Under the pieces are notes generated by a model. It did not search any database, was not told where the DNA came from, and saw nothing but the letters and a program-made list of their open reading frames with translations. 43,230 nt of DNA. Source: Microcaldota archaeon. Lineage in GTDB: Archaea; Micrarchaeota; Micrarchaeia; Micrarchaeales; Micrarchaeaceae. Within the stretch, counting starts at the first letter, position 1; every line of letters starts with the position of its first letter. Where the stretch lies: assembly GCA_030037495.1 (NCBI GenBank), contig JASHRG010000003.1:1-43230 (forward strand), in the 5' to 3' direction. Below are positions 1-43,230 of this stretch, in pieces. A program made the position numbers and the translations under genes.

Positions 1-148
1 TTTTAACATTGTAATAATGGTCTACGGTAATCTCCCCTGGTCCATCGCCATCGTCCGCTGGGCTAAATGTTCTTTTTGTAAACTTCGCAAGTGTCTTTAG
101 GTATATTGCACGAACCTTCCGACCACAATATTTACAAGTCGTTTCCAT
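1..148 (-). CDS. N-terminus of a zinc-knuckle hypothetical protein (partial)
   Basis: An open frame starts with ATG at 148 on the minus strand and runs off the left edge, giving 49 residues. The first residues contain a CxxC knuckle (METTCKYCGRKV), which suggests one half of a zinc ribbon; the second metal-binding pair would lie outside the window. The stretch is too short to name a family. Nothing convincing lies between it and the intergenic element that begins near 232. Confidence 0.45.
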   Translation of the reverse strand, partial: METTCKYCGRKVRAIYLKTLAKFTKRTFSPADDGDGPGEITVDHYYNVK

Positions 149-231
149 TATATTCAATTAAATAAAACAGCATAAACTTAAAATACCTCCAAGCCCAAGC
201 CACGCCACCCCATATCACGCTCAAACTTACT

Positions 232-359
232 TAGATTCCTCTCCGGACCCCTCCCCTTGCCCAGTGGAGAATAAAGACACCTTGTCGAGGGAGAGAAGGG
301 ACCCCACAGGGTTGGGTGTGTATTTAGAGTGTGGAGATTCGGCGCTAGGGCTTAAAGCT
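232..359 (+). repeat. GC-rich intergenic element, copy 1
   Basis: A C-rich left arm (CCCCTCCCCTTGCCC near 247) is followed by a GGGTTGGG block and a tail GCTAGGGCTTAAAGCTT ending at the stop codon of the minus-strand gene at 360. The order of the parts matches the other copies in the first 16 kb, and the tail runs on the plus strand. Confidence 0.55.
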
Positions 360-977
360 TTACTTCGCAGAAGCTAGCAATAGGGAACCGCCTGGTGTGT
401 TTATCTTAACTGGAAAACCATGGGTTCCCGCTATGAGGTGAAACTCGTTCGCTATCCCAAGCTGTTTGCATAGGTCTCGTATAAAGTGGCCAGAGCCGAC
501 TAGATGGTCCATTAGCTCTGACTCCAAAGCACCACGCCTTATCGGGTCTTTACCTAAAGAGGGTAACTTCTCAATGGCTACACCTGCATCGATGTCGCTC
601 GTGGTCTTTAATGGTTGTGCTTTCATTCTGCCCTGCTCATCAATCTCGAAGTGTGTTCTTCCACCTATCATGTAAAACCTGATCTCGCCTGGCTCATGAC
701 CTATGCTCAGCAAGAAGCTGCGTGATTCTTCCGCTATTGCCTGTGTAGCCTCAAGCAGTCTTTCATATATCCTTTCGAACTTAACTCTGGTTTCTGCGAT
801 CTCTGGGTTCGTGTTCTGACGAAGCAAGAAGCTAAGTAGCTCTAGATTTGACCTTGCTATGTCCTCAGTGCTAGGCCTTATAGGAACGGCTTGCAGAAGT
901 CGGCCTCTCAAATCCAGTCCATGTTGAGCCAAGGCTATTCTTGAAGTCTGGGCTTCATTTCTCGTTTCCACTGCCAT
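360..977 (-). CDS. Orphan protein, possible nucleotidyltransferase-like fold
   Basis: The product is 205 aa. I do not recognise the family. The first 95 residues look helical and charged. Near residue 100 the pattern GGRTHFEI followed by TTSDIDAGVAI resembles the hG[GS]...DhD arrangement of nucleotidyltransferase folds, but this is a pattern match only. A TATA-like stretch with two TTACGTATT copies lies upstream (about 1000-1032), so the gene is probably transcribed alone. It sits between two copies of the GC-rich intergenic element. The reading frame is convincing; the function is open. Confidence 0.6.
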   Translation of the reverse strand: MAVETRNEAQTSRIALAQHGLDLRGRLLQAVPIRPSTEDIARSNLELLSFLLRQNTNPEIAETRVKFERIYERLLEATQAIAEESRSFLLSIGHEPGEIRFYMIGGRTHFEIDEQGRMKAQPLKTTSDIDAGVAIEKLPSLGKDPIRRGALESELMDHLVGSGHFIRDLCKQLGIANEFHLIAGTHGFPVKINTPGGSLLLASAK

Positions 978-1065
978 AATTATATTTCGCCTTTTCAGAT
1001 ACTTACGTATTCTTCCTATATTTACGTATTTCTAGCCAGTGTGACAGGAGTACGGATTTAGTAAT

Positions 1066-1125
1066 AGCCCCTCTCCCACCCAAACCCCCTGGTTTGGGTC
1101 GTCCCGGGGGTCTGGGAGGGGTTTA
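1066..1125 (+). repeat. GC-rich intergenic element, copy 2 (nested hairpin)
   Basis: A strong palindrome: CCCCTCTCCCA pairs with TGGGAGGGG around an inner perfect hairpin ACCCAAACC-CCCT-GGTTTGGGT at 1078-1099. The core ACCCAAACCCCCTGGTTTGG recurs exactly at 9158 and 10444, and CGTCCCGGGGG (1100-1110) recurs at 2209. It follows the stop of the RelE-like gene, so it may also act as a terminator. Confidence 0.7.
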
Positions 1126-1383
1126 TTATCTCCTTTTGTATACCTTCTTCCTATGTCCAATATCCAGAACCATTATCAAGCTAGCCTTTTCGTCAATATC
1201 GACTATAGCTCTGTAGTCTCCGGCTCTGAGGCTAAGGTATTTTATCCCTGTTAGCCCTTTAACAAAGGCCCTTGGGTTCTGAGCTGCTTTATCGAGCCTC
1301 TTTAGTATCTGGGCTTGGATCGTCTTGTCTAGCGAATAGAAAGCTTTCTCTGCTAGCTCAGAAAAAATGATTTTATAGCTCAT
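1126..1383 (-). CDS. relE: RelE/ParE-family toxin
   Basis: The product is 85 aa, the usual size for RelE-fold toxins. It opens with the typical YKIIFSELAEKAF strand-helix, has a central segment around GLTGIKYLSLRAGDYRAIVDI, and ends with a basic VLDIGHRKKVYKRR tail, as in ribosome-dependent mRNA interferases of the family. Its start overlaps the stop of the upstream ribbon-helix-helix gene by 4 nt (ATGA), the classic antitoxin-toxin order. Both are minus strand and read from one promoter. The family call is firm; the exact cleavage activity is inferred. Confidence 0.9.
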   Translation of the reverse strand: MSYKIIFSELAEKAFYSLDKTIQAQILKRLDKAAQNPRAFVKGLTGIKYLSLRAGDYRAIVDIDEKASLIMVLDIGHRKKVYKRR

Positions 1384-1619
1384 TTGAATCCGGCTTTTCG
1401 TTTTACCTGTTCTAGGCTTACGTACTTGCCAGCGCGTATCTCCTTTAGCGACTGCTCTATATGCTTAAGAGTTTCGGGACTTAGCTCCTCATCCTCGGTC
1501 TCTGTCACTATCAGGCGTTCGATTACATCGTTATAGCTTTCCCTGGGATGCAGCTTCAGCACATCTAACTCCCTCTTTACCCGCTTATTTACTTGGATGG
1601 TTGTCTCTTGACTGTCCAT
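1380..1619 (-). CDS. Antitoxin of the RelE pair (ribbon-helix-helix-like)
   Basis: The product is 79 aa. The N-terminus (TTIQVNKRVKRELDVLKLHPRES) looks like a ribbon-helix-helix DNA-binding segment followed by a long helix (YNDVIERLI). The acidic C-terminal half would wrap the toxin, as in VapB/RelB-type antitoxins. It is translationally coupled to the toxin through a 4-nt overlap. A promoter with repeated TATA-like elements (CTATAAATACTTATAAG on the minus strand) lies just upstream at about 1625-1655, a sensible site for autorepression. Confidence 0.8.
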   Translation of the reverse strand: MDSQETTIQVNKRVKRELDVLKLHPRESYNDVIERLIVTETEDEELSPETLKHIEQSLKEIRAGKYVSLEQVKRKAGFK

Positions 1620-1670
1620 AGTTATTATAACTACTTATAAGTATTTATAGCTTTCTACGAACTAAGCGCC

Positions 1671-1740
1671 CATCCCCACGTGCCCTCCCGGCGCCTCCCA
1701 TCCTGGGTCTGGAGGGGGTTGGGGGTTAGGGCGTGGAGGA
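1671..1740 (+). repeat. GC-rich intergenic element, copy 3
   Basis: It contains GCCCTCCCGGCGCC (1682-1695), found exactly again at 3123 and 8482, then GGAGGGGGTTGGGGGTTAGGG, the recognisable right half of the family in plus orientation. Divergent genes flank it. Confidence 0.65.
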
Positions 1741-1785
1741 GCCAAGTAATATATAATTTTGGGATAAACCTATAATGGGGATGTA

Positions 1786-2157
1786 ATGGCAGTAAGAGCA
1801 ACGACAGCACAAAATTTAGCAGATCTGAGCGAAGCAAGAGATAGGACTTTCAAAGCCGATAGAATGGTAGCTAATAGTGTTAGGGATACTATTTTTGCAG
1901 CTGGTCTTCGTAAGTTTGCAGCGCGGATTTTCGAGGAGAAGGGTGATGTTGTGGCTGCAAGGCAGCAATGGGATAAGATAGCAAATGAGGGTAAGAGCGC
2001 CCTAGTTGTATACGCCGCCGACCTCCATCAGCGTGTTGATGAGCGCGGTTCAATGCCGTACACGTTAAGATTTGACCAAGAGATACTTACTTATGCTCAA
2101 GCCGCTGCGAAATGCGCAGAACAGATATTGAGGCAAGGGAAGCGTTGGCCAGGCTAG
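1786..2157 (+). CDS. Small helical orphan protein
   Basis: The product is 123 aa, rich in Ala, Arg and Lys, and predicted mostly helical (for example FAAGLRKFAARIFEEKGDVVAARQQWDKIA, which looks like a TPR-like helical pair). There is no signal peptide, membrane segment or catalytic motif. An AT-rich TATA-like sequence (AATATATAATT near 1748) is about 30 nt upstream of a short leader, so it probably has its own promoter. I do not recognise the family. It is a single-gene unit between two copies of the intergenic element. Confidence 0.55.
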   Translation: MAVRATTAQNLADLSEARDRTFKADRMVANSVRDTIFAAGLRKFAARIFEEKGDVVAARQQWDKIANEGKSALVVYAADLHQRVDERGSMPYTLRFDQEILTYAQAAAKCAEQILRQGKRWPG

Positions 2158-2199
2158 CGGCTACGCCACCGGCACCACCACAGCCAAGATCTGGCTAAC

Positions 2200-2232
2200 C
2201 TAGGAGGGCGTCCCGGGGGCCCGGAGGGATTT
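2200..2232 (+). repeat. GC-rich intergenic element, copy 4 (short)
   Basis: CGTCCCGGGGG (2209-2219) matches copy 2 exactly, and GGCCCGGAGGGA is shared in part with copies 7 and 14. The left arm is eroded or missing. Confidence 0.5.
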
Positions 2233-2240
2233 GAACTAGT

Positions 2241-2280
2241 TAGTAACACTTAGTATTACTTAGTGGCACTTAGAAAGGCT
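2241..2280 (+). repeat. Tandem 10-bp repeat, TAGTnnnACT
   Basis: Three exact-length units, TAGTAACACT, TAGTATTACT and TAGTGGCACT, plus a decayed fourth, TAGAAAGGCT, stand head to tail. The 10-bp spacing is one helical turn, so the units face the same side of the DNA. A TATA-like TTATATATC follows directly at 2280-2288. Confidence 0.6.
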
Positions 2281-2318
2281 TATATATCTAGTTAGTTAGT
2301 ATATTAGCGATGGGTAAA

Positions 2319-2366
2319 ACCTAAAGACCAGTGCACCTTGAGATGCACGTTTTAGTGTCTTTAGGT
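2319..2366. other. Nested inverted repeat at the 3' end of the DUF3800 gene
   Basis: ACCTAAAGAC (2319-2328) and GTCTTTAGGT (2357-2366) form a perfect 10-bp stem. Inside it, GTGCA (2331-2335) pairs with TGCAC (2344-2348) around an 8-nt loop. The structure overlaps the stop codon of the minus-strand DUF3800 gene. It lies about 30 nt downstream of a plus-strand TATA box, so it could be a terminator or part of a small RNA. Confidence 0.55.
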
Positions 2367-3020
2367 ACTGTCACTTTCTTCCTCATTCTTCCATACGTGC
2401 GATGAATGTTGATCTATTTTTAGCATATCTATAAATTCAGAATTACCTCGTTCGAATTTCTGAAAACAAGCCCAAGCGATCATGTCAACAAACTGTAATC
2501 CGGACCAAGCATGAGAATAACTATGACTTATTTTCAAATCATCTATACATTCATTTACAACTTTTAGTCTCTTCGAGAAATAAGCATTGAAATCATCTCT
2601 TAGGAATTGTTTTCCTTTAGATTTGTCAATTTTAATATCTAGTTTAACTTTTTTCTTAGTTTTAAGGTTAATTATATCAGCTAACTTTCCTGCAACAAAG
2701 TTGTATTGCTTATTCTTATTTTCTTTTAGAAATTTGCTATACACATCAGACTTTTTTAGAATGATATAATAAGCGGTTGCTCCTTCAATTTTGTTTAAGG
2801 ATGTAAGTACATATTTTCTTAGTTCATCTGATGAAGAATTAGCTTTAATCTCCATTGCTCCACTAAGCTCTTTATTGAACTTGTACCTGCGCACATTTTT
2901 GATTAATCTATCTAAAGCCCTGGGATCGTCAACAATTAAAGCAACCAGAATCAAATATTTGCTCCCTTTCAAGCCCATGTCTCCGCTTTCGTCTATGTAC
3001 ATATACTTAAAAATTGGCAT
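2361..3020 (-). CDS. DUF3800-family protein
   Basis: The product is 219 aa. The N-terminal YIDESGD motif (residues 8-14) and the C-terminal block SGLQFVDMIAW are the two hallmarks of DUF3800, a family with an RNase H-like fold and conserved acidic residues, often found near mobile elements and defence genes. The gene is clearly more AT-rich and Lys/Asn-rich than its neighbours, a sign of recent acquisition. A minus-strand TATA box (GACTTAAATAGC, about 3066-3078) is upstream. No partner gene is adjacent. Nuclease function is inferred from the fold only. Confidence 0.85.
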   Translation of the reverse strand: MPIFKYMYIDESGDMGLKGSKYLILVALIVDDPRALDRLIKNVRRYKFNKELSGAMEIKANSSSDELRKYVLTSLNKIEGATAYYIILKKSDVYSKFLKENKNKQYNFVAGKLADIINLKTKKKVKLDIKIDKSKGKQFLRDDFNAYFSKRLKVVNECIDDLKISHSYSHAWSGLQFVDMIAWACFQKFERGNSEFIDMLKIDQHSSHVWKNEEESDST

Positions 3021-3095
3021 CTAAAACATCGGTGACATTGGAGCCTAAAGCTATTTTTGCTTTGAAGCTATTTAAGTCTTCATTAGGAGTAGGCC

Positions 3096-3200
3096 CTGAG
3101 CTAGCCCCCTCTCTCCTCCCGCGCCCTCCCGGCGCCCATCTCTAGCTCCCCTGCCCTCCTCTGGCTTAAGGCTTTAAGGCTTGGGAGGTAAGCTTAGGCT
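3096..3200 (+). repeat. GC-rich intergenic element, copy 5 (full length with promoter-like tail)
   Basis: The C-rich arm includes GCCCTCCCGGCGCC (3123-3136). The tail has AGGCTTTAAGGCTTGGGAG (3169-3187, exact again at 8532-8550), then AAGCTTAGGCT running directly into the ATG of the next gene (the 14-mer AAGCTTAGGCTATG recurs at 3858). TTTAA lies about 27 nt before the ATG, as expected for a leaderless archaeal promoter. Confidence 0.75.
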
Positions 3201-3776
3201 ATGAAAAGACAAGCGCTAGATTCCTTAGTTGAATTCATTACGATAACAAATAAGGTTAAAGCTACTAGAAGGACTGACTGGGTAATTAGAAAGCTTCCAA
3301 TTTACGAGCATATTGGTGATCATTGCTTTAGCACTGCTCTGCTGTCGTACCTGCTTGGAAAGAAGAAGGGCCTTGATTCTGATAGGTGCATGGCTATGGC
3401 TCTTATCCACGATATTCATGAAGCGATAACTGGGGATATAGCTACAAGGCACAAGGAAAGCGATCAGGCTGTATCAAATCATAGAAAAAAGGAGCTAGAG
3501 GATAGGGACACAAAGAAACTCCTTTCTTATCTTAAGCAAAAGGACAGAAAGCCAATGCTTGATTTATGGAATGAGTTAAAAGAAGGGAAAACCAAGGAAG
3601 CCCAGCTTGTAAACCAAGTCGATAAATTGGATTATATACTAGAGCTGTATGCTCATGCTCCGTATACTAAGAAACAGAAGAGCTTAGCCAGAGAATTCTT
3701 CCTTACTGCAGAGCCAAGAATCAAGGACAGGGACCTACGTTACATCTATGCCAAGGTAAAAGAGAAGGTGCTCTAG
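3201..3776 (+). CDS. HD-domain phosphohydrolase (YfbR/HDDC2-like 5'-nucleotidase)
   Basis: The product is 191 aa, the normal size for the family. The pattern LPIYEHIGDHCFSTALLSYLL gives the first histidine (H41), ALIHDIHEAITGDIA gives the HD pair (H70, D71) followed by the EAI/GDI segment typical of YfbR/HDDC2 deoxynucleoside-5'-monophosphatases, and a later NQVDKLDYILE gives the last metal-binding Asp. A role in nucleotide pool cleansing is likely. The ATG directly follows the tail of the intergenic element, implying leaderless translation. It forms a unit by itself. Confidence 0.87.
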   Translation: MKRQALDSLVEFITITNKVKATRRTDWVIRKLPIYEHIGDHCFSTALLSYLLGKKKGLDSDRCMAMALIHDIHEAITGDIATRHKESDQAVSNHRKKELEDRDTKKLLSYLKQKDRKPMLDLWNELKEGKTKEAQLVNQVDKLDYILELYAHAPYTKKQKSLAREFFLTAEPRIKDRDLRYIYAKVKEKVL

Positions 3777-3868
3777 CCTCTCTCTCCCCCCGCGCCCCCA
3801 GGGCGCCCAGGCCCCGGGGTGGGTTGGGCTTAATTAAGCTTAAGAGCTTGAGCTTAGAAGCTTAGGCT
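3776..3868 (+). repeat. GC-rich intergenic element, copy 6 (full length)
   Basis: AGGCCCCGGGGTGGGTT (3809-3825) is repeated exactly at 14212-14228. The tail contains TTAATTAAGCTTAAG and ends AAGCTTAGGCTATG at the start codon of the methyltransferase gene, with TTAAG about 27 nt upstream of the ATG. Confidence 0.75.
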
Positions 3869-4687
3869 ATGGCAAATAAACCTAGACACAAAGTAACTCT
3901 TACAAAAGAAAAAGAGACCCTACTTATCACCCTCCAGGCCAAGGCACTTGATTATATCTCTAAAAACTCAATCTTGAAGGACAGAAAAGCGTATGAGATA
4001 TTCAGAACTCTTGATTATGATTTCAGCAAACTGCGTTCAGATGACGATGATAGAGTCGGATCTGTGAGGGCAAAACAGGTGGATGATTGGGTTGAAGAAT
4101 TCATCAGTGCAAACAGGAACGCGGTAGTCTTATATTTGGGTTGTGGCCTTGACACAAGGATTGCAAGGGTAAGACCTCCCTTAACGGTCACATGGTTTGA
4201 TATAGACTACCCGGAAGTCATAAAGCTACGCAAGGAGTTCTTCAAAGAGGGATCCAACTACAGGATGATTTCCTCATCTATAACAAACCCAAAATGGCTT
4301 GTAAAAATCCCAAAGAATAGACCAGTGATGATAGTTGCTGAGGGAGTGTTCGAGTATCTCTCTGAAAAGGACATCAAAAATCTGCTAAACAGGCTTACTT
4401 CTAATTTTTCAGCAGGAAGAATCGCATTTGACGCACTGAGCAAAGATGTGATAAAATTTGCAAAGAAAGAGCTCAAGAAGCAAACCGGAGCAACGCATAG
4501 GTGGGGTATAAACAGTATAAGCGATGTGGACAAACTGAACCCGAAACTTAAAAGGTTGCAGGCTTTGTCGCTTTTTGAATCGAAATACATGAGCAAACTT
4601 CCGCCAAAAGTGCGAAAGGCGTATCTAACTGCAGCGAAGAGCCCTCCGTATAAAGATGCAATGCGGTTGTTGCTTTACGGATTTTAG
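3869..4687 (+). CDS. SAM-dependent methyltransferase, LCMT (PF04072-like) family
   Basis: The product is 272 aa. The SAM-binding core reads VVLYLGCGLDTRIARV, followed by TWFDIDYPEVIKLRK for the acidic ribose contact, and MIVAEGVFEYLSEKDI, which matches the EGvl.YL motif of leucine-carboxyl-methyltransferase-like proteins. In archaea and bacteria this family methylates varied small molecules or polyketides; the substrate here cannot be told. A four-helix membrane protein begins 12 nt downstream and is probably co-transcribed. Confidence 0.85.
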   Translation: MANKPRHKVTLTKEKETLLITLQAKALDYISKNSILKDRKAYEIFRTLDYDFSKLRSDDDDRVGSVRAKQVDDWVEEFISANRNAVVLYLGCGLDTRIARVRPPLTVTWFDIDYPEVIKLRKEFFKEGSNYRMISSSITNPKWLVKIPKNRPVMIVAEGVFEYLSEKDIKNLLNRLTSNFSAGRIAFDALSKDVIKFAKKELKKQTGATHRWGINSISDVDKLNPKLKRLQALSLFESKYMSKLPPKVRKAYLTAAKSPPYKDAMRLLLYGF

Positions 4688-4699
4688 CTTGGTGAGAGT

Positions 4700-5080
4700 A
4701 TGGCAAGACATTTAGGAATCACGATAGTCGCAATCTTAATGGTGCTATTTGGCATAGCAGAAATCGCCACTGGATTTACTCACAACTTTGTTGGTATAAT
4801 TAACACTACCCAAAGCTCTGCTTCCACTTACGGTGCTGCGATAGTAGGTGCCGTGTATGCTATAGGTGGACTGTTATTGCTGCCTATGAAAAAACGATTG
4901 GCAAGAGTGTCGCTTTTCTGCTTAGGGATTGTAGTCGTTGGCAGAGTGTATCTGGTTCTAACTGGCCTGTATCCATTTACTACTGCATTGCAGATAGGGT
5001 CCATAGTTGTTGGCACGCTGATCGCACTGATATTCATGGTTTATATCGGCTTAGTGAAATGGGGCTCTTTCCAACCTTAG
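4700..5080 (+). CDS. Small four-helix membrane protein
   Basis: The product is 126 aa with four likely membrane helices, at about residues 6-24, 46-62, 70-90 and 97-118. Short polar loops and a Lys/Arg cluster (MKKRLAR) after helix 2 suggest a cytoplasmic loop there. There is no recognisable catalytic motif. A short spacing to the upstream methyltransferase and a GGTGAG ribosome-binding site (about 4691) put the two in one operon. Function unknown. Confidence 0.7.
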   Translation: MARHLGITIVAILMVLFGIAEIATGFTHNFVGIINTTQSSASTYGAAIVGAVYAIGGLLLLPMKKRLARVSLFCLGIVVVGRVYLVLTGLYPFTTALQIGSIVVGTLIALIFMVYIGLVKWGSFQP

Positions 5081-5135
5081 CCCCTCCCTCCCCAGCCACA
5101 GGCCCGGAGGTCTTAGAGGTTAGAGTTTCTTTGCT
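5079..5135 (+). repeat. GC-rich intergenic element, copy 7 (degenerate)
   Basis: AGCCCCTCCCTCCCC is followed by GGCCCGGAGG and a TTAGAGGTTAGAG tail. It lies between convergent genes. The 60 bases up to the next stop codon hold nothing I can identify. Confidence 0.5.
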
Positions 5136-5197
5136 ACGCAAAATACCCTGTGCAGCCTGTTGACTCTTGAGCCTGGAAACCATCTTCCTTCCACCAA

Positions 5198-5881
5198 CTA
5201 ATAGTCAAGAACGCCCTTTATGAAGCCATAAGCTGCGCCTATGGCAAGTGAGGGTATCAAAAAGGCTTCAAACCAGTTAAGCCCGGAGTTTCCTATTGGC
5301 AACAGCGTGTTAAAGTGCCAGCCAACAGCTTTCGCCTCTTTATACACGCCAAATACTGCTCCAGCTACTGCACCGCCAATAAGAGTGAGAGTGCCATTCT
5401 TTCCGGTTTCCCAGAGCACGTTTCCTGGAGTAGGACCTTTGAGGCAGAAAAGTCCAGCGGTAAAGCCGTAAGCTGCGCCTGCTATGGCAAACGGCAGCCA
5501 TACAATCTCGGCAAGATGGACGCCGCTATCCCATATCAAGGAAAGGTTGTTCAGATGAACACCGCCATCAGTGTATATCCTATAGCCAACGCCAGCCAGC
5601 CATGCAGCAAGAGTTCCGCCTACTGATGTTGTAACAGTGTTTTTCCCTGTCTTAAACATAACGCTTCCAGGGCTTCCCCACTTCCTGCTTGGTTTTCCAG
5701 TGCTTTCGCCAGTTGTATGCGTTGTCGTCTCTGCAGCAGAAGCGCTTGCAGGAGCAGTAGACTCATTCGCCACACCAAGATGTAGGAATGACCTTAGCCT
5801 GCTCCCTGCCGTTGCAGGTGCATCAATTCCGCCTGTTGCTACTCTTGCTCTTCGCGAAGCAGATATTTCAGCTGTTGCCAT
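5198..5881 (-). CDS. Membrane protein with internal duplication, paralogue A
   Basis: The product is 227 aa. About 65 polar, Ala/Ser/Thr-rich residues precede four membrane helices arranged as two similar halves: HLNNLSLIWDSGVHLAEI...AIAGAAYGFTAGL and HFNTLLPIGNSGLNWFEA...LAIGAAYGFIKGV. The next gene upstream encodes a related protein of nearly the same length and plan. It starts 25 nt after that gene and is probably co-transcribed with it. The Gly/Ala-rich helix pairs recall small pore or glycine-zipper proteins, but I do not assign a function. Confidence 0.7.
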   Translation of the reverse strand: MATAEISASRRARVATGGIDAPATAGSRLRSFLHLGVANESTAPASASAAETTTHTTGESTGKPSRKWGSPGSVMFKTGKNTVTTSVGGTLAAWLAGVGYRIYTDGGVHLNNLSLIWDSGVHLAEIVWLPFAIAGAAYGFTAGLFCLKGPTPGNVLWETGKNGTLTLIGGAVAGAVFGVYKEAKAVGWHFNTLLPIGNSGLNWFEAFLIPSLAIGAAYGFIKGVLDY

Positions 5882-5906
5882 AAACTCACTAATGTAAAAA
5901 CTTGGG

Positions 5907-6569
5907 TTACAAGCGCAACCCCTTTACCACTCCATATATCATTCCGATTATTGCGCCAGGAATCAGCAGCGCCTGAGTCCATAAATCACCGGAATTAAAC
6001 ATTGTAGCAGCTGTAGAAAGGCTTGCCCCTACCTGGTGTCCTTTGTCCACAACTCCGTATATAAAAGCGCCGGCGCCAGCGATAATCATTCCCAATCCAC
6101 CATACAATGCGGTAGTAAGCATAATTCTTCCAGGCACGTATTTTACAGGCAGAGAGCTGATTGCAAATCCTGCGACAGCGCCGCCAGGAACCCCAAATGC
6201 GCCTATTTGGGTTAGTGAAGTGACAGAGTGTGATATCGATGCTAAGGTATCAAGATGTAACCCAACCTCTCTTATTTTATCAAGAACCACTATGAAACCT
6301 GTAAGTACAGTGCCGCCAAAAATGCCTCCTACGATGTTAAACAAGGTGTGCTTTACTGCCTTCTCAGCTTTTCCAGCCTCCTTTCCTGCCTCTGCCAGCC
6401 CTTTTGTGGCGTCATTTGCCACATCAACGCCAGGTCCAGGCACAGTGCCTCTTATAGACCTTCTTAGCCGGGAAAAACGCGTATATGCGCTGTTTCCAAC
6501 ACCTGATGCTTCTCCAGTTCTCAGTTTGTCTGCAACATTAACACGTTGCTGTAATTCTATGGTAGTCAT
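5907..6569 (-). CDS. Membrane protein with internal duplication, paralogue B
   Basis: The product is 220 aa from the ATG at 6569; a TTG 21 nt further out is possible, but it falls close to the predicted transcript start. It shares the plan of the downstream paralogue: a polar N-terminal third with an Ala/Lys-rich helix, then two repeats of helix pairs with HLDTLASI...SLTQIGAFGVPGGAVAG and ASLSTAATMFNSGDLWTQALLIPGAIIGMIYGVVKG. A minus-strand TATA box (AAATAAATAGTTTATT, about 6593-6607) gives it its own promoter. Confidence 0.7.
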   Translation of the reverse strand: MTTIELQQRVNVADKLRTGEASGVGNSAYTRFSRLRRSIRGTVPGPGVDVANDATKGLAEAGKEAGKAEKAVKHTLFNIVGGIFGGTVLTGFIVVLDKIREVGLHLDTLASISHSVTSLTQIGAFGVPGGAVAGFAISSLPVKYVPGRIMLTTALYGGLGMIIAGAGAFIYGVVDKGHQVGASLSTAATMFNSGDLWTQALLIPGAIIGMIYGVVKGLRL

Positions 6570-6610
6570 GTCCCCACGCTTAGCACTCAATACAATAAAC
6601 TATTTATTTC

Positions 6611-7078
6611 TTATGGCGCCAGCGGCTCATATGCAAACGCGTCGCTTATGAGCCTTAAAGCGTCAAGTTGCAGCAAAAGCTCTTTTCTCTGCAACCTGGC
6701 AAGAGGGCCCAGCTTGAGCGCCCGCTCGCCCACAGCAATCTTGTGACCTACAACAGTGGCAAAAACCCTGTCTAATGAGCTTGCGTTATCCAGCAGGGCC
6801 TGGCCATCGCCTATTAGGCTAGGCTCCAATGCCGTTACTATTTTTCTTGACCTTAGGAATTTAGTGTACCTTTCTAGGGAAATTGCGACTGCTTCGGCAT
6901 TTGGTTTTGAGTCAATCCTTACTGAATATATCTTGATGTAGATTGTTCCAGAATCGTCTCCAGAGACGGTAAAGCCAATTCCTGGCCTATGCGCTAACTC
7001 CTCGCATTTTAGCGCATAATTGCTTCCAGTATTGCCAGGCTTGGGGGCGCTGCTCGAGAAAATTAATTGCGAAGGCAT
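6611..7078 (-). CDS. Orphan soluble protein
   Basis: The product is 155 aa. A beta-rich N-terminal half (GIGFTVSGDDSGTIYIKIYSVRI) is followed by a mostly helical half. I recognise no family. A strong archaeal promoter precedes it: BRE/TATA GAAAGCTATTTATATC on the minus strand at about 7116-7133, with the start about 35-40 nt downstream. The duplicated membrane-protein genes lie just beyond its 3' end on the same strand, so the three may work together; that is inference from position. Confidence 0.6.
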   Translation of the reverse strand: MPSQLIFSSSAPKPGNTGSNYALKCEELAHRPGIGFTVSGDDSGTIYIKIYSVRIDSKPNAEAVAISLERYTKFLRSRKIVTALEPSLIGDGQALLDNASSLDRVFATVVGHKIAVGERALKLGPLARLQRKELLLQLDALRLISDAFAYEPLAP

Positions 7079-7138
7079 TGCATCACTTGTGGGTTACGCA
7101 GCTACTCACTTAATCCAGATATAAATAGCTTTCAACCT

Positions 7139-7190
7139 ACCCTCTCTCCCTTTCCCCAGGGCCCTGGAGTGGGTTGGGGTTAGGGCTTAA
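7139..7190 (+). repeat. GC-rich intergenic element, copy 8
   Basis: CCAGGGCCCTGG forms a perfect 12-bp palindrome (7155-7166), followed by GGGTTGGGGTTAGGGCTTAA, the clearest example of the right-hand block. The tail points to the VapB-like gene at 7252, which has its own TATA sequence further down. Confidence 0.65.
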
Positions 7191-7251
7191 CTTCCTTCAA
7201 AACACAGAAAGGTATTTATACATACATTATAATAACTTATAATGTGGTCAT

Positions 7252-7464
7252 ATGGAGTCATTGTTTAAAGTGAAAGTAAGGAGAATAGGCACTTCGTTTG
7301 GTGTGCTGATACCCAAAAAATTGTTAAAAGAAAATAAAATAAAACTAGGCGAAGAGATAGAGATAGCTTTGCTTAAGAGGCAAAAGCTAGAGGCGATACA
7401 GAAGTTAATAGGTATAACAAAGGGCGCAGCCCCTTTCAGAAGAGAACATGCCGATCGGTTTTAG
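7252..7464 (+). CDS. vapB: AbrB/MazE-type antitoxin (VapB)
   Basis: The product is 70 aa. The N-terminal half reads VKVRRIGTSFGVLIPKKLLKENKIKLGEEIEIAL, a standard swapped-hairpin AbrB DNA-binding domain. The C-terminal tail (LIGITKGAAPFRREHADRF) would bind the toxin. A VapC gene follows after 2 nt. A TATA-like sequence (ATTATAATAACTTATAATG at about 7225-7243) stands immediately upstream, so the mRNA has little or no leader and the protein probably represses its own promoter. Confidence 0.88.
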   Translation: MESLFKVKVRRIGTSFGVLIPKKLLKENKIKLGEEIEIALLKRQKLEAIQKLIGITKGAAPFRREHADRF

Positions 7465-7466
7465 TC

Positions 7467-7838
7467 ATGCTTCTTGATACATCGGCGTGGGTTGAGCTTT
7501 TCAACGGTACAAAGAATGCCAAAAAGGTTGAGAAGATCCTTACGTCAGAAAAGTGCTACACTTGCATAACTAGTATGGCTGAAATAGTAAATTGGGCTGA
7601 AAGAGAAGGAAAGGATTCGGAGATCTTAATTGACGGAATAATCAAACATAGCACTGTGATAGAAATAGATAGATCTATAGCTACTCTAGCAGGTAAATTA
7701 AACTTTGAACGGAAGAAATCGAATAAAAAATGGGGAATGTTGGATTCTTTTATACTTGCTAGCGGAACCATATACGGACTTAAAATACTTACAAAAGATG
7801 GCGATTTCAGAGACCTAGCGGATGCGGAGATGCTCTAG
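7467..7838 (+). CDS. vapC: VapC toxin (PIN-domain ribonuclease)
   Basis: The product is 123 aa, full length for VapC. The PIN acidic residues are visible: D4 (LLDTSAW), E39 (SMAEIVNW), D93 (GMLDSFILA) and D111 or D113 (LTKDGDF). In this family these coordinate Mg2+ for cleavage of tRNA or rRNA. The gene follows the AbrB-type antitoxin by 2 nt and must be translated from the same message. Nothing is missing, so the toxin should be active. Confidence 0.92.
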   Translation: MLLDTSAWVELFNGTKNAKKVEKILTSEKCYTCITSMAEIVNWAEREGKDSEILIDGIIKHSTVIEIDRSIATLAGKLNFERKKSNKKWGMLDSFILASGTIYGLKILTKDGDFRDLADAEML

Positions 7839-7851
7839 GTAACAAGTCCTG

Positions 7852-7927
7852 CGCCACTCCCCCAGGCCTAGGATGGGGTTGGGAGTTAGGGATTAGGCTT
7901 TATAACTTGAGCTTCGTAGCTTAGGTT
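7852..7927 (+). repeat. GC-rich intergenic element, copy 9 (with promoter-like tail)
   Basis: CCCCCAGGCCTAGGATGGGG is followed by TTGGGAGTTAGGG, then GCTTTATAACTT with its TATA centre about 26 nt before the ATG at 7928, and TAGCTTAGGTT abutting that ATG. Confidence 0.65.
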
Positions 7928-8449
7928 ATGGGAAATGGCACAATACACTTCATTTTTACAGGAGGCACAATAGACTCTTATTATAAGGGCTCTGCCGATA
8001 CCGCGGTGCCAAATAAGCATTCTGTTATACCAGAATACCTCAATGGATTAGCGCTTTATGAAAAGTTAAAGTTTACAGAAATATGCATGAAAGATAGCCG
8101 AGCTTTAACTTCTAATGATATAAAGAAAATTTGTGCAGTTGTAGAGAAAAGCGCCTGCAAAAAAGTAGTGATAACACATGGAACTTATACTATGCCTGAC
8201 ACTGCGCGGTACATAAAAACTAACCTGAAAAGAAAAGATCAGAAGATCGTCCTTACTGGATCCATGATACCTTTAAATGGGTTCAATTTCACTGATGCTC
8301 CTTTTAACCTTGGATTTTCGATTGCAGCTCTTGAATTAATTGATAATGGAGTGTATCTAGCCTTTAATGGAAAAATCTTTACTCCAGAAGAAGTAGCAAA
8401 AGACTTCCCCAAGGGAAGATTCTACTCGATGTTTAAGGCAAAGCAATAG
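7928..8449 (+). CDS. Stand-alone asparaginase-like N-terminal domain
   Basis: The product is 173 aa and matches only the N-terminal domain of L-asparaginase/glutaminase-type amidohydrolases (usual length about 320-350). TGGTID (residues 11-16) supplies the nucleophile-position Thr, T14. The second motif is ITHGTYTMPDTA, where the usual catalytic Asp (HGTDTM) is Tyr (Y87). The C-terminal domain that completes the classical active site is absent. It is therefore either a minimal variant with another substrate or a non-catalytic relative. It is a single-gene unit with a leaderless start at the tail of an intergenic element. Confidence 0.82.
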   Translation: MGNGTIHFIFTGGTIDSYYKGSADTAVPNKHSVIPEYLNGLALYEKLKFTEICMKDSRALTSNDIKKICAVVEKSACKKVVITHGTYTMPDTARYIKTNLKRKDQKIVLTGSMIPLNGFNFTDAPFNLGFSIAALELIDNGVYLAFNGKIFTPEEVAKDFPKGRFYSMFKAKQ

Positions 8450-8456
8450 CCGCTTA

Positions 8457-8563
8457 GCCCTCTCTAGCCCCTAGCCCCAGCGCCCTCCCGGCGCCTCCTC
8501 CCACGCCCTCCTCTAGCAGGGTGCTCTGGTTAGGCTTTAAGGCTTGGGAGATAAGTTTGAGCT
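8457..8563 (+). repeat. GC-rich intergenic element, copy 10 (full length)
   Basis: GCCCTCCCGGCGCC (8482-8495) and AGGCTTTAAGGCTTGGGAG (8532-8550) are both exact matches to copy 5. The tail ends at an ATG (8564), but the real neighbouring gene is on the minus strand and ends at 8578, so here the promoter-like tail points into a gene's 3' end. Confidence 0.75.
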
Positions 8564-8577
8564 ATGCTAGAAGGGTG

Positions 8578-9117
8578 TTATAAGTATGAACAGATGGCTA
8601 ACAAAGCTATTCCTAAATCTTTATTTAATTTAGAACCATCAAATGAAACTCTGGCCTTTCTAAATCCCTCATGTTTAATCGTTCCAATAGTTTGCCCTTT
8701 TGGACCTAAAACCTCTAGGCTACCTATACCTCCGTGGAGCATCCTAAAAAAACCACCACCAGAGTTGGAAAGCACTGGAAGAATAGGCCAAGGGCCAGCA
8801 GCGTTCGCTAGAGTGCAGATAACCTTTTTATTTGAATCAGAAGCTTCCGCATTACCCGTAAATGTGTTGTAGGCAATTTTGTATAGTAGGGAGTTATTCA
8901 GGTCTTTCACAAGAAACCCATGGACTAGGCTATAATCAAATATAAACAGGGGGTTTCCGTTCTCTTCGTATTTACCAGACCAACCTGCGAGCCCGGTGCT
9001 TATTAGCAATCGACCAATTTCCTTGTTATCGTTTGAAAGAAATACAATAGCAGACTTGACAACGCCCATTTTCCAAATAGCGTGATACTCCAGCTGCGCC
9101 ATGATCACAATAAGCAT
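8578..9117 (-). CDS. Beta-rich orphan protein, possible scramblase/LURP-like fold
   Basis: The product is 179 aa. It alternates beta strands and glycine turns, with VLGPKGQTIGTIKHEG near the C-terminus and a closing hydrophobic helix (NKDLGIALLAICSYL). That layout resembles tubby-like/phospholipid-scramblase (LOR) domains, where a central C-terminal helix is buried in a beta barrel; this is a weak structural guess. A second in-frame Met (MAQLEY, residue 6) could be the true start. It is a single-gene unit. Confidence 0.6.
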   Translation of the reverse strand: MLIVIMAQLEYHAIWKMGVVKSAIVFLSNDNKEIGRLLISTGLAGWSGKYEENGNPLFIFDYSLVHGFLVKDLNNSLLYKIAYNTFTGNAEASDSNKKVICTLANAAGPWPILPVLSNSGGGFFRMLHGGIGSLEVLGPKGQTIGTIKHEGFRKARVSFDGSKLNKDLGIALLAICSYL

Positions 9118-9143
9118 TACGTTTTTTAATACTTATCGTAGTC

Positions 9144-9222
9144 CTCTCCCACCCCCCACCCAAACCCCCTGGTTTGGGTGTCTATGGAGCTTATACTATG
9201 TCCGTAAGCTTATAGGATTAGG
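9144..9222 (+). repeat. GC-rich intergenic element, copy 11
   Basis: It contains the exact hairpin core ACCCAAACCCCCTGGTTTGG (from 9158), then a diverged tail AAGCTTATAGGATTAGGCTA that reaches the stop codon of the minus-strand gene at 9223. Confidence 0.65.
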
Positions 9223-9549
9223 CTATAGGTTCTTAGCTGATAGAGAGAATGACCTAAAAGAACTCGAATAGCTTGACTTTCTTTCATCCTTCTCCTTTTT
9301 AACAAAAGTAAACATTCTTTTAACGCTACTAACCATATTCTTCTCTACAATTCGCTTACGAGTCTCTTTCTTTTTTAGTAAATACTCATGCGCGAATGAT
9401 CTGCTCATAAATTCTACCCTTCTAAAATTAAGTATAACCGCTTTGCCAGGTCTAGCTTGGATAAAATCAAATAGCTCATCTGCAGCTCTTCGAGTAGCCA
9501 AGTTATCTGCAACTCTTTCGCTAACTTTTATTTCATCTAAAGCTTTCAT
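9223..9549 (-). CDS. STAS-like DUF4325 protein
   Basis: The product is 108 aa. The segment AVILNFRRVEFMSRSFAHEYL matches the DUF4325 signature (a strand, then F..v.F.s.sFa.E), a STAS-like domain related to anti-anti-sigma antagonists. The C-terminal 35 residues are Ser/Lys-rich and probably disordered. It is coupled by a 4-nt overlap (ATGA) to the upstream HATPase gene. Such pairs are expected to behave as a kinase/antagonist switch; archaea lack bacterial sigma factors, so the target would be something else. Confidence 0.8.
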   Translation of the reverse strand: MKALDEIKVSERVADNLATRRAADELFDFIQARPGKAVILNFRRVEFMSRSFAHEYLLKKKETRKRIVEKNMVSSVKRMFTFVKKEKDERKSSYSSSFRSFSLSAKNL

Positions 9550-10355
9550 AAATAACCGTCTTCGTATATATTGATAGATGGGATAGGAGTATGTAACCTA
9601 AAAGATATAAGCGTGCCATGTAGCTCCAAGCTCTCATCTAGTCTGTATTCTGTATCCCCTTTTAAATATTTATCTGTTCCGTTCAAATAAACTGCCCCTT
9701 TGCCAGAAACTACGACAATATCGCTTTTAAGCGCTTTTAATATTTTTATCGTACTAGGCAAGCCTCGCCCACGGCCACCTTCTGGTTTTGTCGACTTACC
9801 CTTTGTTGCCTCAACAATGCACTTAGCATCGTTCATCTCTGCAGATATCCCAGCTTCTCTGAACGAACCTCCTATCGTAACCCCATTATCGAAGAACGTT
9901 GCTTCCAGAAAGTTAAGCTTAGTGTACATTTGCGCCATGAAAATCGATCTATTGCATTTAGAATGTTCGTCTATGTTTGCAACTAGCTCTCCTATTATGT
10001 ACTTAATAGCGTTTTCTTGATTTATGTTATGCTCGCCCTTTTTACAGACTAGTTCATAAATTTGGTCTATATATGTGTCATCTAGCCTCTCTGCCAAAAC
10101 TATAGGTATAAATGTTGCACTCTTTTTACGTGGAGGATTGCCAGTGATAAAGGATAAATATCCCCTTGCATTTACGTTGGAAGGTGGCTTATACTTCAAG
10201 CTTTGCCCAGCCGCAGACATCAAGTCTGCTAATGGCAACAGCGTAGTCGGATAAAACCAAGTTGATGCACTCAGGTCCAAAGTATGCTCCTTCTCGTACT
10301 GAATTCTGTATCTGCAGAACGAAAGGTAATTTTCAACTAATGGTGGAAACTCCAT
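9546..10355 (-). CDS. HATPase-domain protein (GHKL ATPase/anti-sigma-like kinase)
   Basis: The product is 269 aa. The N-terminal 100 residues are of unknown type. The C-terminal GHKL domain shows the N box (YIIGELVANIDEHS), a G1-like motif (ATFFDNGVTIGGSF) and a G2 motif (GGRGRGLPSTIKIL). There is no HisKA dimerisation helix or phospho-acceptor His, so this is closer to RsbW/SpoIIAB-type kinases or stand-alone ATP sensors. It forms an overlapping pair with the DUF4325 gene. A short promoter region lies upstream (10356-10400). Confidence 0.82.
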   Translation of the reverse strand: MEFPPLVENYLSFCRYRIQYEKEHTLDLSASTWFYPTTLLPLADLMSAAGQSLKYKPPSNVNARGYLSFITGNPPRKKSATFIPIVLAERLDDTYIDQIYELVCKKGEHNINQENAIKYIIGELVANIDEHSKCNRSIFMAQMYTKLNFLEATFFDNGVTIGGSFREAGISAEMNDAKCIVEATKGKSTKPEGGRGRGLPSTIKILKALKSDIVVVSGKGAVYLNGTDKYLKGDTEYRLDESLELHGTLISFRLHTPIPSINIYEDGYL

Positions 10356-10398
10356 GTTCTAGCTTTTGATTAAGATAATAAAAACCTTCATCACCACT

Positions 10399-10519
10399 AG
10401 CCCCTCTCCTCAGGCTCCTTAGGCAGCCCCTTCCCACTCCCCCACCCAAACCCCCTGGTTTGGACGTCCTGCGGGCTCGGAGGGGTTGGGGTTAAGGCTT
10501 GGAACTTAACTTAAGAATG
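10399..10519 (+). repeat. GC-rich intergenic element, copy 12 (full length)
   Basis: AGCCCCTCTCC pairs with GGAGGGGTT, with the hairpin core ACCCAAACCCCCTGGTTTGG (10444-10463) inside, then GGGGTTAAGGCTTGGAACTTAAC as the tail. Although the tail is in plus orientation, it abuts the 3' end of a minus-strand gene. Confidence 0.7.
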
Positions 10520-11128
10520 CTAACGCTCTCCCCTTCCGTCATCCCATGGTGCCCGTCCTTGGGCTCGGTTTAATGTTGCATTCGATCCGTAATTTAGCTC
10601 GTCCTGCTCCCTTCGTGCTGTCGTGGAATCAAAGCCCCGGCCTAGCGATATTGGTGCCTCATAGCTTGAATCTGATGAAAAACCTCCGCTTCCTCCATAA
10701 TAGGGTTCGCGTCCACTTGCGAAATAAGCCCCTATAGCGAACAGTGCACAAAAAACCCAAGCTCCAATCATGGTTTCCATGTAGCCCATTCTGGTGGCAG
10801 GGCTTTCTTGCTGATAGACGTATGTGGCCAATCCCCACCCAGTAGCAAGTTCCATATAAGCTATACCGAGTATACCAGAAACAACCGAAAAGAACGCAAG
10901 AACCCCGGATGCCCACCCATGCTCATCCTCTCTTAAACGTCTATGTGTTCTAACAGTATGGTGCTTGTGTTCCTTTGTTTCGGAAAGTTCTGTTGTGTGC
11001 TGCACTCTATGTGGAATGCCACGCGGAGTCGAAGTTGTCTGTTGGGTACCCTCTACGTCTCTAAGTAATCCGCTTGCAGATTTGGTTGGTGTTAGAAATG
11101 TTGTGCCTGGCATAAAATACACTACCAT
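10520..11128 (-). CDS. Two-helix membrane protein with disordered tails
   Basis: The product is 202 aa; a start at the second Met (MPGTTF, residue 6) is equally possible. A polar His/Thr-rich N-terminus of about 70 residues is followed by two membrane helices (WASGVLAFFSVVSGILGIAYM and MIGAWVFCALFAIGAYFA) and a Gly/Ser/Arg-rich tail. No family recognised. Its promoter (minus strand, GAAAAGGATAAATATC at about 11,140-11,155) is intact and lies directly beside the 9-bp target duplication of the transposon. Confidence 0.65.
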   Translation of the reverse strand: MVVYFMPGTTFLTPTKSASGLLRDVEGTQQTTSTPRGIPHRVQHTTELSETKEHKHHTVRTHRRLREDEHGWASGVLAFFSVVSGILGIAYMELATGWGLATYVYQQESPATRMGYMETMIGAWVFCALFAIGAYFASGREPYYGGSGGFSSDSSYEAPISLGRGFDSTTARREQDELNYGSNATLNRAQGRAPWDDGRGER

Positions 11129-11156
11129 TCACTTTCTCTAGATATTTATCCTTTTC

Positions 11157-11165
11157 TGGCGTTTC
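11157..11165. repeat. Target-site duplication, left copy
   Basis: TGGCGTTTC directly precedes the left inverted repeat and is repeated exactly at 14200-14208 after the right one. Confidence 0.85.
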
Positions 11166-11219
11166 GGCTTTGTCCTTAAAGTATGATTTGTCCTAAAAGT
11201 ATTTATTTTGTCCACAAAG

Positions 11220-11834
11220 TTATCTATTTATCCAATTCAGTATGGCATAGCCCTTCTTATCTATAATAAATTTTTTAACAGATTTCTTAAATATCAGTCC
11301 CTCCATTCGTATATCTTCCTTTATGTAGCCATTAGCCCTGAGTTTAGCTATAATTCGCTCATCTAAAGAACTATAATTATCCTCCCTAATCTGTTTCAAT
11401 ATGTCTATTTCCTTTTTTGATAATTTCTCTCCGTTAGCTTCGATAAAATCTTTATGCATGTCTTTCTCTTCCCTTGACTTTCTTTCCTTTTCAAGTTTAA
11501 TGTATTTTAATCGTGCCTTCGTATCTTCTGCTATTTTTGTTATAGTAGTCTTGGTGAATTCTGCCCACGCATCATTAACCTCTTTTTCTCTTTGAGTGGA
11601 ATAAGAAATGACAGCAGGTGGCTTTGCATTAGTTAGTTGATTGTATATCCCAACTAATGTATCATATTCAGTAAAATCTCTAATATGATTTCTTTCCAGA
11701 TTTTCTGATGCCAGTATGAATTTAAGTATCTCTTCTGTTTTTAATTGAGTATCAAATTTTGTCCTATGAAACTGTATCATAAGCTTTCTGATTTCTTTTA
11801 TAAGCAGTGGTATCTTTTCAAAATCTCTTTCCAT
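11220..11834 (-). CDS. Transposon passenger: coiled-coil/winged-helix-like protein
   Basis: The product is 204 aa. A charged central helix (KLEKERKSREEKDMHKDF) is followed by a segment (EIDILKQIREDNYSSLDERIIAKLRANGYIK...KKGYAILNWI) that looks like a winged-helix domain. I do not recognise the family. It lies inside the left end of the transposon, reads away from the transposase gene and follows two tiny genes on the same strand, so it may be the last gene of a small operon. Confidence 0.6.
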   Translation of the reverse strand: MERDFEKIPLLIKEIRKLMIQFHRTKFDTQLKTEEILKFILASENLERNHIRDFTEYDTLVGIYNQLTNAKPPAVISYSTQREKEVNDAWAEFTKTTITKIAEDTKARLKYIKLEKERKSREEKDMHKDFIEANGEKLSKKEIDILKQIREDNYSSLDERIIAKLRANGYIKEDIRMEGLIFKKSVKKFIIDKKGYAILNWINR

Positions 11835-11844
11835 CTAAGCACCT

Positions 11845-11958
11845 TCAACCTAAAATACGATATAGTATATATGCAATAATGATTATTACTGCAATAATTA
11901 TGATTTTTTGATTAGTTGATAACCGTATATTAATTGAGAGGCTTTCTCCGTCTGGCAT
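11845..11958 (-). CDS. Transposon passenger: 37-aa single-pass membrane peptide
   Basis: ATG at 11958, stop at 11845. After a short polar start (MPDGESLSINIRLSTNQK) comes one very hydrophobic Ile-rich helix (IIIIAVIIIIAYILY). It begins 1 nt after the stop of the upstream RHH-like gene and is almost certainly co-translated with it. The size and composition fit a small membrane peptide; function unknown. Confidence 0.5.
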   Translation of the reverse strand: MPDGESLSINIRLSTNQKIIIIAVIIIIAYILYRILG

Positions 11959-11959
11959 T

Positions 11960-12121
11960 TTAGTCTCCTTTCCAGCCTTGCGCTTCTATTTCCTCCTCTA
12001 ACTTCTTCTGCACGAACTTTGACAGGTTAATGCTTCTATCCTCTATAAACCTCTGATGACGAGGTAAAATAGTTATAGACTTAGGAATTGCCCCTTCTTG
12101 TGCTTTCTTTTGTTTAGCCAT
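11960..12121 (-). CDS. Transposon passenger: small ribbon-helix-helix-like protein
   Basis: The product is 53 aa. ITILPRHQRFIEDRSINLSKFVQKKLEEEI matches the short archaeal proteins on mobile elements that have a strand, helix and the INLSKFVQ helix-turn. It is probably a DNA-binding regulator of the element. A minus-strand TATA box (GTATTTAAATG, about 12,139-12,151) is upstream, back-to-back with the transposase promoter, so it may control both. Confidence 0.6.
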   Translation of the reverse strand: MAKQKKAQEGAIPKSITILPRHQRFIEDRSINLSKFVQKKLEEEIEAQGWKGD

Positions 12122-12200
12122 AATATATATTATAAACATAACATTTAAATACCTTTTGATATGTAATATATACTATACATATAATAGATATGGTGTGTAT

Positions 12201-13400
12201 ATGGATATGCGAGAAACAAAAGGCAAGCAAATAGCGCAGATGTGCCAGATAGAAAAGAAAGACAAGAACAACTGGATAGTTCCAAGCCAATCAGGTAGAG
12301 GCTCTTATAGGGTTAGCCTCTATGATAATAGCTGGAAATGCAACTGCCCTGACTATGAGCTAAGGCAACAACCATGCAAGCACGTCTATGCAGTAATGAC
12401 GCTTGTTCTGAAATGGTTTGACAAGGAGGGCAATGAAACCACGATAAAGATAAAGAGAAAGGTCTATGCTCAGGATTGGCATAACTATAACCTAAACCAA
12501 GAGCAAGAGAAAGCCAAGTTTATGGAATTACTGCAAGACCTATGCCAAGAAGTGCAAGAGCCAGCTTACATATTTGGCAGACCTAAAGTTCCTATAAGGG
12601 ATTTGCTCTTTGCATCTGCGCTTAAGGTATATTCCCAGTTCTCACTGCGACGCTTTAAATGCGATTTGCAGATAGCTAAAGAGAAGCAGTTAGTAGAGCA
12701 GATGCCCTCTCGTTCTGCTATAAGCGACTTTATGCAAAGCGTAGAGCTAACGGGTATTCTAAAGAAGCTAGTTGTAATGTCCTCTCTGCCATTAAGAAGC
12801 GTAGAAGATAAATTTGCGGTGGATAGTTCTGGGTTTAGAACTACTAAATTCACTGAATACTGCAAAGATGCACATGACACTAAGCAAAAGCACGAATGGG
12901 TTAAGTGCCATATTATCTGCGGTGTTAAGACTAATGTGATAACTGGTGTAGAAGTCGGCTTTGAGCATCACAGCGCAGATAGTCCGCAATTTATACCTCT
13001 TGTAAAGGCTACTGCTGATGCTGGATTTATTATGAATGAAGTATCAGCAGATAAGGCTTATTCCTCTATTGATAACTATAATGCTGTGCAAGAGGTTAAA
13101 GGTCAAGCGTATATCCCATTCAAAAGCAATACATCAGGAACATCAAACAGGAGTAAGGGTAATAGGGCAAGGTTATGGCGCAGAATGTTTTGGTATTATC
13201 AGCTAAAACAGGAGGAGTTTATGCAACATTATCATCTGAGAAGTAATGTAGAGACTACGTTCTTTATGCTGAAAGCGAAGTTTGGAGATTTAATAAGAAG
13301 CAAAACACAACAGGCGCAGATTAACGAGTTGTTGCTTAAGGTTTTGTGCCATAATATTGTGATAGTAAATAGCGAAATTATGCCTTACGAAGCTTATTAA
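12201..13400 (+). CDS. SWIM-zinc-finger DDE transposase
   Basis: The product is 399 aa from the ATG at 12201 (the longer frame from a TTG at 12156 adds only AT-rich leader). A SWIM finger lies at C47-x-C49...C59-x-H61. The IS4/IS5-like catalytic core supplies D208 (FAVDSSGF), D284 (VSADKAYSS) and E351 (SNVETTFFMLKAKFG), i.e. a complete DDE triad. It is intact and lies in a bounded element, so it is probably active. Its last 23 nt overlap the convergent gene that ends at 13378. Confidence 0.92.
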   Translation: MDMRETKGKQIAQMCQIEKKDKNNWIVPSQSGRGSYRVSLYDNSWKCNCPDYELRQQPCKHVYAVMTLVLKWFDKEGNETTIKIKRKVYAQDWHNYNLNQEQEKAKFMELLQDLCQEVQEPAYIFGRPKVPIRDLLFASALKVYSQFSLRRFKCDLQIAKEKQLVEQMPSRSAISDFMQSVELTGILKKLVVMSSLPLRSVEDKFAVDSSGFRTTKFTEYCKDAHDTKQKHEWVKCHIICGVKTNVITGVEVGFEHHSADSPQFIPLVKATADAGFIMNEVSADKAYSSIDNYNAVQEVKGQAYIPFKSNTSGTSNRSKGNRARLWRRMFWYYQLKQEEFMQHYHLRSNVETTFFMLKAKFGDLIRSKTQQAQINELLLKVLCHNIVIVNSEIMPYEAY

Positions 13401-13992
13401 GTCTTTGAATACTCACATCATAATATTTTCTTAATGAGCTGTGAATAATCATGAATCCATAGATTATGAATATAAATAATAGCACTTTCGTTCCGATGTC
13501 TATCTGCGGTGTAACTAAAATAGCACCAACATATATGGTTGCAAAGATTCCGTCTACTACTATACTGCGCTGTAGAAGTTTATCCTTTTCTTCTTTTATT
13601 AGGTCATCGAACACAGAATTTAATTTCAATCTCACTTCAATTACAGATTCGTATAAACTTTCCAATGTGTCTTGTTGTCTATTTGTTACTTTGGTGATAC
13701 TTTTCATGTGTCTATAGCGGTCCCCATACATCGCCATTTTCTGTTTGAAGTTGCGGACATTAGCTAATCTGAATGCCCCAACTTTTTTCTCTAAATCCGT
13801 AGCCATGTAATCTATGTAAGTTAAAAAGAGCCTAAAATTCAATAACCTGATTTCTTCGGTTTTATAACTTCGTTTATCCAAAAAACAATTTCCTATTTCG
13901 CTATCAATATCTAAGACTTCTTTTATATCGTCGTGGATATAAAGTAAATCAGATATTAGCTTGTTGGCTAATTTTCTTTTAGCTATAGGCAT
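13378..13992 (-). CDS. Transposon passenger: helical protein with two C-terminal membrane helices
   Basis: The product is 204 aa from ATG 13992, which has a GGAAG ribosome-binding site; upstream in-frame starts at 14016 or 14025 are possible. Long charged helices are followed by two membrane helices (IVVDGIFATIYVGAILVT and VLLFIFIIYGFMII), giving a membrane-anchored cytosolic helical domain. This layout recalls SLATT-type or other two-helix effectors seen near mobile elements, but I have no motif to support it. It overlaps both the transposase end and the preceding small gene. Confidence 0.6.
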   Translation of the reverse strand: MPIAKRKLANKLISDLLYIHDDIKEVLDIDSEIGNCFLDKRSYKTEEIRLLNFRLFLTYIDYMATDLEKKVGAFRLANVRNFKQKMAMYGDRYRHMKSITKVTNRQQDTLESLYESVIEVRLKLNSVFDDLIKEEKDKLLQRSIVVDGIFATIYVGAILVTPQIDIGTKVLLFIFIIYGFMIIHSSLRKYYDVSIQRLNKLRKA

Positions 13993-14176
13993 ATCTTTTC
14001 TTCCTTCGCCTAACATGAGCAACAAAGGTTATTTTTCTGCCATATGACGTTACAAAACTAACCCTTTTCTTCCTGAATTTAGGCATAGATAAATCATTGT
14101 TTTTATCCCTTTTAGACTTATCGGGTTGAAGATGTTTGTCCACAAAGTCCTTTATCTGTCCAAGAAGTCGGCTCAT
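13979..14176 (-). CDS. Transposon passenger: small basic protein
   Basis: The product is 65 aa with a very basic second half (KFRKKRVSFVTSYGRKITFVAHVRRRKKRYAYS). Its ATG is only 14 nt inside the right terminal inverted repeat, so transcription must start at or outside the element end. It overlaps the next passenger gene. It is possibly a nucleic-acid-binding protein; no family recognised. Confidence 0.45.
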   Translation of the reverse strand: MSRLLGQIKDFVDKHLQPDKSKRDKNNDLSMPKFRKKRVSFVTSYGRKITFVAHVRRRKKRYAYS

Positions 14177-14199
14177 TTACTCACTTCTCGGACAAAGCC

Positions 14200-14208
14200 T
14201 GGCGTTTC
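14200..14208. repeat. Target-site duplication, right copy
   Basis: TGGCGTTTC, identical to 11157-11165. Confidence 0.85.
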
Positions 14209-14209
14209 A

Positions 14210-14270
14210 GGAGGCCCCGGGGTGGGTTAATTCTAATAAATGCTTTAAGGCTTTGGAGCGTAATCTTACC
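14210..14270 (+). repeat. GC-rich intergenic element, copy 13 (split by the transposon)
   Basis: AGGCCCCGGGGTGGGTT (14212-14228) is identical to 3809-3825, and TGCTTTAAGGCTTTGGAG is close to the tail of copies 5 and 10, with TTTAA about 28 nt before the ATG at 14271. The left part seems to have been lost or separated by the insertion. Confidence 0.65.
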
Positions 14271-14615
14271 ATGGTGTCCTTAAGCACAAATGACATCATT
14301 GAGATAAACAAGAAAGTAGGTGAGAAAGGTACAGTAGTGAATCATGGAAACTTGGACTTTACGATTCAAAAAGCGAATACCGAGAAAAACCTGGCAAAGA
14401 GGGCTGCGATATTACTGCACGGGGTAATAACCGGACATGTATTCCTTGATGGCAATAAAAGGACAGCATTTGTAAGCGCCATCACCCTCATAGAGGCAAA
14501 CGGAAAGAAGATTGTAATAAAAGATGCTGACGTACTAGACTTAGTCTATGGCACAGCAAACGAAAAGTATAATATATCTGAGATTGCCAGTATTATTGAA
14601 AAGTGCATAAAATGA
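14271..14615 (+). CDS. doc: Doc-like Fic-domain toxin
   Basis: The product is 114 aa. The Fic active-site loop is GHVFLDGNKRTAFVSA (H56, D60, N62, K63, R64), a close match to HxFx(D/E)GNxR, and the length fits Doc, which phosphorylates EF-Tu in the P1 phage system rather than AMPylating. The ATG at 14271 is chosen because the motif-bearing domain starts there and the intergenic-element tail sits at the expected promoter distance; the frame extends upstream into the transposon end only by chance. A 37-aa ORF overlaps its stop by 4 nt. Confidence 0.85.
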   Translation: MVSLSTNDIIEINKKVGEKGTVVNHGNLDFTIQKANTEKNLAKRAAILLHGVITGHVFLDGNKRTAFVSAITLIEANGKKIVIKDADVLDLVYGTANEKYNISEIASIIEKCIK

Positions 14616-14725
14616 GGGCATTTATTGAAGAGATAGTAGACAGAATAGTAACTCAGAGGAAGAAGCTCCTCAGAGAGATGGCCAGCGAAGCCTATGCACA
14701 GAAGCTCAGGGCTCATAAAGCCTGA
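14612..14725 (+). CDS. 37-aa partner of the Doc-like toxin (putative antitoxin)
   Basis: ATG at 14612 overlaps the toxin stop (ATGA). The peptide MRAFIEEIVDRIVTQRKKLL...LRAHKA is one amphipathic helix with a basic C-terminus. In phd-doc the antitoxin comes first and is longer, so this is either a reversed, minimal antitoxin or a coupled small protein. The tight overlap is the evidence that it is translated. Confidence 0.5.
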   Translation: MRAFIEEIVDRIVTQRKKLLREMASEAYAQKLRAHKA

Positions 14726-14745
14726 GAAACCTAATTTTTAAGTAG

Positions 14746-14785
14746 AAGCGCCCCGGGCTCAAGGCCCCGGAGGGGTTTGGCCGCA
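14746..14785 (+). repeat. GC-rich intergenic element, copy 14 (short)
   Basis: CGCCCCGGGCTC is followed by GGCCCCGGAGGGGTTTGG. The VapB gene downstream uses a separate TATA box (CTATATATAG, about 14,788-14,797). Confidence 0.55.
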
Positions 14786-14826
14786 AGCTATATATAGCTG
14801 CGTATATACAATATATACGTGGAAAG

Positions 14827-15069
14827 ATGCCGTACGAAGAAACTCTGCTAATAAAGCTTGATAAGACAACAAAACAGAGGATGAAATCCGCAGATGAAAA
14901 CTGGTCTGCGCTTATTAGAGGATTCATACAGAGAGAGCTCAACAGGAAAAAGAACATAGCGAAGGCGGAGAGGCTGAGAGCCAGGCTTTTTAGAAGCGTA
15001 AGGGGCAAGGGCAGCACAGCAATAATAAGGGAGATGAGGGAGTCGCGCTATGGAGCAGGTAGTGCTTGA
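14827..15069 (+). CDS. vapB: VapB-type antitoxin (ribbon-helix-helix-like)
   Basis: The product is 80 aa. The N-terminus (EETLLIKLDKTTKQRMKSADENWSALIRGFIQREL) has the strand-helix-helix pattern of RHH antitoxins, and the basic C-terminus should contact the toxin. It overlaps the vapC start by 20 nt, so the two are translated together. Two TATA-like stretches (CTATATATAG and ATATACAATATATAC) lie upstream. Confidence 0.82.
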   Translation: MPYEETLLIKLDKTTKQRMKSADENWSALIRGFIQRELNRKKNIAKAERLRARLFRSVRGKGSTAIIREMRESRYGAGSA

Positions 15070-15463
15070 TACAAGCGTGGTGGCAAAGCTGTTCCTTAAG
15101 GAAGAATGGTCAGACAGGACACTGAAGCTTAAGGACAGGCACATAGAAGGCGAGATGGAGATAGTAGCTCCTTCGTTGTTAAAGTATGAGCTTATAAACG
15201 CCTTGAGGTCCAAGCACTTTACAAGATCTGAAATTAAAGACGCATTGGAAGTGATAAAGGATTATGGATTCGTCGTAGTCGATCCTGAAGACTCAGTATT
15301 CGATGACATGGCCGAACTAGTCTCTGAATATAGGGTTTCGGCTTATGATGCTGCGTTTGTTGCCATGGCTCGTAACCTTGACGCTAAGTTGTGCACCGCG
15401 GATCAGAACCTAATTGATAAGGTTCCAAAGCTAAAATTCGTAAAGCACATAAAAGAATTCTAA
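15050..15463 (+). CDS. vapC: VapC toxin (PIN-domain ribonuclease)
   Basis: The product is 137 aa. The PIN residues are D7 (VLDTSVVAK), E47 (LLKYELINAL), D100 (VSAYDAAFVAMA) and D118 (LCTADQNL), all in canonical spacing. It is the second complete VapC in this region and is not especially similar to the one at 7467, which pairs with an AbrB-type rather than an RHH-type antitoxin; the two modules were therefore acquired separately. Confidence 0.93.
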   Translation: MEQVVLDTSVVAKLFLKEEWSDRTLKLKDRHIEGEMEIVAPSLLKYELINALRSKHFTRSEIKDALEVIKDYGFVVVDPEDSVFDDMAELVSEYRVSAYDAAFVAMARNLDAKLCTADQNLIDKVPKLKFVKHIKEF

Positions 15464-15469
15464 GAAACT

Positions 15470-15520
15470 CGCGCGCCTCCTCTTCCCGCCCCGGGCTTGG
15501 GGTTTTTGGCTTGGGGCTAA
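15470..15520 (+). repeat. GC-rich intergenic element, copy 15
   Basis: CCCGCCCCGGGCTTGGGG is followed by TTTTTGGCTTGGGGCTAATT, ending at the stop codon of the minus-strand gene at 15521. This is the last clear copy. Confidence 0.5.
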
Positions 15521-16072
15521 TTATAACTTCTGCGTTGGATCTCCGCCAGGAGAATAGTTGGGCCCAGGAGCTCCTGTTACTATTTTGCCATCTGCGTCAA
15601 GGCGTGTTTCTACCCCTCCCCCATGCGTATCGCGCTCATGTGATTGCCTGGGTTGCCTAATCCTTGCTGACAAATCAGAGTCCGCAAAAGCCCCTACCAC
15701 GATGAGGATAACTCCAATTCCAAATATTACTAAGCCAAGCTCGGGCGCTTGTCGGCTATGTATTTCTAAGGATTCCTGCCACATCGTGTATGCCGTGTAC
15801 GCGCCATAAAGGCAAAGTAGGAAACCAAATCCGATTGCAGCTGGGCTTGCGCCTCTGGTACTCGAAAGAAACCTTCCTCGATGCGCTTTTGAGTTTATAG
15901 TAGCATTTAATGTTGCTTGCACCTCTGTTGCGCGCTCAATTTCCGTGATGGCTGCTCTTCTGTGCAAACCAAGCGCGGATGCGACTTCGTGGCCAGCCTC
16001 TCTTAATTTGTCTCTTACATTATCCGCTTCTGGTTGCCTCTGCTGGACAGCGCCCAGTTCAGCAGTTTTCAT
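15521..16072 (-). CDS. Two-helix membrane protein
   Basis: The product is 183 aa. About 80 helical, charged residues are followed by two membrane helices (AAIGFGFLLCLYGAYTAYTM and LGLVIFGIGVILIVVGAFA) and a Gly/Pro/Asp-rich tail. The architecture resembles the product at 10520, though the sequences are not clearly related. A good minus-strand promoter (AAGGCTTAAATACTTTG, about 16,092-16,108) precedes it. Function unknown. Confidence 0.65.
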   Translation of the reverse strand: MKTAELGAVQQRQPEADNVRDKLREAGHEVASALGLHRRAAITEIERATEVQATLNATINSKAHRGRFLSSTRGASPAAIGFGFLLCLYGAYTAYTMWQESLEIHSRQAPELGLVIFGIGVILIVVGAFADSDLSARIRQPRQSHERDTHGGGVETRLDADGKIVTGAPGPNYSPGGDPTQKL

Positions 16073-16159
16073 AGGCTACTCTCTTTAATCAAAGTATTTA
16101 AGCCTTGGGTGATCCGAAATCCAGGCAGGGCGGGTGCGCTTAGATGGCTTGATTCCGGG

Positions 16160-16810
16160 CTAGAATCCCAGTTTACCCCTTAAAGGTATGAACTGGAAGG
16201 TTCCGTGGCTTCCTTCTACAGTTTTACCCAGTGATATCTTCTCAACAACCTTCATTGTCTGCAGCAAGAGGCTGCCAACAGGTGCGACCACTCTTCCATG
16301 AACGCTCAGTTGCCCCAGAGCCTGCATTGATATCTCTGGAGTAGCAGCGGTGTATATTATCTTGTCATAAGGGGCATCTGGCCCATAGCCTGCTGAGCCA
16401 TCGCCCACTACGGTCTTGACGTTCTTTGGCTTTAGTTTCTCTATATTGCCCTTTGCAAATTCCGCCACGTCTTCATCGATCTCTATCGTTACCACTTTCC
16501 CAGAATCAGAAACGCATTTTGAAAGAATACATGCTTCCCAGCCGCTCCCCGTGCCTATCTCTAGAACCTTGTCACCCTTCTTTGGCTGCAGAAGCTCTAG
16601 CATTACGGCTACAGTGCTTGGCTGTGATATGGTTGCTTGGTTTACTAAAGGAAGCGCAATGTCGTCATAAGCGTATTTCTGGTAGCCTCTCATGACAAAG
16701 TGGTGCCTTGGCGTTTCCTTAAAGGCTTCTATAAGGTACTTTTTCTTGAGATGGCCGCTAAGCACAAGATAATCTATAAGCTCCTTGCTCTTCCTGCCAA
16801 GCTCGTCCAT
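16160..16810 (-). CDS. pcm: Protein-L-isoaspartate O-methyltransferase
   Basis: The product is 216 aa, the usual PCMT length. The pre-core signature TISQPSTVAVMLELL, the SAM site VLEIGTGSGWEACILSK and the post-motif VTIEIDEDVAEFAKGNI are all present. The enzyme repairs isoaspartyl residues in aged proteins using SAM. It lies 18 nt downstream of the thioredoxin gene on the same strand, so the two form a small protein-maintenance operon facing away from the chaperone cluster. Confidence 0.93.
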   Translation of the reverse strand: MDELGRKSKELIDYLVLSGHLKKKYLIEAFKETPRHHFVMRGYQKYAYDDIALPLVNQATISQPSTVAVMLELLQPKKGDKVLEIGTGSGWEACILSKCVSDSGKVVTIEIDEDVAEFAKGNIEKLKPKNVKTVVGDGSAGYGPDAPYDKIIYTAATPEISMQALGQLSVHGRVVAPVGSLLLQTMKVVEKISLGKTVEGSHGTFQFIPLRGKLGF

Positions 16811-16828
16811 GAAATCAGCTGCAATTTG

Positions 16829-17158
16829 CTAGGCAAACTGCTTAAGCAGCGCCTCCATATCGTCCTTAGACAGGCCCATCGCAGGTTTCCCGCTCTTTCT
16901 AGCAACCTCCTTGCCATTCTGGAATGCGACAATTGTTGGGACAACCGTTATGTTGTATCTGTCCCAGAGTGGATCCTCGTCCTCATTTACGACCGCTTCG
17001 GCCAGCGCGGCGCCCGTCTTCCCCTCGTATGAATCAAAGATGGGCTTAAACCTCCTGCAGTATGGGCACCAGTCTGCCCTGAACAGGACTATTGTCTTTG
17101 CCTTGGTCTTCTGGGCAATGTCCTTTTCCGTAACCCTGATCATGATAATATGACGCAT
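16829..17158 (-). CDS. Thioredoxin
   Basis: The product is 109 aa. The active site is ADWCPYCRRF (C31, C34) and the cis-Pro loop is TVVPTIVAFQNGK, giving a complete single-domain thioredoxin with a CPYC rather than CGPC centre, as in glutaredoxin-like archaeal proteins. The start may be the second Met (residue 6). Promoter elements lie in the short divergent region shared with the chaperone cluster. Confidence 0.9.
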   Translation of the reverse strand: MRHIIMIRVTEKDIAQKTKAKTIVLFRADWCPYCRRFKPIFDSYEGKTGAALAEAVVNEDEDPLWDRYNITVVPTIVAFQNGKEVARKSGKPAMGLSKDDMEALLKQFA

Positions 17159-17179
17159 TGCAATTATTTAATGCTTTTT

Positions 17180-17204
17180 AAATGTCAACTTTTATTTGAC
17201 ATTT
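17180..17204. promoter_or_regulatory. Inverted repeat in the divergent heat-shock promoter region
   Basis: AAATGTCAA (17180-17188) and TTGACATTT (17196-17204) form a perfect 9-bp inverted repeat with a 7-bp spacer. It lies between the thioredoxin gene and the wHTH regulator gene, upstream of the regulator's TATA box (TATTTAAATATATC, about 17,230-17,243). It is a good candidate operator for that regulator. Confidence 0.55.
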
Positions 17205-17262
17205 CAGTATTTTGTGCTAAAAAACGAACATTATTTAAATATATCGCACCATAATACTAAGC

Positions 17263-17676
17263 ATGGGGAAGATAGTAATCCGTGATGTTGAGAGGCCGGA
17301 CTCAAAGAATCCAAATGCTATGATAAGATGGTTCCTTGCCGTCTTCGACCTTGGAGACAACAATGAGGCAAACAGCATCGAAGCCCAGATACTCGGAGAG
17401 TTTGTCAGGGCTGGGTACAGGGGCGAGGGCATATCAAGCTCTGAACTGCTGCTAAAACCGCCTGTTGCAAGAAGCACTGTCATCTATCATCTCAACAGAT
17501 TGATGGAGCTGGGTATACTAGTAAAGAGGGGAAGGAAGTACTACCTAAGGGCAACTGAAATGTCGAAGGTCATGGAAGAAATAGAATACGACCTTGAGAG
17601 GGAGATGCAGCGCATGATAGATATGGCGAGGGAGTTCGACAGGCTTATGCAGAGAAGGTTCAGGCAATTAAAGTGA
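17263..17676 (+). CDS. Winged-helix regulator of the grpE-dnaK-dnaJ cluster
   Basis: The product is 137 aa. The segment ISSSELLLKPPVARSTVIYHLNRLMELGILVKRGRKYYLRA is a clear winged helix-turn-helix (recognition helix STVIYHLNRL, wing KRGRKYYLR). A C-terminal charged helix probably dimerises. It starts the chaperone cluster, 4 nt before grpE, so it is likely the autoregulated heat-shock regulator, filling the place HrcA has in bacteria; it is not an HrcA or Phr homologue that I can recognise. Confidence 0.8.
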   Translation: MGKIVIRDVERPDSKNPNAMIRWFLAVFDLGDNNEANSIEAQILGEFVRAGYRGEGISSSELLLKPPVARSTVIYHLNRLMELGILVKRGRKYYLRATEMSKVMEEIEYDLEREMQRMIDMAREFDRLMQRRFRQLK

Positions 17677-17680
17677 TGTT

Positions 17681-18187
17681 ATGGCAGGGGAGGAAGCAAA
17701 AGAGGAAAAGGAAGCGAAGGCCGAGGAGCAGAAAGGTGAGGACTACAAGGAAAGGATGCTCAGGCTTGCTGCTGAATTTGACAATTACAAGAAAAGGGTA
17801 AAAAACGAAGTAGAAAACGCTAAGGGCATGGGAAAGGCTGAGATGACAAGGAAGCTGCTTCCTGTGCTTGATGAATTCGAGCTTGCGCTGATGTCTGCAA
17901 ATGAAAATGGGGACAAGGCGCTGGTGAAGGGCATAGAGATGGTTTACTCCAATCTTCTTGATGCGCTGAAGAGAGAGGGGCTGAAGGAGATGAAGGTAAA
18001 CGGCGTGTTTGACCCGTATAAGCATGAGATAATAATAGCAAAGGAAGACAAGAAGAAGCCTGGAACAATACTTGAGGTTGTAAAGAAGGGGTACATGTTC
18101 AATGAAATGGTGCTGAGGCCAGCCTCAGTCATAATTTCAAAGGAAAAAAGTGAAGGCGAATCTGAGTCAGGAATTGAAGGGAAATAA
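17681..18187 (+). CDS. grpE: GrpE nucleotide exchange factor
   Basis: The product is 168 aa. An acidic coiled-coil N-terminus is followed by the GrpE signature: LAAEFDNYKKRVKNEVENAK, LLPVLDEFELAL and the C-terminal beta domain FDPYKHEIIIAKEDKKKPGTILEVVKKGYMFNEMVLRPASVIIS. It releases ADP from DnaK. It is followed by dnaK after 18 nt with a GGTGGTGAT ribosome-binding site. Confidence 0.95.
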   Translation: MAGEEAKEEKEAKAEEQKGEDYKERMLRLAAEFDNYKKRVKNEVENAKGMGKAEMTRKLLPVLDEFELALMSANENGDKALVKGIEMVYSNLLDALKREGLKEMKVNGVFDPYKHEIIIAKEDKKKPGTILEVVKKGYMFNEMVLRPASVIISKEKSEGESESGIEGK

Positions 18188-18205
18188 TGCTAAAAAGGTG
18201 GTGAT

Positions 18206-20044
18206 ATGGCAAAGATAATTGGAATCGATCTTGGAACGTCGAACTCGGCTGCGGCAGTGCTTGAGGGAGGAAGGCCTGTGCTTGTGCCTAGCGGCGAGGG
18301 GACCTCCCTATATGGGAAGGCCTTCCCGAGCTATGTGGCGTTCACAAAGGATGGGCAGAGGCTTATCGGGGAACCTGCGAGGAGGCAGGCTGTTGCAAAC
18401 GCTGATGGAACAGTAACAGCATTTAAGAGGAAGATGGGCACCGATTACAGGTACAAGATTTTTGGGAAGGATTACTCCCCTCAGGAACTTTCGGCTACAC
18501 TGCTCCAGAAGATAAAGAAGGACGCGGAGGCGTTCCTTGGAGAGGAAGTCACAAAGGCGGTGATTACCGTGCCTGCCTACTTCAACGACAATCAAAGACA
18601 GGCCACGAAGGACGCTGGCCAAATAGCAGGCCTTGAGGTGGTTAGGCTTGTGAACGAGCCCACGGCTGCTGCGCTTGCATACGGGCTTGACAAGACAAAC
18701 CGCGACATGAAGATACTTGTGTATGACCTTGGCGGTGGAACGCTTGATGTTACAATCATGGAGTTCGGAAAAGGCGTCTTTGAGGTGAGGTCAACAAGCG
18801 GAGACACGCAGCTTGGAGGAACAGACATGGACAATGCAATAGTCGACATGCTTGTCAAGGAGATGAAGGAGAAATACAAGGTTGACATCACAAAGGACCA
18901 TCAGGCTTTGCAAAGAGTCAGGGAGGCAGGTGAAAAGGCTAAGATAGAGCTTTCCACTGTTCTCACATCGGAAATTAACCTGCCTTTCCTGGCTAAGGAT
19001 TCAAAGAGTGAACCGATAAACTTCACATACCTGTTCACAAGGGCGAAACTAGAGGCCCTTGTTGACCCGATAGTAGGGAAATCAGAAAGCTCTGTCATGC
19101 AGGCGCTTAAGGACGCAAAGCTCGATCGAAACCAGCTTGATAAAGTAATACTAATAGGGGGGCCTACGAGAATGCCAATAGTGCAGAGGTATGTTGAGCG
19201 GCTTCTTGGCAAAAAGGCAGAGCGCGGGGTGGATCCGACGGAAGCCGTGGCGCTTGGAGCTGCAATCCAAGCAGGGGTTTTGACTGGAGACGTGAAGGAC
19301 ATTGTCCTTCTTGACGTAACTCCATTGTCGCTTAGCATAGAGACGCTAGGAGGAGTCGCTACAAGGCTGATAGAAAGAAATACTACAATACCGATAAAGA
19401 AGTCGCAGGTATTCACCACTGCACAGGACATGCAGCCAAGCGTTGACATAATAATAACGCAGGGGGAAAGGGCTCTTGCAAAGGACAACGTGCAGCTTGG
19501 CAGGTTTACTTTGACAGGAATAGCACCTGCAAGGAGGGGAGTTCCGCAGATAGAGGTAACCTTTGACATAGACTCCAATGGAATACTGCACGTAATGGCA
19601 AAGGACAACAAAACAGGAAAAACTCAGAGCATGGACATAGTCGCGCCGCACAAGATGGCGCAGTCTGACATAGACAAGAAGATGAAGGAGGCGGAGCAGT
19701 TCGAGGAGCAAGATAAAGTGATAAGGGAACAGGTAGAGCTCAAGAACAATGCCGAGTCGTTGATCTATGCGACTGAAAGGTCACTTGAAGACTACAAGGA
19801 CAAGGTGCCAAAAGATGTTGTAACAAAGATCAACGATGCCAAGGGCGCGCTCCAGGAATCTGTGAACAAGGAGGATTATGAAGCCATAAAGACAAACATG
19901 GAGCAATTGAAGAGCGCACTAGAGGAGATAGGCGGGAAGATCTATGGAAATCAGGAGCAGGGTGAGGGAGCGGGAGGCGCAGGCCCTGGGCCTGGCCCAG
20001 ATGGTGCAGGATCGCAGGATGCAGAGTTCAAAGTAGAGAAGTGA
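18206..20044 (+). CDS. dnaK: Chaperone DnaK (Hsp70)
   Basis: The product is 612 aa, full length. It shows [18 protein letters not shown] (phosphate 1), [17 protein letters not shown] (phosphate 2), [14 protein letters not shown] (adenosine site), the [17 protein letters not shown] linker and the substrate domain. The C-terminus is a Gly/Pro-rich tail and lacks the EEVD of eukaryotic forms. Archaeal DnaK systems are generally regarded as acquired from bacteria. Its stop (TGA, 20042-20044) lies 4 nt before the likely dnaJ start. Confidence 0.97.
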
Positions 20045-20048
20045 GCGT

Positions 20049-20879
20049 ATACCTGGAAAAGACTATTACAAGATACTTGGAGTGCAGCATAATGCTAGTG
20101 AAGACGACATCAAAAGGGCTTACAGAGATCTCGCCCTAAAATTTCACCCCGATAGGAACAAGGAGAAGAGCGCAGAGGAGAAGTTCAAAGAGATAAATGA
20201 AGCATATGCAGTGCTCAGCGATCCCCAGAAAAGACAACAGTACGACGCCTACGGGCCCGAGGGCTTTGGAAGAACCTTCACACAAGAGGACATATTTAGA
20301 GGGTTTGACATTGATGAGGTGTTCAGGCAGTTCAATGCTGGAGGCTTCCAGGATCTCTTCAATGTTGCTGGCTTTGGCGGTTTTGAAGCAACAAGAAGGA
20401 TGGACATAGGAAGCGACATCCTTGAGCAAATAACAGTTTCAAAGCATGATGCGGAGCACGGAGGGGAGAGGAAGCTCACTGTAAGGCACATCAAGCTCTG
20501 CGATAACTGCAGGGGAAACGGTGCTGAGAGGGGAAGCAAGGTGATTTCCTGCTCTGAGTGCAGGGGCCAGGGCAAGATGAAAGCTACTGTAAGGATACCT
20601 TTTGGCATCATGGAAACGATTACAACGTGTCCCAGATGCGGGGGCATAGGTAAGGTGCCGGAGAAGCAGTGCAGGGTTTGTCATGGGCATGGTAGGATGC
20701 ACATTGAAGACAAGGTAACCATGAGAATCCCTGCCGGGATAACATCAGGGAGCAGGCTCAGGCTTGCAGGCCTTGGTGATTATGGCGTTGACAGGACTGG
20801 GGACCTTTACGTGGACATAATTATAAAGGACGATGGAAAAGAAAGCAAGATTGGAAAGAGGTTCTTTGGAATCCTGTAA
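20049..20879 (+). CDS. dnaJ: Co-chaperone DnaJ, short form with probable AUA start
   Basis: The J domain begins [34 protein letters not shown] with the HPD motif intact. Helix I requires translation from before the GTG at 20082, yet no ATG, GTG or TTG lies in frame between the upstream stop (20034) and that GTG; the best candidate is ATA at 20049, after a GTGAG sequence. A Phe-rich linker and four CxxCxGxG zinc motifs follow (CDNC, CSEC, CPRC, CRVC). The protein ends soon after the first C-terminal domain (276 aa versus about 370), so the second C-terminal domain and the dimerisation tail are missing. Confidence 0.88.
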
Positions 20880-20885
20880 TCCCAC

Positions 20886-21704
20886 CTAAGCTTCTGGAGG
20901 AGTTGCCAGCGCCTCTTCATAAAAGAATGGCCTAGTATCTGAAATTTCAATAATGTATCTGGCTTGCTCTGCCGCTGATTCTGTTTTTACCACTCTGTTC
21001 AGTTGCTTTTGAAGCCAGACGTTTTCATCAGGCGTCGATTGCCTCACGTAGGTGCCTGGAAAGTCATACGAGTAATAAAACGCAAGTGCCTGGCCCCCTG
21101 CGTCAGCATAAACCATTACTACGCCTGAACTTGGATCCTCATTAAGCCAGGGGAATGTTTGCTCTGTTGGAGGCAGCTTCTTCAGCTCGTCCCTTGGTAG
21201 CGCTTCCAGCGTTTCGTCAGGGGCAAACCTGCACCAAGTAGATTTAAGCGGTGCTTTCAAGCTAACCTTGAATTTGCCTGCCACAGGCGTAACCTCTAAG
21301 CTAGTTTGACCTGACAGAACCAGGCTTGCAACTGGAAAGTGCAGCAGCGGGATTTTTTGACCTGAGAGGCCTGGCAATCCAATAAGATCCACCTCAACGT
21401 CTACTGTCTTGTTAGTCCCTCGCAATAGCGCTCCCTGCGCTGGCTTAAACCAACCAGCGTACAAAGGCCGTTGCTCTTCCGGGTGTTCATCAAATTTGCT
21501 GGTAAGCCCAGGGCTTACATACGCCTGCGATGTAAATAGGTACCTTCTAAGCAGTCTTGGGTCCTGTGTTACTATCGTGGCCTCTCTTAGCTGAGATATT
21601 CCTGGCTGATGACCTGCCCTGAAAGCAGAGATCCCATCTGCCCTCCAATTTCTAGAACGAGAAGTCATTAATCCTGTATCGATGGATATCGATGTTGCTG
21701 CCAT
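20886..21704 (-). CDS. Orphan protein
   Basis: The product is 272 aa, mixed alpha/beta with many Pro and Trp residues and no membrane segment or known catalytic motif. A C-terminal block contains GVVMVYADAGGQALAFYYSYDF, strand-rich, and the sequence ends in a helical stretch. It converges on dnaJ (6 nt between stops). A small palindrome (AGCAC-AGCA-GTGCT, about 21,709-21,722) sits just before the start and may be regulatory. I do not recognise the family. Confidence 0.6.
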   Translation of the reverse strand: MAATSISIDTGLMTSRSRNWRADGISAFRAGHQPGISQLREATIVTQDPRLLRRYLFTSQAYVSPGLTSKFDEHPEEQRPLYAGWFKPAQGALLRGTNKTVDVEVDLIGLPGLSGQKIPLLHFPVASLVLSGQTSLEVTPVAGKFKVSLKAPLKSTWCRFAPDETLEALPRDELKKLPPTEQTFPWLNEDPSSGVVMVYADAGGQALAFYYSYDFPGTYVRQSTPDENVWLQKQLNRVVKTESAAEQARYIIEISDTRPFFYEEALATPPEA

Positions 21705-21744
21705 TATAGCACAGCAGTGCTTATCTCTTACTGGTATTTAGAGC

Positions 21745-23715
21745 TTACTTTAGCCTTATAGAATCCAGGTTCATGGGTGCCCTCGAGTCTGCGTGGAGTA
21801 TCCTTCCTATTATCCTCGCCAGGTCTTCGCACTTTTGCTCCTCGCCGTGCATGGTGAATATGCTTTTCGGTTTTGGCCTCAGGTTGTCTACAAAATTGAG
21901 CAGCTGCCTTCTGTCTGAGTGCCCGGAGAACCCCTCTATGGTCTTCACCTGCATCTTCACGTGGATAGGCACAAGGTGGCCCTCGCTATCCGGAAGGGCG
22001 ACCTCTGTTGCGCCGTTCTGCAGCCTCCTGCCTAGGGAGTTGGTGCTGTTGTAGCCTACGAAAAGCAGCGCGTTCCTTGGGTCGTCAGCCAGCCTCTTGA
22101 AGTATTCCACGCTTGCGCCTCCATTCATCATTCCTCCAGAAGCAAGTATTACGCACGGCCCTTTTTCAAATACCTGCTCCCTCTCTCCTTTTACAACTTC
22201 AAAAATCTCGCTCTCGAACGGGCTCCTGTTGTTTAGTATCCTTAGCCTTATCCCCTCCTTCAGGTATTCAGGATAAGCGGTGTGTATAGCGCTAGCCTCA
22301 AGGATCATGCCGTCCAGATAAACTGGAACGTCGAACTCCCTTTTCTCGCCTCCCAGGAAGCTTTCAAGCACAAGCATTAGCTCCTGGCTCCTGCCAACAG
22401 CGAACAATGGTATGAGCACCTTGCCTCCGTTTTGCACAGTCCTCCTTATTGTGTCTATCAGCTCTGCTTCGGCATCCCTCCTATTGGGAGTTATGTTGTT
22501 CTGCCCCCCGTATGTGCTCTCTATGAACAGCGCGTCTATCCTGGGGTACTTTGTTGTTGCTGTATCGAGCAGCCTTGTGAATCCATACTTCATGTCGCCG
22601 GTGTGCACGATATTGTACATGCCCTCACCCGCATGCAGATGCACCGTGCCGCTGCCGAGTATATGGCCTGCGTTATGGTAGGTGAGCTTCAGCTCATCGG
22701 TTATGTTTGTCACTTCGTTGTAGTCCCTGCATACCGTGTGTGTGAGCATCTTCCTTACGTCCTTTTCATCGTAGAGAGGGGCCCCCCCGCTCCTCTGCAC
22801 AAGTTTTATGTAGTCATTAAGCAGAAGCGCTGCAAGATCCCTTGTTGGCGGGGTGCAGTACACAGGTCCATTGTAACCGAACTTGAAAAGATATGGCACA
22901 AAGCCCATGTGGTCCATGTGCGCATGAGTTATCACCACTGCATCAAGCTCGTTGATTGCAAAATTTGCGCTGTCCAGGTATGGAAACGCTTTGTTCTCGC
23001 CGTTGCCCTGGTTTGCGTCCATTCCCTTAACCGACGGTTCGGGGCTCAAGCCACAGTCTATTATTATCTTTGAGTGCGGAGTCTCAAGAAGGAGGCTGCT
23101 CCTTCCCACTTCCCTGAAGCCTCCTAGCGCCGTGGCTTTCAGCCACTCGCTTTTCATTATTGGCTTGTTTATGCTCTTTCCAACAGTTGTGAGGAATTTC
23201 TTCCTGAACTCCCTTTCATTATACATCAGCTGCCTTACCCCGTTTATGGTGTCGCTGTGCATTGTGGGTGTCCTGAGCACCTTTGGTGTCCAGTTTGTTT
23301 GTATGGCTATAGCCTTGAGCGAGGAGCCTCCCTTGCCTATGACAAGGCCTGGCTTAAGCGCATCTATGTACACTTCTGAGAATTCCGGAACGAACTTTAT
23401 GGAGCTGATTGAAGCCTCTTGTGGGATTATCTGCTTTATCAGTTCTTCCGCTTTGTTTGCGTCCATCAGGTGCTGCTGGTCGCTCCTGACTATTAGCTTC
23501 TTCTTTATTGAAGCGGCTATGTTCCTTACTACAGAATCGTCTTCATAGACCTGCTTTGGGTTTGTGACATAAACAACTATGTCAGGCCCCTCAAACTCTG
23601 CCTCCTTGAAGCCAACATCGCCGGGCAGCATCTCCTTTATCCTCTTGAAAAGCTCCTCGGAATGCAGCTTCCCGTTCCCGTTTGTCCCCTTATTTTGTCT
23701 TTCTTGGTCTTCCAA
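21745..23715 (-). CDS. fttA: KH-domain beta-CASP ribonuclease, transcription termination factor FttA/aCPSF1
   Basis: The product is 656 aa. Two N-terminal KH-like domains (GKGGSSLKAIA is the GxxG loop of the second) precede a metallo-beta-lactamase core with THAHMDHMGF (HxHxDH) and downstream DTG (VHTGDMKYG), then the beta-CASP region with ASGGMMNGG and the C-terminal SGHSDRRQL. This is the near-universal archaeal aCPSF1, which cleaves transcripts at U-rich 3' ends and ends transcription. A minus-strand TATA box (TTTTATATAG, about 23,778-23,787) lies upstream. Confidence 0.95.
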   Translation of the reverse strand: MEDQERQNKGTNGNGKLHSEELFKRIKEMLPGDVGFKEAEFEGPDIVVYVTNPKQVYEDDSVVRNIAASIKKKLIVRSDQQHLMDANKAEELIKQIIPQEASISSIKFVPEFSEVYIDALKPGLVIGKGGSSLKAIAIQTNWTPKVLRTPTMHSDTINGVRQLMYNEREFRKKFLTTVGKSINKPIMKSEWLKATALGGFREVGRSSLLLETPHSKIIIDCGLSPEPSVKGMDANQGNGENKAFPYLDSANFAINELDAVVITHAHMDHMGFVPYLFKFGYNGPVYCTPPTRDLAALLLNDYIKLVQRSGGAPLYDEKDVRKMLTHTVCRDYNEVTNITDELKLTYHNAGHILGSGTVHLHAGEGMYNIVHTGDMKYGFTRLLDTATTKYPRIDALFIESTYGGQNNITPNRRDAEAELIDTIRRTVQNGGKVLIPLFAVGRSQELMLVLESFLGGEKREFDVPVYLDGMILEASAIHTAYPEYLKEGIRLRILNNRSPFESEIFEVVKGEREQVFEKGPCVILASGGMMNGGASVEYFKRLADDPRNALLFVGYNSTNSLGRRLQNGATEVALPDSEGHLVPIHVKMQVKTIEGFSGHSDRRQLLNFVDNLRPKPKSIFTMHGEEQKCEDLARIIGRILHADSRAPMNLDSIRLK

Positions 23716-23831
23716 TCAAATCACTGGTGTTGCTGCAGCGCGGTTGCCTTGCTGATCCTTTCTATCTCCTACCCTCTCTATATAAAATGCATCAAAACAC
23801 ACGAAGGAATTGTTTGTCGTGTACTGTAGCT

Positions 23832-24497
23832 TCACTTGGCGTTCCCAAGCAGCTTTTCAAGGTCCTTTCCTGTATATTCAACGTAACCCGACTTTGTAAC
23901 CGCTGCGACTATTATGTTGTCGCCAGTGGCAGCGTCGCGCTTCATTGCGATTGCTATTGCCCTTGCTGCAACCTTGAGCGCGTCCTTTGTTGACATGCCC
24001 TTCTTGTAGCTGTCTTCCAGGTAACCAAGGGCTGTGTATGAGCCGCTTCCAGTTGCAGAGAACTTGGATTCACTGCTGTACCCTCCGAGCGGGTCTATCG
24101 TATACAGCTGTGGCTCATCGCCATCAACTCCGGCTACTGTTAGCATTACATAGAATGGCACCATCTTATTATCCTGAAGTATTATTGAAAGCAGCGATGT
24201 TGCAGACTTTGGGGAAAGTGGATTGCCCTCGTTCATTTTATATATCTCGTTCTGCGCCTTGAGTATCCTTATTATCTCCTGCGCATCCCCCACCCCGCCA
24301 GCTATTGTCATGGCAAGGTTTCCATCTATCTTGAATACCTTTCTTGCTTCACCAGACGCTATAAACGTGTCCATTGTGGCCCTTGCGTCTGCGCCCACAA
24401 CCACGCCGTCGCTGCATATTATGCCAACCGTTGTCGTACCCTTCATTATTTTCTTGTAATCGATATTGCTGCCAGACTGGTCCATTATTTCACCCAA
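23832..24497 (-). CDS. psmB: Proteasome beta subunit
   Basis: The product is 221 aa. A 20-residue propeptide ends in KG before the catalytic Thr (T21, TTTVGIICSDGVVVGADARATM). Lys and Asp of the active site are in place (D37-like GADARAT; K53-like ARKVFKI), and the GSGS motif (ATGSGSYTALGYLE) is present. It forms the proteolytic chamber of the 20S proteasome with an alpha subunit encoded elsewhere. A strong promoter (GAAAGCCTTATATAAC on the minus strand, about 24,575-24,593) precedes it. Confidence 0.96.
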   Translation of the reverse strand: MGEIMDQSGSNIDYKKIMKGTTTVGIICSDGVVVGADARATMDTFIASGEARKVFKIDGNLAMTIAGGVGDAQEIIRILKAQNEIYKMNEGNPLSPKSATSLLSIILQDNKMVPFYVMLTVAGVDGDEPQLYTIDPLGGYSSESKFSATGSGSYTALGYLEDSYKKGMSTKDALKVAARAIAIAMKRDAATGDNIIVAAVTKSGYVEYTGKDLEKLLGNAK

Positions 24498-24606
24498 GTA
24501 TAACTGCGAATGAAAAAGCTGCTAAAAACCAAAATAACTGGTCGAAAAATGTAACATACTATTTAACCAAACATAGTTATATAAGGCTTTCTTCATTTGC
24601 AAAAGA

Positions 24607-24858
24607 TTATGCGAAATCTATTACAGAGCCGTTGCCTATGAACTTCCTTGTCTTGTCCAATGGCTCTGCGTAGGCGAATGTCCTGTACACCTTTGTCACC
24701 TTTATTTTGTAGACATTGCCTATCCTGGTCTTTGCGTTCTTGATGAAGACAACAAAGTCCCCGACCTTGCCTATCCCCTCATCCCGCGCCCCCTTTGCGT
24801 CCACGCGCACCTCGTGGACCGAACCTAATTCCACTATCTCACGATCTATTCCATCCAT
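24607..24858 (-). CDS. TRAM-domain RNA-binding protein
   Basis: The product is 83 aa. GSVHEVRVDAKGARDEGIGKVGDFVVFIKNAKTRIGNVYKIKVTKVYRTFAYAEPL is a TRAM (OB-fold) domain, as in the small stand-alone archaeal TRAM proteins reported as RNA chaperones and cold-response factors. A GGGTGGAT ribosome-binding site and a TATA box (about 24,898-24,905) precede it. The GGAACC-type loops and overall length are normal for the family. Confidence 0.88.
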   Translation of the reverse strand: MDGIDREIVELGSVHEVRVDAKGARDEGIGKVGDFVVFIKNAKTRIGNVYKIKVTKVYRTFAYAEPLDKTRKFIGNGSVIDFA

Positions 24859-24958
24859 CTATCCACCCTAGGATAATGATTATAGTGATGCAGAATCTAT
24901 TTAAACTTGATTTGCAAACTTCAAGTTATCAGTTATTTGCCGAACCCTACCGAAAAAG

Positions 24959-25003
24959 ATGTTTCAGAAAAAGAAATTGAAAATAAAAAATCAAAAATTG
25001 ACG
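24959..25003 (-). terminator. U-rich 3' end of the TFB transcript
   Basis: On the minus strand, the sequence after the tfb stop is a run of T-rich blocks (TTTTTGATTTTTTATTTTC), the kind of U-rich tract used by FttA for termination. A repeated ATTGACGTCA (24997 and 25010) straddles the stop. Confidence 0.5.
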
Positions 25004-26203
25004 TCAGAGATTGACGTCAATATTGAGCTGCTCCTTGAGTTCACGGTACCTGTTCCTGATTGTAACTTCAGTTACTCCCGCAACATCTGCAACCTCCTTC
25101 TGGGTCCTGCGCTCACCTGCAAGTGCACCCGCAATGTAGACTGCTGCTGCACTAACCCCTGTTGGGCTCCTTCCAGACACAAGGCCTTTCTTCATTGCGT
25201 CCTTCAGAAGCTCAATGGATTTCTCCTGGGCCTCTCCAGAAAGCTTTAGCGCGTTTATGTACCTTGGAACATAGCTTATAGGATCCGTCAACGGGATCTT
25301 TAGGCCGAGCTCGTGCGATATTACACGATAAGCTCTTCCTATTTCCTTCTTTGGAAGCCCTGATATGCTTGAAATCTCATCAAGAGTCCTTGGCATTCCT
25401 GCTGCTCTGCAAGCAGCGTAGATCACCGCCTGGACAACTGTTTCAATCGGCCTTCCCCTTATAAGGTTGTTCTGCACGCACTTCCTGTAAAGAAGCGCAG
25501 CGCTCTCCCTTATGTTGTCAGGCAGGCCAAGATAGCTTGATACCCTGTTCAGTTCAGGAAGCGCAATCAGGTAGTTCCTTTCGCTTGAAGAGGCTATGCT
25601 TGCACGCTTGTGCCACTTCCTCATTCTGTATAATTGGGCCTGCCTCTTTGATGGTATCCTTACTCCTCTTATGTCCTTGTTGTACAGGTCTATTTCAGTG
25701 ACAAGGCCTCTGTTTGGCTTTGTGTACTTGATTGGGGCTCCTGTTCTTGCCCTGCTGTTTCTCTGGTCAGTGTCAAAAGCCCTCCATTCAGGACCTGTAT
25801 CGGTAACATTCTCTTCAATTACAAGGCCGCAGTTGTTGCAGACAAGTTCCCCCCTTTCATTGTCGAACATTAGATCGGTGGAGCTGCAGCTGGGGCATTT
25901 GCTTATCCTTTCATGGGTCTTTGCCATGTTGCCCTCACTAGATGAGGGCGCATTCATAAGCGCGCCTACAGGTGCGGGAAGATCCATTCCCTGCGGCATC
26001 ATTTCATTCTCTGAAGCAAGCATGCTCCTTGGCCTTCCCCTTCCTCTCTTTAGAGGTGATTCAATACTCAATTTGTTGTCCTTTACTATGATCTTCTTTA
26101 CCGTTGCAGAAGGAGTCATCTTCATCTTTGGCCTCTCAGCTGTCTTTCTTGGCTTGGCTGGCCTTGCCTTGCCTGTTGTTTTTCTTGTTTTAGACTTTGC
26201 CAT
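25004..26203 (-). CDS. tfb: Transcription initiation factor TFB with N-terminal AT-hook extension
   Basis: The product is 399 aa. The zinc ribbon (C103/C106, C122/C125), B-finger region (TDTGPEWRAFDTDQRNSRARTG) and two cyclin repeats (LPDNIRESAALLYRKCVQ... and LSGEAQEKSIELLKDAMKK...) are complete. TFB recruits RNA polymerase to TBP-bound promoters. Unusually, about 100 basic residues precede the ribbon, including RGRGRPR (53-59), an AT-hook-like motif. The long start is supported by a GGTGAT ribosome-binding site 5 nt upstream; an internal Met at 93 is the alternative. Confidence 0.95.
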   Translation of the reverse strand: MAKSKTRKTTGKARPAKPRKTAERPKMKMTPSATVKKIIVKDNKLSIESPLKRGRGRPRSMLASENEMMPQGMDLPAPVGALMNAPSSSEGNMAKTHERISKCPSCSSTDLMFDNERGELVCNNCGLVIEENVTDTGPEWRAFDTDQRNSRARTGAPIKYTKPNRGLVTEIDLYNKDIRGVRIPSKRQAQLYRMRKWHKRASIASSSERNYLIALPELNRVSSYLGLPDNIRESAALLYRKCVQNNLIRGRPIETVVQAVIYAACRAAGMPRTLDEISSISGLPKKEIGRAYRVISHELGLKIPLTDPISYVPRYINALKLSGEAQEKSIELLKDAMKKGLVSGRSPTGVSAAAVYIAGALAGERRTQKEVADVAGVTEVTIRNRYRELKEQLNIDVNL

Positions 26204-26302
26204 CTATATCACCAGTTTTGTTGCGTCTTCTCGAGGATCCGAGACAAAATTGTAAACAAATGATATTCCCCAAAATCAGACACTATATTAGTGAACACTC
26301 AC

Positions 26303-26317
26303 ATATTTAAACCTTTC
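26303..26317 (-). promoter_or_regulatory. BRE/TATA promoter of tfb
   Basis: Read on the minus strand, GAAAGGTTTAAATAT is a strong BRE-TATA pair. The predicted start of transcription near 26,280 gives a leader of about 75-80 nt before the tfb ATG. Confidence 0.6.
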
Positions 26318-26371
26318 TATGGCCTTCCTCTCTGCAACCGAGGTAACGTTTAAATAGTTATCGAGGATGTT

Positions 26372-26427
26372 CTGGGCATGTGACCGCGCATGGCGCAGCC
26401 CAGGCCCTAGAGGGGAGCTTTGCCTGG
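26372..26427 (+). ncRNA. Possible small structured RNA (two hairpins)
   Basis: CTGGGC (26372) pairs with GCCCAG (26398-26403), and CCAGGC (26400) with GCCTGG (26422-26427), which also encloses CCCT/AGGG. The two stems share CCAG, so they may be alternative. A plus-strand TATA-like TTTAAATA (26349-26356) is about 25 nt upstream. Part of hairpin 2 faintly recalls the SRP helix-8 pattern but lacks its loop. Weak candidate. Confidence 0.25.
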
Positions 26428-26479
26428 ATACTTTACAAAAAGTTAAAACAGAATTAATATTTTGTCATTTTTCGGTGAG

Positions 26480-26489
26480 TTTATATATA
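26480..26489 (+). promoter_or_regulatory. TATA box of candidate ncRNA
   Basis: TTTATATATA stands 25-27 nt before the first base of the folded region at 26510-26512. A short inverted repeat CACTA-CATTA-TAGTG (26498-26512) overlaps the predicted start site. Confidence 0.5.
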
Positions 26490-26509
26490 CGCGTTTCCAC
26501 TACATTATA

Positions 26510-26600
26510 GTGATGTGGATCGTGGCAGTTAAAATCTAATTTTCACTACCACCCTAAACCCACCCAAGGAGCATGGTTCGCCATGCTCCACCCACATCCT
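26510..26600 (+). ncRNA. Candidate structured non-coding RNA with own promoter
   Basis: About 90 nt fold into a closed three-way structure. The outer stem is GATGTGG (26512-26518) with CCACATC (26592-26598). Arm 1 is GTGG-AGT-AAAAT/ATTTT-ACT-CCAC, three helices stacked with two single mismatches. Arm 2 is a perfect 9-bp GGAGCATGG/CCATGCTCC stem closed by a UUCG tetraloop. The 5' end of the outer stem falls where the upstream TATA box predicts transcription to start. No open reading frame fits. It is not a tRNA (no T loop) and I cannot match it to a known family. Confidence 0.55.
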
Positions 26601-26740
26601 AATAAGTTTATAGCCAAAACACGGTGTTTATCGCATAGCACCGAACCCAGAAGAAAGGTATATAAACCTGAGCAGAAAAGTGTGGGATGTAAGGTGTAGA
26701 TGCATGGACGATGGAGGAAACTAATTAGATTAGGGTAATT

Positions 26741-28144
26741 CTAAAGTTCTGAATAAGGTATTCTCCTTTTTTCTGTTTCAATTTTCTTCTCCCTAGCTAG
26801 GTTTTCATATTGCATAGAGTAGCTGTTGTCGAATCTCCTATAGCAGAAATCACCAACAATTAAGCCTGTTATTACGGTGTTACTAAATTCTACTCCTTTC
26901 AATTTACTCTTAAGCTCATCGGTTTTCTTATTTAGATTCCCACCTCTAAACATAGGCATTATAAGTAGGACTCCGTCAGGATCACGTACATTGAAAATTG
27001 CCGTATACCTGTTACTCACGAGGTTATCATCGGCAATAACATCGAACCTCAAGTTGTCTCTGCTTGCTTGAAATGCAGGAATATAGAGTCTGTTAAACTG
27101 TATTATTCCGACGTAAGAGACGGGTAGATTAGTCTGGCATATTGTTACTCTTTTCAATAAGCCTGATTCTAGCATTTTATAGTAGGAGTACCTTGCGCTA
27201 CCTTGGGGCAGCCCATTATCTTTGTCTATATCTTGATAGCTCTTCTTGCCATTAATATTCAAATCTTTCAGTACCTTGTAGTCTCTTTCGAATATAGAGT
27301 ATAACGGTGGTTTTTTAAGATCAGGGCGCCTATGCCAGATTCGATCAGCTAGCATTTCAAAGAACTGGGGGCGCGTAGGTATGAAGCCGTATGTTGCCAG
27401 TACGGCCTTTACATACCATAGGCACTGATAATTTTGTAGTGCCCTATTTCTTAGCACATCCAATCCTGATTCCCCGGCTTTTATCTCCATGTCTGCTACA
27501 ACATATAGCAAGACATCGTACTCGCCTTTTACGAGAGCACAAAGTTGCACCATTGGTAGTGGTTCAAAAGCAGCTCTGAGCTCTTCAGTTGTAGGAACTT
27601 TATCGAGGAATTTTATTAGGACAACGTACTCTTGGAAACCTATTTTGTATGGGTCGAACTCGGCAGTGTATTTAAGACCATACTTTATTTCTAGCGCTTT
27701 AACTTTCCTTGTTGCTGCTTGCGCGCTTATGCCAAGAAGTTTGCCTATAGACTTCATTCTGGCCCTGCCGTTCATGCTCAGTATAGTTAGTATCTTTGCT
27801 TCTTCCTCAGTAACCGTAGGCGCCACAGTTTCTGAACCACTCTTTATTGGCCTTTCGTTTTGTTTTTGAGGCTCTAGCAGCATTCCATGGCTCTTAACTA
27901 TGGCCATCGCTTTTTCGAGCTCCTTTTCCTCTTTTGTTGCACTCTTCTTGATGAAAGCGCCTTGCTCAGTTATTCTACCAAAATATTCTGATGTGCGAGA
28001 TTTATTGCCTGCCTTTCCCTGATCAGCATACGACACCTTATACAGATAAAACCTACCTCCAATCTTACTTAGGTATATGTTTCCATACTCTGCCTTGAGT
28101 TCTGTGTATTTTTCTGCAACAAGCTTTGGGATACTTGCTTTCAT
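26741..28144 (-). CDS. Large tandem Lrp/AsnC-like regulator
   Basis: The product is 467 aa. Residues of about 110-170 form an Lrp-type HTH (EEEAKILTILSMNGRARMKSIGKLLGISAQAATRKVKALE), followed by a ligand-binding-like RAM segment (YVVLIKFLDKVPTTEEL...LCALVKGEYDVLLYVV). A second HTH-like block (DYKVLKDLNINGKKSYQDIDKDNGLPQGSARYSYYKMLESGLL) and another alpha/beta segment follow, so it looks like two Lrp-type units in one chain. The N-terminal 95 residues are of unknown type. Base composition is more AT-rich than the neighbours. Its promoter (minus strand, ATACTTAAATAG) faces the small-protein operon. Confidence 0.75.
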   Translation of the reverse strand: MKASIPKLVAEKYTELKAEYGNIYLSKIGGRFYLYKVSYADQGKAGNKSRTSEYFGRITEQGAFIKKSATKEEKELEKAMAIVKSHGMLLEPQKQNERPIKSGSETVAPTVTEEEAKILTILSMNGRARMKSIGKLLGISAQAATRKVKALEIKYGLKYTAEFDPYKIGFQEYVVLIKFLDKVPTTEELRAAFEPLPMVQLCALVKGEYDVLLYVVADMEIKAGESGLDVLRNRALQNYQCLWYVKAVLATYGFIPTRPQFFEMLADRIWHRRPDLKKPPLYSIFERDYKVLKDLNINGKKSYQDIDKDNGLPQGSARYSYYKMLESGLLKRVTICQTNLPVSYVGIIQFNRLYIPAFQASRDNLRFDVIADDNLVSNRYTAIFNVRDPDGVLLIMPMFRGGNLNKKTDELKSKLKGVEFSNTVITGLIVGDFCYRRFDNSYSMQYENLAREKKIETEKRRIPYSEL

Positions 28145-28325
28145 AATAATTTTATTACTATTTAAGTATTTAAAGCTTCTCCTTTATATGAGAGACATAA
28201 TGAGTAAATACAACTTTTTATTATTGAAATCTCCTTATATTTATGTATAGATGGGCATTTTGCATTATTAATAAGACAAACTATATATACTTTGGGCTCC
28301 ATAATATAATCAAGTGGGGATTGCC

Positions 28326-28499
28326 ATGGGTATGAGGAAGAATAGTGCTTCTAATCCAAATCGCGCTATTGCTAGATATCTCAACCATCCTTGGCGAAAG
28401 CCAATTCACCCAACTCTGAGATACAAGGTCTACGTGGCTTTCTTCTTTGTGCCCATGACAACTCCACAAACTATTCCTAGTGCTAAGCATAATGTTTGA
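28326..28499 (+). CDS. Small basic protein, first gene of a three-gene operon
   Basis: The product is 57 aa from ATG 28326 (a GTG at 28314 would add four residues). MGMRKNSASNPNRAIARYLNHPWRKPIHP is basic, followed by a short hydrophobic YVAFFFVPM. A TATA box (ACTATATATAC, about 28,280-28,292) and a GTGGGGA ribosome-binding site precede it. It is of the size of small ribosomal proteins but I cannot match it to one. It is followed after 5 nt by the next small gene. Confidence 0.5.
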   Translation: MGMRKNSASNPNRAIARYLNHPWRKPIHPTLRYKVYVAFFFVPMTTPQTIPSAKHNV

Positions 28500-28504
28500 T
28501 TTTT

Positions 28505-28633
28505 ATGATACCCATTGAAAAATATGGACCAAGAGAGCAGGACTTCCTTGAAAAGCATGAAGACTTTCTGTTCAAGCTTGATATCATTGCGCTTGTGAGC
28601 ATAATAGTGCTCGCTATAGCTATGATATTTTAA
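28505..28633 (+). CDS. 42-aa single-pass membrane protein
   Basis: ATG 28505 to TAA 28633. An acidic-polar N-terminus (MIPIEKYGPREQDFLEKHED) is followed by one membrane helix (DIIALVSIIVLAIAMIF) at the very C-terminus, a tail-anchored layout such as that of Sec61-beta-type proteins, though without matching sequence. The stop overlaps the start of the next gene by one base (TAATG), so the two are translationally coupled. Confidence 0.55.
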   Translation: MIPIEKYGPREQDFLEKHEDFLFKLDIIALVSIIVLAIAMIF

Positions 28634-28914
28634 TGCCTGGAAAACCTGGCGGGAGCATGGTGCGCAAACGGGGAATATTGCACAGATTCTATCTGATCGA
28701 GCCAAGGGAGAATGCCAGCGCGGATGAACTTGCCGAGAAGCTCATCTCTTTGAAGCCTGTTGAGGAGGTATTCCTCACTGATGGCGACTATGGGTTCCTT
28801 GTGAAGACAAGGTTCTTCGAAGGCAGTGAACCTGATGACATAACAAAGTACATTTCAAGGAACGTGAGCAAGAAGTTCGGAAAGATCGTGAGCTACTTCC
28901 AGTACAGGAAATAA
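28633..28914 (+). CDS. Stand-alone Lrp/AsnC-type ligand-binding (RAM-like) domain protein
   Basis: The product is 93 aa. HRFYLIEPRENASADELAEKLISLKPVEEVFLTDGDYGFLVKTRFF...DDITKYISRNVSKKFGKIVSYFQYRK has the beta-alpha-beta-beta-alpha-beta order and the V.EV...GDYGFLVK centre of Lrp/AsnC C-terminal domains, without an HTH. Such domains bind amino acids or tune full-length Lrp proteins by hetero-oligomerisation. A full Lrp-like protein is encoded divergently 180 bp upstream of the operon, a possible partner. Confidence 0.75.
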   Translation: MPGKPGGSMVRKRGILHRFYLIEPRENASADELAEKLISLKPVEEVFLTDGDYGFLVKTRFFEGSEPDDITKYISRNVSKKFGKIVSYFQYRK

Positions 28915-29042
28915 AACAAAACTTTACTTCCCATCAGAAAATTACAGGAAAGGCTTAAATATCACATCGTAGCATTGGTATCAAAGCTGTGCAATGCCAT
29001 GGGGGGACGGATTGCTTGCGCCGCTTGAATTAGTGAGGCCTA

Positions 29043-29954
29043 ATGAAAGGAGTAGGGAGGGAGATAAACCCAAACCTGATGCCAGATGAGCAGATCGTAT
29101 ATAGGACTCGTGCCGGAAAATTCTCATTTTCTAGATATCTGCCAGCTTCTACGGTAATAGCAACCAACAAGAGGCTTCTTGTCTACAGGCCTATAAGGCT
29201 TTTCTCAAAGCACAAGACATACTTCTATGACAGGATAGAGTCAGTGAGTGTAAGAAAGGGGCTACTTGCGTCAACATTTGTCATAAGCACCGAGCTTGGG
29301 GGCAGCAATGGCAAGGAGATACTTTTCTACAATGCATCAAAGCTGCTATCCGTATTTGGAATAGTAAGCAACCAGATAAGGTCAAGCAGGGACCCGCACT
29401 ATGGCGAGAAAATAAGGGCGCATTCCCTTGACACGAGGTATGCAGTGTTGAAAAGCACGCAGCAGTTCGCTGCGCCTGACAAGAAGAGCGAGGCGCAACT
29501 GTCAGGATTGATACGCCCTGTAGTAGAGGAGCAAGTTGCAAGGATTCCGTTGCAGGAAATTCCAAGGCCTCTTGTTGACGTTGCAGAGCAGAAACCAGTG
29601 AAAATGCCAGATGCGCCGAAGCCAAAGCTGCTCATCAGCGTAAACTCCGTGCTTTCGATAACACAAAAGCTTCAGAAATATTTCAACAGCAGTGCACTGC
29701 AGCCCCAGCGCGTTGAGGTTGGCTACTACGCTGCCGGAGACGATCTCTTCAAGCCTGAATCGCTTATAGAGGGGGCTGAGCCAGCCGGAGTGGCAGAACT
29801 GCAGAAGGGCAGGAAGCCAAAGACCGGGAGGAAATTCAACCCTGACACAGAGCTCCAGATTTTCAGGATAAGGAAGCTCAGGGCAAGCAAGGTCAGCGGC
29901 ACCTCTGTCAACGAGCAGTTGCCATACCAATTTAGCCTTTTTAATCTAAAATAA
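29043..29954 (+). CDS. PH-like domain protein with long C-terminal extension
   Basis: The product is 303 aa. Residues of about 10-115 (MPDEQIVYRTRAGKF...VIATNKRLLVYRP...YFYDRIESVSVRKGLLASTFVIST...KEILFYNASKLLSVFGIVSNQI) match the bacterial PH-like domain pattern: a strand-rich sheet with TNKRLLVY and a final helix. The remaining 185 residues are Pro/Lys-rich and probably disordered, with a hydrophobic central patch. Its promoter (GGCTTAAATATC, about 28,951-28,963) is 90 bp upstream. The helicase gene begins 5 nt after its stop. Confidence 0.7.
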   Translation: MKGVGREINPNLMPDEQIVYRTRAGKFSFSRYLPASTVIATNKRLLVYRPIRLFSKHKTYFYDRIESVSVRKGLLASTFVISTELGGSNGKEILFYNASKLLSVFGIVSNQIRSSRDPHYGEKIRAHSLDTRYAVLKSTQQFAAPDKKSEAQLSGLIRPVVEEQVARIPLQEIPRPLVDVAEQKPVKMPDAPKPKLLISVNSVLSITQKLQKYFNSSALQPQRVEVGYYAAGDDLFKPESLIEGAEPAGVAELQKGRKPKTGRKFNPDTELQIFRIRKLRASKVSGTSVNEQLPYQFSLFNLK

Positions 29955-29959
29955 ACGCT

Positions 29960-32095
29960 ATGGACATCGAGTCTATCAAGGGGAGGCTTCCTAACGAGAT
30001 AATAGAGTCTATTTCTGGAAGGGGGATAAAGAGCTTTACTCCACCGCAAGAGGAGGCGATAAAGAAGGGACTGCTTGATTGGGAAAACATTGTAGTGGCC
30101 TCGCCAACTGCAAGCGGAAAAACTCTGATAGCCGAGATTGCCTGCGTCAACTCTGTCATAGCAAAGAGGATGAAGAGCGTATATATTGCGCCGATGAGGG
30201 CGCTTGTGATGGAGAAGTTCCATGAGTTCCGCGAGGCATACCCATACATAAGATCAACGGTCTCGATAGGCGACCTTGATTCAGGAGACCTGTCGCTGCA
30301 GAACTATGAGGTGCTGTTTGTCTCTACAGAGAAGTTTGACAGCCTTCTCAGGCACGGGATAAACTGGCTTGACAGAGTAGGCTGTGTTGTATTTGACGAG
30401 GTTCACATGATCGATGACCCTTCGAGGGGGCCTACTCTTGAAGTGCTGATAACAAAGCTTGCGACAACATGCAAGGCGCAGATAATTGCACTCAGCGCAA
30501 CCATAGGGAACGCAGACGAGCTCGCGAAGTGGCTTAATGGAAAGCTTGTGCAGAGCGAGTACAGGCCTGTGAAGCTCAAGAAGGGAGTTGAATTTGGTGG
30601 AAAGGCGTACTATCCTGATGAGAAATATGGGATTGAGCCTGTTGAGGAGGAGCTTGGCGGAAGCAGCGGCATTCCAGAAATCAGGATATTGGAGGACACC
30701 CTTGAGAGGAAGAAACAGGCGCTTTTCTTCTATGCCACAAAAAGGAACGCAGAAGCGGGCGCGACAAAGCTTGCAGACCATGTGGAAAGGGTGCTTACAC
30801 AGGAAGAGAGGAAGAAGCTTGATGAGCTTGGCAACGGCGTGCTCAACGCGCTTGACAGGCCGACGGAGCAGTGCATGAAGCTTTCAAGGCTTGTGAAGAA
30901 GGGAGTTGCGTTCCATCATGCCGGGCTTGTAAACGCGCAGAGGGCAAAGATAGAGGATGCATTCAAAAGCAATCTTCTCAAGACGATATGTTCCACAACC
31001 ACGCTTGGCCTTGGGGTCAACCTTCCTGCTCACACAGTGCTTGTACGGGACACGAGCAGGTTTGAGGGCGGCTCAAACGAGAGCATTGGTGTCAATGTAA
31101 TACTACAGTTGTTTGGCAGGGCAGGGCGTCCGAAATACGACAATGAGGGAAGGGCGCTGCTAACAGCTCCGTACAGGGACAGGGTTGCAGACCTGTACAA
31201 GAGCTACATAATTGCAGACCCAGAGGCGATAGAGTCAAAGCTGGGGATAATCCCTGTGCTAAGGACCCATGTGCTATCCTTCATAGCTGAGAACTTCCTC
31301 AATGACAAGAAGTCGATACACAGGTTCCTCATGAAAAGCTTCTACGGCTTCCAGTACGGAAACGAGAAGCATGTGAAGAACCTTGTTGATGAGATAACCG
31401 ACGACCTTGTTGAGTTTGAGTTTATTGAGGAGAAGGAGAAGGATACTTTCATTGCAACAAGGATAGGCAAGCGGGTTAGCGAGCTCTACATAGACCCATT
31501 GTCAGGAAGGTGGATACTGAACACGCTTGAGCGCGACAACGACAAAATTGCGAACCTGTACATGATATGCAATACACTGGAAATGCGACCCTACGTCAGA
31601 GGAACGGATGAGGCAGAGGAGATGTTTGCCGCTTACAGGTTTGTCTTCAAGGACAAGAAGCTCTACAATGAGTTTGACAAAATGGATTATGGTTATTATG
31701 ACCCTGTCAGAGCGTTCAGCACCGCGCTTATGCTGAATGACTGGATAGAGGAGCAAAAAGAGCAAGACATAGTGAAGAAGTACAAGACAACGCCTGGAGA
31801 GCTCTTCTCGAAGCTGTCAAATGCTGACTGGATGATTTACTCTGCGACAGAGCTTGCGAAGCTGGTGCACAGGCCGCTCCATGACCTGATAGACCTCAGG
31901 GTAAGGCTCAGGTACGGAATCAAGGAGGAGCTCCTTGACCTTGTGCGCCTTGAGCAGATAGGAAGGGTAAGGGCAAGGATACTCTACCTTGCGGGAATAA
32001 AAACAGTGGCTGACATAAGGAAGAACAGGGAGAGGGTGTCTGCGCTGCTTGGAAAAGAGGTTGGAGCAAAGGTGCTCTCTCAGATAAGTGAATGA
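29960..32095 (+). CDS. hel308: Hel308-type superfamily 2 DNA helicase
   Basis: The product is 711 aa, as usual for archaeal Hel308. The Q motif (FTPPQEEAI), Walker A (ASPTASGKT, 47-55), DEVH box (D145-H148), motif III (LSATIGNADELAKWL), motif VI (QLFGRAGRP) and the C-terminal helix-hairpin-helix (IGRVRARILYLAGIKTVADIRKN) are all present. It unwinds forked DNA at stalled replication forks. The preceding PH-like gene ends 5 nt upstream and the GNAT gene overlaps or abuts its 3' end, so the three share a message. Confidence 0.94.
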   Translation: MDIESIKGRLPNEIIESISGRGIKSFTPPQEEAIKKGLLDWENIVVASPTASGKTLIAEIACVNSVIAKRMKSVYIAPMRALVMEKFHEFREAYPYIRSTVSIGDLDSGDLSLQNYEVLFVSTEKFDSLLRHGINWLDRVGCVVFDEVHMIDDPSRGPTLEVLITKLATTCKAQIIALSATIGNADELAKWLNGKLVQSEYRPVKLKKGVEFGGKAYYPDEKYGIEPVEEELGGSSGIPEIRILEDTLERKKQALFFYATKRNAEAGATKLADHVERVLTQEERKKLDELGNGVLNALDRPTEQCMKLSRLVKKGVAFHHAGLVNAQRAKIEDAFKSNLLKTICSTTTLGLGVNLPAHTVLVRDTSRFEGGSNESIGVNVILQLFGRAGRPKYDNEGRALLTAPYRDRVADLYKSYIIADPEAIESKLGIIPVLRTHVLSFIAENFLNDKKSIHRFLMKSFYGFQYGNEKHVKNLVDEITDDLVEFEFIEEKEKDTFIATRIGKRVSELYIDPLSGRWILNTLERDNDKIANLYMICNTLEMRPYVRGTDEAEEMFAAYRFVFKDKKLYNEFDKMDYGYYDPVRAFSTALMLNDWIEEQKEQDIVKKYKTTPGELFSKLSNADWMIYSATELAKLVHRPLHDLIDLRVRLRYGIKEELLDLVRLEQIGRVRARILYLAGIKTVADIRKNRERVSALLGKEVGAKVLSQISE

Positions 32096-32096
32096 G

Positions 32097-32666
32097 ATGG
32101 AGATTAGCTGTGATCGCTTCAGGGTTTTCCTGAGAAGCTTCAGCATGGCAGATGCAGATGCGCTTAGCGTTATAGGGAACGACCCTGATGTGTCTTACAA
32201 CATGGTGGACCTGCAGAGGATACCGAGCCCGTTCAGCAAGGCTGACGCGCAGCGCTTCATAAACATTGCATCAAGGGAGCAGATGGACAGCTCGGGGCTG
32301 CACTTTGGAATAAGGCTTAAGGTCGGCGATCTTGTAGGCGCATCCATGATGAAGCTGGACCTCAAGAACAAGAGCTGCGAGATCGCATACTGGATAGGCA
32401 GGGATTACAGAAGGAAGGGATACGCAAGGGAAGCAGTAAGGCTGATGCTTGACTTTGCGTTCAACAGGTTAAAGCTGAACAGGGTGCAGGCTGACTCGCT
32501 TGCATCGAATGATGCGTCTCTTGGGCTGCTTAATTCGCTGGGGTTCACAAAGGAGGGGACACGGAGGCAGCGCCTCTACCACAACGGGGCATTCATAGAT
32601 GACATAACGTTGAGCCTGCTGAAGAGCGAGTACAGCGACAAAATCGAGAGCAAACTGGTTGATTAG
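32097..32666 (+). CDS. GNAT N-acetyltransferase, RimJ/RimL type
   Basis: About 189 aa from ATG 32097; a GTG at 32088 overlapping the helicase stop is the alternative start. The acetyl-CoA site is EIAYWIGRDYRRKGYAREAVRLMLDFAF (R/Q-x-x-G-x-A variant RRKGYA), followed by LNRVQADSLASNDASLGLLNSLGF and the closing GTRRQRLYHNGAFIDDITLSLLKSEY typical of RimJ/RimL. It probably acetylates a protein N-terminus or a small amine. Confidence 0.9.
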   Translation: MEISCDRFRVFLRSFSMADADALSVIGNDPDVSYNMVDLQRIPSPFSKADAQRFINIASREQMDSSGLHFGIRLKVGDLVGASMMKLDLKNKSCEIAYWIGRDYRRKGYAREAVRLMLDFAFNRLKLNRVQADSLASNDASLGLLNSLGFTKEGTRRQRLYHNGAFIDDITLSLLKSEYSDKIESKLVD

Positions 32667-32735
32667 TTCCGCTAATTCCCATGCATTAAATACCTTCTCA
32701 TCATCATTCATTACGCAAGCTTTGAAGGGGTTGGT

Positions 32736-32936
32736 ATGTATATTCCTAAATCTACGATAAAGAGGATACTGAAGGAAGCTGGGGCAACAAGGATAAGCAA
32801 CGAGGCTATGCAGATATTCCAGAGGGACATGAACAGGATGGCGTTTGGGATAGCGCAGAGGGCCGTAGTCCTTGCAAGGCATGCGAAGAGAAAGACCATT
32901 GGCGCATCTGACGTAAAGCTCGCGATAGCGCGTTAG
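32736..32936 (+). CDS. Archaeal histone
   Basis: The product is 66 aa, a single histone fold. IPKSTIKRILKEAGATRISNEAMQIFQRDMNRMAFGIAQRAVVLARHAKRKTIGASDVKLAIA carries the RxTxxxxD-type pair (KRKTIGASDV) and the KEAGA.RIS loop. It wraps DNA as homodimers. A TATA box (GCATTAAATACC, about 32,681-32,693) and GGGGTTGGT ribosome-binding site precede it. Confidence 0.95.
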   Translation: MYIPKSTIKRILKEAGATRISNEAMQIFQRDMNRMAFGIAQRAVVLARHAKRKTIGASDVKLAIAR

Positions 32937-33229
32937 CCGTATATGAAGGGAATTGTCGATATAAAGATTTTTAGAACCACTATTGCAAGAACCGCTGGAA
33001 GGCCTATTATTGCTATGAGTATCCATCCAAGCAGAGCCACAGTTATGCCAAGGCCAAACACGGAATTTACAATGAGCACCACGATCAGGCCAAGCACGCT
33101 ATTAACCACAAGACCGGCAAGCATCTTGCCCAGGTGGAATATTATTACCGCAACTGCGACTATTAGAACTATGAGTATTATGGCGCTGGCCAGGCTCCCA
33201 AGCGCACTGAGCAAGAACAACATGAGCAT
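32933..33229 (-). CDS. BofA-like small membrane protein
   Basis: The product is 98 aa, nearly all hydrophobic, three to four helices. The central part (LVVNSVLGLIVVLIVNSVFGLGITVALLGWILIAIIGLPAVLAIVVL) matches the BofA/SigK-processing-inhibitor family pattern (N..lGl.vl...N..f.lGI......li.ai.GiPGvl). In Bacillus BofA controls a membrane protease; archaeal members are uncharacterised. Its stop overlaps the histone stop by 4 nt, and it has a leaderless-type TATA sequence just upstream (about 33,240-33,248). Confidence 0.78.
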   Translation of the reverse strand: MLMLFLLSALGSLASAIILIVLIVAVAVIIFHLGKMLAGLVVNSVLGLIVVLIVNSVFGLGITVALLGWILIAIIGLPAVLAIVVLKIFISTIPFIYG

Positions 33230-33286
33230 ATAGCTCAGTTATATAATAAAAACCATAGCATGCGCTTATGTCCATAATACGCAAGG

Positions 33287-33298
33287 GATATATATATC
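33287..33298 (+). promoter_or_regulatory. TATA box of the RNase P RNA gene
   Basis: GATATATATATC stands about 26 nt upstream of the predicted RNA 5' end near 33,320. Confidence 0.6.
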
Positions 33299-33321
33299 TT
33301 GCAAACACTAATAGAAAGCGA

Positions 33322-33557
33322 GCAGTGGCAGGTGAGCAGCCAACCGAAAGGAGGAAGCTCCTCCCATATCCAATGGCACAAGTGGCTTAGGGCCTTATTC
33401 GGAACAGAAACGATACCAGGGCAATGCATAAGCGATGACGAGACGAGCGCATTGTGATGGATGAAACGCGCCGATGGTGTGCTGGTATGCAAGTCGATTA
33501 TCGACGCTCAGTCTAATGCTGCATAAAACAAAAGGAGGGCTACGGCCTGCCGCTACC
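33322..33557 (+). ncRNA. rnpB: RNase P RNA, archaeal
   Basis: Helix P1 forms from AGTGGCAGG (33324-33332) with CCTGCCGCT (33546-33554), nine pairs with one wobble. Helix P4 forms from AGC-CCTCC (33356-33364, with T33359 as the universally conserved bulged U) and GGAGGGCT (33534-33541). Conserved blocks GAGGAAGCTCC, AACAGAAACGATACC, GATGAAACG and the ACAAAAGGAGGGCTAC 3' block are all in order. At about 235 nt it is short for an archaeal RNase P RNA. A T-rich stretch (TTATTTTT) follows as a terminator. Confidence 0.88.
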
Positions 33558-33606
33558 CTTATTTTTAAGGCTTAAATACCTGAACGGTCAACTTGCCAGT
33601 GAGTGT

Positions 33607-34359
33607 ATGGCACTATCGTCAAGAGTTGGAATGCAGCAGGGCGTGGAGCACAAGCTGAGCTACAGCACTGGCCTGTCCGGCGACATACCCAAAAGGTCAG
33701 CAGAGGACGAGCTGCTCACAAAGCGGCTCAGGACCTATGCAACCATAGGGTACTCACTTATACTTGAGGGCTCTGTTGCAGTGTACTCTGCCCTAAGGAA
33801 CTACTCGGTGCATGCGCCAAGGTTCTTTAACCAGATCGGCCCCGGATTCATTAGCTACGCGCAGTTTTCAAGCTATTCCAATGTGCAGCTGCAGGACGGA
33901 ATCATATTTGGCGTGGGGATGGGCCTTGCTGCCACAGGATTGGTTCTCATGGGCGATGTTGCAATCGACAACATCGAGTACACCGTATTGAGAAGGATCA
34001 GGCGCGATGTAGGCAATGCATTCAGGAAGCTGTTTATAGGGGTGGGGTCATTCCTTGTAGGGGCGTATACGGCGTCAGGAGCTGATACGAAACGTGATTA
34101 CGATTACTCTGCTGCACAGAGCGCGGCACCCCCTGCCTGGGCAACGACCCCGCAGAATGTTTTCAACGGCTCGCTTGACTGGGCTTACCAACTCGGCGCA
34201 GTGACAGGAATTGGGCTGCTTGCCATCGGCGCGGGTGTCATTGTTTCGTACCTCGCCTATGACACATACAAAAGAAGAAAACTCCTAAGAGAAAAGGAGC
34301 GGGTTTTGCTAGAGCGGCTCGCTGACATGCCCCAGTCAAGGCAATATAACAATCTTTAA
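33607..34359 (+). CDS. Four-helix membrane protein
   Basis: The product is 250 aa. After about 40 polar residues there are membrane helices near 45-62, 98-118, 140-157 and 198-222, with a basic C-terminal tail (YKRRKLLREKERVLLERL). The loop between helices 3 and 4 is polar and Ala/Pro-rich, probably outside. A TATA box (GGCTTAAATACC, about 33,568-33,580) follows directly on the RNase P terminator. No family recognised. Confidence 0.65.
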   Translation: MALSSRVGMQQGVEHKLSYSTGLSGDIPKRSAEDELLTKRLRTYATIGYSLILEGSVAVYSALRNYSVHAPRFFNQIGPGFISYAQFSSYSNVQLQDGIIFGVGMGLAATGLVLMGDVAIDNIEYTVLRRIRRDVGNAFRKLFIGVGSFLVGAYTASGADTKRDYDYSAAQSAAPPAWATTPQNVFNGSLDWAYQLGAVTGIGLLAIGAGVIVSYLAYDTYKRRKLLREKERVLLERLADMPQSRQYNNL

Positions 34360-34394
34360 ATACCTTGCTAGAACATTCAAAGCAAGGTGAAGGC

Positions 34395-34976
34395 ATGAAA
34401 TCTTCATTGTTAAGATACATGGGAATAGGGATACTCGCGCTTGCCGTAATGACGCAGTACGCTGGCGCATTCAGCTGGGTGCTTTATGGTAATGTCACGA
34501 ACGCAAGCACATGCGCAGCAATAGCAGGTGCTGTTGTTTCATCTCCGTACAACGGCGGAGCCTCTAACATAACAAATACACAAGGCCAGTATAGGTTGTA
34601 TCTCGGGCAAGGCTCGTTCAACGTCACTGTTTCAGCAACAGGCTACCAGAGCGGAACGTACACAACACCCGGATACTTCAGCGGCGCGTGGGCGCACAAC
34701 TTCTCGCTGATCCCAGTTGGGGGAAGCGCCAAGAGCCCACCATGCTTCAGCGGGTCGGGGACAACTGTTGTGACAAACACAATACAGACTACATCTGTGC
34801 CTGCAACAACCGTTCCTGCAACGACCAACCAGAGCAGCGTTGGCCCGTCCTCTTCGACAAACAACACTGGTACATACATCGTGGTAGCGATAATAGTCAT
34901 AATAATTATCGTGGCTCTTATATGGTACCTGTCAAAGAGTGGAAAGAAGCAGCAGACGCACCACCACCAGACCTAA
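34395..34976 (+). CDS. Secreted, membrane-anchored surface protein with carboxypeptidase-regulatory-like domain
   Basis: The product is 193 aa from ATG 34395 (ribosome-binding site AAGGTGA). A signal peptide (MKSSLLRYMGIGILALAVMTQYAGAFS) precedes a domain with GNVTNASTCAAIAGAVVSS...TQGQYRLYLGQGSFNVTVSATGYQSGTY, the pattern of CarboxypepD_reg/CNA-B Ig-like folds. A Thr/Ser-rich stalk with several N-x-S/T sites leads to a C-terminal membrane helix (YIVVAIIVIIIIVALIWYL) and a basic His-containing tail. It is probably an exported glycoprotein anchored at the cell surface. Confidence 0.82.
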   Translation: MKSSLLRYMGIGILALAVMTQYAGAFSWVLYGNVTNASTCAAIAGAVVSSPYNGGASNITNTQGQYRLYLGQGSFNVTVSATGYQSGTYTTPGYFSGAWAHNFSLIPVGGSAKSPPCFSGSGTTVVTNTIQTTSVPATTVPATTNQSSVGPSSSTNNTGTYIVVAIIVIIIIVALIWYLSKSGKKQQTHHHQT

Positions 34977-34985
34977 CTTTGATTT

Positions 34986-35007
34986 AGGGGTTTTGCCCCT
35001 CTTTTTG
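34986..35007 (+). terminator. Hairpin terminator after the surface-protein gene
   Basis: AGGGG-TTTTG-CCCCT (34986-35000) followed by CTTTTTG looks like an intrinsic terminator, rare in form for archaea, where T-runs alone usually suffice. Confidence 0.6.
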
Positions 35008-35124
35008 TTATGCTAGAGTAGAACACACGAGGCAAATTTGCAAATATGCGCAAACAAATGTGCGCAAATCAGCATGTTTAAATACCATTAACTTTAATTG
35101 AATTGCAATGGTGTAGGTGACAAT

Positions 35125-35820
35125 ATGAATAGAGAAGCTGCAAAACGCGCAGAGGCAGGGGCGCAGCCTAGGCACATGCCGAGCGCAACAGACAGGACAG
35201 AGCGCGATGTTGAGCGTGCCCTTGACAGGCATATTGAAGAGCATGTGCTCAGACCGATTGACTACGGACGGCGCATTCTTGATATAGCGAGGTTTGCGGA
35301 TAACCCCAGGAGCGTTGGCGCGCTAAGGGAGGCGCTGGCCACGACAAACGTGCCTTCTGCCGTAATCACGCGGCGCAACCTGCGGGTGAACCTTAACCTG
35401 GTTGCGGCTGCAACCAACAATGTGGCAGATGTCAAAAGACTGGCAGAGATGAGCACGCTTGACTTCGATATCAATGTCAGCAAGAATCCGCCAAAACTGG
35501 TAGGCTACAAGCTTGTAAATGGCGCAACGTTCTATTTAGTCGAATCGGGTGAAGACCTGGTGGCTGCTGCAAAGGAGCGCGGGATAAGATGGATCACCGC
35601 AAGTGTGATATTGCTGCCGCCCCCAAGACCAAGAAACATGGATATCGTAGAAACCAGCCAACCTGACAGCGGGATTGTCACGCTTGTCGCACTGCCAGGA
35701 CATGATTCGTTCCCTGCACATGAACTGCTCAGGGTGCCGCCCAAATTCGGCCCTGTTGTGGCAACGCTGCTTAGGGCTAGAGGAATGAGAGTACACGAGA
35801 TAGGCGAGTACGAGATTTAG
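35125..35820 (+). CDS. Orphan protein
   Basis: About 231 aa from ATG 35125 with an AGGTGA ribosome-binding site; a TTG further up (35098) is less likely. The N-terminal third is charged and helical; the C-terminal part alternates strands and Pro-rich turns (ASVILLPPPRPRNM, GIVTLVALPGHDSFPA). A TATA box (GTTTAAATACC, about 35,074-35,085) lies upstream. I recognise no family. It precedes the purine cluster by 65 bp, but that gap has its own TATA box, so it is probably separate. Confidence 0.6.
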   Translation: MNREAAKRAEAGAQPRHMPSATDRTERDVERALDRHIEEHVLRPIDYGRRILDIARFADNPRSVGALREALATTNVPSAVITRRNLRVNLNLVAAATNNVADVKRLAEMSTLDFDINVSKNPPKLVGYKLVNGATFYLVESGEDLVAAAKERGIRWITASVILLPPPRPRNMDIVETSQPDSGIVTLVALPGHDSFPAHELLRVPPKFGPVVATLLRARGMRVHEIGEYEI

Positions 35821-35884
35821 AGGACAGGCTTGGAAATAACGCAACCCTTAAATACCATAATGGACTGATTGCTTCCTGGGAGCT

Positions 35885-37399
35885 ATGGCGGTCACGAGAG
35901 GAATTGTTCCTATACACACGTCTGCGCTGAAAGACCCGCAAACGCTTGCTGACGTCTTCAGAGCCCATGGAGTAGAACTTCCGGGATGGCTCAGGAACTC
36001 GAAGGACCTAGTCTCAAGATTTGACCTCGTCTCTCCAACTGATTTTAGATATTCTGTTCCTGAGCTTGACAGATATTTCTCTGAAGAATCATTCGTAAGG
36101 CATAAGGCAAGAGTGGAAGTCGCTTTGGTAAGGGTGCTGGCAAGAAGGAAATTGATAAGCGCAAGAGCCGCAGACCTGATATCCACTGCTTCGAGAAGAG
36201 TCACCGCGTCTGAAACTTATGAAATTGAAGAGAAGACAAAGCATGACATAATAGCACTGGTCAGGGCTATACAATCCCATATACCAAATGTGGAAGGCAG
36301 AGAAGAGGCGGTGGCTGCAGTCCACAGAACAGCAACATCCTATGACATAGTTAATACTGCGAATGCGCTTAGGATAAGAAACGCGTTCAGGCAAGTCATA
36401 ATACCAGATCTAATAAAACTTGAGGGTGCTTGGCTAAAGACATTGATGGAACATAAAGAAACCCTGCAGGTTGGAAGAACCCATACGCAGTGGGCTGAGC
36501 CCGTGACCTTCGGGTTTGTATTGGCGTGGTACGCTGATAGGCTTGGTCGCAGGATATTGCAGCTCAGGAGCGCGGTAAATGCCCTGGAAGGGAAGTTCTC
36601 TGGTGCTGTTGGAACACATGGAGCAGCAAGTTTGTTCGTTCCGGATCCTGCAAAATTCGAGGCAGAAATCCTAGGCGTACTTGGAGTTAAGCCAGCAAGA
36701 ATAACGACACAGATAGTGCCGCCAGAACAGCAAGTGGACTTGATGCATGCCACTGTAAGCGCATTGGGAGTAATAGCAGGCTGGGCCCAGGACATGTATC
36801 ATCTGCAAAGGCCTGAGATCGGAGAGGTGGGCCAGCCAAGGGGAGATGATGTATCTGCCTCTTCAACAATGCCATTCAAGACAAACCCTGTTGGGCTTGA
36901 AAACATCATGAGCGTGTTCAAATACCTACTGCCACGCACAATCCCTGGTTACCTTAACCAGTTATCGCTGCACCAGCGCGACCTTACAAACTCTGCGGTT
37001 GAAAGATTTGACCCGGAAGCGTTTGTACTTTTTGACTATTCGGTTAGAAGGGCCCTCAGAGTAACAAAATCCTTGAAACCGCACGCAGCGCAGATGCGTG
37101 CAATCTTTGACAGAAGCGCAGGGCAGATAATCGGAGAGCCGCTGCATCTTCTGCTCGCTGCAAATGGCTACCAGACATCTCACGAAACTGTTGGCAGACT
37201 TGCAGACAAGGCGAGGGAAACCGGGAGGCCGCTGATGGAGCTCGTGAGGGCTGACCCTGAGCTGCAGCAATTTATAGAAAGGTTCACGCCTGGGCAGATA
37301 GCCCTTATGTCAGATCCATCAAGATACATAGGGATAGCGCCACGAAAGGCGGAGAACATAGCAAGATACTGGGCAAATAAGCTCAGAATAGAATTATAA
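35885..37399 (+). CDS. purB: Adenylosuccinate lyase
   Basis: The product is 504 aa. The superfamily signature is ASSTMPFKTNPVGLENIM at about residue 325-342, with the catalytic Ser in the preceding flexible loop and HTQWAEPVTFGF (LQVGRTHTQ) as the substrate His region. It makes AICAR from SAICAR and AMP from adenylosuccinate. It heads a four-gene co-directional purine cluster; a TATA box (CCTTAAATACC, about 35,846-35,857) lies about 30 nt upstream. The N-terminal 100 residues are longer than in many bacterial PurB. Confidence 0.95.
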   Translation: MAVTRGIVPIHTSALKDPQTLADVFRAHGVELPGWLRNSKDLVSRFDLVSPTDFRYSVPELDRYFSEESFVRHKARVEVALVRVLARRKLISARAADLISTASRRVTASETYEIEEKTKHDIIALVRAIQSHIPNVEGREEAVAAVHRTATSYDIVNTANALRIRNAFRQVIIPDLIKLEGAWLKTLMEHKETLQVGRTHTQWAEPVTFGFVLAWYADRLGRRILQLRSAVNALEGKFSGAVGTHGAASLFVPDPAKFEAEILGVLGVKPARITTQIVPPEQQVDLMHATVSALGVIAGWAQDMYHLQRPEIGEVGQPRGDDVSASSTMPFKTNPVGLENIMSVFKYLLPRTIPGYLNQLSLHQRDLTNSAVERFDPEAFVLFDYSVRRALRVTKSLKPHAAQMRAIFDRSAGQIIGEPLHLLLAANGYQTSHETVGRLADKARETGRPLMELVRADPELQQFIERFTPGQIALMSDPSRYIGIAPRKAENIARYWANKLRIEL

Positions 37400-37411
37400 T
37401 TGGGTGTTATT

Positions 37412-38518
37412 ATGACAGGAAGCACAACAAGAGCAAGGGCACATGCAAGGGGAATAACAAGAGTACACGAGGCACAGCTTGGTGAGCTGGTGAGAGAGGG
37501 CAAGGTCAAGGACGTGCGCGTTGATGAGCATGACCCGGCAATATTGACGTTTGATTTTTCACGCAGGATAAGTGTGTTCGACCTGATAATACCGAGCCTA
37601 GTGCCATTCAAGGACACAACACTTGCGCAGGAGGCGCAGTACATGTTTGGTGTAGCTGAAGCCATTGGGGTCTCCACCCATTATATGGGTATGGATTCCC
37701 CTACAAGAATGCGGGTCAGAAGAGCCAGGGTCAAAGAAGTTTTAAAGCGAAGCGACGGAATTGACGTTCCTGGAAGATTTGTGAACGGAGAATTCATAAC
37801 CCGTTACTATGCCGCCGGATCTATGCTCGACAGATTGAAGAGTGGAAAGGTTCCGCCGTCACAGTTTGGCCTTGACCACATGCCAAAACCGGGAGAGCAG
37901 CTTCCAAAACCGGTTTTCGAAGTGACTACAAAGTTCGAAGATACTGACAGGCCGATAGCGGGAGATGATATTCTCAAAATATGCGGTATATCAAAAGAGA
38001 CGCTCAGAGACATAGAGGAGATAACACTAAGAGTGGACAATGCAATACAAAGAGCTGTGGGTCAAAGGGGAATACTCCATGTAGACGGGAAGAAGGAATT
38101 TGCACTTAGCGCTGACGGAAAGCCCGTCTTGGTCGACACATTCGGAACAGCAGACGAGGACAGGTGGTGGGACCGCGCTGCCTATGATGCAAATCCTGAA
38201 GGGGCGCAGGACCTTTCCAAGGAATTCGTTAGGCAGAGGTACAGAAAAGAGATAATGTATGATGGGACCGCGCTTGGAATGCAGGGCAGACCTTATCACG
38301 CAGCGCTTACGGCGGTGAGAGCGGAAAACAACGCACGAAGAGAAGCGAATAAGAGGCTGCATAGGAAACTTGATAGCGGCCTGATACCAGAGCCGCCTAT
38401 ACCAGCCCTGTCTGAGGCACAGGTTGCACAGACGAGTGAACTCTACAGAAAAGTCGCAGAGAGACTAACTGGTCAGAGCAACAGCAACTGGATAGCGGGG
38501 TTCGCTGCAGAGGCATGA
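37412..38518 (+). CDS. purC: SAICAR synthetase
   Basis: About 368 aa from ATG 37412 with GGGTG ribosome-binding site; a TTG at 37400 is the alternative. GKVKDVRVDEHDPAILTFDFSRRISVFDLIIPSLVPFKDTTLAQEA gives the ATP loop and the (K/R)iSvFD motif, VEVTTKFE-type FEVTTKFEDTDRPI the CAIR-binding segment, and GKKEFALSADGKPVLVDTFGTADEDRWW the second signature. It joins aspartate to CAIR. Longer than the 240-aa bacterial form, closer to the roughly 300-aa type with added C-terminal helices. Overlaps purE by 4 nt. Confidence 0.94.
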   Translation: MTGSTTRARAHARGITRVHEAQLGELVREGKVKDVRVDEHDPAILTFDFSRRISVFDLIIPSLVPFKDTTLAQEAQYMFGVAEAIGVSTHYMGMDSPTRMRVRRARVKEVLKRSDGIDVPGRFVNGEFITRYYAAGSMLDRLKSGKVPPSQFGLDHMPKPGEQLPKPVFEVTTKFEDTDRPIAGDDILKICGISKETLRDIEEITLRVDNAIQRAVGQRGILHVDGKKEFALSADGKPVLVDTFGTADEDRWWDRAAYDANPEGAQDLSKEFVRQRYRKEIMYDGTALGMQGRPYHAALTAVRAENNARREANKRLHRKLDSGLIPEPPIPALSEAQVAQTSELYRKVAERLTGQSNSNWIAGFAAEA

Positions 38519-39069
38519 TTATTGGCGATGGCATGGAAACACCGCAGCAAACAACAAGGGTTCCGATAGGAAACGTGACCATACTGCTTGGCTCAAAGAG
38601 CGACGAGAAAGTTGCAGAGTCAATAACAAAGACGCTCAGGAACATAGGGGTAGGTTATCAGGTGCGCATAAGGTCTGCGCACAGGGACCCTGAAAGACTT
38701 AGGGAATTCCTAAGAGGTGAAATGGCCGAAGTGACTGATGTATTCATAGGAGTTGCGGGCGTTGCGGCTGCGCTTCCCGGCGCAATAGCAAGCGAAAGGA
38801 GGACAGCTCTTGTGATAGGCGTGCCAGTGCCAGATGCCCAGGGAGATGATTCCATACCATTGAACTCAATGCTCTATATGCCGCCTGGCGTGCCGGTTCT
38901 TGTTGTAGGCGGCCCTGGCGCCCCGAAGAATGCTGCCATAGCAGCAGCACAGGCGATTGCGCTGAGATACCCGGAAATGACTGATAGGTTAACCGACTTC
39001 GTTGAAAGGGACAGGGCGAAAAGCGCTGACGGAGCTCAAGAAGTTGAGAAGAAATTGGAAACCGCATAA
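38515..39069 (+). CDS. purE: PurE-family N5-CAIR mutase/AIR carboxylase, divergent
   Basis: The product is 184 aa. VTILLGSKSDEKVAESITKTLRNIGVGYQVRIRSAHRDPERL shows the GSxSD loop and SAHR, with the catalytic His of class I PurE. In the next motif, normally AxGGAAHLPG, the sequence is VAGVAAALPG, so the second conserved His is Ala, and the DSLLSIVQMP stretch is shortened to NSMLYMPP. No purK is in the window, so it could be an AIR carboxylase-type variant or work with a distant PurK. Translationally coupled to purC by ATGA. Confidence 0.9.
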   Translation: MIIGDGMETPQQTTRVPIGNVTILLGSKSDEKVAESITKTLRNIGVGYQVRIRSAHRDPERLREFLRGEMAEVTDVFIGVAGVAAALPGAIASERRTALVIGVPVPDAQGDDSIPLNSMLYMPPGVPVLVVGGPGAPKNAAIAAAQAIALRYPEMTDRLTDFVERDRAKSADGAQEVEKKLETA

Positions 39070-39086
39070 ATGATTATTGTGATATT

Positions 39087-39809
39087 ATGGCAGACCTGAA
39101 ACCACAAGAGCTAATCAGAGACGACCTTGAGATAAGGACAGCTGTGCTTAGCGTCTTCAACAAAACGCCTGGCTTATTTGCACTTGCGCAGGAGCTTAAC
39201 AGCCTCAATGTCGAGATTTTTGCCAGCGGCTCCACCTACAAGGCGCTCATGGAAAGAGGGATAAGGGCGCGCCCAACAAGCGATCTTGTGAGCTTTGTCG
39301 AGCCTGAAACGCTTGACGGCCGCGTGAAGACTTTGCACCCTGAGATATACATGGGCATACTTGCTGCAAGGAACAACCCTGAGCACATGGCAACCCTTGA
39401 AAGGCACCACGTGCCACTTATAGACATGGTTGTGGTTGACATCTATCCGTTTGAGAAGAAGGTTGCCGAGCCTGGAGTCACTTTTGAGGGTGCAAGGGAA
39501 AACATTGACATAGGAGGCATAACGCTTGGCAGGGCTCCGGCAAAGGCGTTTGACTCTGTGCTGGTGGTGTCAAGCGAGGAACAGTATCAAAAGGTCATAA
39601 ATGAACTTAAGGAGAGAGATGGTAAAATCTCCTACGCGACAAGACTCAGGTTCGCGGGGGCGCTGTTCAGGTTAACAAGCGGCTACGATGCTGCAATAGC
39701 AGACTATATGTTAAAGAGGCTTGTAGAGCTTGAAACAGGAACTGCAGGAAAGGCAGAAAGTAGGGCAGCAGGAAGACCTGCAGCAAGCAGGAGCAGAAGC
39801 AAAAATTGA
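39087..39809 (+). CDS. purH: IMP cyclohydrolase (MGS-like N-terminal half of PurH)
   Basis: The product is 240 aa and equals the N-terminal domain of bacterial PurH. AVLSVFNKTPGLFALAQELNSLNVEIFASGSTYKAL, SFVEPETLDGRVKTLHPEIYMGILAAR and ENIDIGGITLGRAPAKAF cover the FAICAR-binding and ring-closing residues. It ends with a basic Ala/Arg/Ser tail instead of the transformylase domain, which is encoded on the opposite strand immediately after it. It completes the purB-purC-purE-purH message. Confidence 0.93.
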   Translation: MADLKPQELIRDDLEIRTAVLSVFNKTPGLFALAQELNSLNVEIFASGSTYKALMERGIRARPTSDLVSFVEPETLDGRVKTLHPEIYMGILAARNNPEHMATLERHHVPLIDMVVVDIYPFEKKVAEPGVTFEGARENIDIGGITLGRAPAKAFDSVLVVSSEEQYQKVINELKERDGKISYATRLRFAGALFRLTSGYDAAIADYMLKRLVELETGTAGKAESRAAGRPAASRSRSKN

Positions 39810-40901
39810 TCAGTGCCTGAACGTCCTCTTGTCAGTGAACAAGAGCGACATTCCCAGTTCGTTCGCTTTGGCAAGCACCTCTGGTTCGTTCTTGCCCTTG
39901 TTCTTTTCCCCGCCTGGGCACATTATTGTACGCGCGCCCAGATTGTATAGCTCCTCAACTCCATCAGGGAATGGGAAGAAGCCGTCAGTTGCAGCTGATG
40001 CGCCGTCAGTTTTAAAACCCATCTTATGTGCTTTCAACCCTGCAAAGCGCGCGGAGTCCGCCCTCTTCTGCTGGCCTCCTGCCGCGCCTATTAGCTGACC
40101 CTGGTTTACAAGAGCAACTGCGTTGGAGGTCATGCTCCACGCTACATCCCATGCAATTATGGCATTTGCAAGCTCTGCCTCGGTAGGCCGTCTAACAGTA
40201 GCAAGTCTCCATGGTTGCTCGCCTGCCCACGCCTGTGTGTCCGGGTCCTGTATAAGTATTCTGCCTCTTGAAAGGCTTCTGAGCTCAAATTCTGAGTACA
40301 ATGTTCCCCTTTCGGTTGTCCATTCAGGCGTGAAGTCAACAAGCCTGACTGTTTTGCCTTTTGGGATCATCTCTGGCACGCCAACCTCAAAGCCGGGTGC
40401 AACTATGCATTCCAGGAAGTGGCCTGTGTCAAGCAGGGCATTTGTTGTTGCTACAGACCATGGTTTGTTAGAAGCAGCTATGCCGCCGAAGTTTGCCTCC
40501 ACATCGCCCAACCTTGCATCTCGGAAAGCATTTTCTTGATCGTGTCTTATTGCCGCGCCGCTCGCTTCTGTGTGCTTTACTATTGCAACTATATCTTCAC
40601 CGTCAATGCCTCCACCTCTAAGAAGCGGAAGGTGCCTGTCAAGGCGCTCTACAAGTCTGAAAGCCCTGTCCATGTCTCCCTCGTTGTTGAACGAGACTGC
40701 TTTCCTGCCCCTAAGCTCGGTGTGATGCGCACTTGTGGGTTCAAGAACTGCGCCTCTCTGGTCCCAGTTTTCCCCGTACCTTAAAGGAGTAACTATAAGC
40801 TCTCTAGTTCGTTGAGACCCATCAGGGTATATCTCCGTTATGCGGAGCTTTTCCGGCAACTGCCTTGTCCTTGAAGAAGTGCCGCCATTGCTCGCCATCA
40901 A
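39810..40901 (-). CDS. purH: AICAR transformylase (C-terminal half of PurH) as a separate gene
   Basis: The product is 363 aa. LRYGENWDQRGAVLEP, GRKAVSFNNEGDMDRAFRLV, DIVAIVKHTEASGAAI (the catalytic K-H pair), EANFGGIAASNKPW, TSNAVALVNQGQLIGAAGGQQKRADSARFAGLKA and ATDGFFPFPDGVEEL match the transformylase domain throughout. It transfers the formyl group from 10-formyl-THF to AICAR. Its TGA abuts the TGA of the cyclohydrolase gene inside TGATCA with no base between. Its promoter (AAGGTTTAAATATAAGG, about 40,926-40,942) diverges from guaB. Confidence 0.94.
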   Translation of the reverse strand: MMASNGGTSSRTRQLPEKLRITEIYPDGSQRTRELIVTPLRYGENWDQRGAVLEPTSAHHTELRGRKAVSFNNEGDMDRAFRLVERLDRHLPLLRGGGIDGEDIVAIVKHTEASGAAIRHDQENAFRDARLGDVEANFGGIAASNKPWSVATTNALLDTGHFLECIVAPGFEVGVPEMIPKGKTVRLVDFTPEWTTERGTLYSEFELRSLSRGRILIQDPDTQAWAGEQPWRLATVRRPTEAELANAIIAWDVAWSMTSNAVALVNQGQLIGAAGGQQKRADSARFAGLKAHKMGFKTDGASAATDGFFPFPDGVEELYNLGARTIMCPGGEKNKGKNEPEVLAKANELGMSLLFTDKRTFRH

Positions 40902-41020
40902 ACCCTCCAGCGACTACTTTGCTACACCTTATATTTAAACCTTGTTATCTTGCTTTTCCTTGTATGAAAAGCCACGAGACCTGATAAAAATCTTTATAAG
41001 CCTTCACGTTAAATAATATT

Positions 41021-42451
41021 ATGGGCAGCTATAATAAAAAAATGCTAGATGCAGCAGTAGCGTTTAATTTTGATGACCTGATTGTGCTACCTGGCCTTGC
41101 GCAGGTAGAGCCCAAGGATATTTCAATAGGCACCAGGTTCACCAAGAACATAGCGCTTGGCGTCCCGTTTGTCTCTTCTCCTATGGACACGGTAACTGAA
41201 AGCGCAATGGCGATTGCGCTGGCAAGAAGGGGAGGTGTAGGAGTAATACACAGGAACTGCAGCCTCGAGGAGGAGCTCAACATGGTGAGGGCGGTGAAGA
41301 GGGCCGAGTCCTTCATAATAAGGAATGTCATACTGATAAGCAGGAATTCCACGGTTGGAGAGGCGAGCACAATAATGCTTGAGAATCACATATCTGGATT
41401 GCCAGTGGTCGAAGCTGGGAAGCTTGTTGGGATACTCACAAGCAGGGACGTGAGGGCCAATGACCCGGTGAACAGGGTAGAACAGGCAATGACAAAGGAT
41501 GTCATCACCGCGCACGAGGACGTGACAGAAACCGAGGCGATAAACCTGATGCGGTCAAATAGGATCGAGAAGCTCCCTGTTGTGGGCAGCGACGGCACAT
41601 TCAGGGGCCTGATAACCTACAAGGACATAATAACAAGGGGCAAGTACCAGCACGCGCTCCGCGACAAGGACGGGAGGCTTGTTGTTGCGGCTGCTGTTTC
41701 CCCGTTTGACCTCGAGAGGGCGAAGGCGCTATCCAAGGATGCCGATGCACTTATTGTTGACGTTGCGCATTTCCATAATTCAGCGGTGATAGCCGCAACA
41801 AAGAAGATAATAAAGGAAACGGGACGGGAGATAATAATAGGAAACCTTGGGACAAAGAAGGGTGTGCTTGACTCAGTCTCTGCGCTTGACTCTGTTGCCG
41901 CGCTCAGGATGGGAATAGGAAGCGGATCCATCTGCATCACCACAGAAGTGACCAGGGCCGGGTCCCCCACATTGTTCGCTGTCTCGCAGGCAGCTGACGC
42001 GCTTGAGGAGCTGGGCTCAGACATACCAATAATCGCAGATGGTGGTATAAAGAACTCGGGGGATATCGCGCTTGCGTTCGTTTTCGGAGCCTCTTCAGTT
42101 ATGATGGGGCAGGTGTTTGCAGGTTGTGAGGAGAGCCCAAGCCCAAAAACCAGGATAGAGGACAAGTACTACAAGGTGCACAGGGGCATGGGCAGCGCAG
42201 CTGCAAGGGCAAAGAGGGCTATAGTAGACAGGTACGCGGATTCAGGAGGCAAGAACATCGAAGAGGGCATTGAGATACTTGTTCCATTCAGGGGCAGGGT
42301 AGATGACGCTGTTGACGAGCTTGTCGGAGGCCTGAGGGCAGCAATAGGCTACGCTGGCGCCACAGACATACGCGAAATGAGGAATGCAAGCGTTGCGCTT
42401 GTGCGAACGCCTGCGCACAAGGATGGGATAAGACTCAAGGGCAATAAGTAA
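41021..42451 (+). CDS. guaB: IMP dehydrogenase
   Basis: The product is 476 aa. The barrel begins FDDLIVLPGLAQVEPKDISIGTRF; two CBS domains lie at about residues 90-205 (ILISRNSTVGEASTIMLENHISGLPVV and VITAHEDVTETEAINLMRSNRIEKLPVV). The catalytic loop is GIGSGSICITTEVTRAG with C305, and the flap carries the MGS-x-A-A motif (GMGSAAARAKR). It makes XMP from IMP. A TATA box (CTTTATAAGCC, about 40,992-41,002) sits about 25 nt upstream, implying a near-leaderless mRNA. guaA follows 11 nt downstream. Confidence 0.97.
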   Translation: MGSYNKKMLDAAVAFNFDDLIVLPGLAQVEPKDISIGTRFTKNIALGVPFVSSPMDTVTESAMAIALARRGGVGVIHRNCSLEEELNMVRAVKRAESFIIRNVILISRNSTVGEASTIMLENHISGLPVVEAGKLVGILTSRDVRANDPVNRVEQAMTKDVITAHEDVTETEAINLMRSNRIEKLPVVGSDGTFRGLITYKDIITRGKYQHALRDKDGRLVVAAAVSPFDLERAKALSKDADALIVDVAHFHNSAVIAATKKIIKETGREIIIGNLGTKKGVLDSVSALDSVAALRMGIGSGSICITTEVTRAGSPTLFAVSQAADALEELGSDIPIIADGGIKNSGDIALAFVFGASSVMMGQVFAGCEESPSPKTRIEDKYYKVHRGMGSAAARAKRAIVDRYADSGGKNIEEGIEILVPFRGRVDDAVDELVGGLRAAIGYAGATDIREMRNASVALVRTPAHKDGIRLKGNK

Positions 42452-42462
42452 GCCGTGATTCT

Positions 42463-43230
42463 GTGAGGGACACAATACTTGTTCTAGACTTCGGTGGACA
42501 GTACACACACATGATTTCCAGGAGGGTGAGGGAGCTTAACGTCTATTCTGAGGTGATGCCCTGCGACATCAGCATCAAGCAAATAAACGAGTTGGAAAAA
42601 AGGTTGAAGATAAAGGGAATAATACTTTCTGGAGGTCCTCTTAGCGTTTACGAAAAGGATGCGCCAACATTTGATAAGAGCATACTTGAGCTTGGAATTC
42701 CTGTGCTCGGTCTTTGCTATGGCCATCAGTTGATAGCACAGATATCAGGAGGAAGAGTAGAAAGGGCAGTAAAGAAAGAGTTCGGCACCGCAACAGCAAC
42801 GATAATGAAAGACAAGGGCATACTTTCTGGGCTCTCTTCAAAAGAGAAAGTGTGGATGAGCCATGGTGACACCGTATTTGAGTTGCCGGAGGATTACGAG
42901 GTATTAGCGCGTAGTGACAACACACCGGTAGCCGCTTTCCGTCACAGAAGCAAGCCAATATATGGGCTGCAGTGGCACCCGGAGGTTACACACACTGAAA
43001 AAGGAAAAAGAATGCTAAGCAACTTTGTGATTACAGAGTGTGGATGCAAGGCAGATTGGAAAGTTGAAGACCTTGCAAAGAGAGCTGTAGATGAGATAAA
43101 GCAAACTGTGGGGAAAGGTAGATGTGTGGTAACGTTGAGTGGGGGTGTTGATTCTACCACAGCTGCGGTGTTGGTCGCGAAAGCGGTTGGAAAAAATCTA
43201 ACTTCGGTTTATGTTGATACAGGTTTCATG
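42463..43230 (+). CDS. guaA: GMP synthase, fused form (5' part, cut by window end)
   Basis: GTG at 42463 is the first usable start after an in-frame stop at 42445; 256 residues are visible. The glutamine amidotransferase domain shows ILVLDFGGQY, the nucleophile C85 (GLCYGHQL) and H172/E174 (LQWHPEVTH). The ATP-pyrophosphatase P-loop SGGVDS (226-231) follows in the same chain, so this is the bacterial-like fused enzyme, not the split GuaAa/GuaAb pair common in archaea. The rest lies beyond the window. Confidence 0.93.
   Translation, partial: MRDTILVLDFGGQYTHMISRRVRELNVYSEVMPCDISIKQINELEKRLKIKGIILSGGPLSVYEKDAPTFDKSILELGIPVLGLCYGHQLIAQISGGRVERAVKKEFGTATATIMKDKGILSGLSSKEKVWMSHGDTVFELPEDYEVLARSDNTPVAAFRHRSKPIYGLQWHPEVTHTEKGKRMLSNFVITECGCKADWKVEDLAKRAVDEIKQTVGKGRCVVTLSGGVDSTTAAVLVAKAVGKNLTSVYVDTGFM

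Follow-up and report, generated by a model that had tools for sequence, protein, structure and literature searches.

A Putative Small RNA Gene Beside tfb in a Microcaldota Archaeon and its Candidate Family in Micrarchaeota

The Locus

The DNA analyzed here, called the window, is the first 43,230 nucleotides of contig JASHRG010000003.1 from a Microcaldota archaeon. Between tfb and the gene for a large Lrp/AsnC-like regulator, labeled LrpW here, lies a short sequence with a TATA box and a strong predicted fold. The features of the locus, with the basis of each in parentheses, are as follows.

25004..26203, − strand: tfb, the divergent neighbor in this genome (G000) and in G003, G010, G011 and G013 (Pfam TFIIB 1.1e-40, neighborhoods)
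26480..26489, + strand: TATA box (TTTATATATA) of the putative RNA gene (sequence)
26512..26518, + strand: 5′ arm of the outer stem, GATGTGG, predicted 5′ end of the RNA (fold)
26522..26552, + strand: 5′ compound hairpin H1, GTGG...CCAC, with inner AAAAT-CTA-ATTTT (fold)
26533..26541, + strand: AATCTAATT, tip of H1 and its best-conserved part; T/GCTAATTCT in relatives (alignments)
26553..26567, + strand: C-tract linker CCTAAACCCACCCAA, unpaired and free of G, counterpart of the invariant class-1 core (fold, alignments)
26568..26589, + strand: GC-rich 3′ hairpin H2, 9 bp, TTCG loop (fold; covariation in 41 homologs)
26592..26598, + strand: 3′ arm of the outer stem, CCACATC, end of the conserved RNA (fold)
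26741..28144, − strand: LrpW, convergent neighbor (Pfam HTH_AsnC-type, tblastn)

The Pfam HTH_AsnC-type match of LrpW falls just below the curated cut-off. On its divergent side, positions 28145-28914 hold small ORFs and a gene for a 93-aa protein with no Pfam match; an equivalent layout exists in Ca. Micrarchaeum A_DKE upstream of three Lrp-like genes.

As RNA, positions 26510-26600 have a predicted folding energy of −33.5 kcal/mol, compared to −15.9 ± 2.67 for dinucleotide shuffles (z = −6.59), and none of 200 shuffles folded as well. The folds of other intergenic stretches, at 26375-26445, 26610-26680 and 26680-26780, are not unusual. The initial annotation of this DNA had described a 7-bp outer stem, a compound hairpin and a 9-bp UUCG hairpin, and all are present where it placed them: the outer stem pairs 26512-26518 with 26592-26598, and the arms of H2 (26568-26576 and 26581-26589) enclose the TTCG loop at 26577-26580. 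The proposed promoter was likewise confirmed in the sequence. From the first base of the TATA box to the first paired base is 32 nt, the spacing expected of an archaeal start, and the predicted start thus coincides with that base. Nor does an open reading frame occupy the structure, as had been stated; the sole overlapping ORF on the plus strand (47 aa) stops at 26510. On the 3′ side, at 26658-26669, the sequence GGTATATAAACC is TATA-like on both strands and is a possible promoter toward tfb; transcription from it would give a long leader that runs through the RNA in antisense.

A Family of Related Loci

To our knowledge, almost no non-coding RNAs other than housekeeping ones have been described in DPANN archaea. 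A DNA search of 60 relatives gave partial matches in three congeneric genomes, and loci brought in with tfb were found to share an architecture of TATA box, hairpin, C-rich linker, GC hairpin and T-run. A covariance model from three sequences (R1) matched weaker relatives in other genomes, and a model from three of these (R2) matched 62 of the 85 genomes of the window's family (E ≤ 0.3, best 2.4e-21), mostly with one copy each. A third model (R3), trained on 12 members from all groups, had matches with E ≤ 0.05 in 89 of the order's 163 genomes, the sister family included; nearly all genomes compared are metagenome assemblies, in which absences may reflect incompleteness. The R3 match to the window copy has an E value of 4.7e-14, this copy being among the 12, and the independent support therefore comes from the detection by R1 and R2 of relatives beyond their training sets.

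The general layout is a TATA box, a 5′ hairpin, a G-poor unpaired linker built on CC or CCC tracts, a GC-rich hairpin and often an oligo-T run. Three groups are distinguished by position: class 1 near tbp, class 2 near tfb, which includes the window copy, and class 3 near Lrp-like genes; outside class 1, assignment is based on weak to moderate scores combined with neighborhood. The genome of the window has a second locus, of class 1, on the minus strand of contig C42 (6633-6706; R2 E = 1.4e-12). R2 also detects class-2 loci weakly, in G011 (1.2e-4), G013 (0.034) and G010 (0.08), which supports the relationship of the two classes. Given the C42 match and the spread over 62 of 85 genomes, the window RNA is a diverged class-2 paralog of the class-1 RNA. 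By covariance-model homology it is connected to loci in other genera and in the sister family, where a core, ACAGACCCAACATACCCAATCCCAA, is near-identical in several genomes. As judged from the sequences, the window locus is a putative small non-coding RNA gene of ~90 nt, a diverged paralog in a new Micrarchaeota RNA family, and this RNA family spans at least two families of that phylum. That the family is real we hold to be nearly certain.

None of the 4227 families of Rfam 15 matched the window RNA or the class-1, class-2 and class-3 loci at gathering score, the window RNA having been searched on both strands, and a permissive search gave matches at chance level only. A literature search, subscription papers aside, found no report of such an RNA. 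The annotators' view that the RNA fits no known family is right with respect to Rfam. Their term "orphan" has to be given up, as the RNA has homologs, which make up a hitherto unrecorded Micrarchaeota family, and a paralog within its own genome.

The sequence CTATTCTCATCCACC, 15 nt long, is identical in all 50 class-1 loci examined, with variable flanks on both sides, indels included. It is predicted to be mostly unpaired (0.62-0.98), and H2 comes next. When 301 genomes of the phylum were searched for CCTATTCTCATCCACC as a pattern, it was present in 62 of the 85 genomes of the window's family and in none of the sister family; among the 216 genomes outside the family there were only seven with one-mismatch matches, near the control level. 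The core was not found in viral contigs. A scan of the window's own genome for C-rich linkers followed by hairpins revealed no larger repertoire, with six loci compared to nine in the reversed sequence. The identity of 15 nt in 50 loci, together with presence in most genomes of one family, marks the RNA as functionally important. Cultured Ca. Micrarchaeum A_DKE carries a class-1 copy (NZ_CP060530.1, 289,442-289,516, + strand), which makes the RNA accessible to experiment.

The window linker CCTAAACCCACCCAA aligns with class-1 CTATTCTCATCCACCC. The window RNA has CCCTAAACCCACCC at the position of the invariant core, for which reason it was assigned to class 2, and its linker is more diverged. 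The inner stem of H1 varies among AAAAT/ATTTT, AGAAT/ATTTT and GAAT/ATTC across G000, G010 and G011. Directly after the position of CCACATC there is a run of six or seven T residues in G007, G010 and G011; the window copy lacks an oligo-T tail. The outer stem pair GATGTGG/CCACATC recurs in G007, G009 and G003 and is absent from other members. Confined to a few close relatives, it is not a defining feature of the family, which is instead conserved in its unpaired C-rich linker and its 3′ hairpin.

Compensatory changes were found in homologs. In the class-1 alignment, 10 pairs and 23 cells had changed on both sides, compared to 3.7 and 5.8, respectively, in shuffles. Pairing was retained in 97% of cells in H2 and 86% in inner H1. 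Outer H1, at 53%, is unsupported as a pairing in class 1. For H2, the covarying element shared by the family, 41 distinct members gave 95.9% paired cells and 29 double-sided changes, compared to 6.6 ± 2.0 in shuffles, a number reached in none of 500; this alignment was fitted to the model and is biased toward structure, and slid controls were far lower (17-60% paired). The TATA-like element of class 1 is constant in position. TATA-like motifs upstream of 50 class-1 homologs peak 80-50 nt before the core, with 82 in the three 10-nt bins at the peak and 0-5 in the other bins; the window copy has its TATA box at 26480-26489.

Several other features of the window and its relatives were recorded. 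Three intergenic C-rich stretches on the plus strand (1059-1099, 9139-9179 and 10425-10465) are each followed by an inverted repeat, ACCCAAACC-CCCT-GGTTTGGGT; on the opposite strand these copies form G-rich leaders of neighboring genes, and one scores weakly with R3 (E 0.34). Intergenic motifs of the GGGGTTGGGGTTAGGG type are repeated at 1702-1732, 7156-7186, 7862-7892 and 10468-10498, within an island, the first 16 kb, in which most genes have no A_DKE orthologs and some appear PIN- or RelE-like by eye. In two relatives, G065 and G020 (L222, L223, L226), 16S matches either extend over ~2.0 kb or are interrupted and include an additional piece, which suggests introns in their 16S rRNA genes.

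Neighboring Genes

The position of the RNA beside regulator genes, to which the initial annotation had drawn attention, proved a useful lead, since its relatives recur beside genes for TBP, TFB and Lrp-like regulators (gene names in these neighborhoods were assigned from similarity, partly by inspection). In 37 of 50 class-1 loci, the RNA is preceded on the same strand by a TBP homolog, and in 35 of these the distance from gene end to core is 94-241 nt. Archaeal TBPs usually have two repeats. The one beside class 1 is a single-repeat protein of 110 aa, in which Pfam PF00352 matches as one stretch. Its gene in the genome of the window is at C42:6807-7136 (−), and a second half-size relative is found at C2:10943-11224. 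The association is not universal; in genus g5, A_DKE included, class 1 is present without an adjoining tbp.

Class 2 comprises the window copy and those of six congeneric genomes. In five of the seven, tfb is divergent and 300-350 nt away; in the other two, G007 and G009, it is on the same contig at a distance of ~2.8 kb. LrpW is convergent with the RNA in the window, and a gene for a PH-domain protein directly follows the RNA in G013. From this arrangement, LrpW seems to have been inserted between the window RNA and the PH-domain gene, which leaves tfb as the conserved neighbor of the window copy.

Class-3 loci are second copies retrieved with R3 regardless of their neighbors. In 13 of 20, a homolog of LrpW or the related Lrp8 starts divergently ~200-700 nt upstream, and the same is true of four loci of this type detected earlier; in contrast, an Lrp homolog of any kind lies within 1.5 kb in only one of 30 class-1 loci. 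Two copies from the sister family (G052 and G054) are located upstream of rpl3.

Possible Mechanisms

The invariance of the core in 50 of 50 loci amid variable flanks places the function in the linker. The mechanism we favor, tentatively and at somewhat less than an even chance, is that of a protein-bound regulatory RNA tied to transcription. The RNA would be transcribed from its own TATA promoter, and its hairpins would display and protect the linker. The latter may be bound by a conserved protein, either one that recognizes C tracts or a component of the transcription machinery, and the resulting RNP would regulate transcription or the neighboring regulator genes. A long, invariant, unpaired sequence with repeated C tracts and no pairing partner is best accommodated as a protein-binding site. 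No partner emerged from the searches made, in which accessibility and short seeds were ignored: against the own genome the best duplexes of the class-1 core were no better than those of shuffled cores, no complementarity beyond shuffles was seen with the 16S/23S rRNA of relatives or, beyond shuffled controls, with the mRNAs of neighbors, and none of the 452 ortholog pairs formed with A_DKE had a conserved target in its start regions. A strong-looking complement 700 nt from the class-1 gene falls within the coding sequence of eL21 and was put down to chance.

These results also bear on a close rival, a trans-acting antisense sRNA. Its C-rich linker would be the seed for pairing with mRNAs at G-rich or Shine-Dalgarno regions and would thereby block their translation, in the manner of C-rich sRNAs of Staphylococcus and of the single-stranded linker of Methanosarcina mazei sRNA162, described below. 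This rival has perhaps a third of our confidence. The architecture of hairpin, unpaired C-rich linker and terminator-like hairpin fits it, and ribosome-binding sites are GGTGA-like in this organism, so that pairing with C-rich seeds is possible. Two core matches of 12-13 nt lie over the start codons of SucD-like and eS31-like genes (named by eye; not significant), and the core has three complements as 13-mers, compared to about 0.6 expected by our own estimate. Against it are the equivalence of real and shuffled cores in the own genome, the lack of a conserved target among the 452 pairs, and the window linker, which gave no clear excess with gene starts of its own genome, the tenth-best duplex being marginal (p about 0.06). 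At 15 nt or more, the invariant stretch exceeds the usual seed length, and sRNA162 pairs through its most variable part, whereas the linker here is the least variable.

Other explanations dispense with a separate RNA. Class 1 follows tbp on the same strand at ~100-150 nt and might be a cis-acting structure in the 3′ UTR or leader of adjoining genes, which we consider improbable: the class-1 TATA box is at a constant distance, the downstream genes are variable and frequently convergent, and the orientation of neighbors depends on the class, in that the RNA follows tbp, diverges from tfb and LrpW, and precedes rpl3. It is more improbable still that the element acts as DNA, as a protein-binding inverted repeat or recombination site, even though class-1 H2 is a near-invariant inverted repeat, usually with one copy per genome. 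The loop of H2 varies from 3 to 8 nt, with additional closing pairs where it is longer, inner H1 covaries too, the conserved linker is non-palindromic, and the TATA spacing is fixed. A chance fold with no function is scarcely credible in view of the z score of −6.6, the homologs and the covariation.

To return to the protein-bound RNA, its recurrent siting beside genes for TBP, TFB and Lrp-like regulators leads to a concrete hypothesis linking it to archaeal transcription control. In a specific form, which we consider speculative and rather unlikely, the single-copy, near-invariant RNA and its paralogs would form RNPs with the initiation apparatus (single-repeat TBP, TFB and the Lrp-like regulators) and regulate it. 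Gene neighborhoods can occur without functional linkage, which limits the model.

Comparison with Known Systems

The RNA resembles SRP RNA, RNase P RNA and tRNA in being a conserved structured RNA gene of the same genomes. It is none of these: an SRP RNA-like match lies elsewhere in the genome, at C2:27904-28161, the archaeal RNase P RNA is at 33324-33554 (+) of the window, just over the gathering score, and a tRNA search of the window found none. An identity as a C/D box or H/ACA guide RNA was also rejected, as the boxes are not conserved in the alignments, by inspection, and the Rfam models are silent.

RNAs of the 6S and 7SK type act on the transcription apparatus. The likeness to them is confined to the proposed mode of action, that of a single-copy conserved RNA working through protein; no structural or sequence resemblance was found, nor any Rfam match. 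If RNPs with the initiation apparatus do form, the Micrarchaeota RNA would be the functional equivalent, in archaea, of 6S or 7SK RNA.

Among archaeal sRNAs, sRNA162 and sRNA171 of M. mazei are similar in being intergenic, in having stem-loops around a single-stranded linker and in the existence of a paralogous copy, and the gene for sRNA162 adjoins that of a transcription regulator (PMC3510493). However, sRNA162 is 191 nt long, compared to ~90 nt here, and its 39-nt linker, which pairs with a ribosome-binding site, is its most variable part (PMC3510493), whereas the linker of the Micrarchaeota RNA is the most conserved and no target was found for it; sequence homology was not seen. In the C-rich sRNAs of Firmicutes, of the IsrR, FsrA and RoxS/RsaE type, C-rich regions pair with G-rich Shine-Dalgarno sites, and they share with the present RNA unpaired C-rich regions beside hairpins and a terminator-like 3′ hairpin (PMC9410917). 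They differ in having bacterial promoters and terminators and show no homology, and Shine-Dalgarno pairing is unsupported here. By analogy, the Micrarchaeota RNA would work most like sRNA162 or the staphylococcal C-rich sRNAs, but the tests made showed homology to neither.
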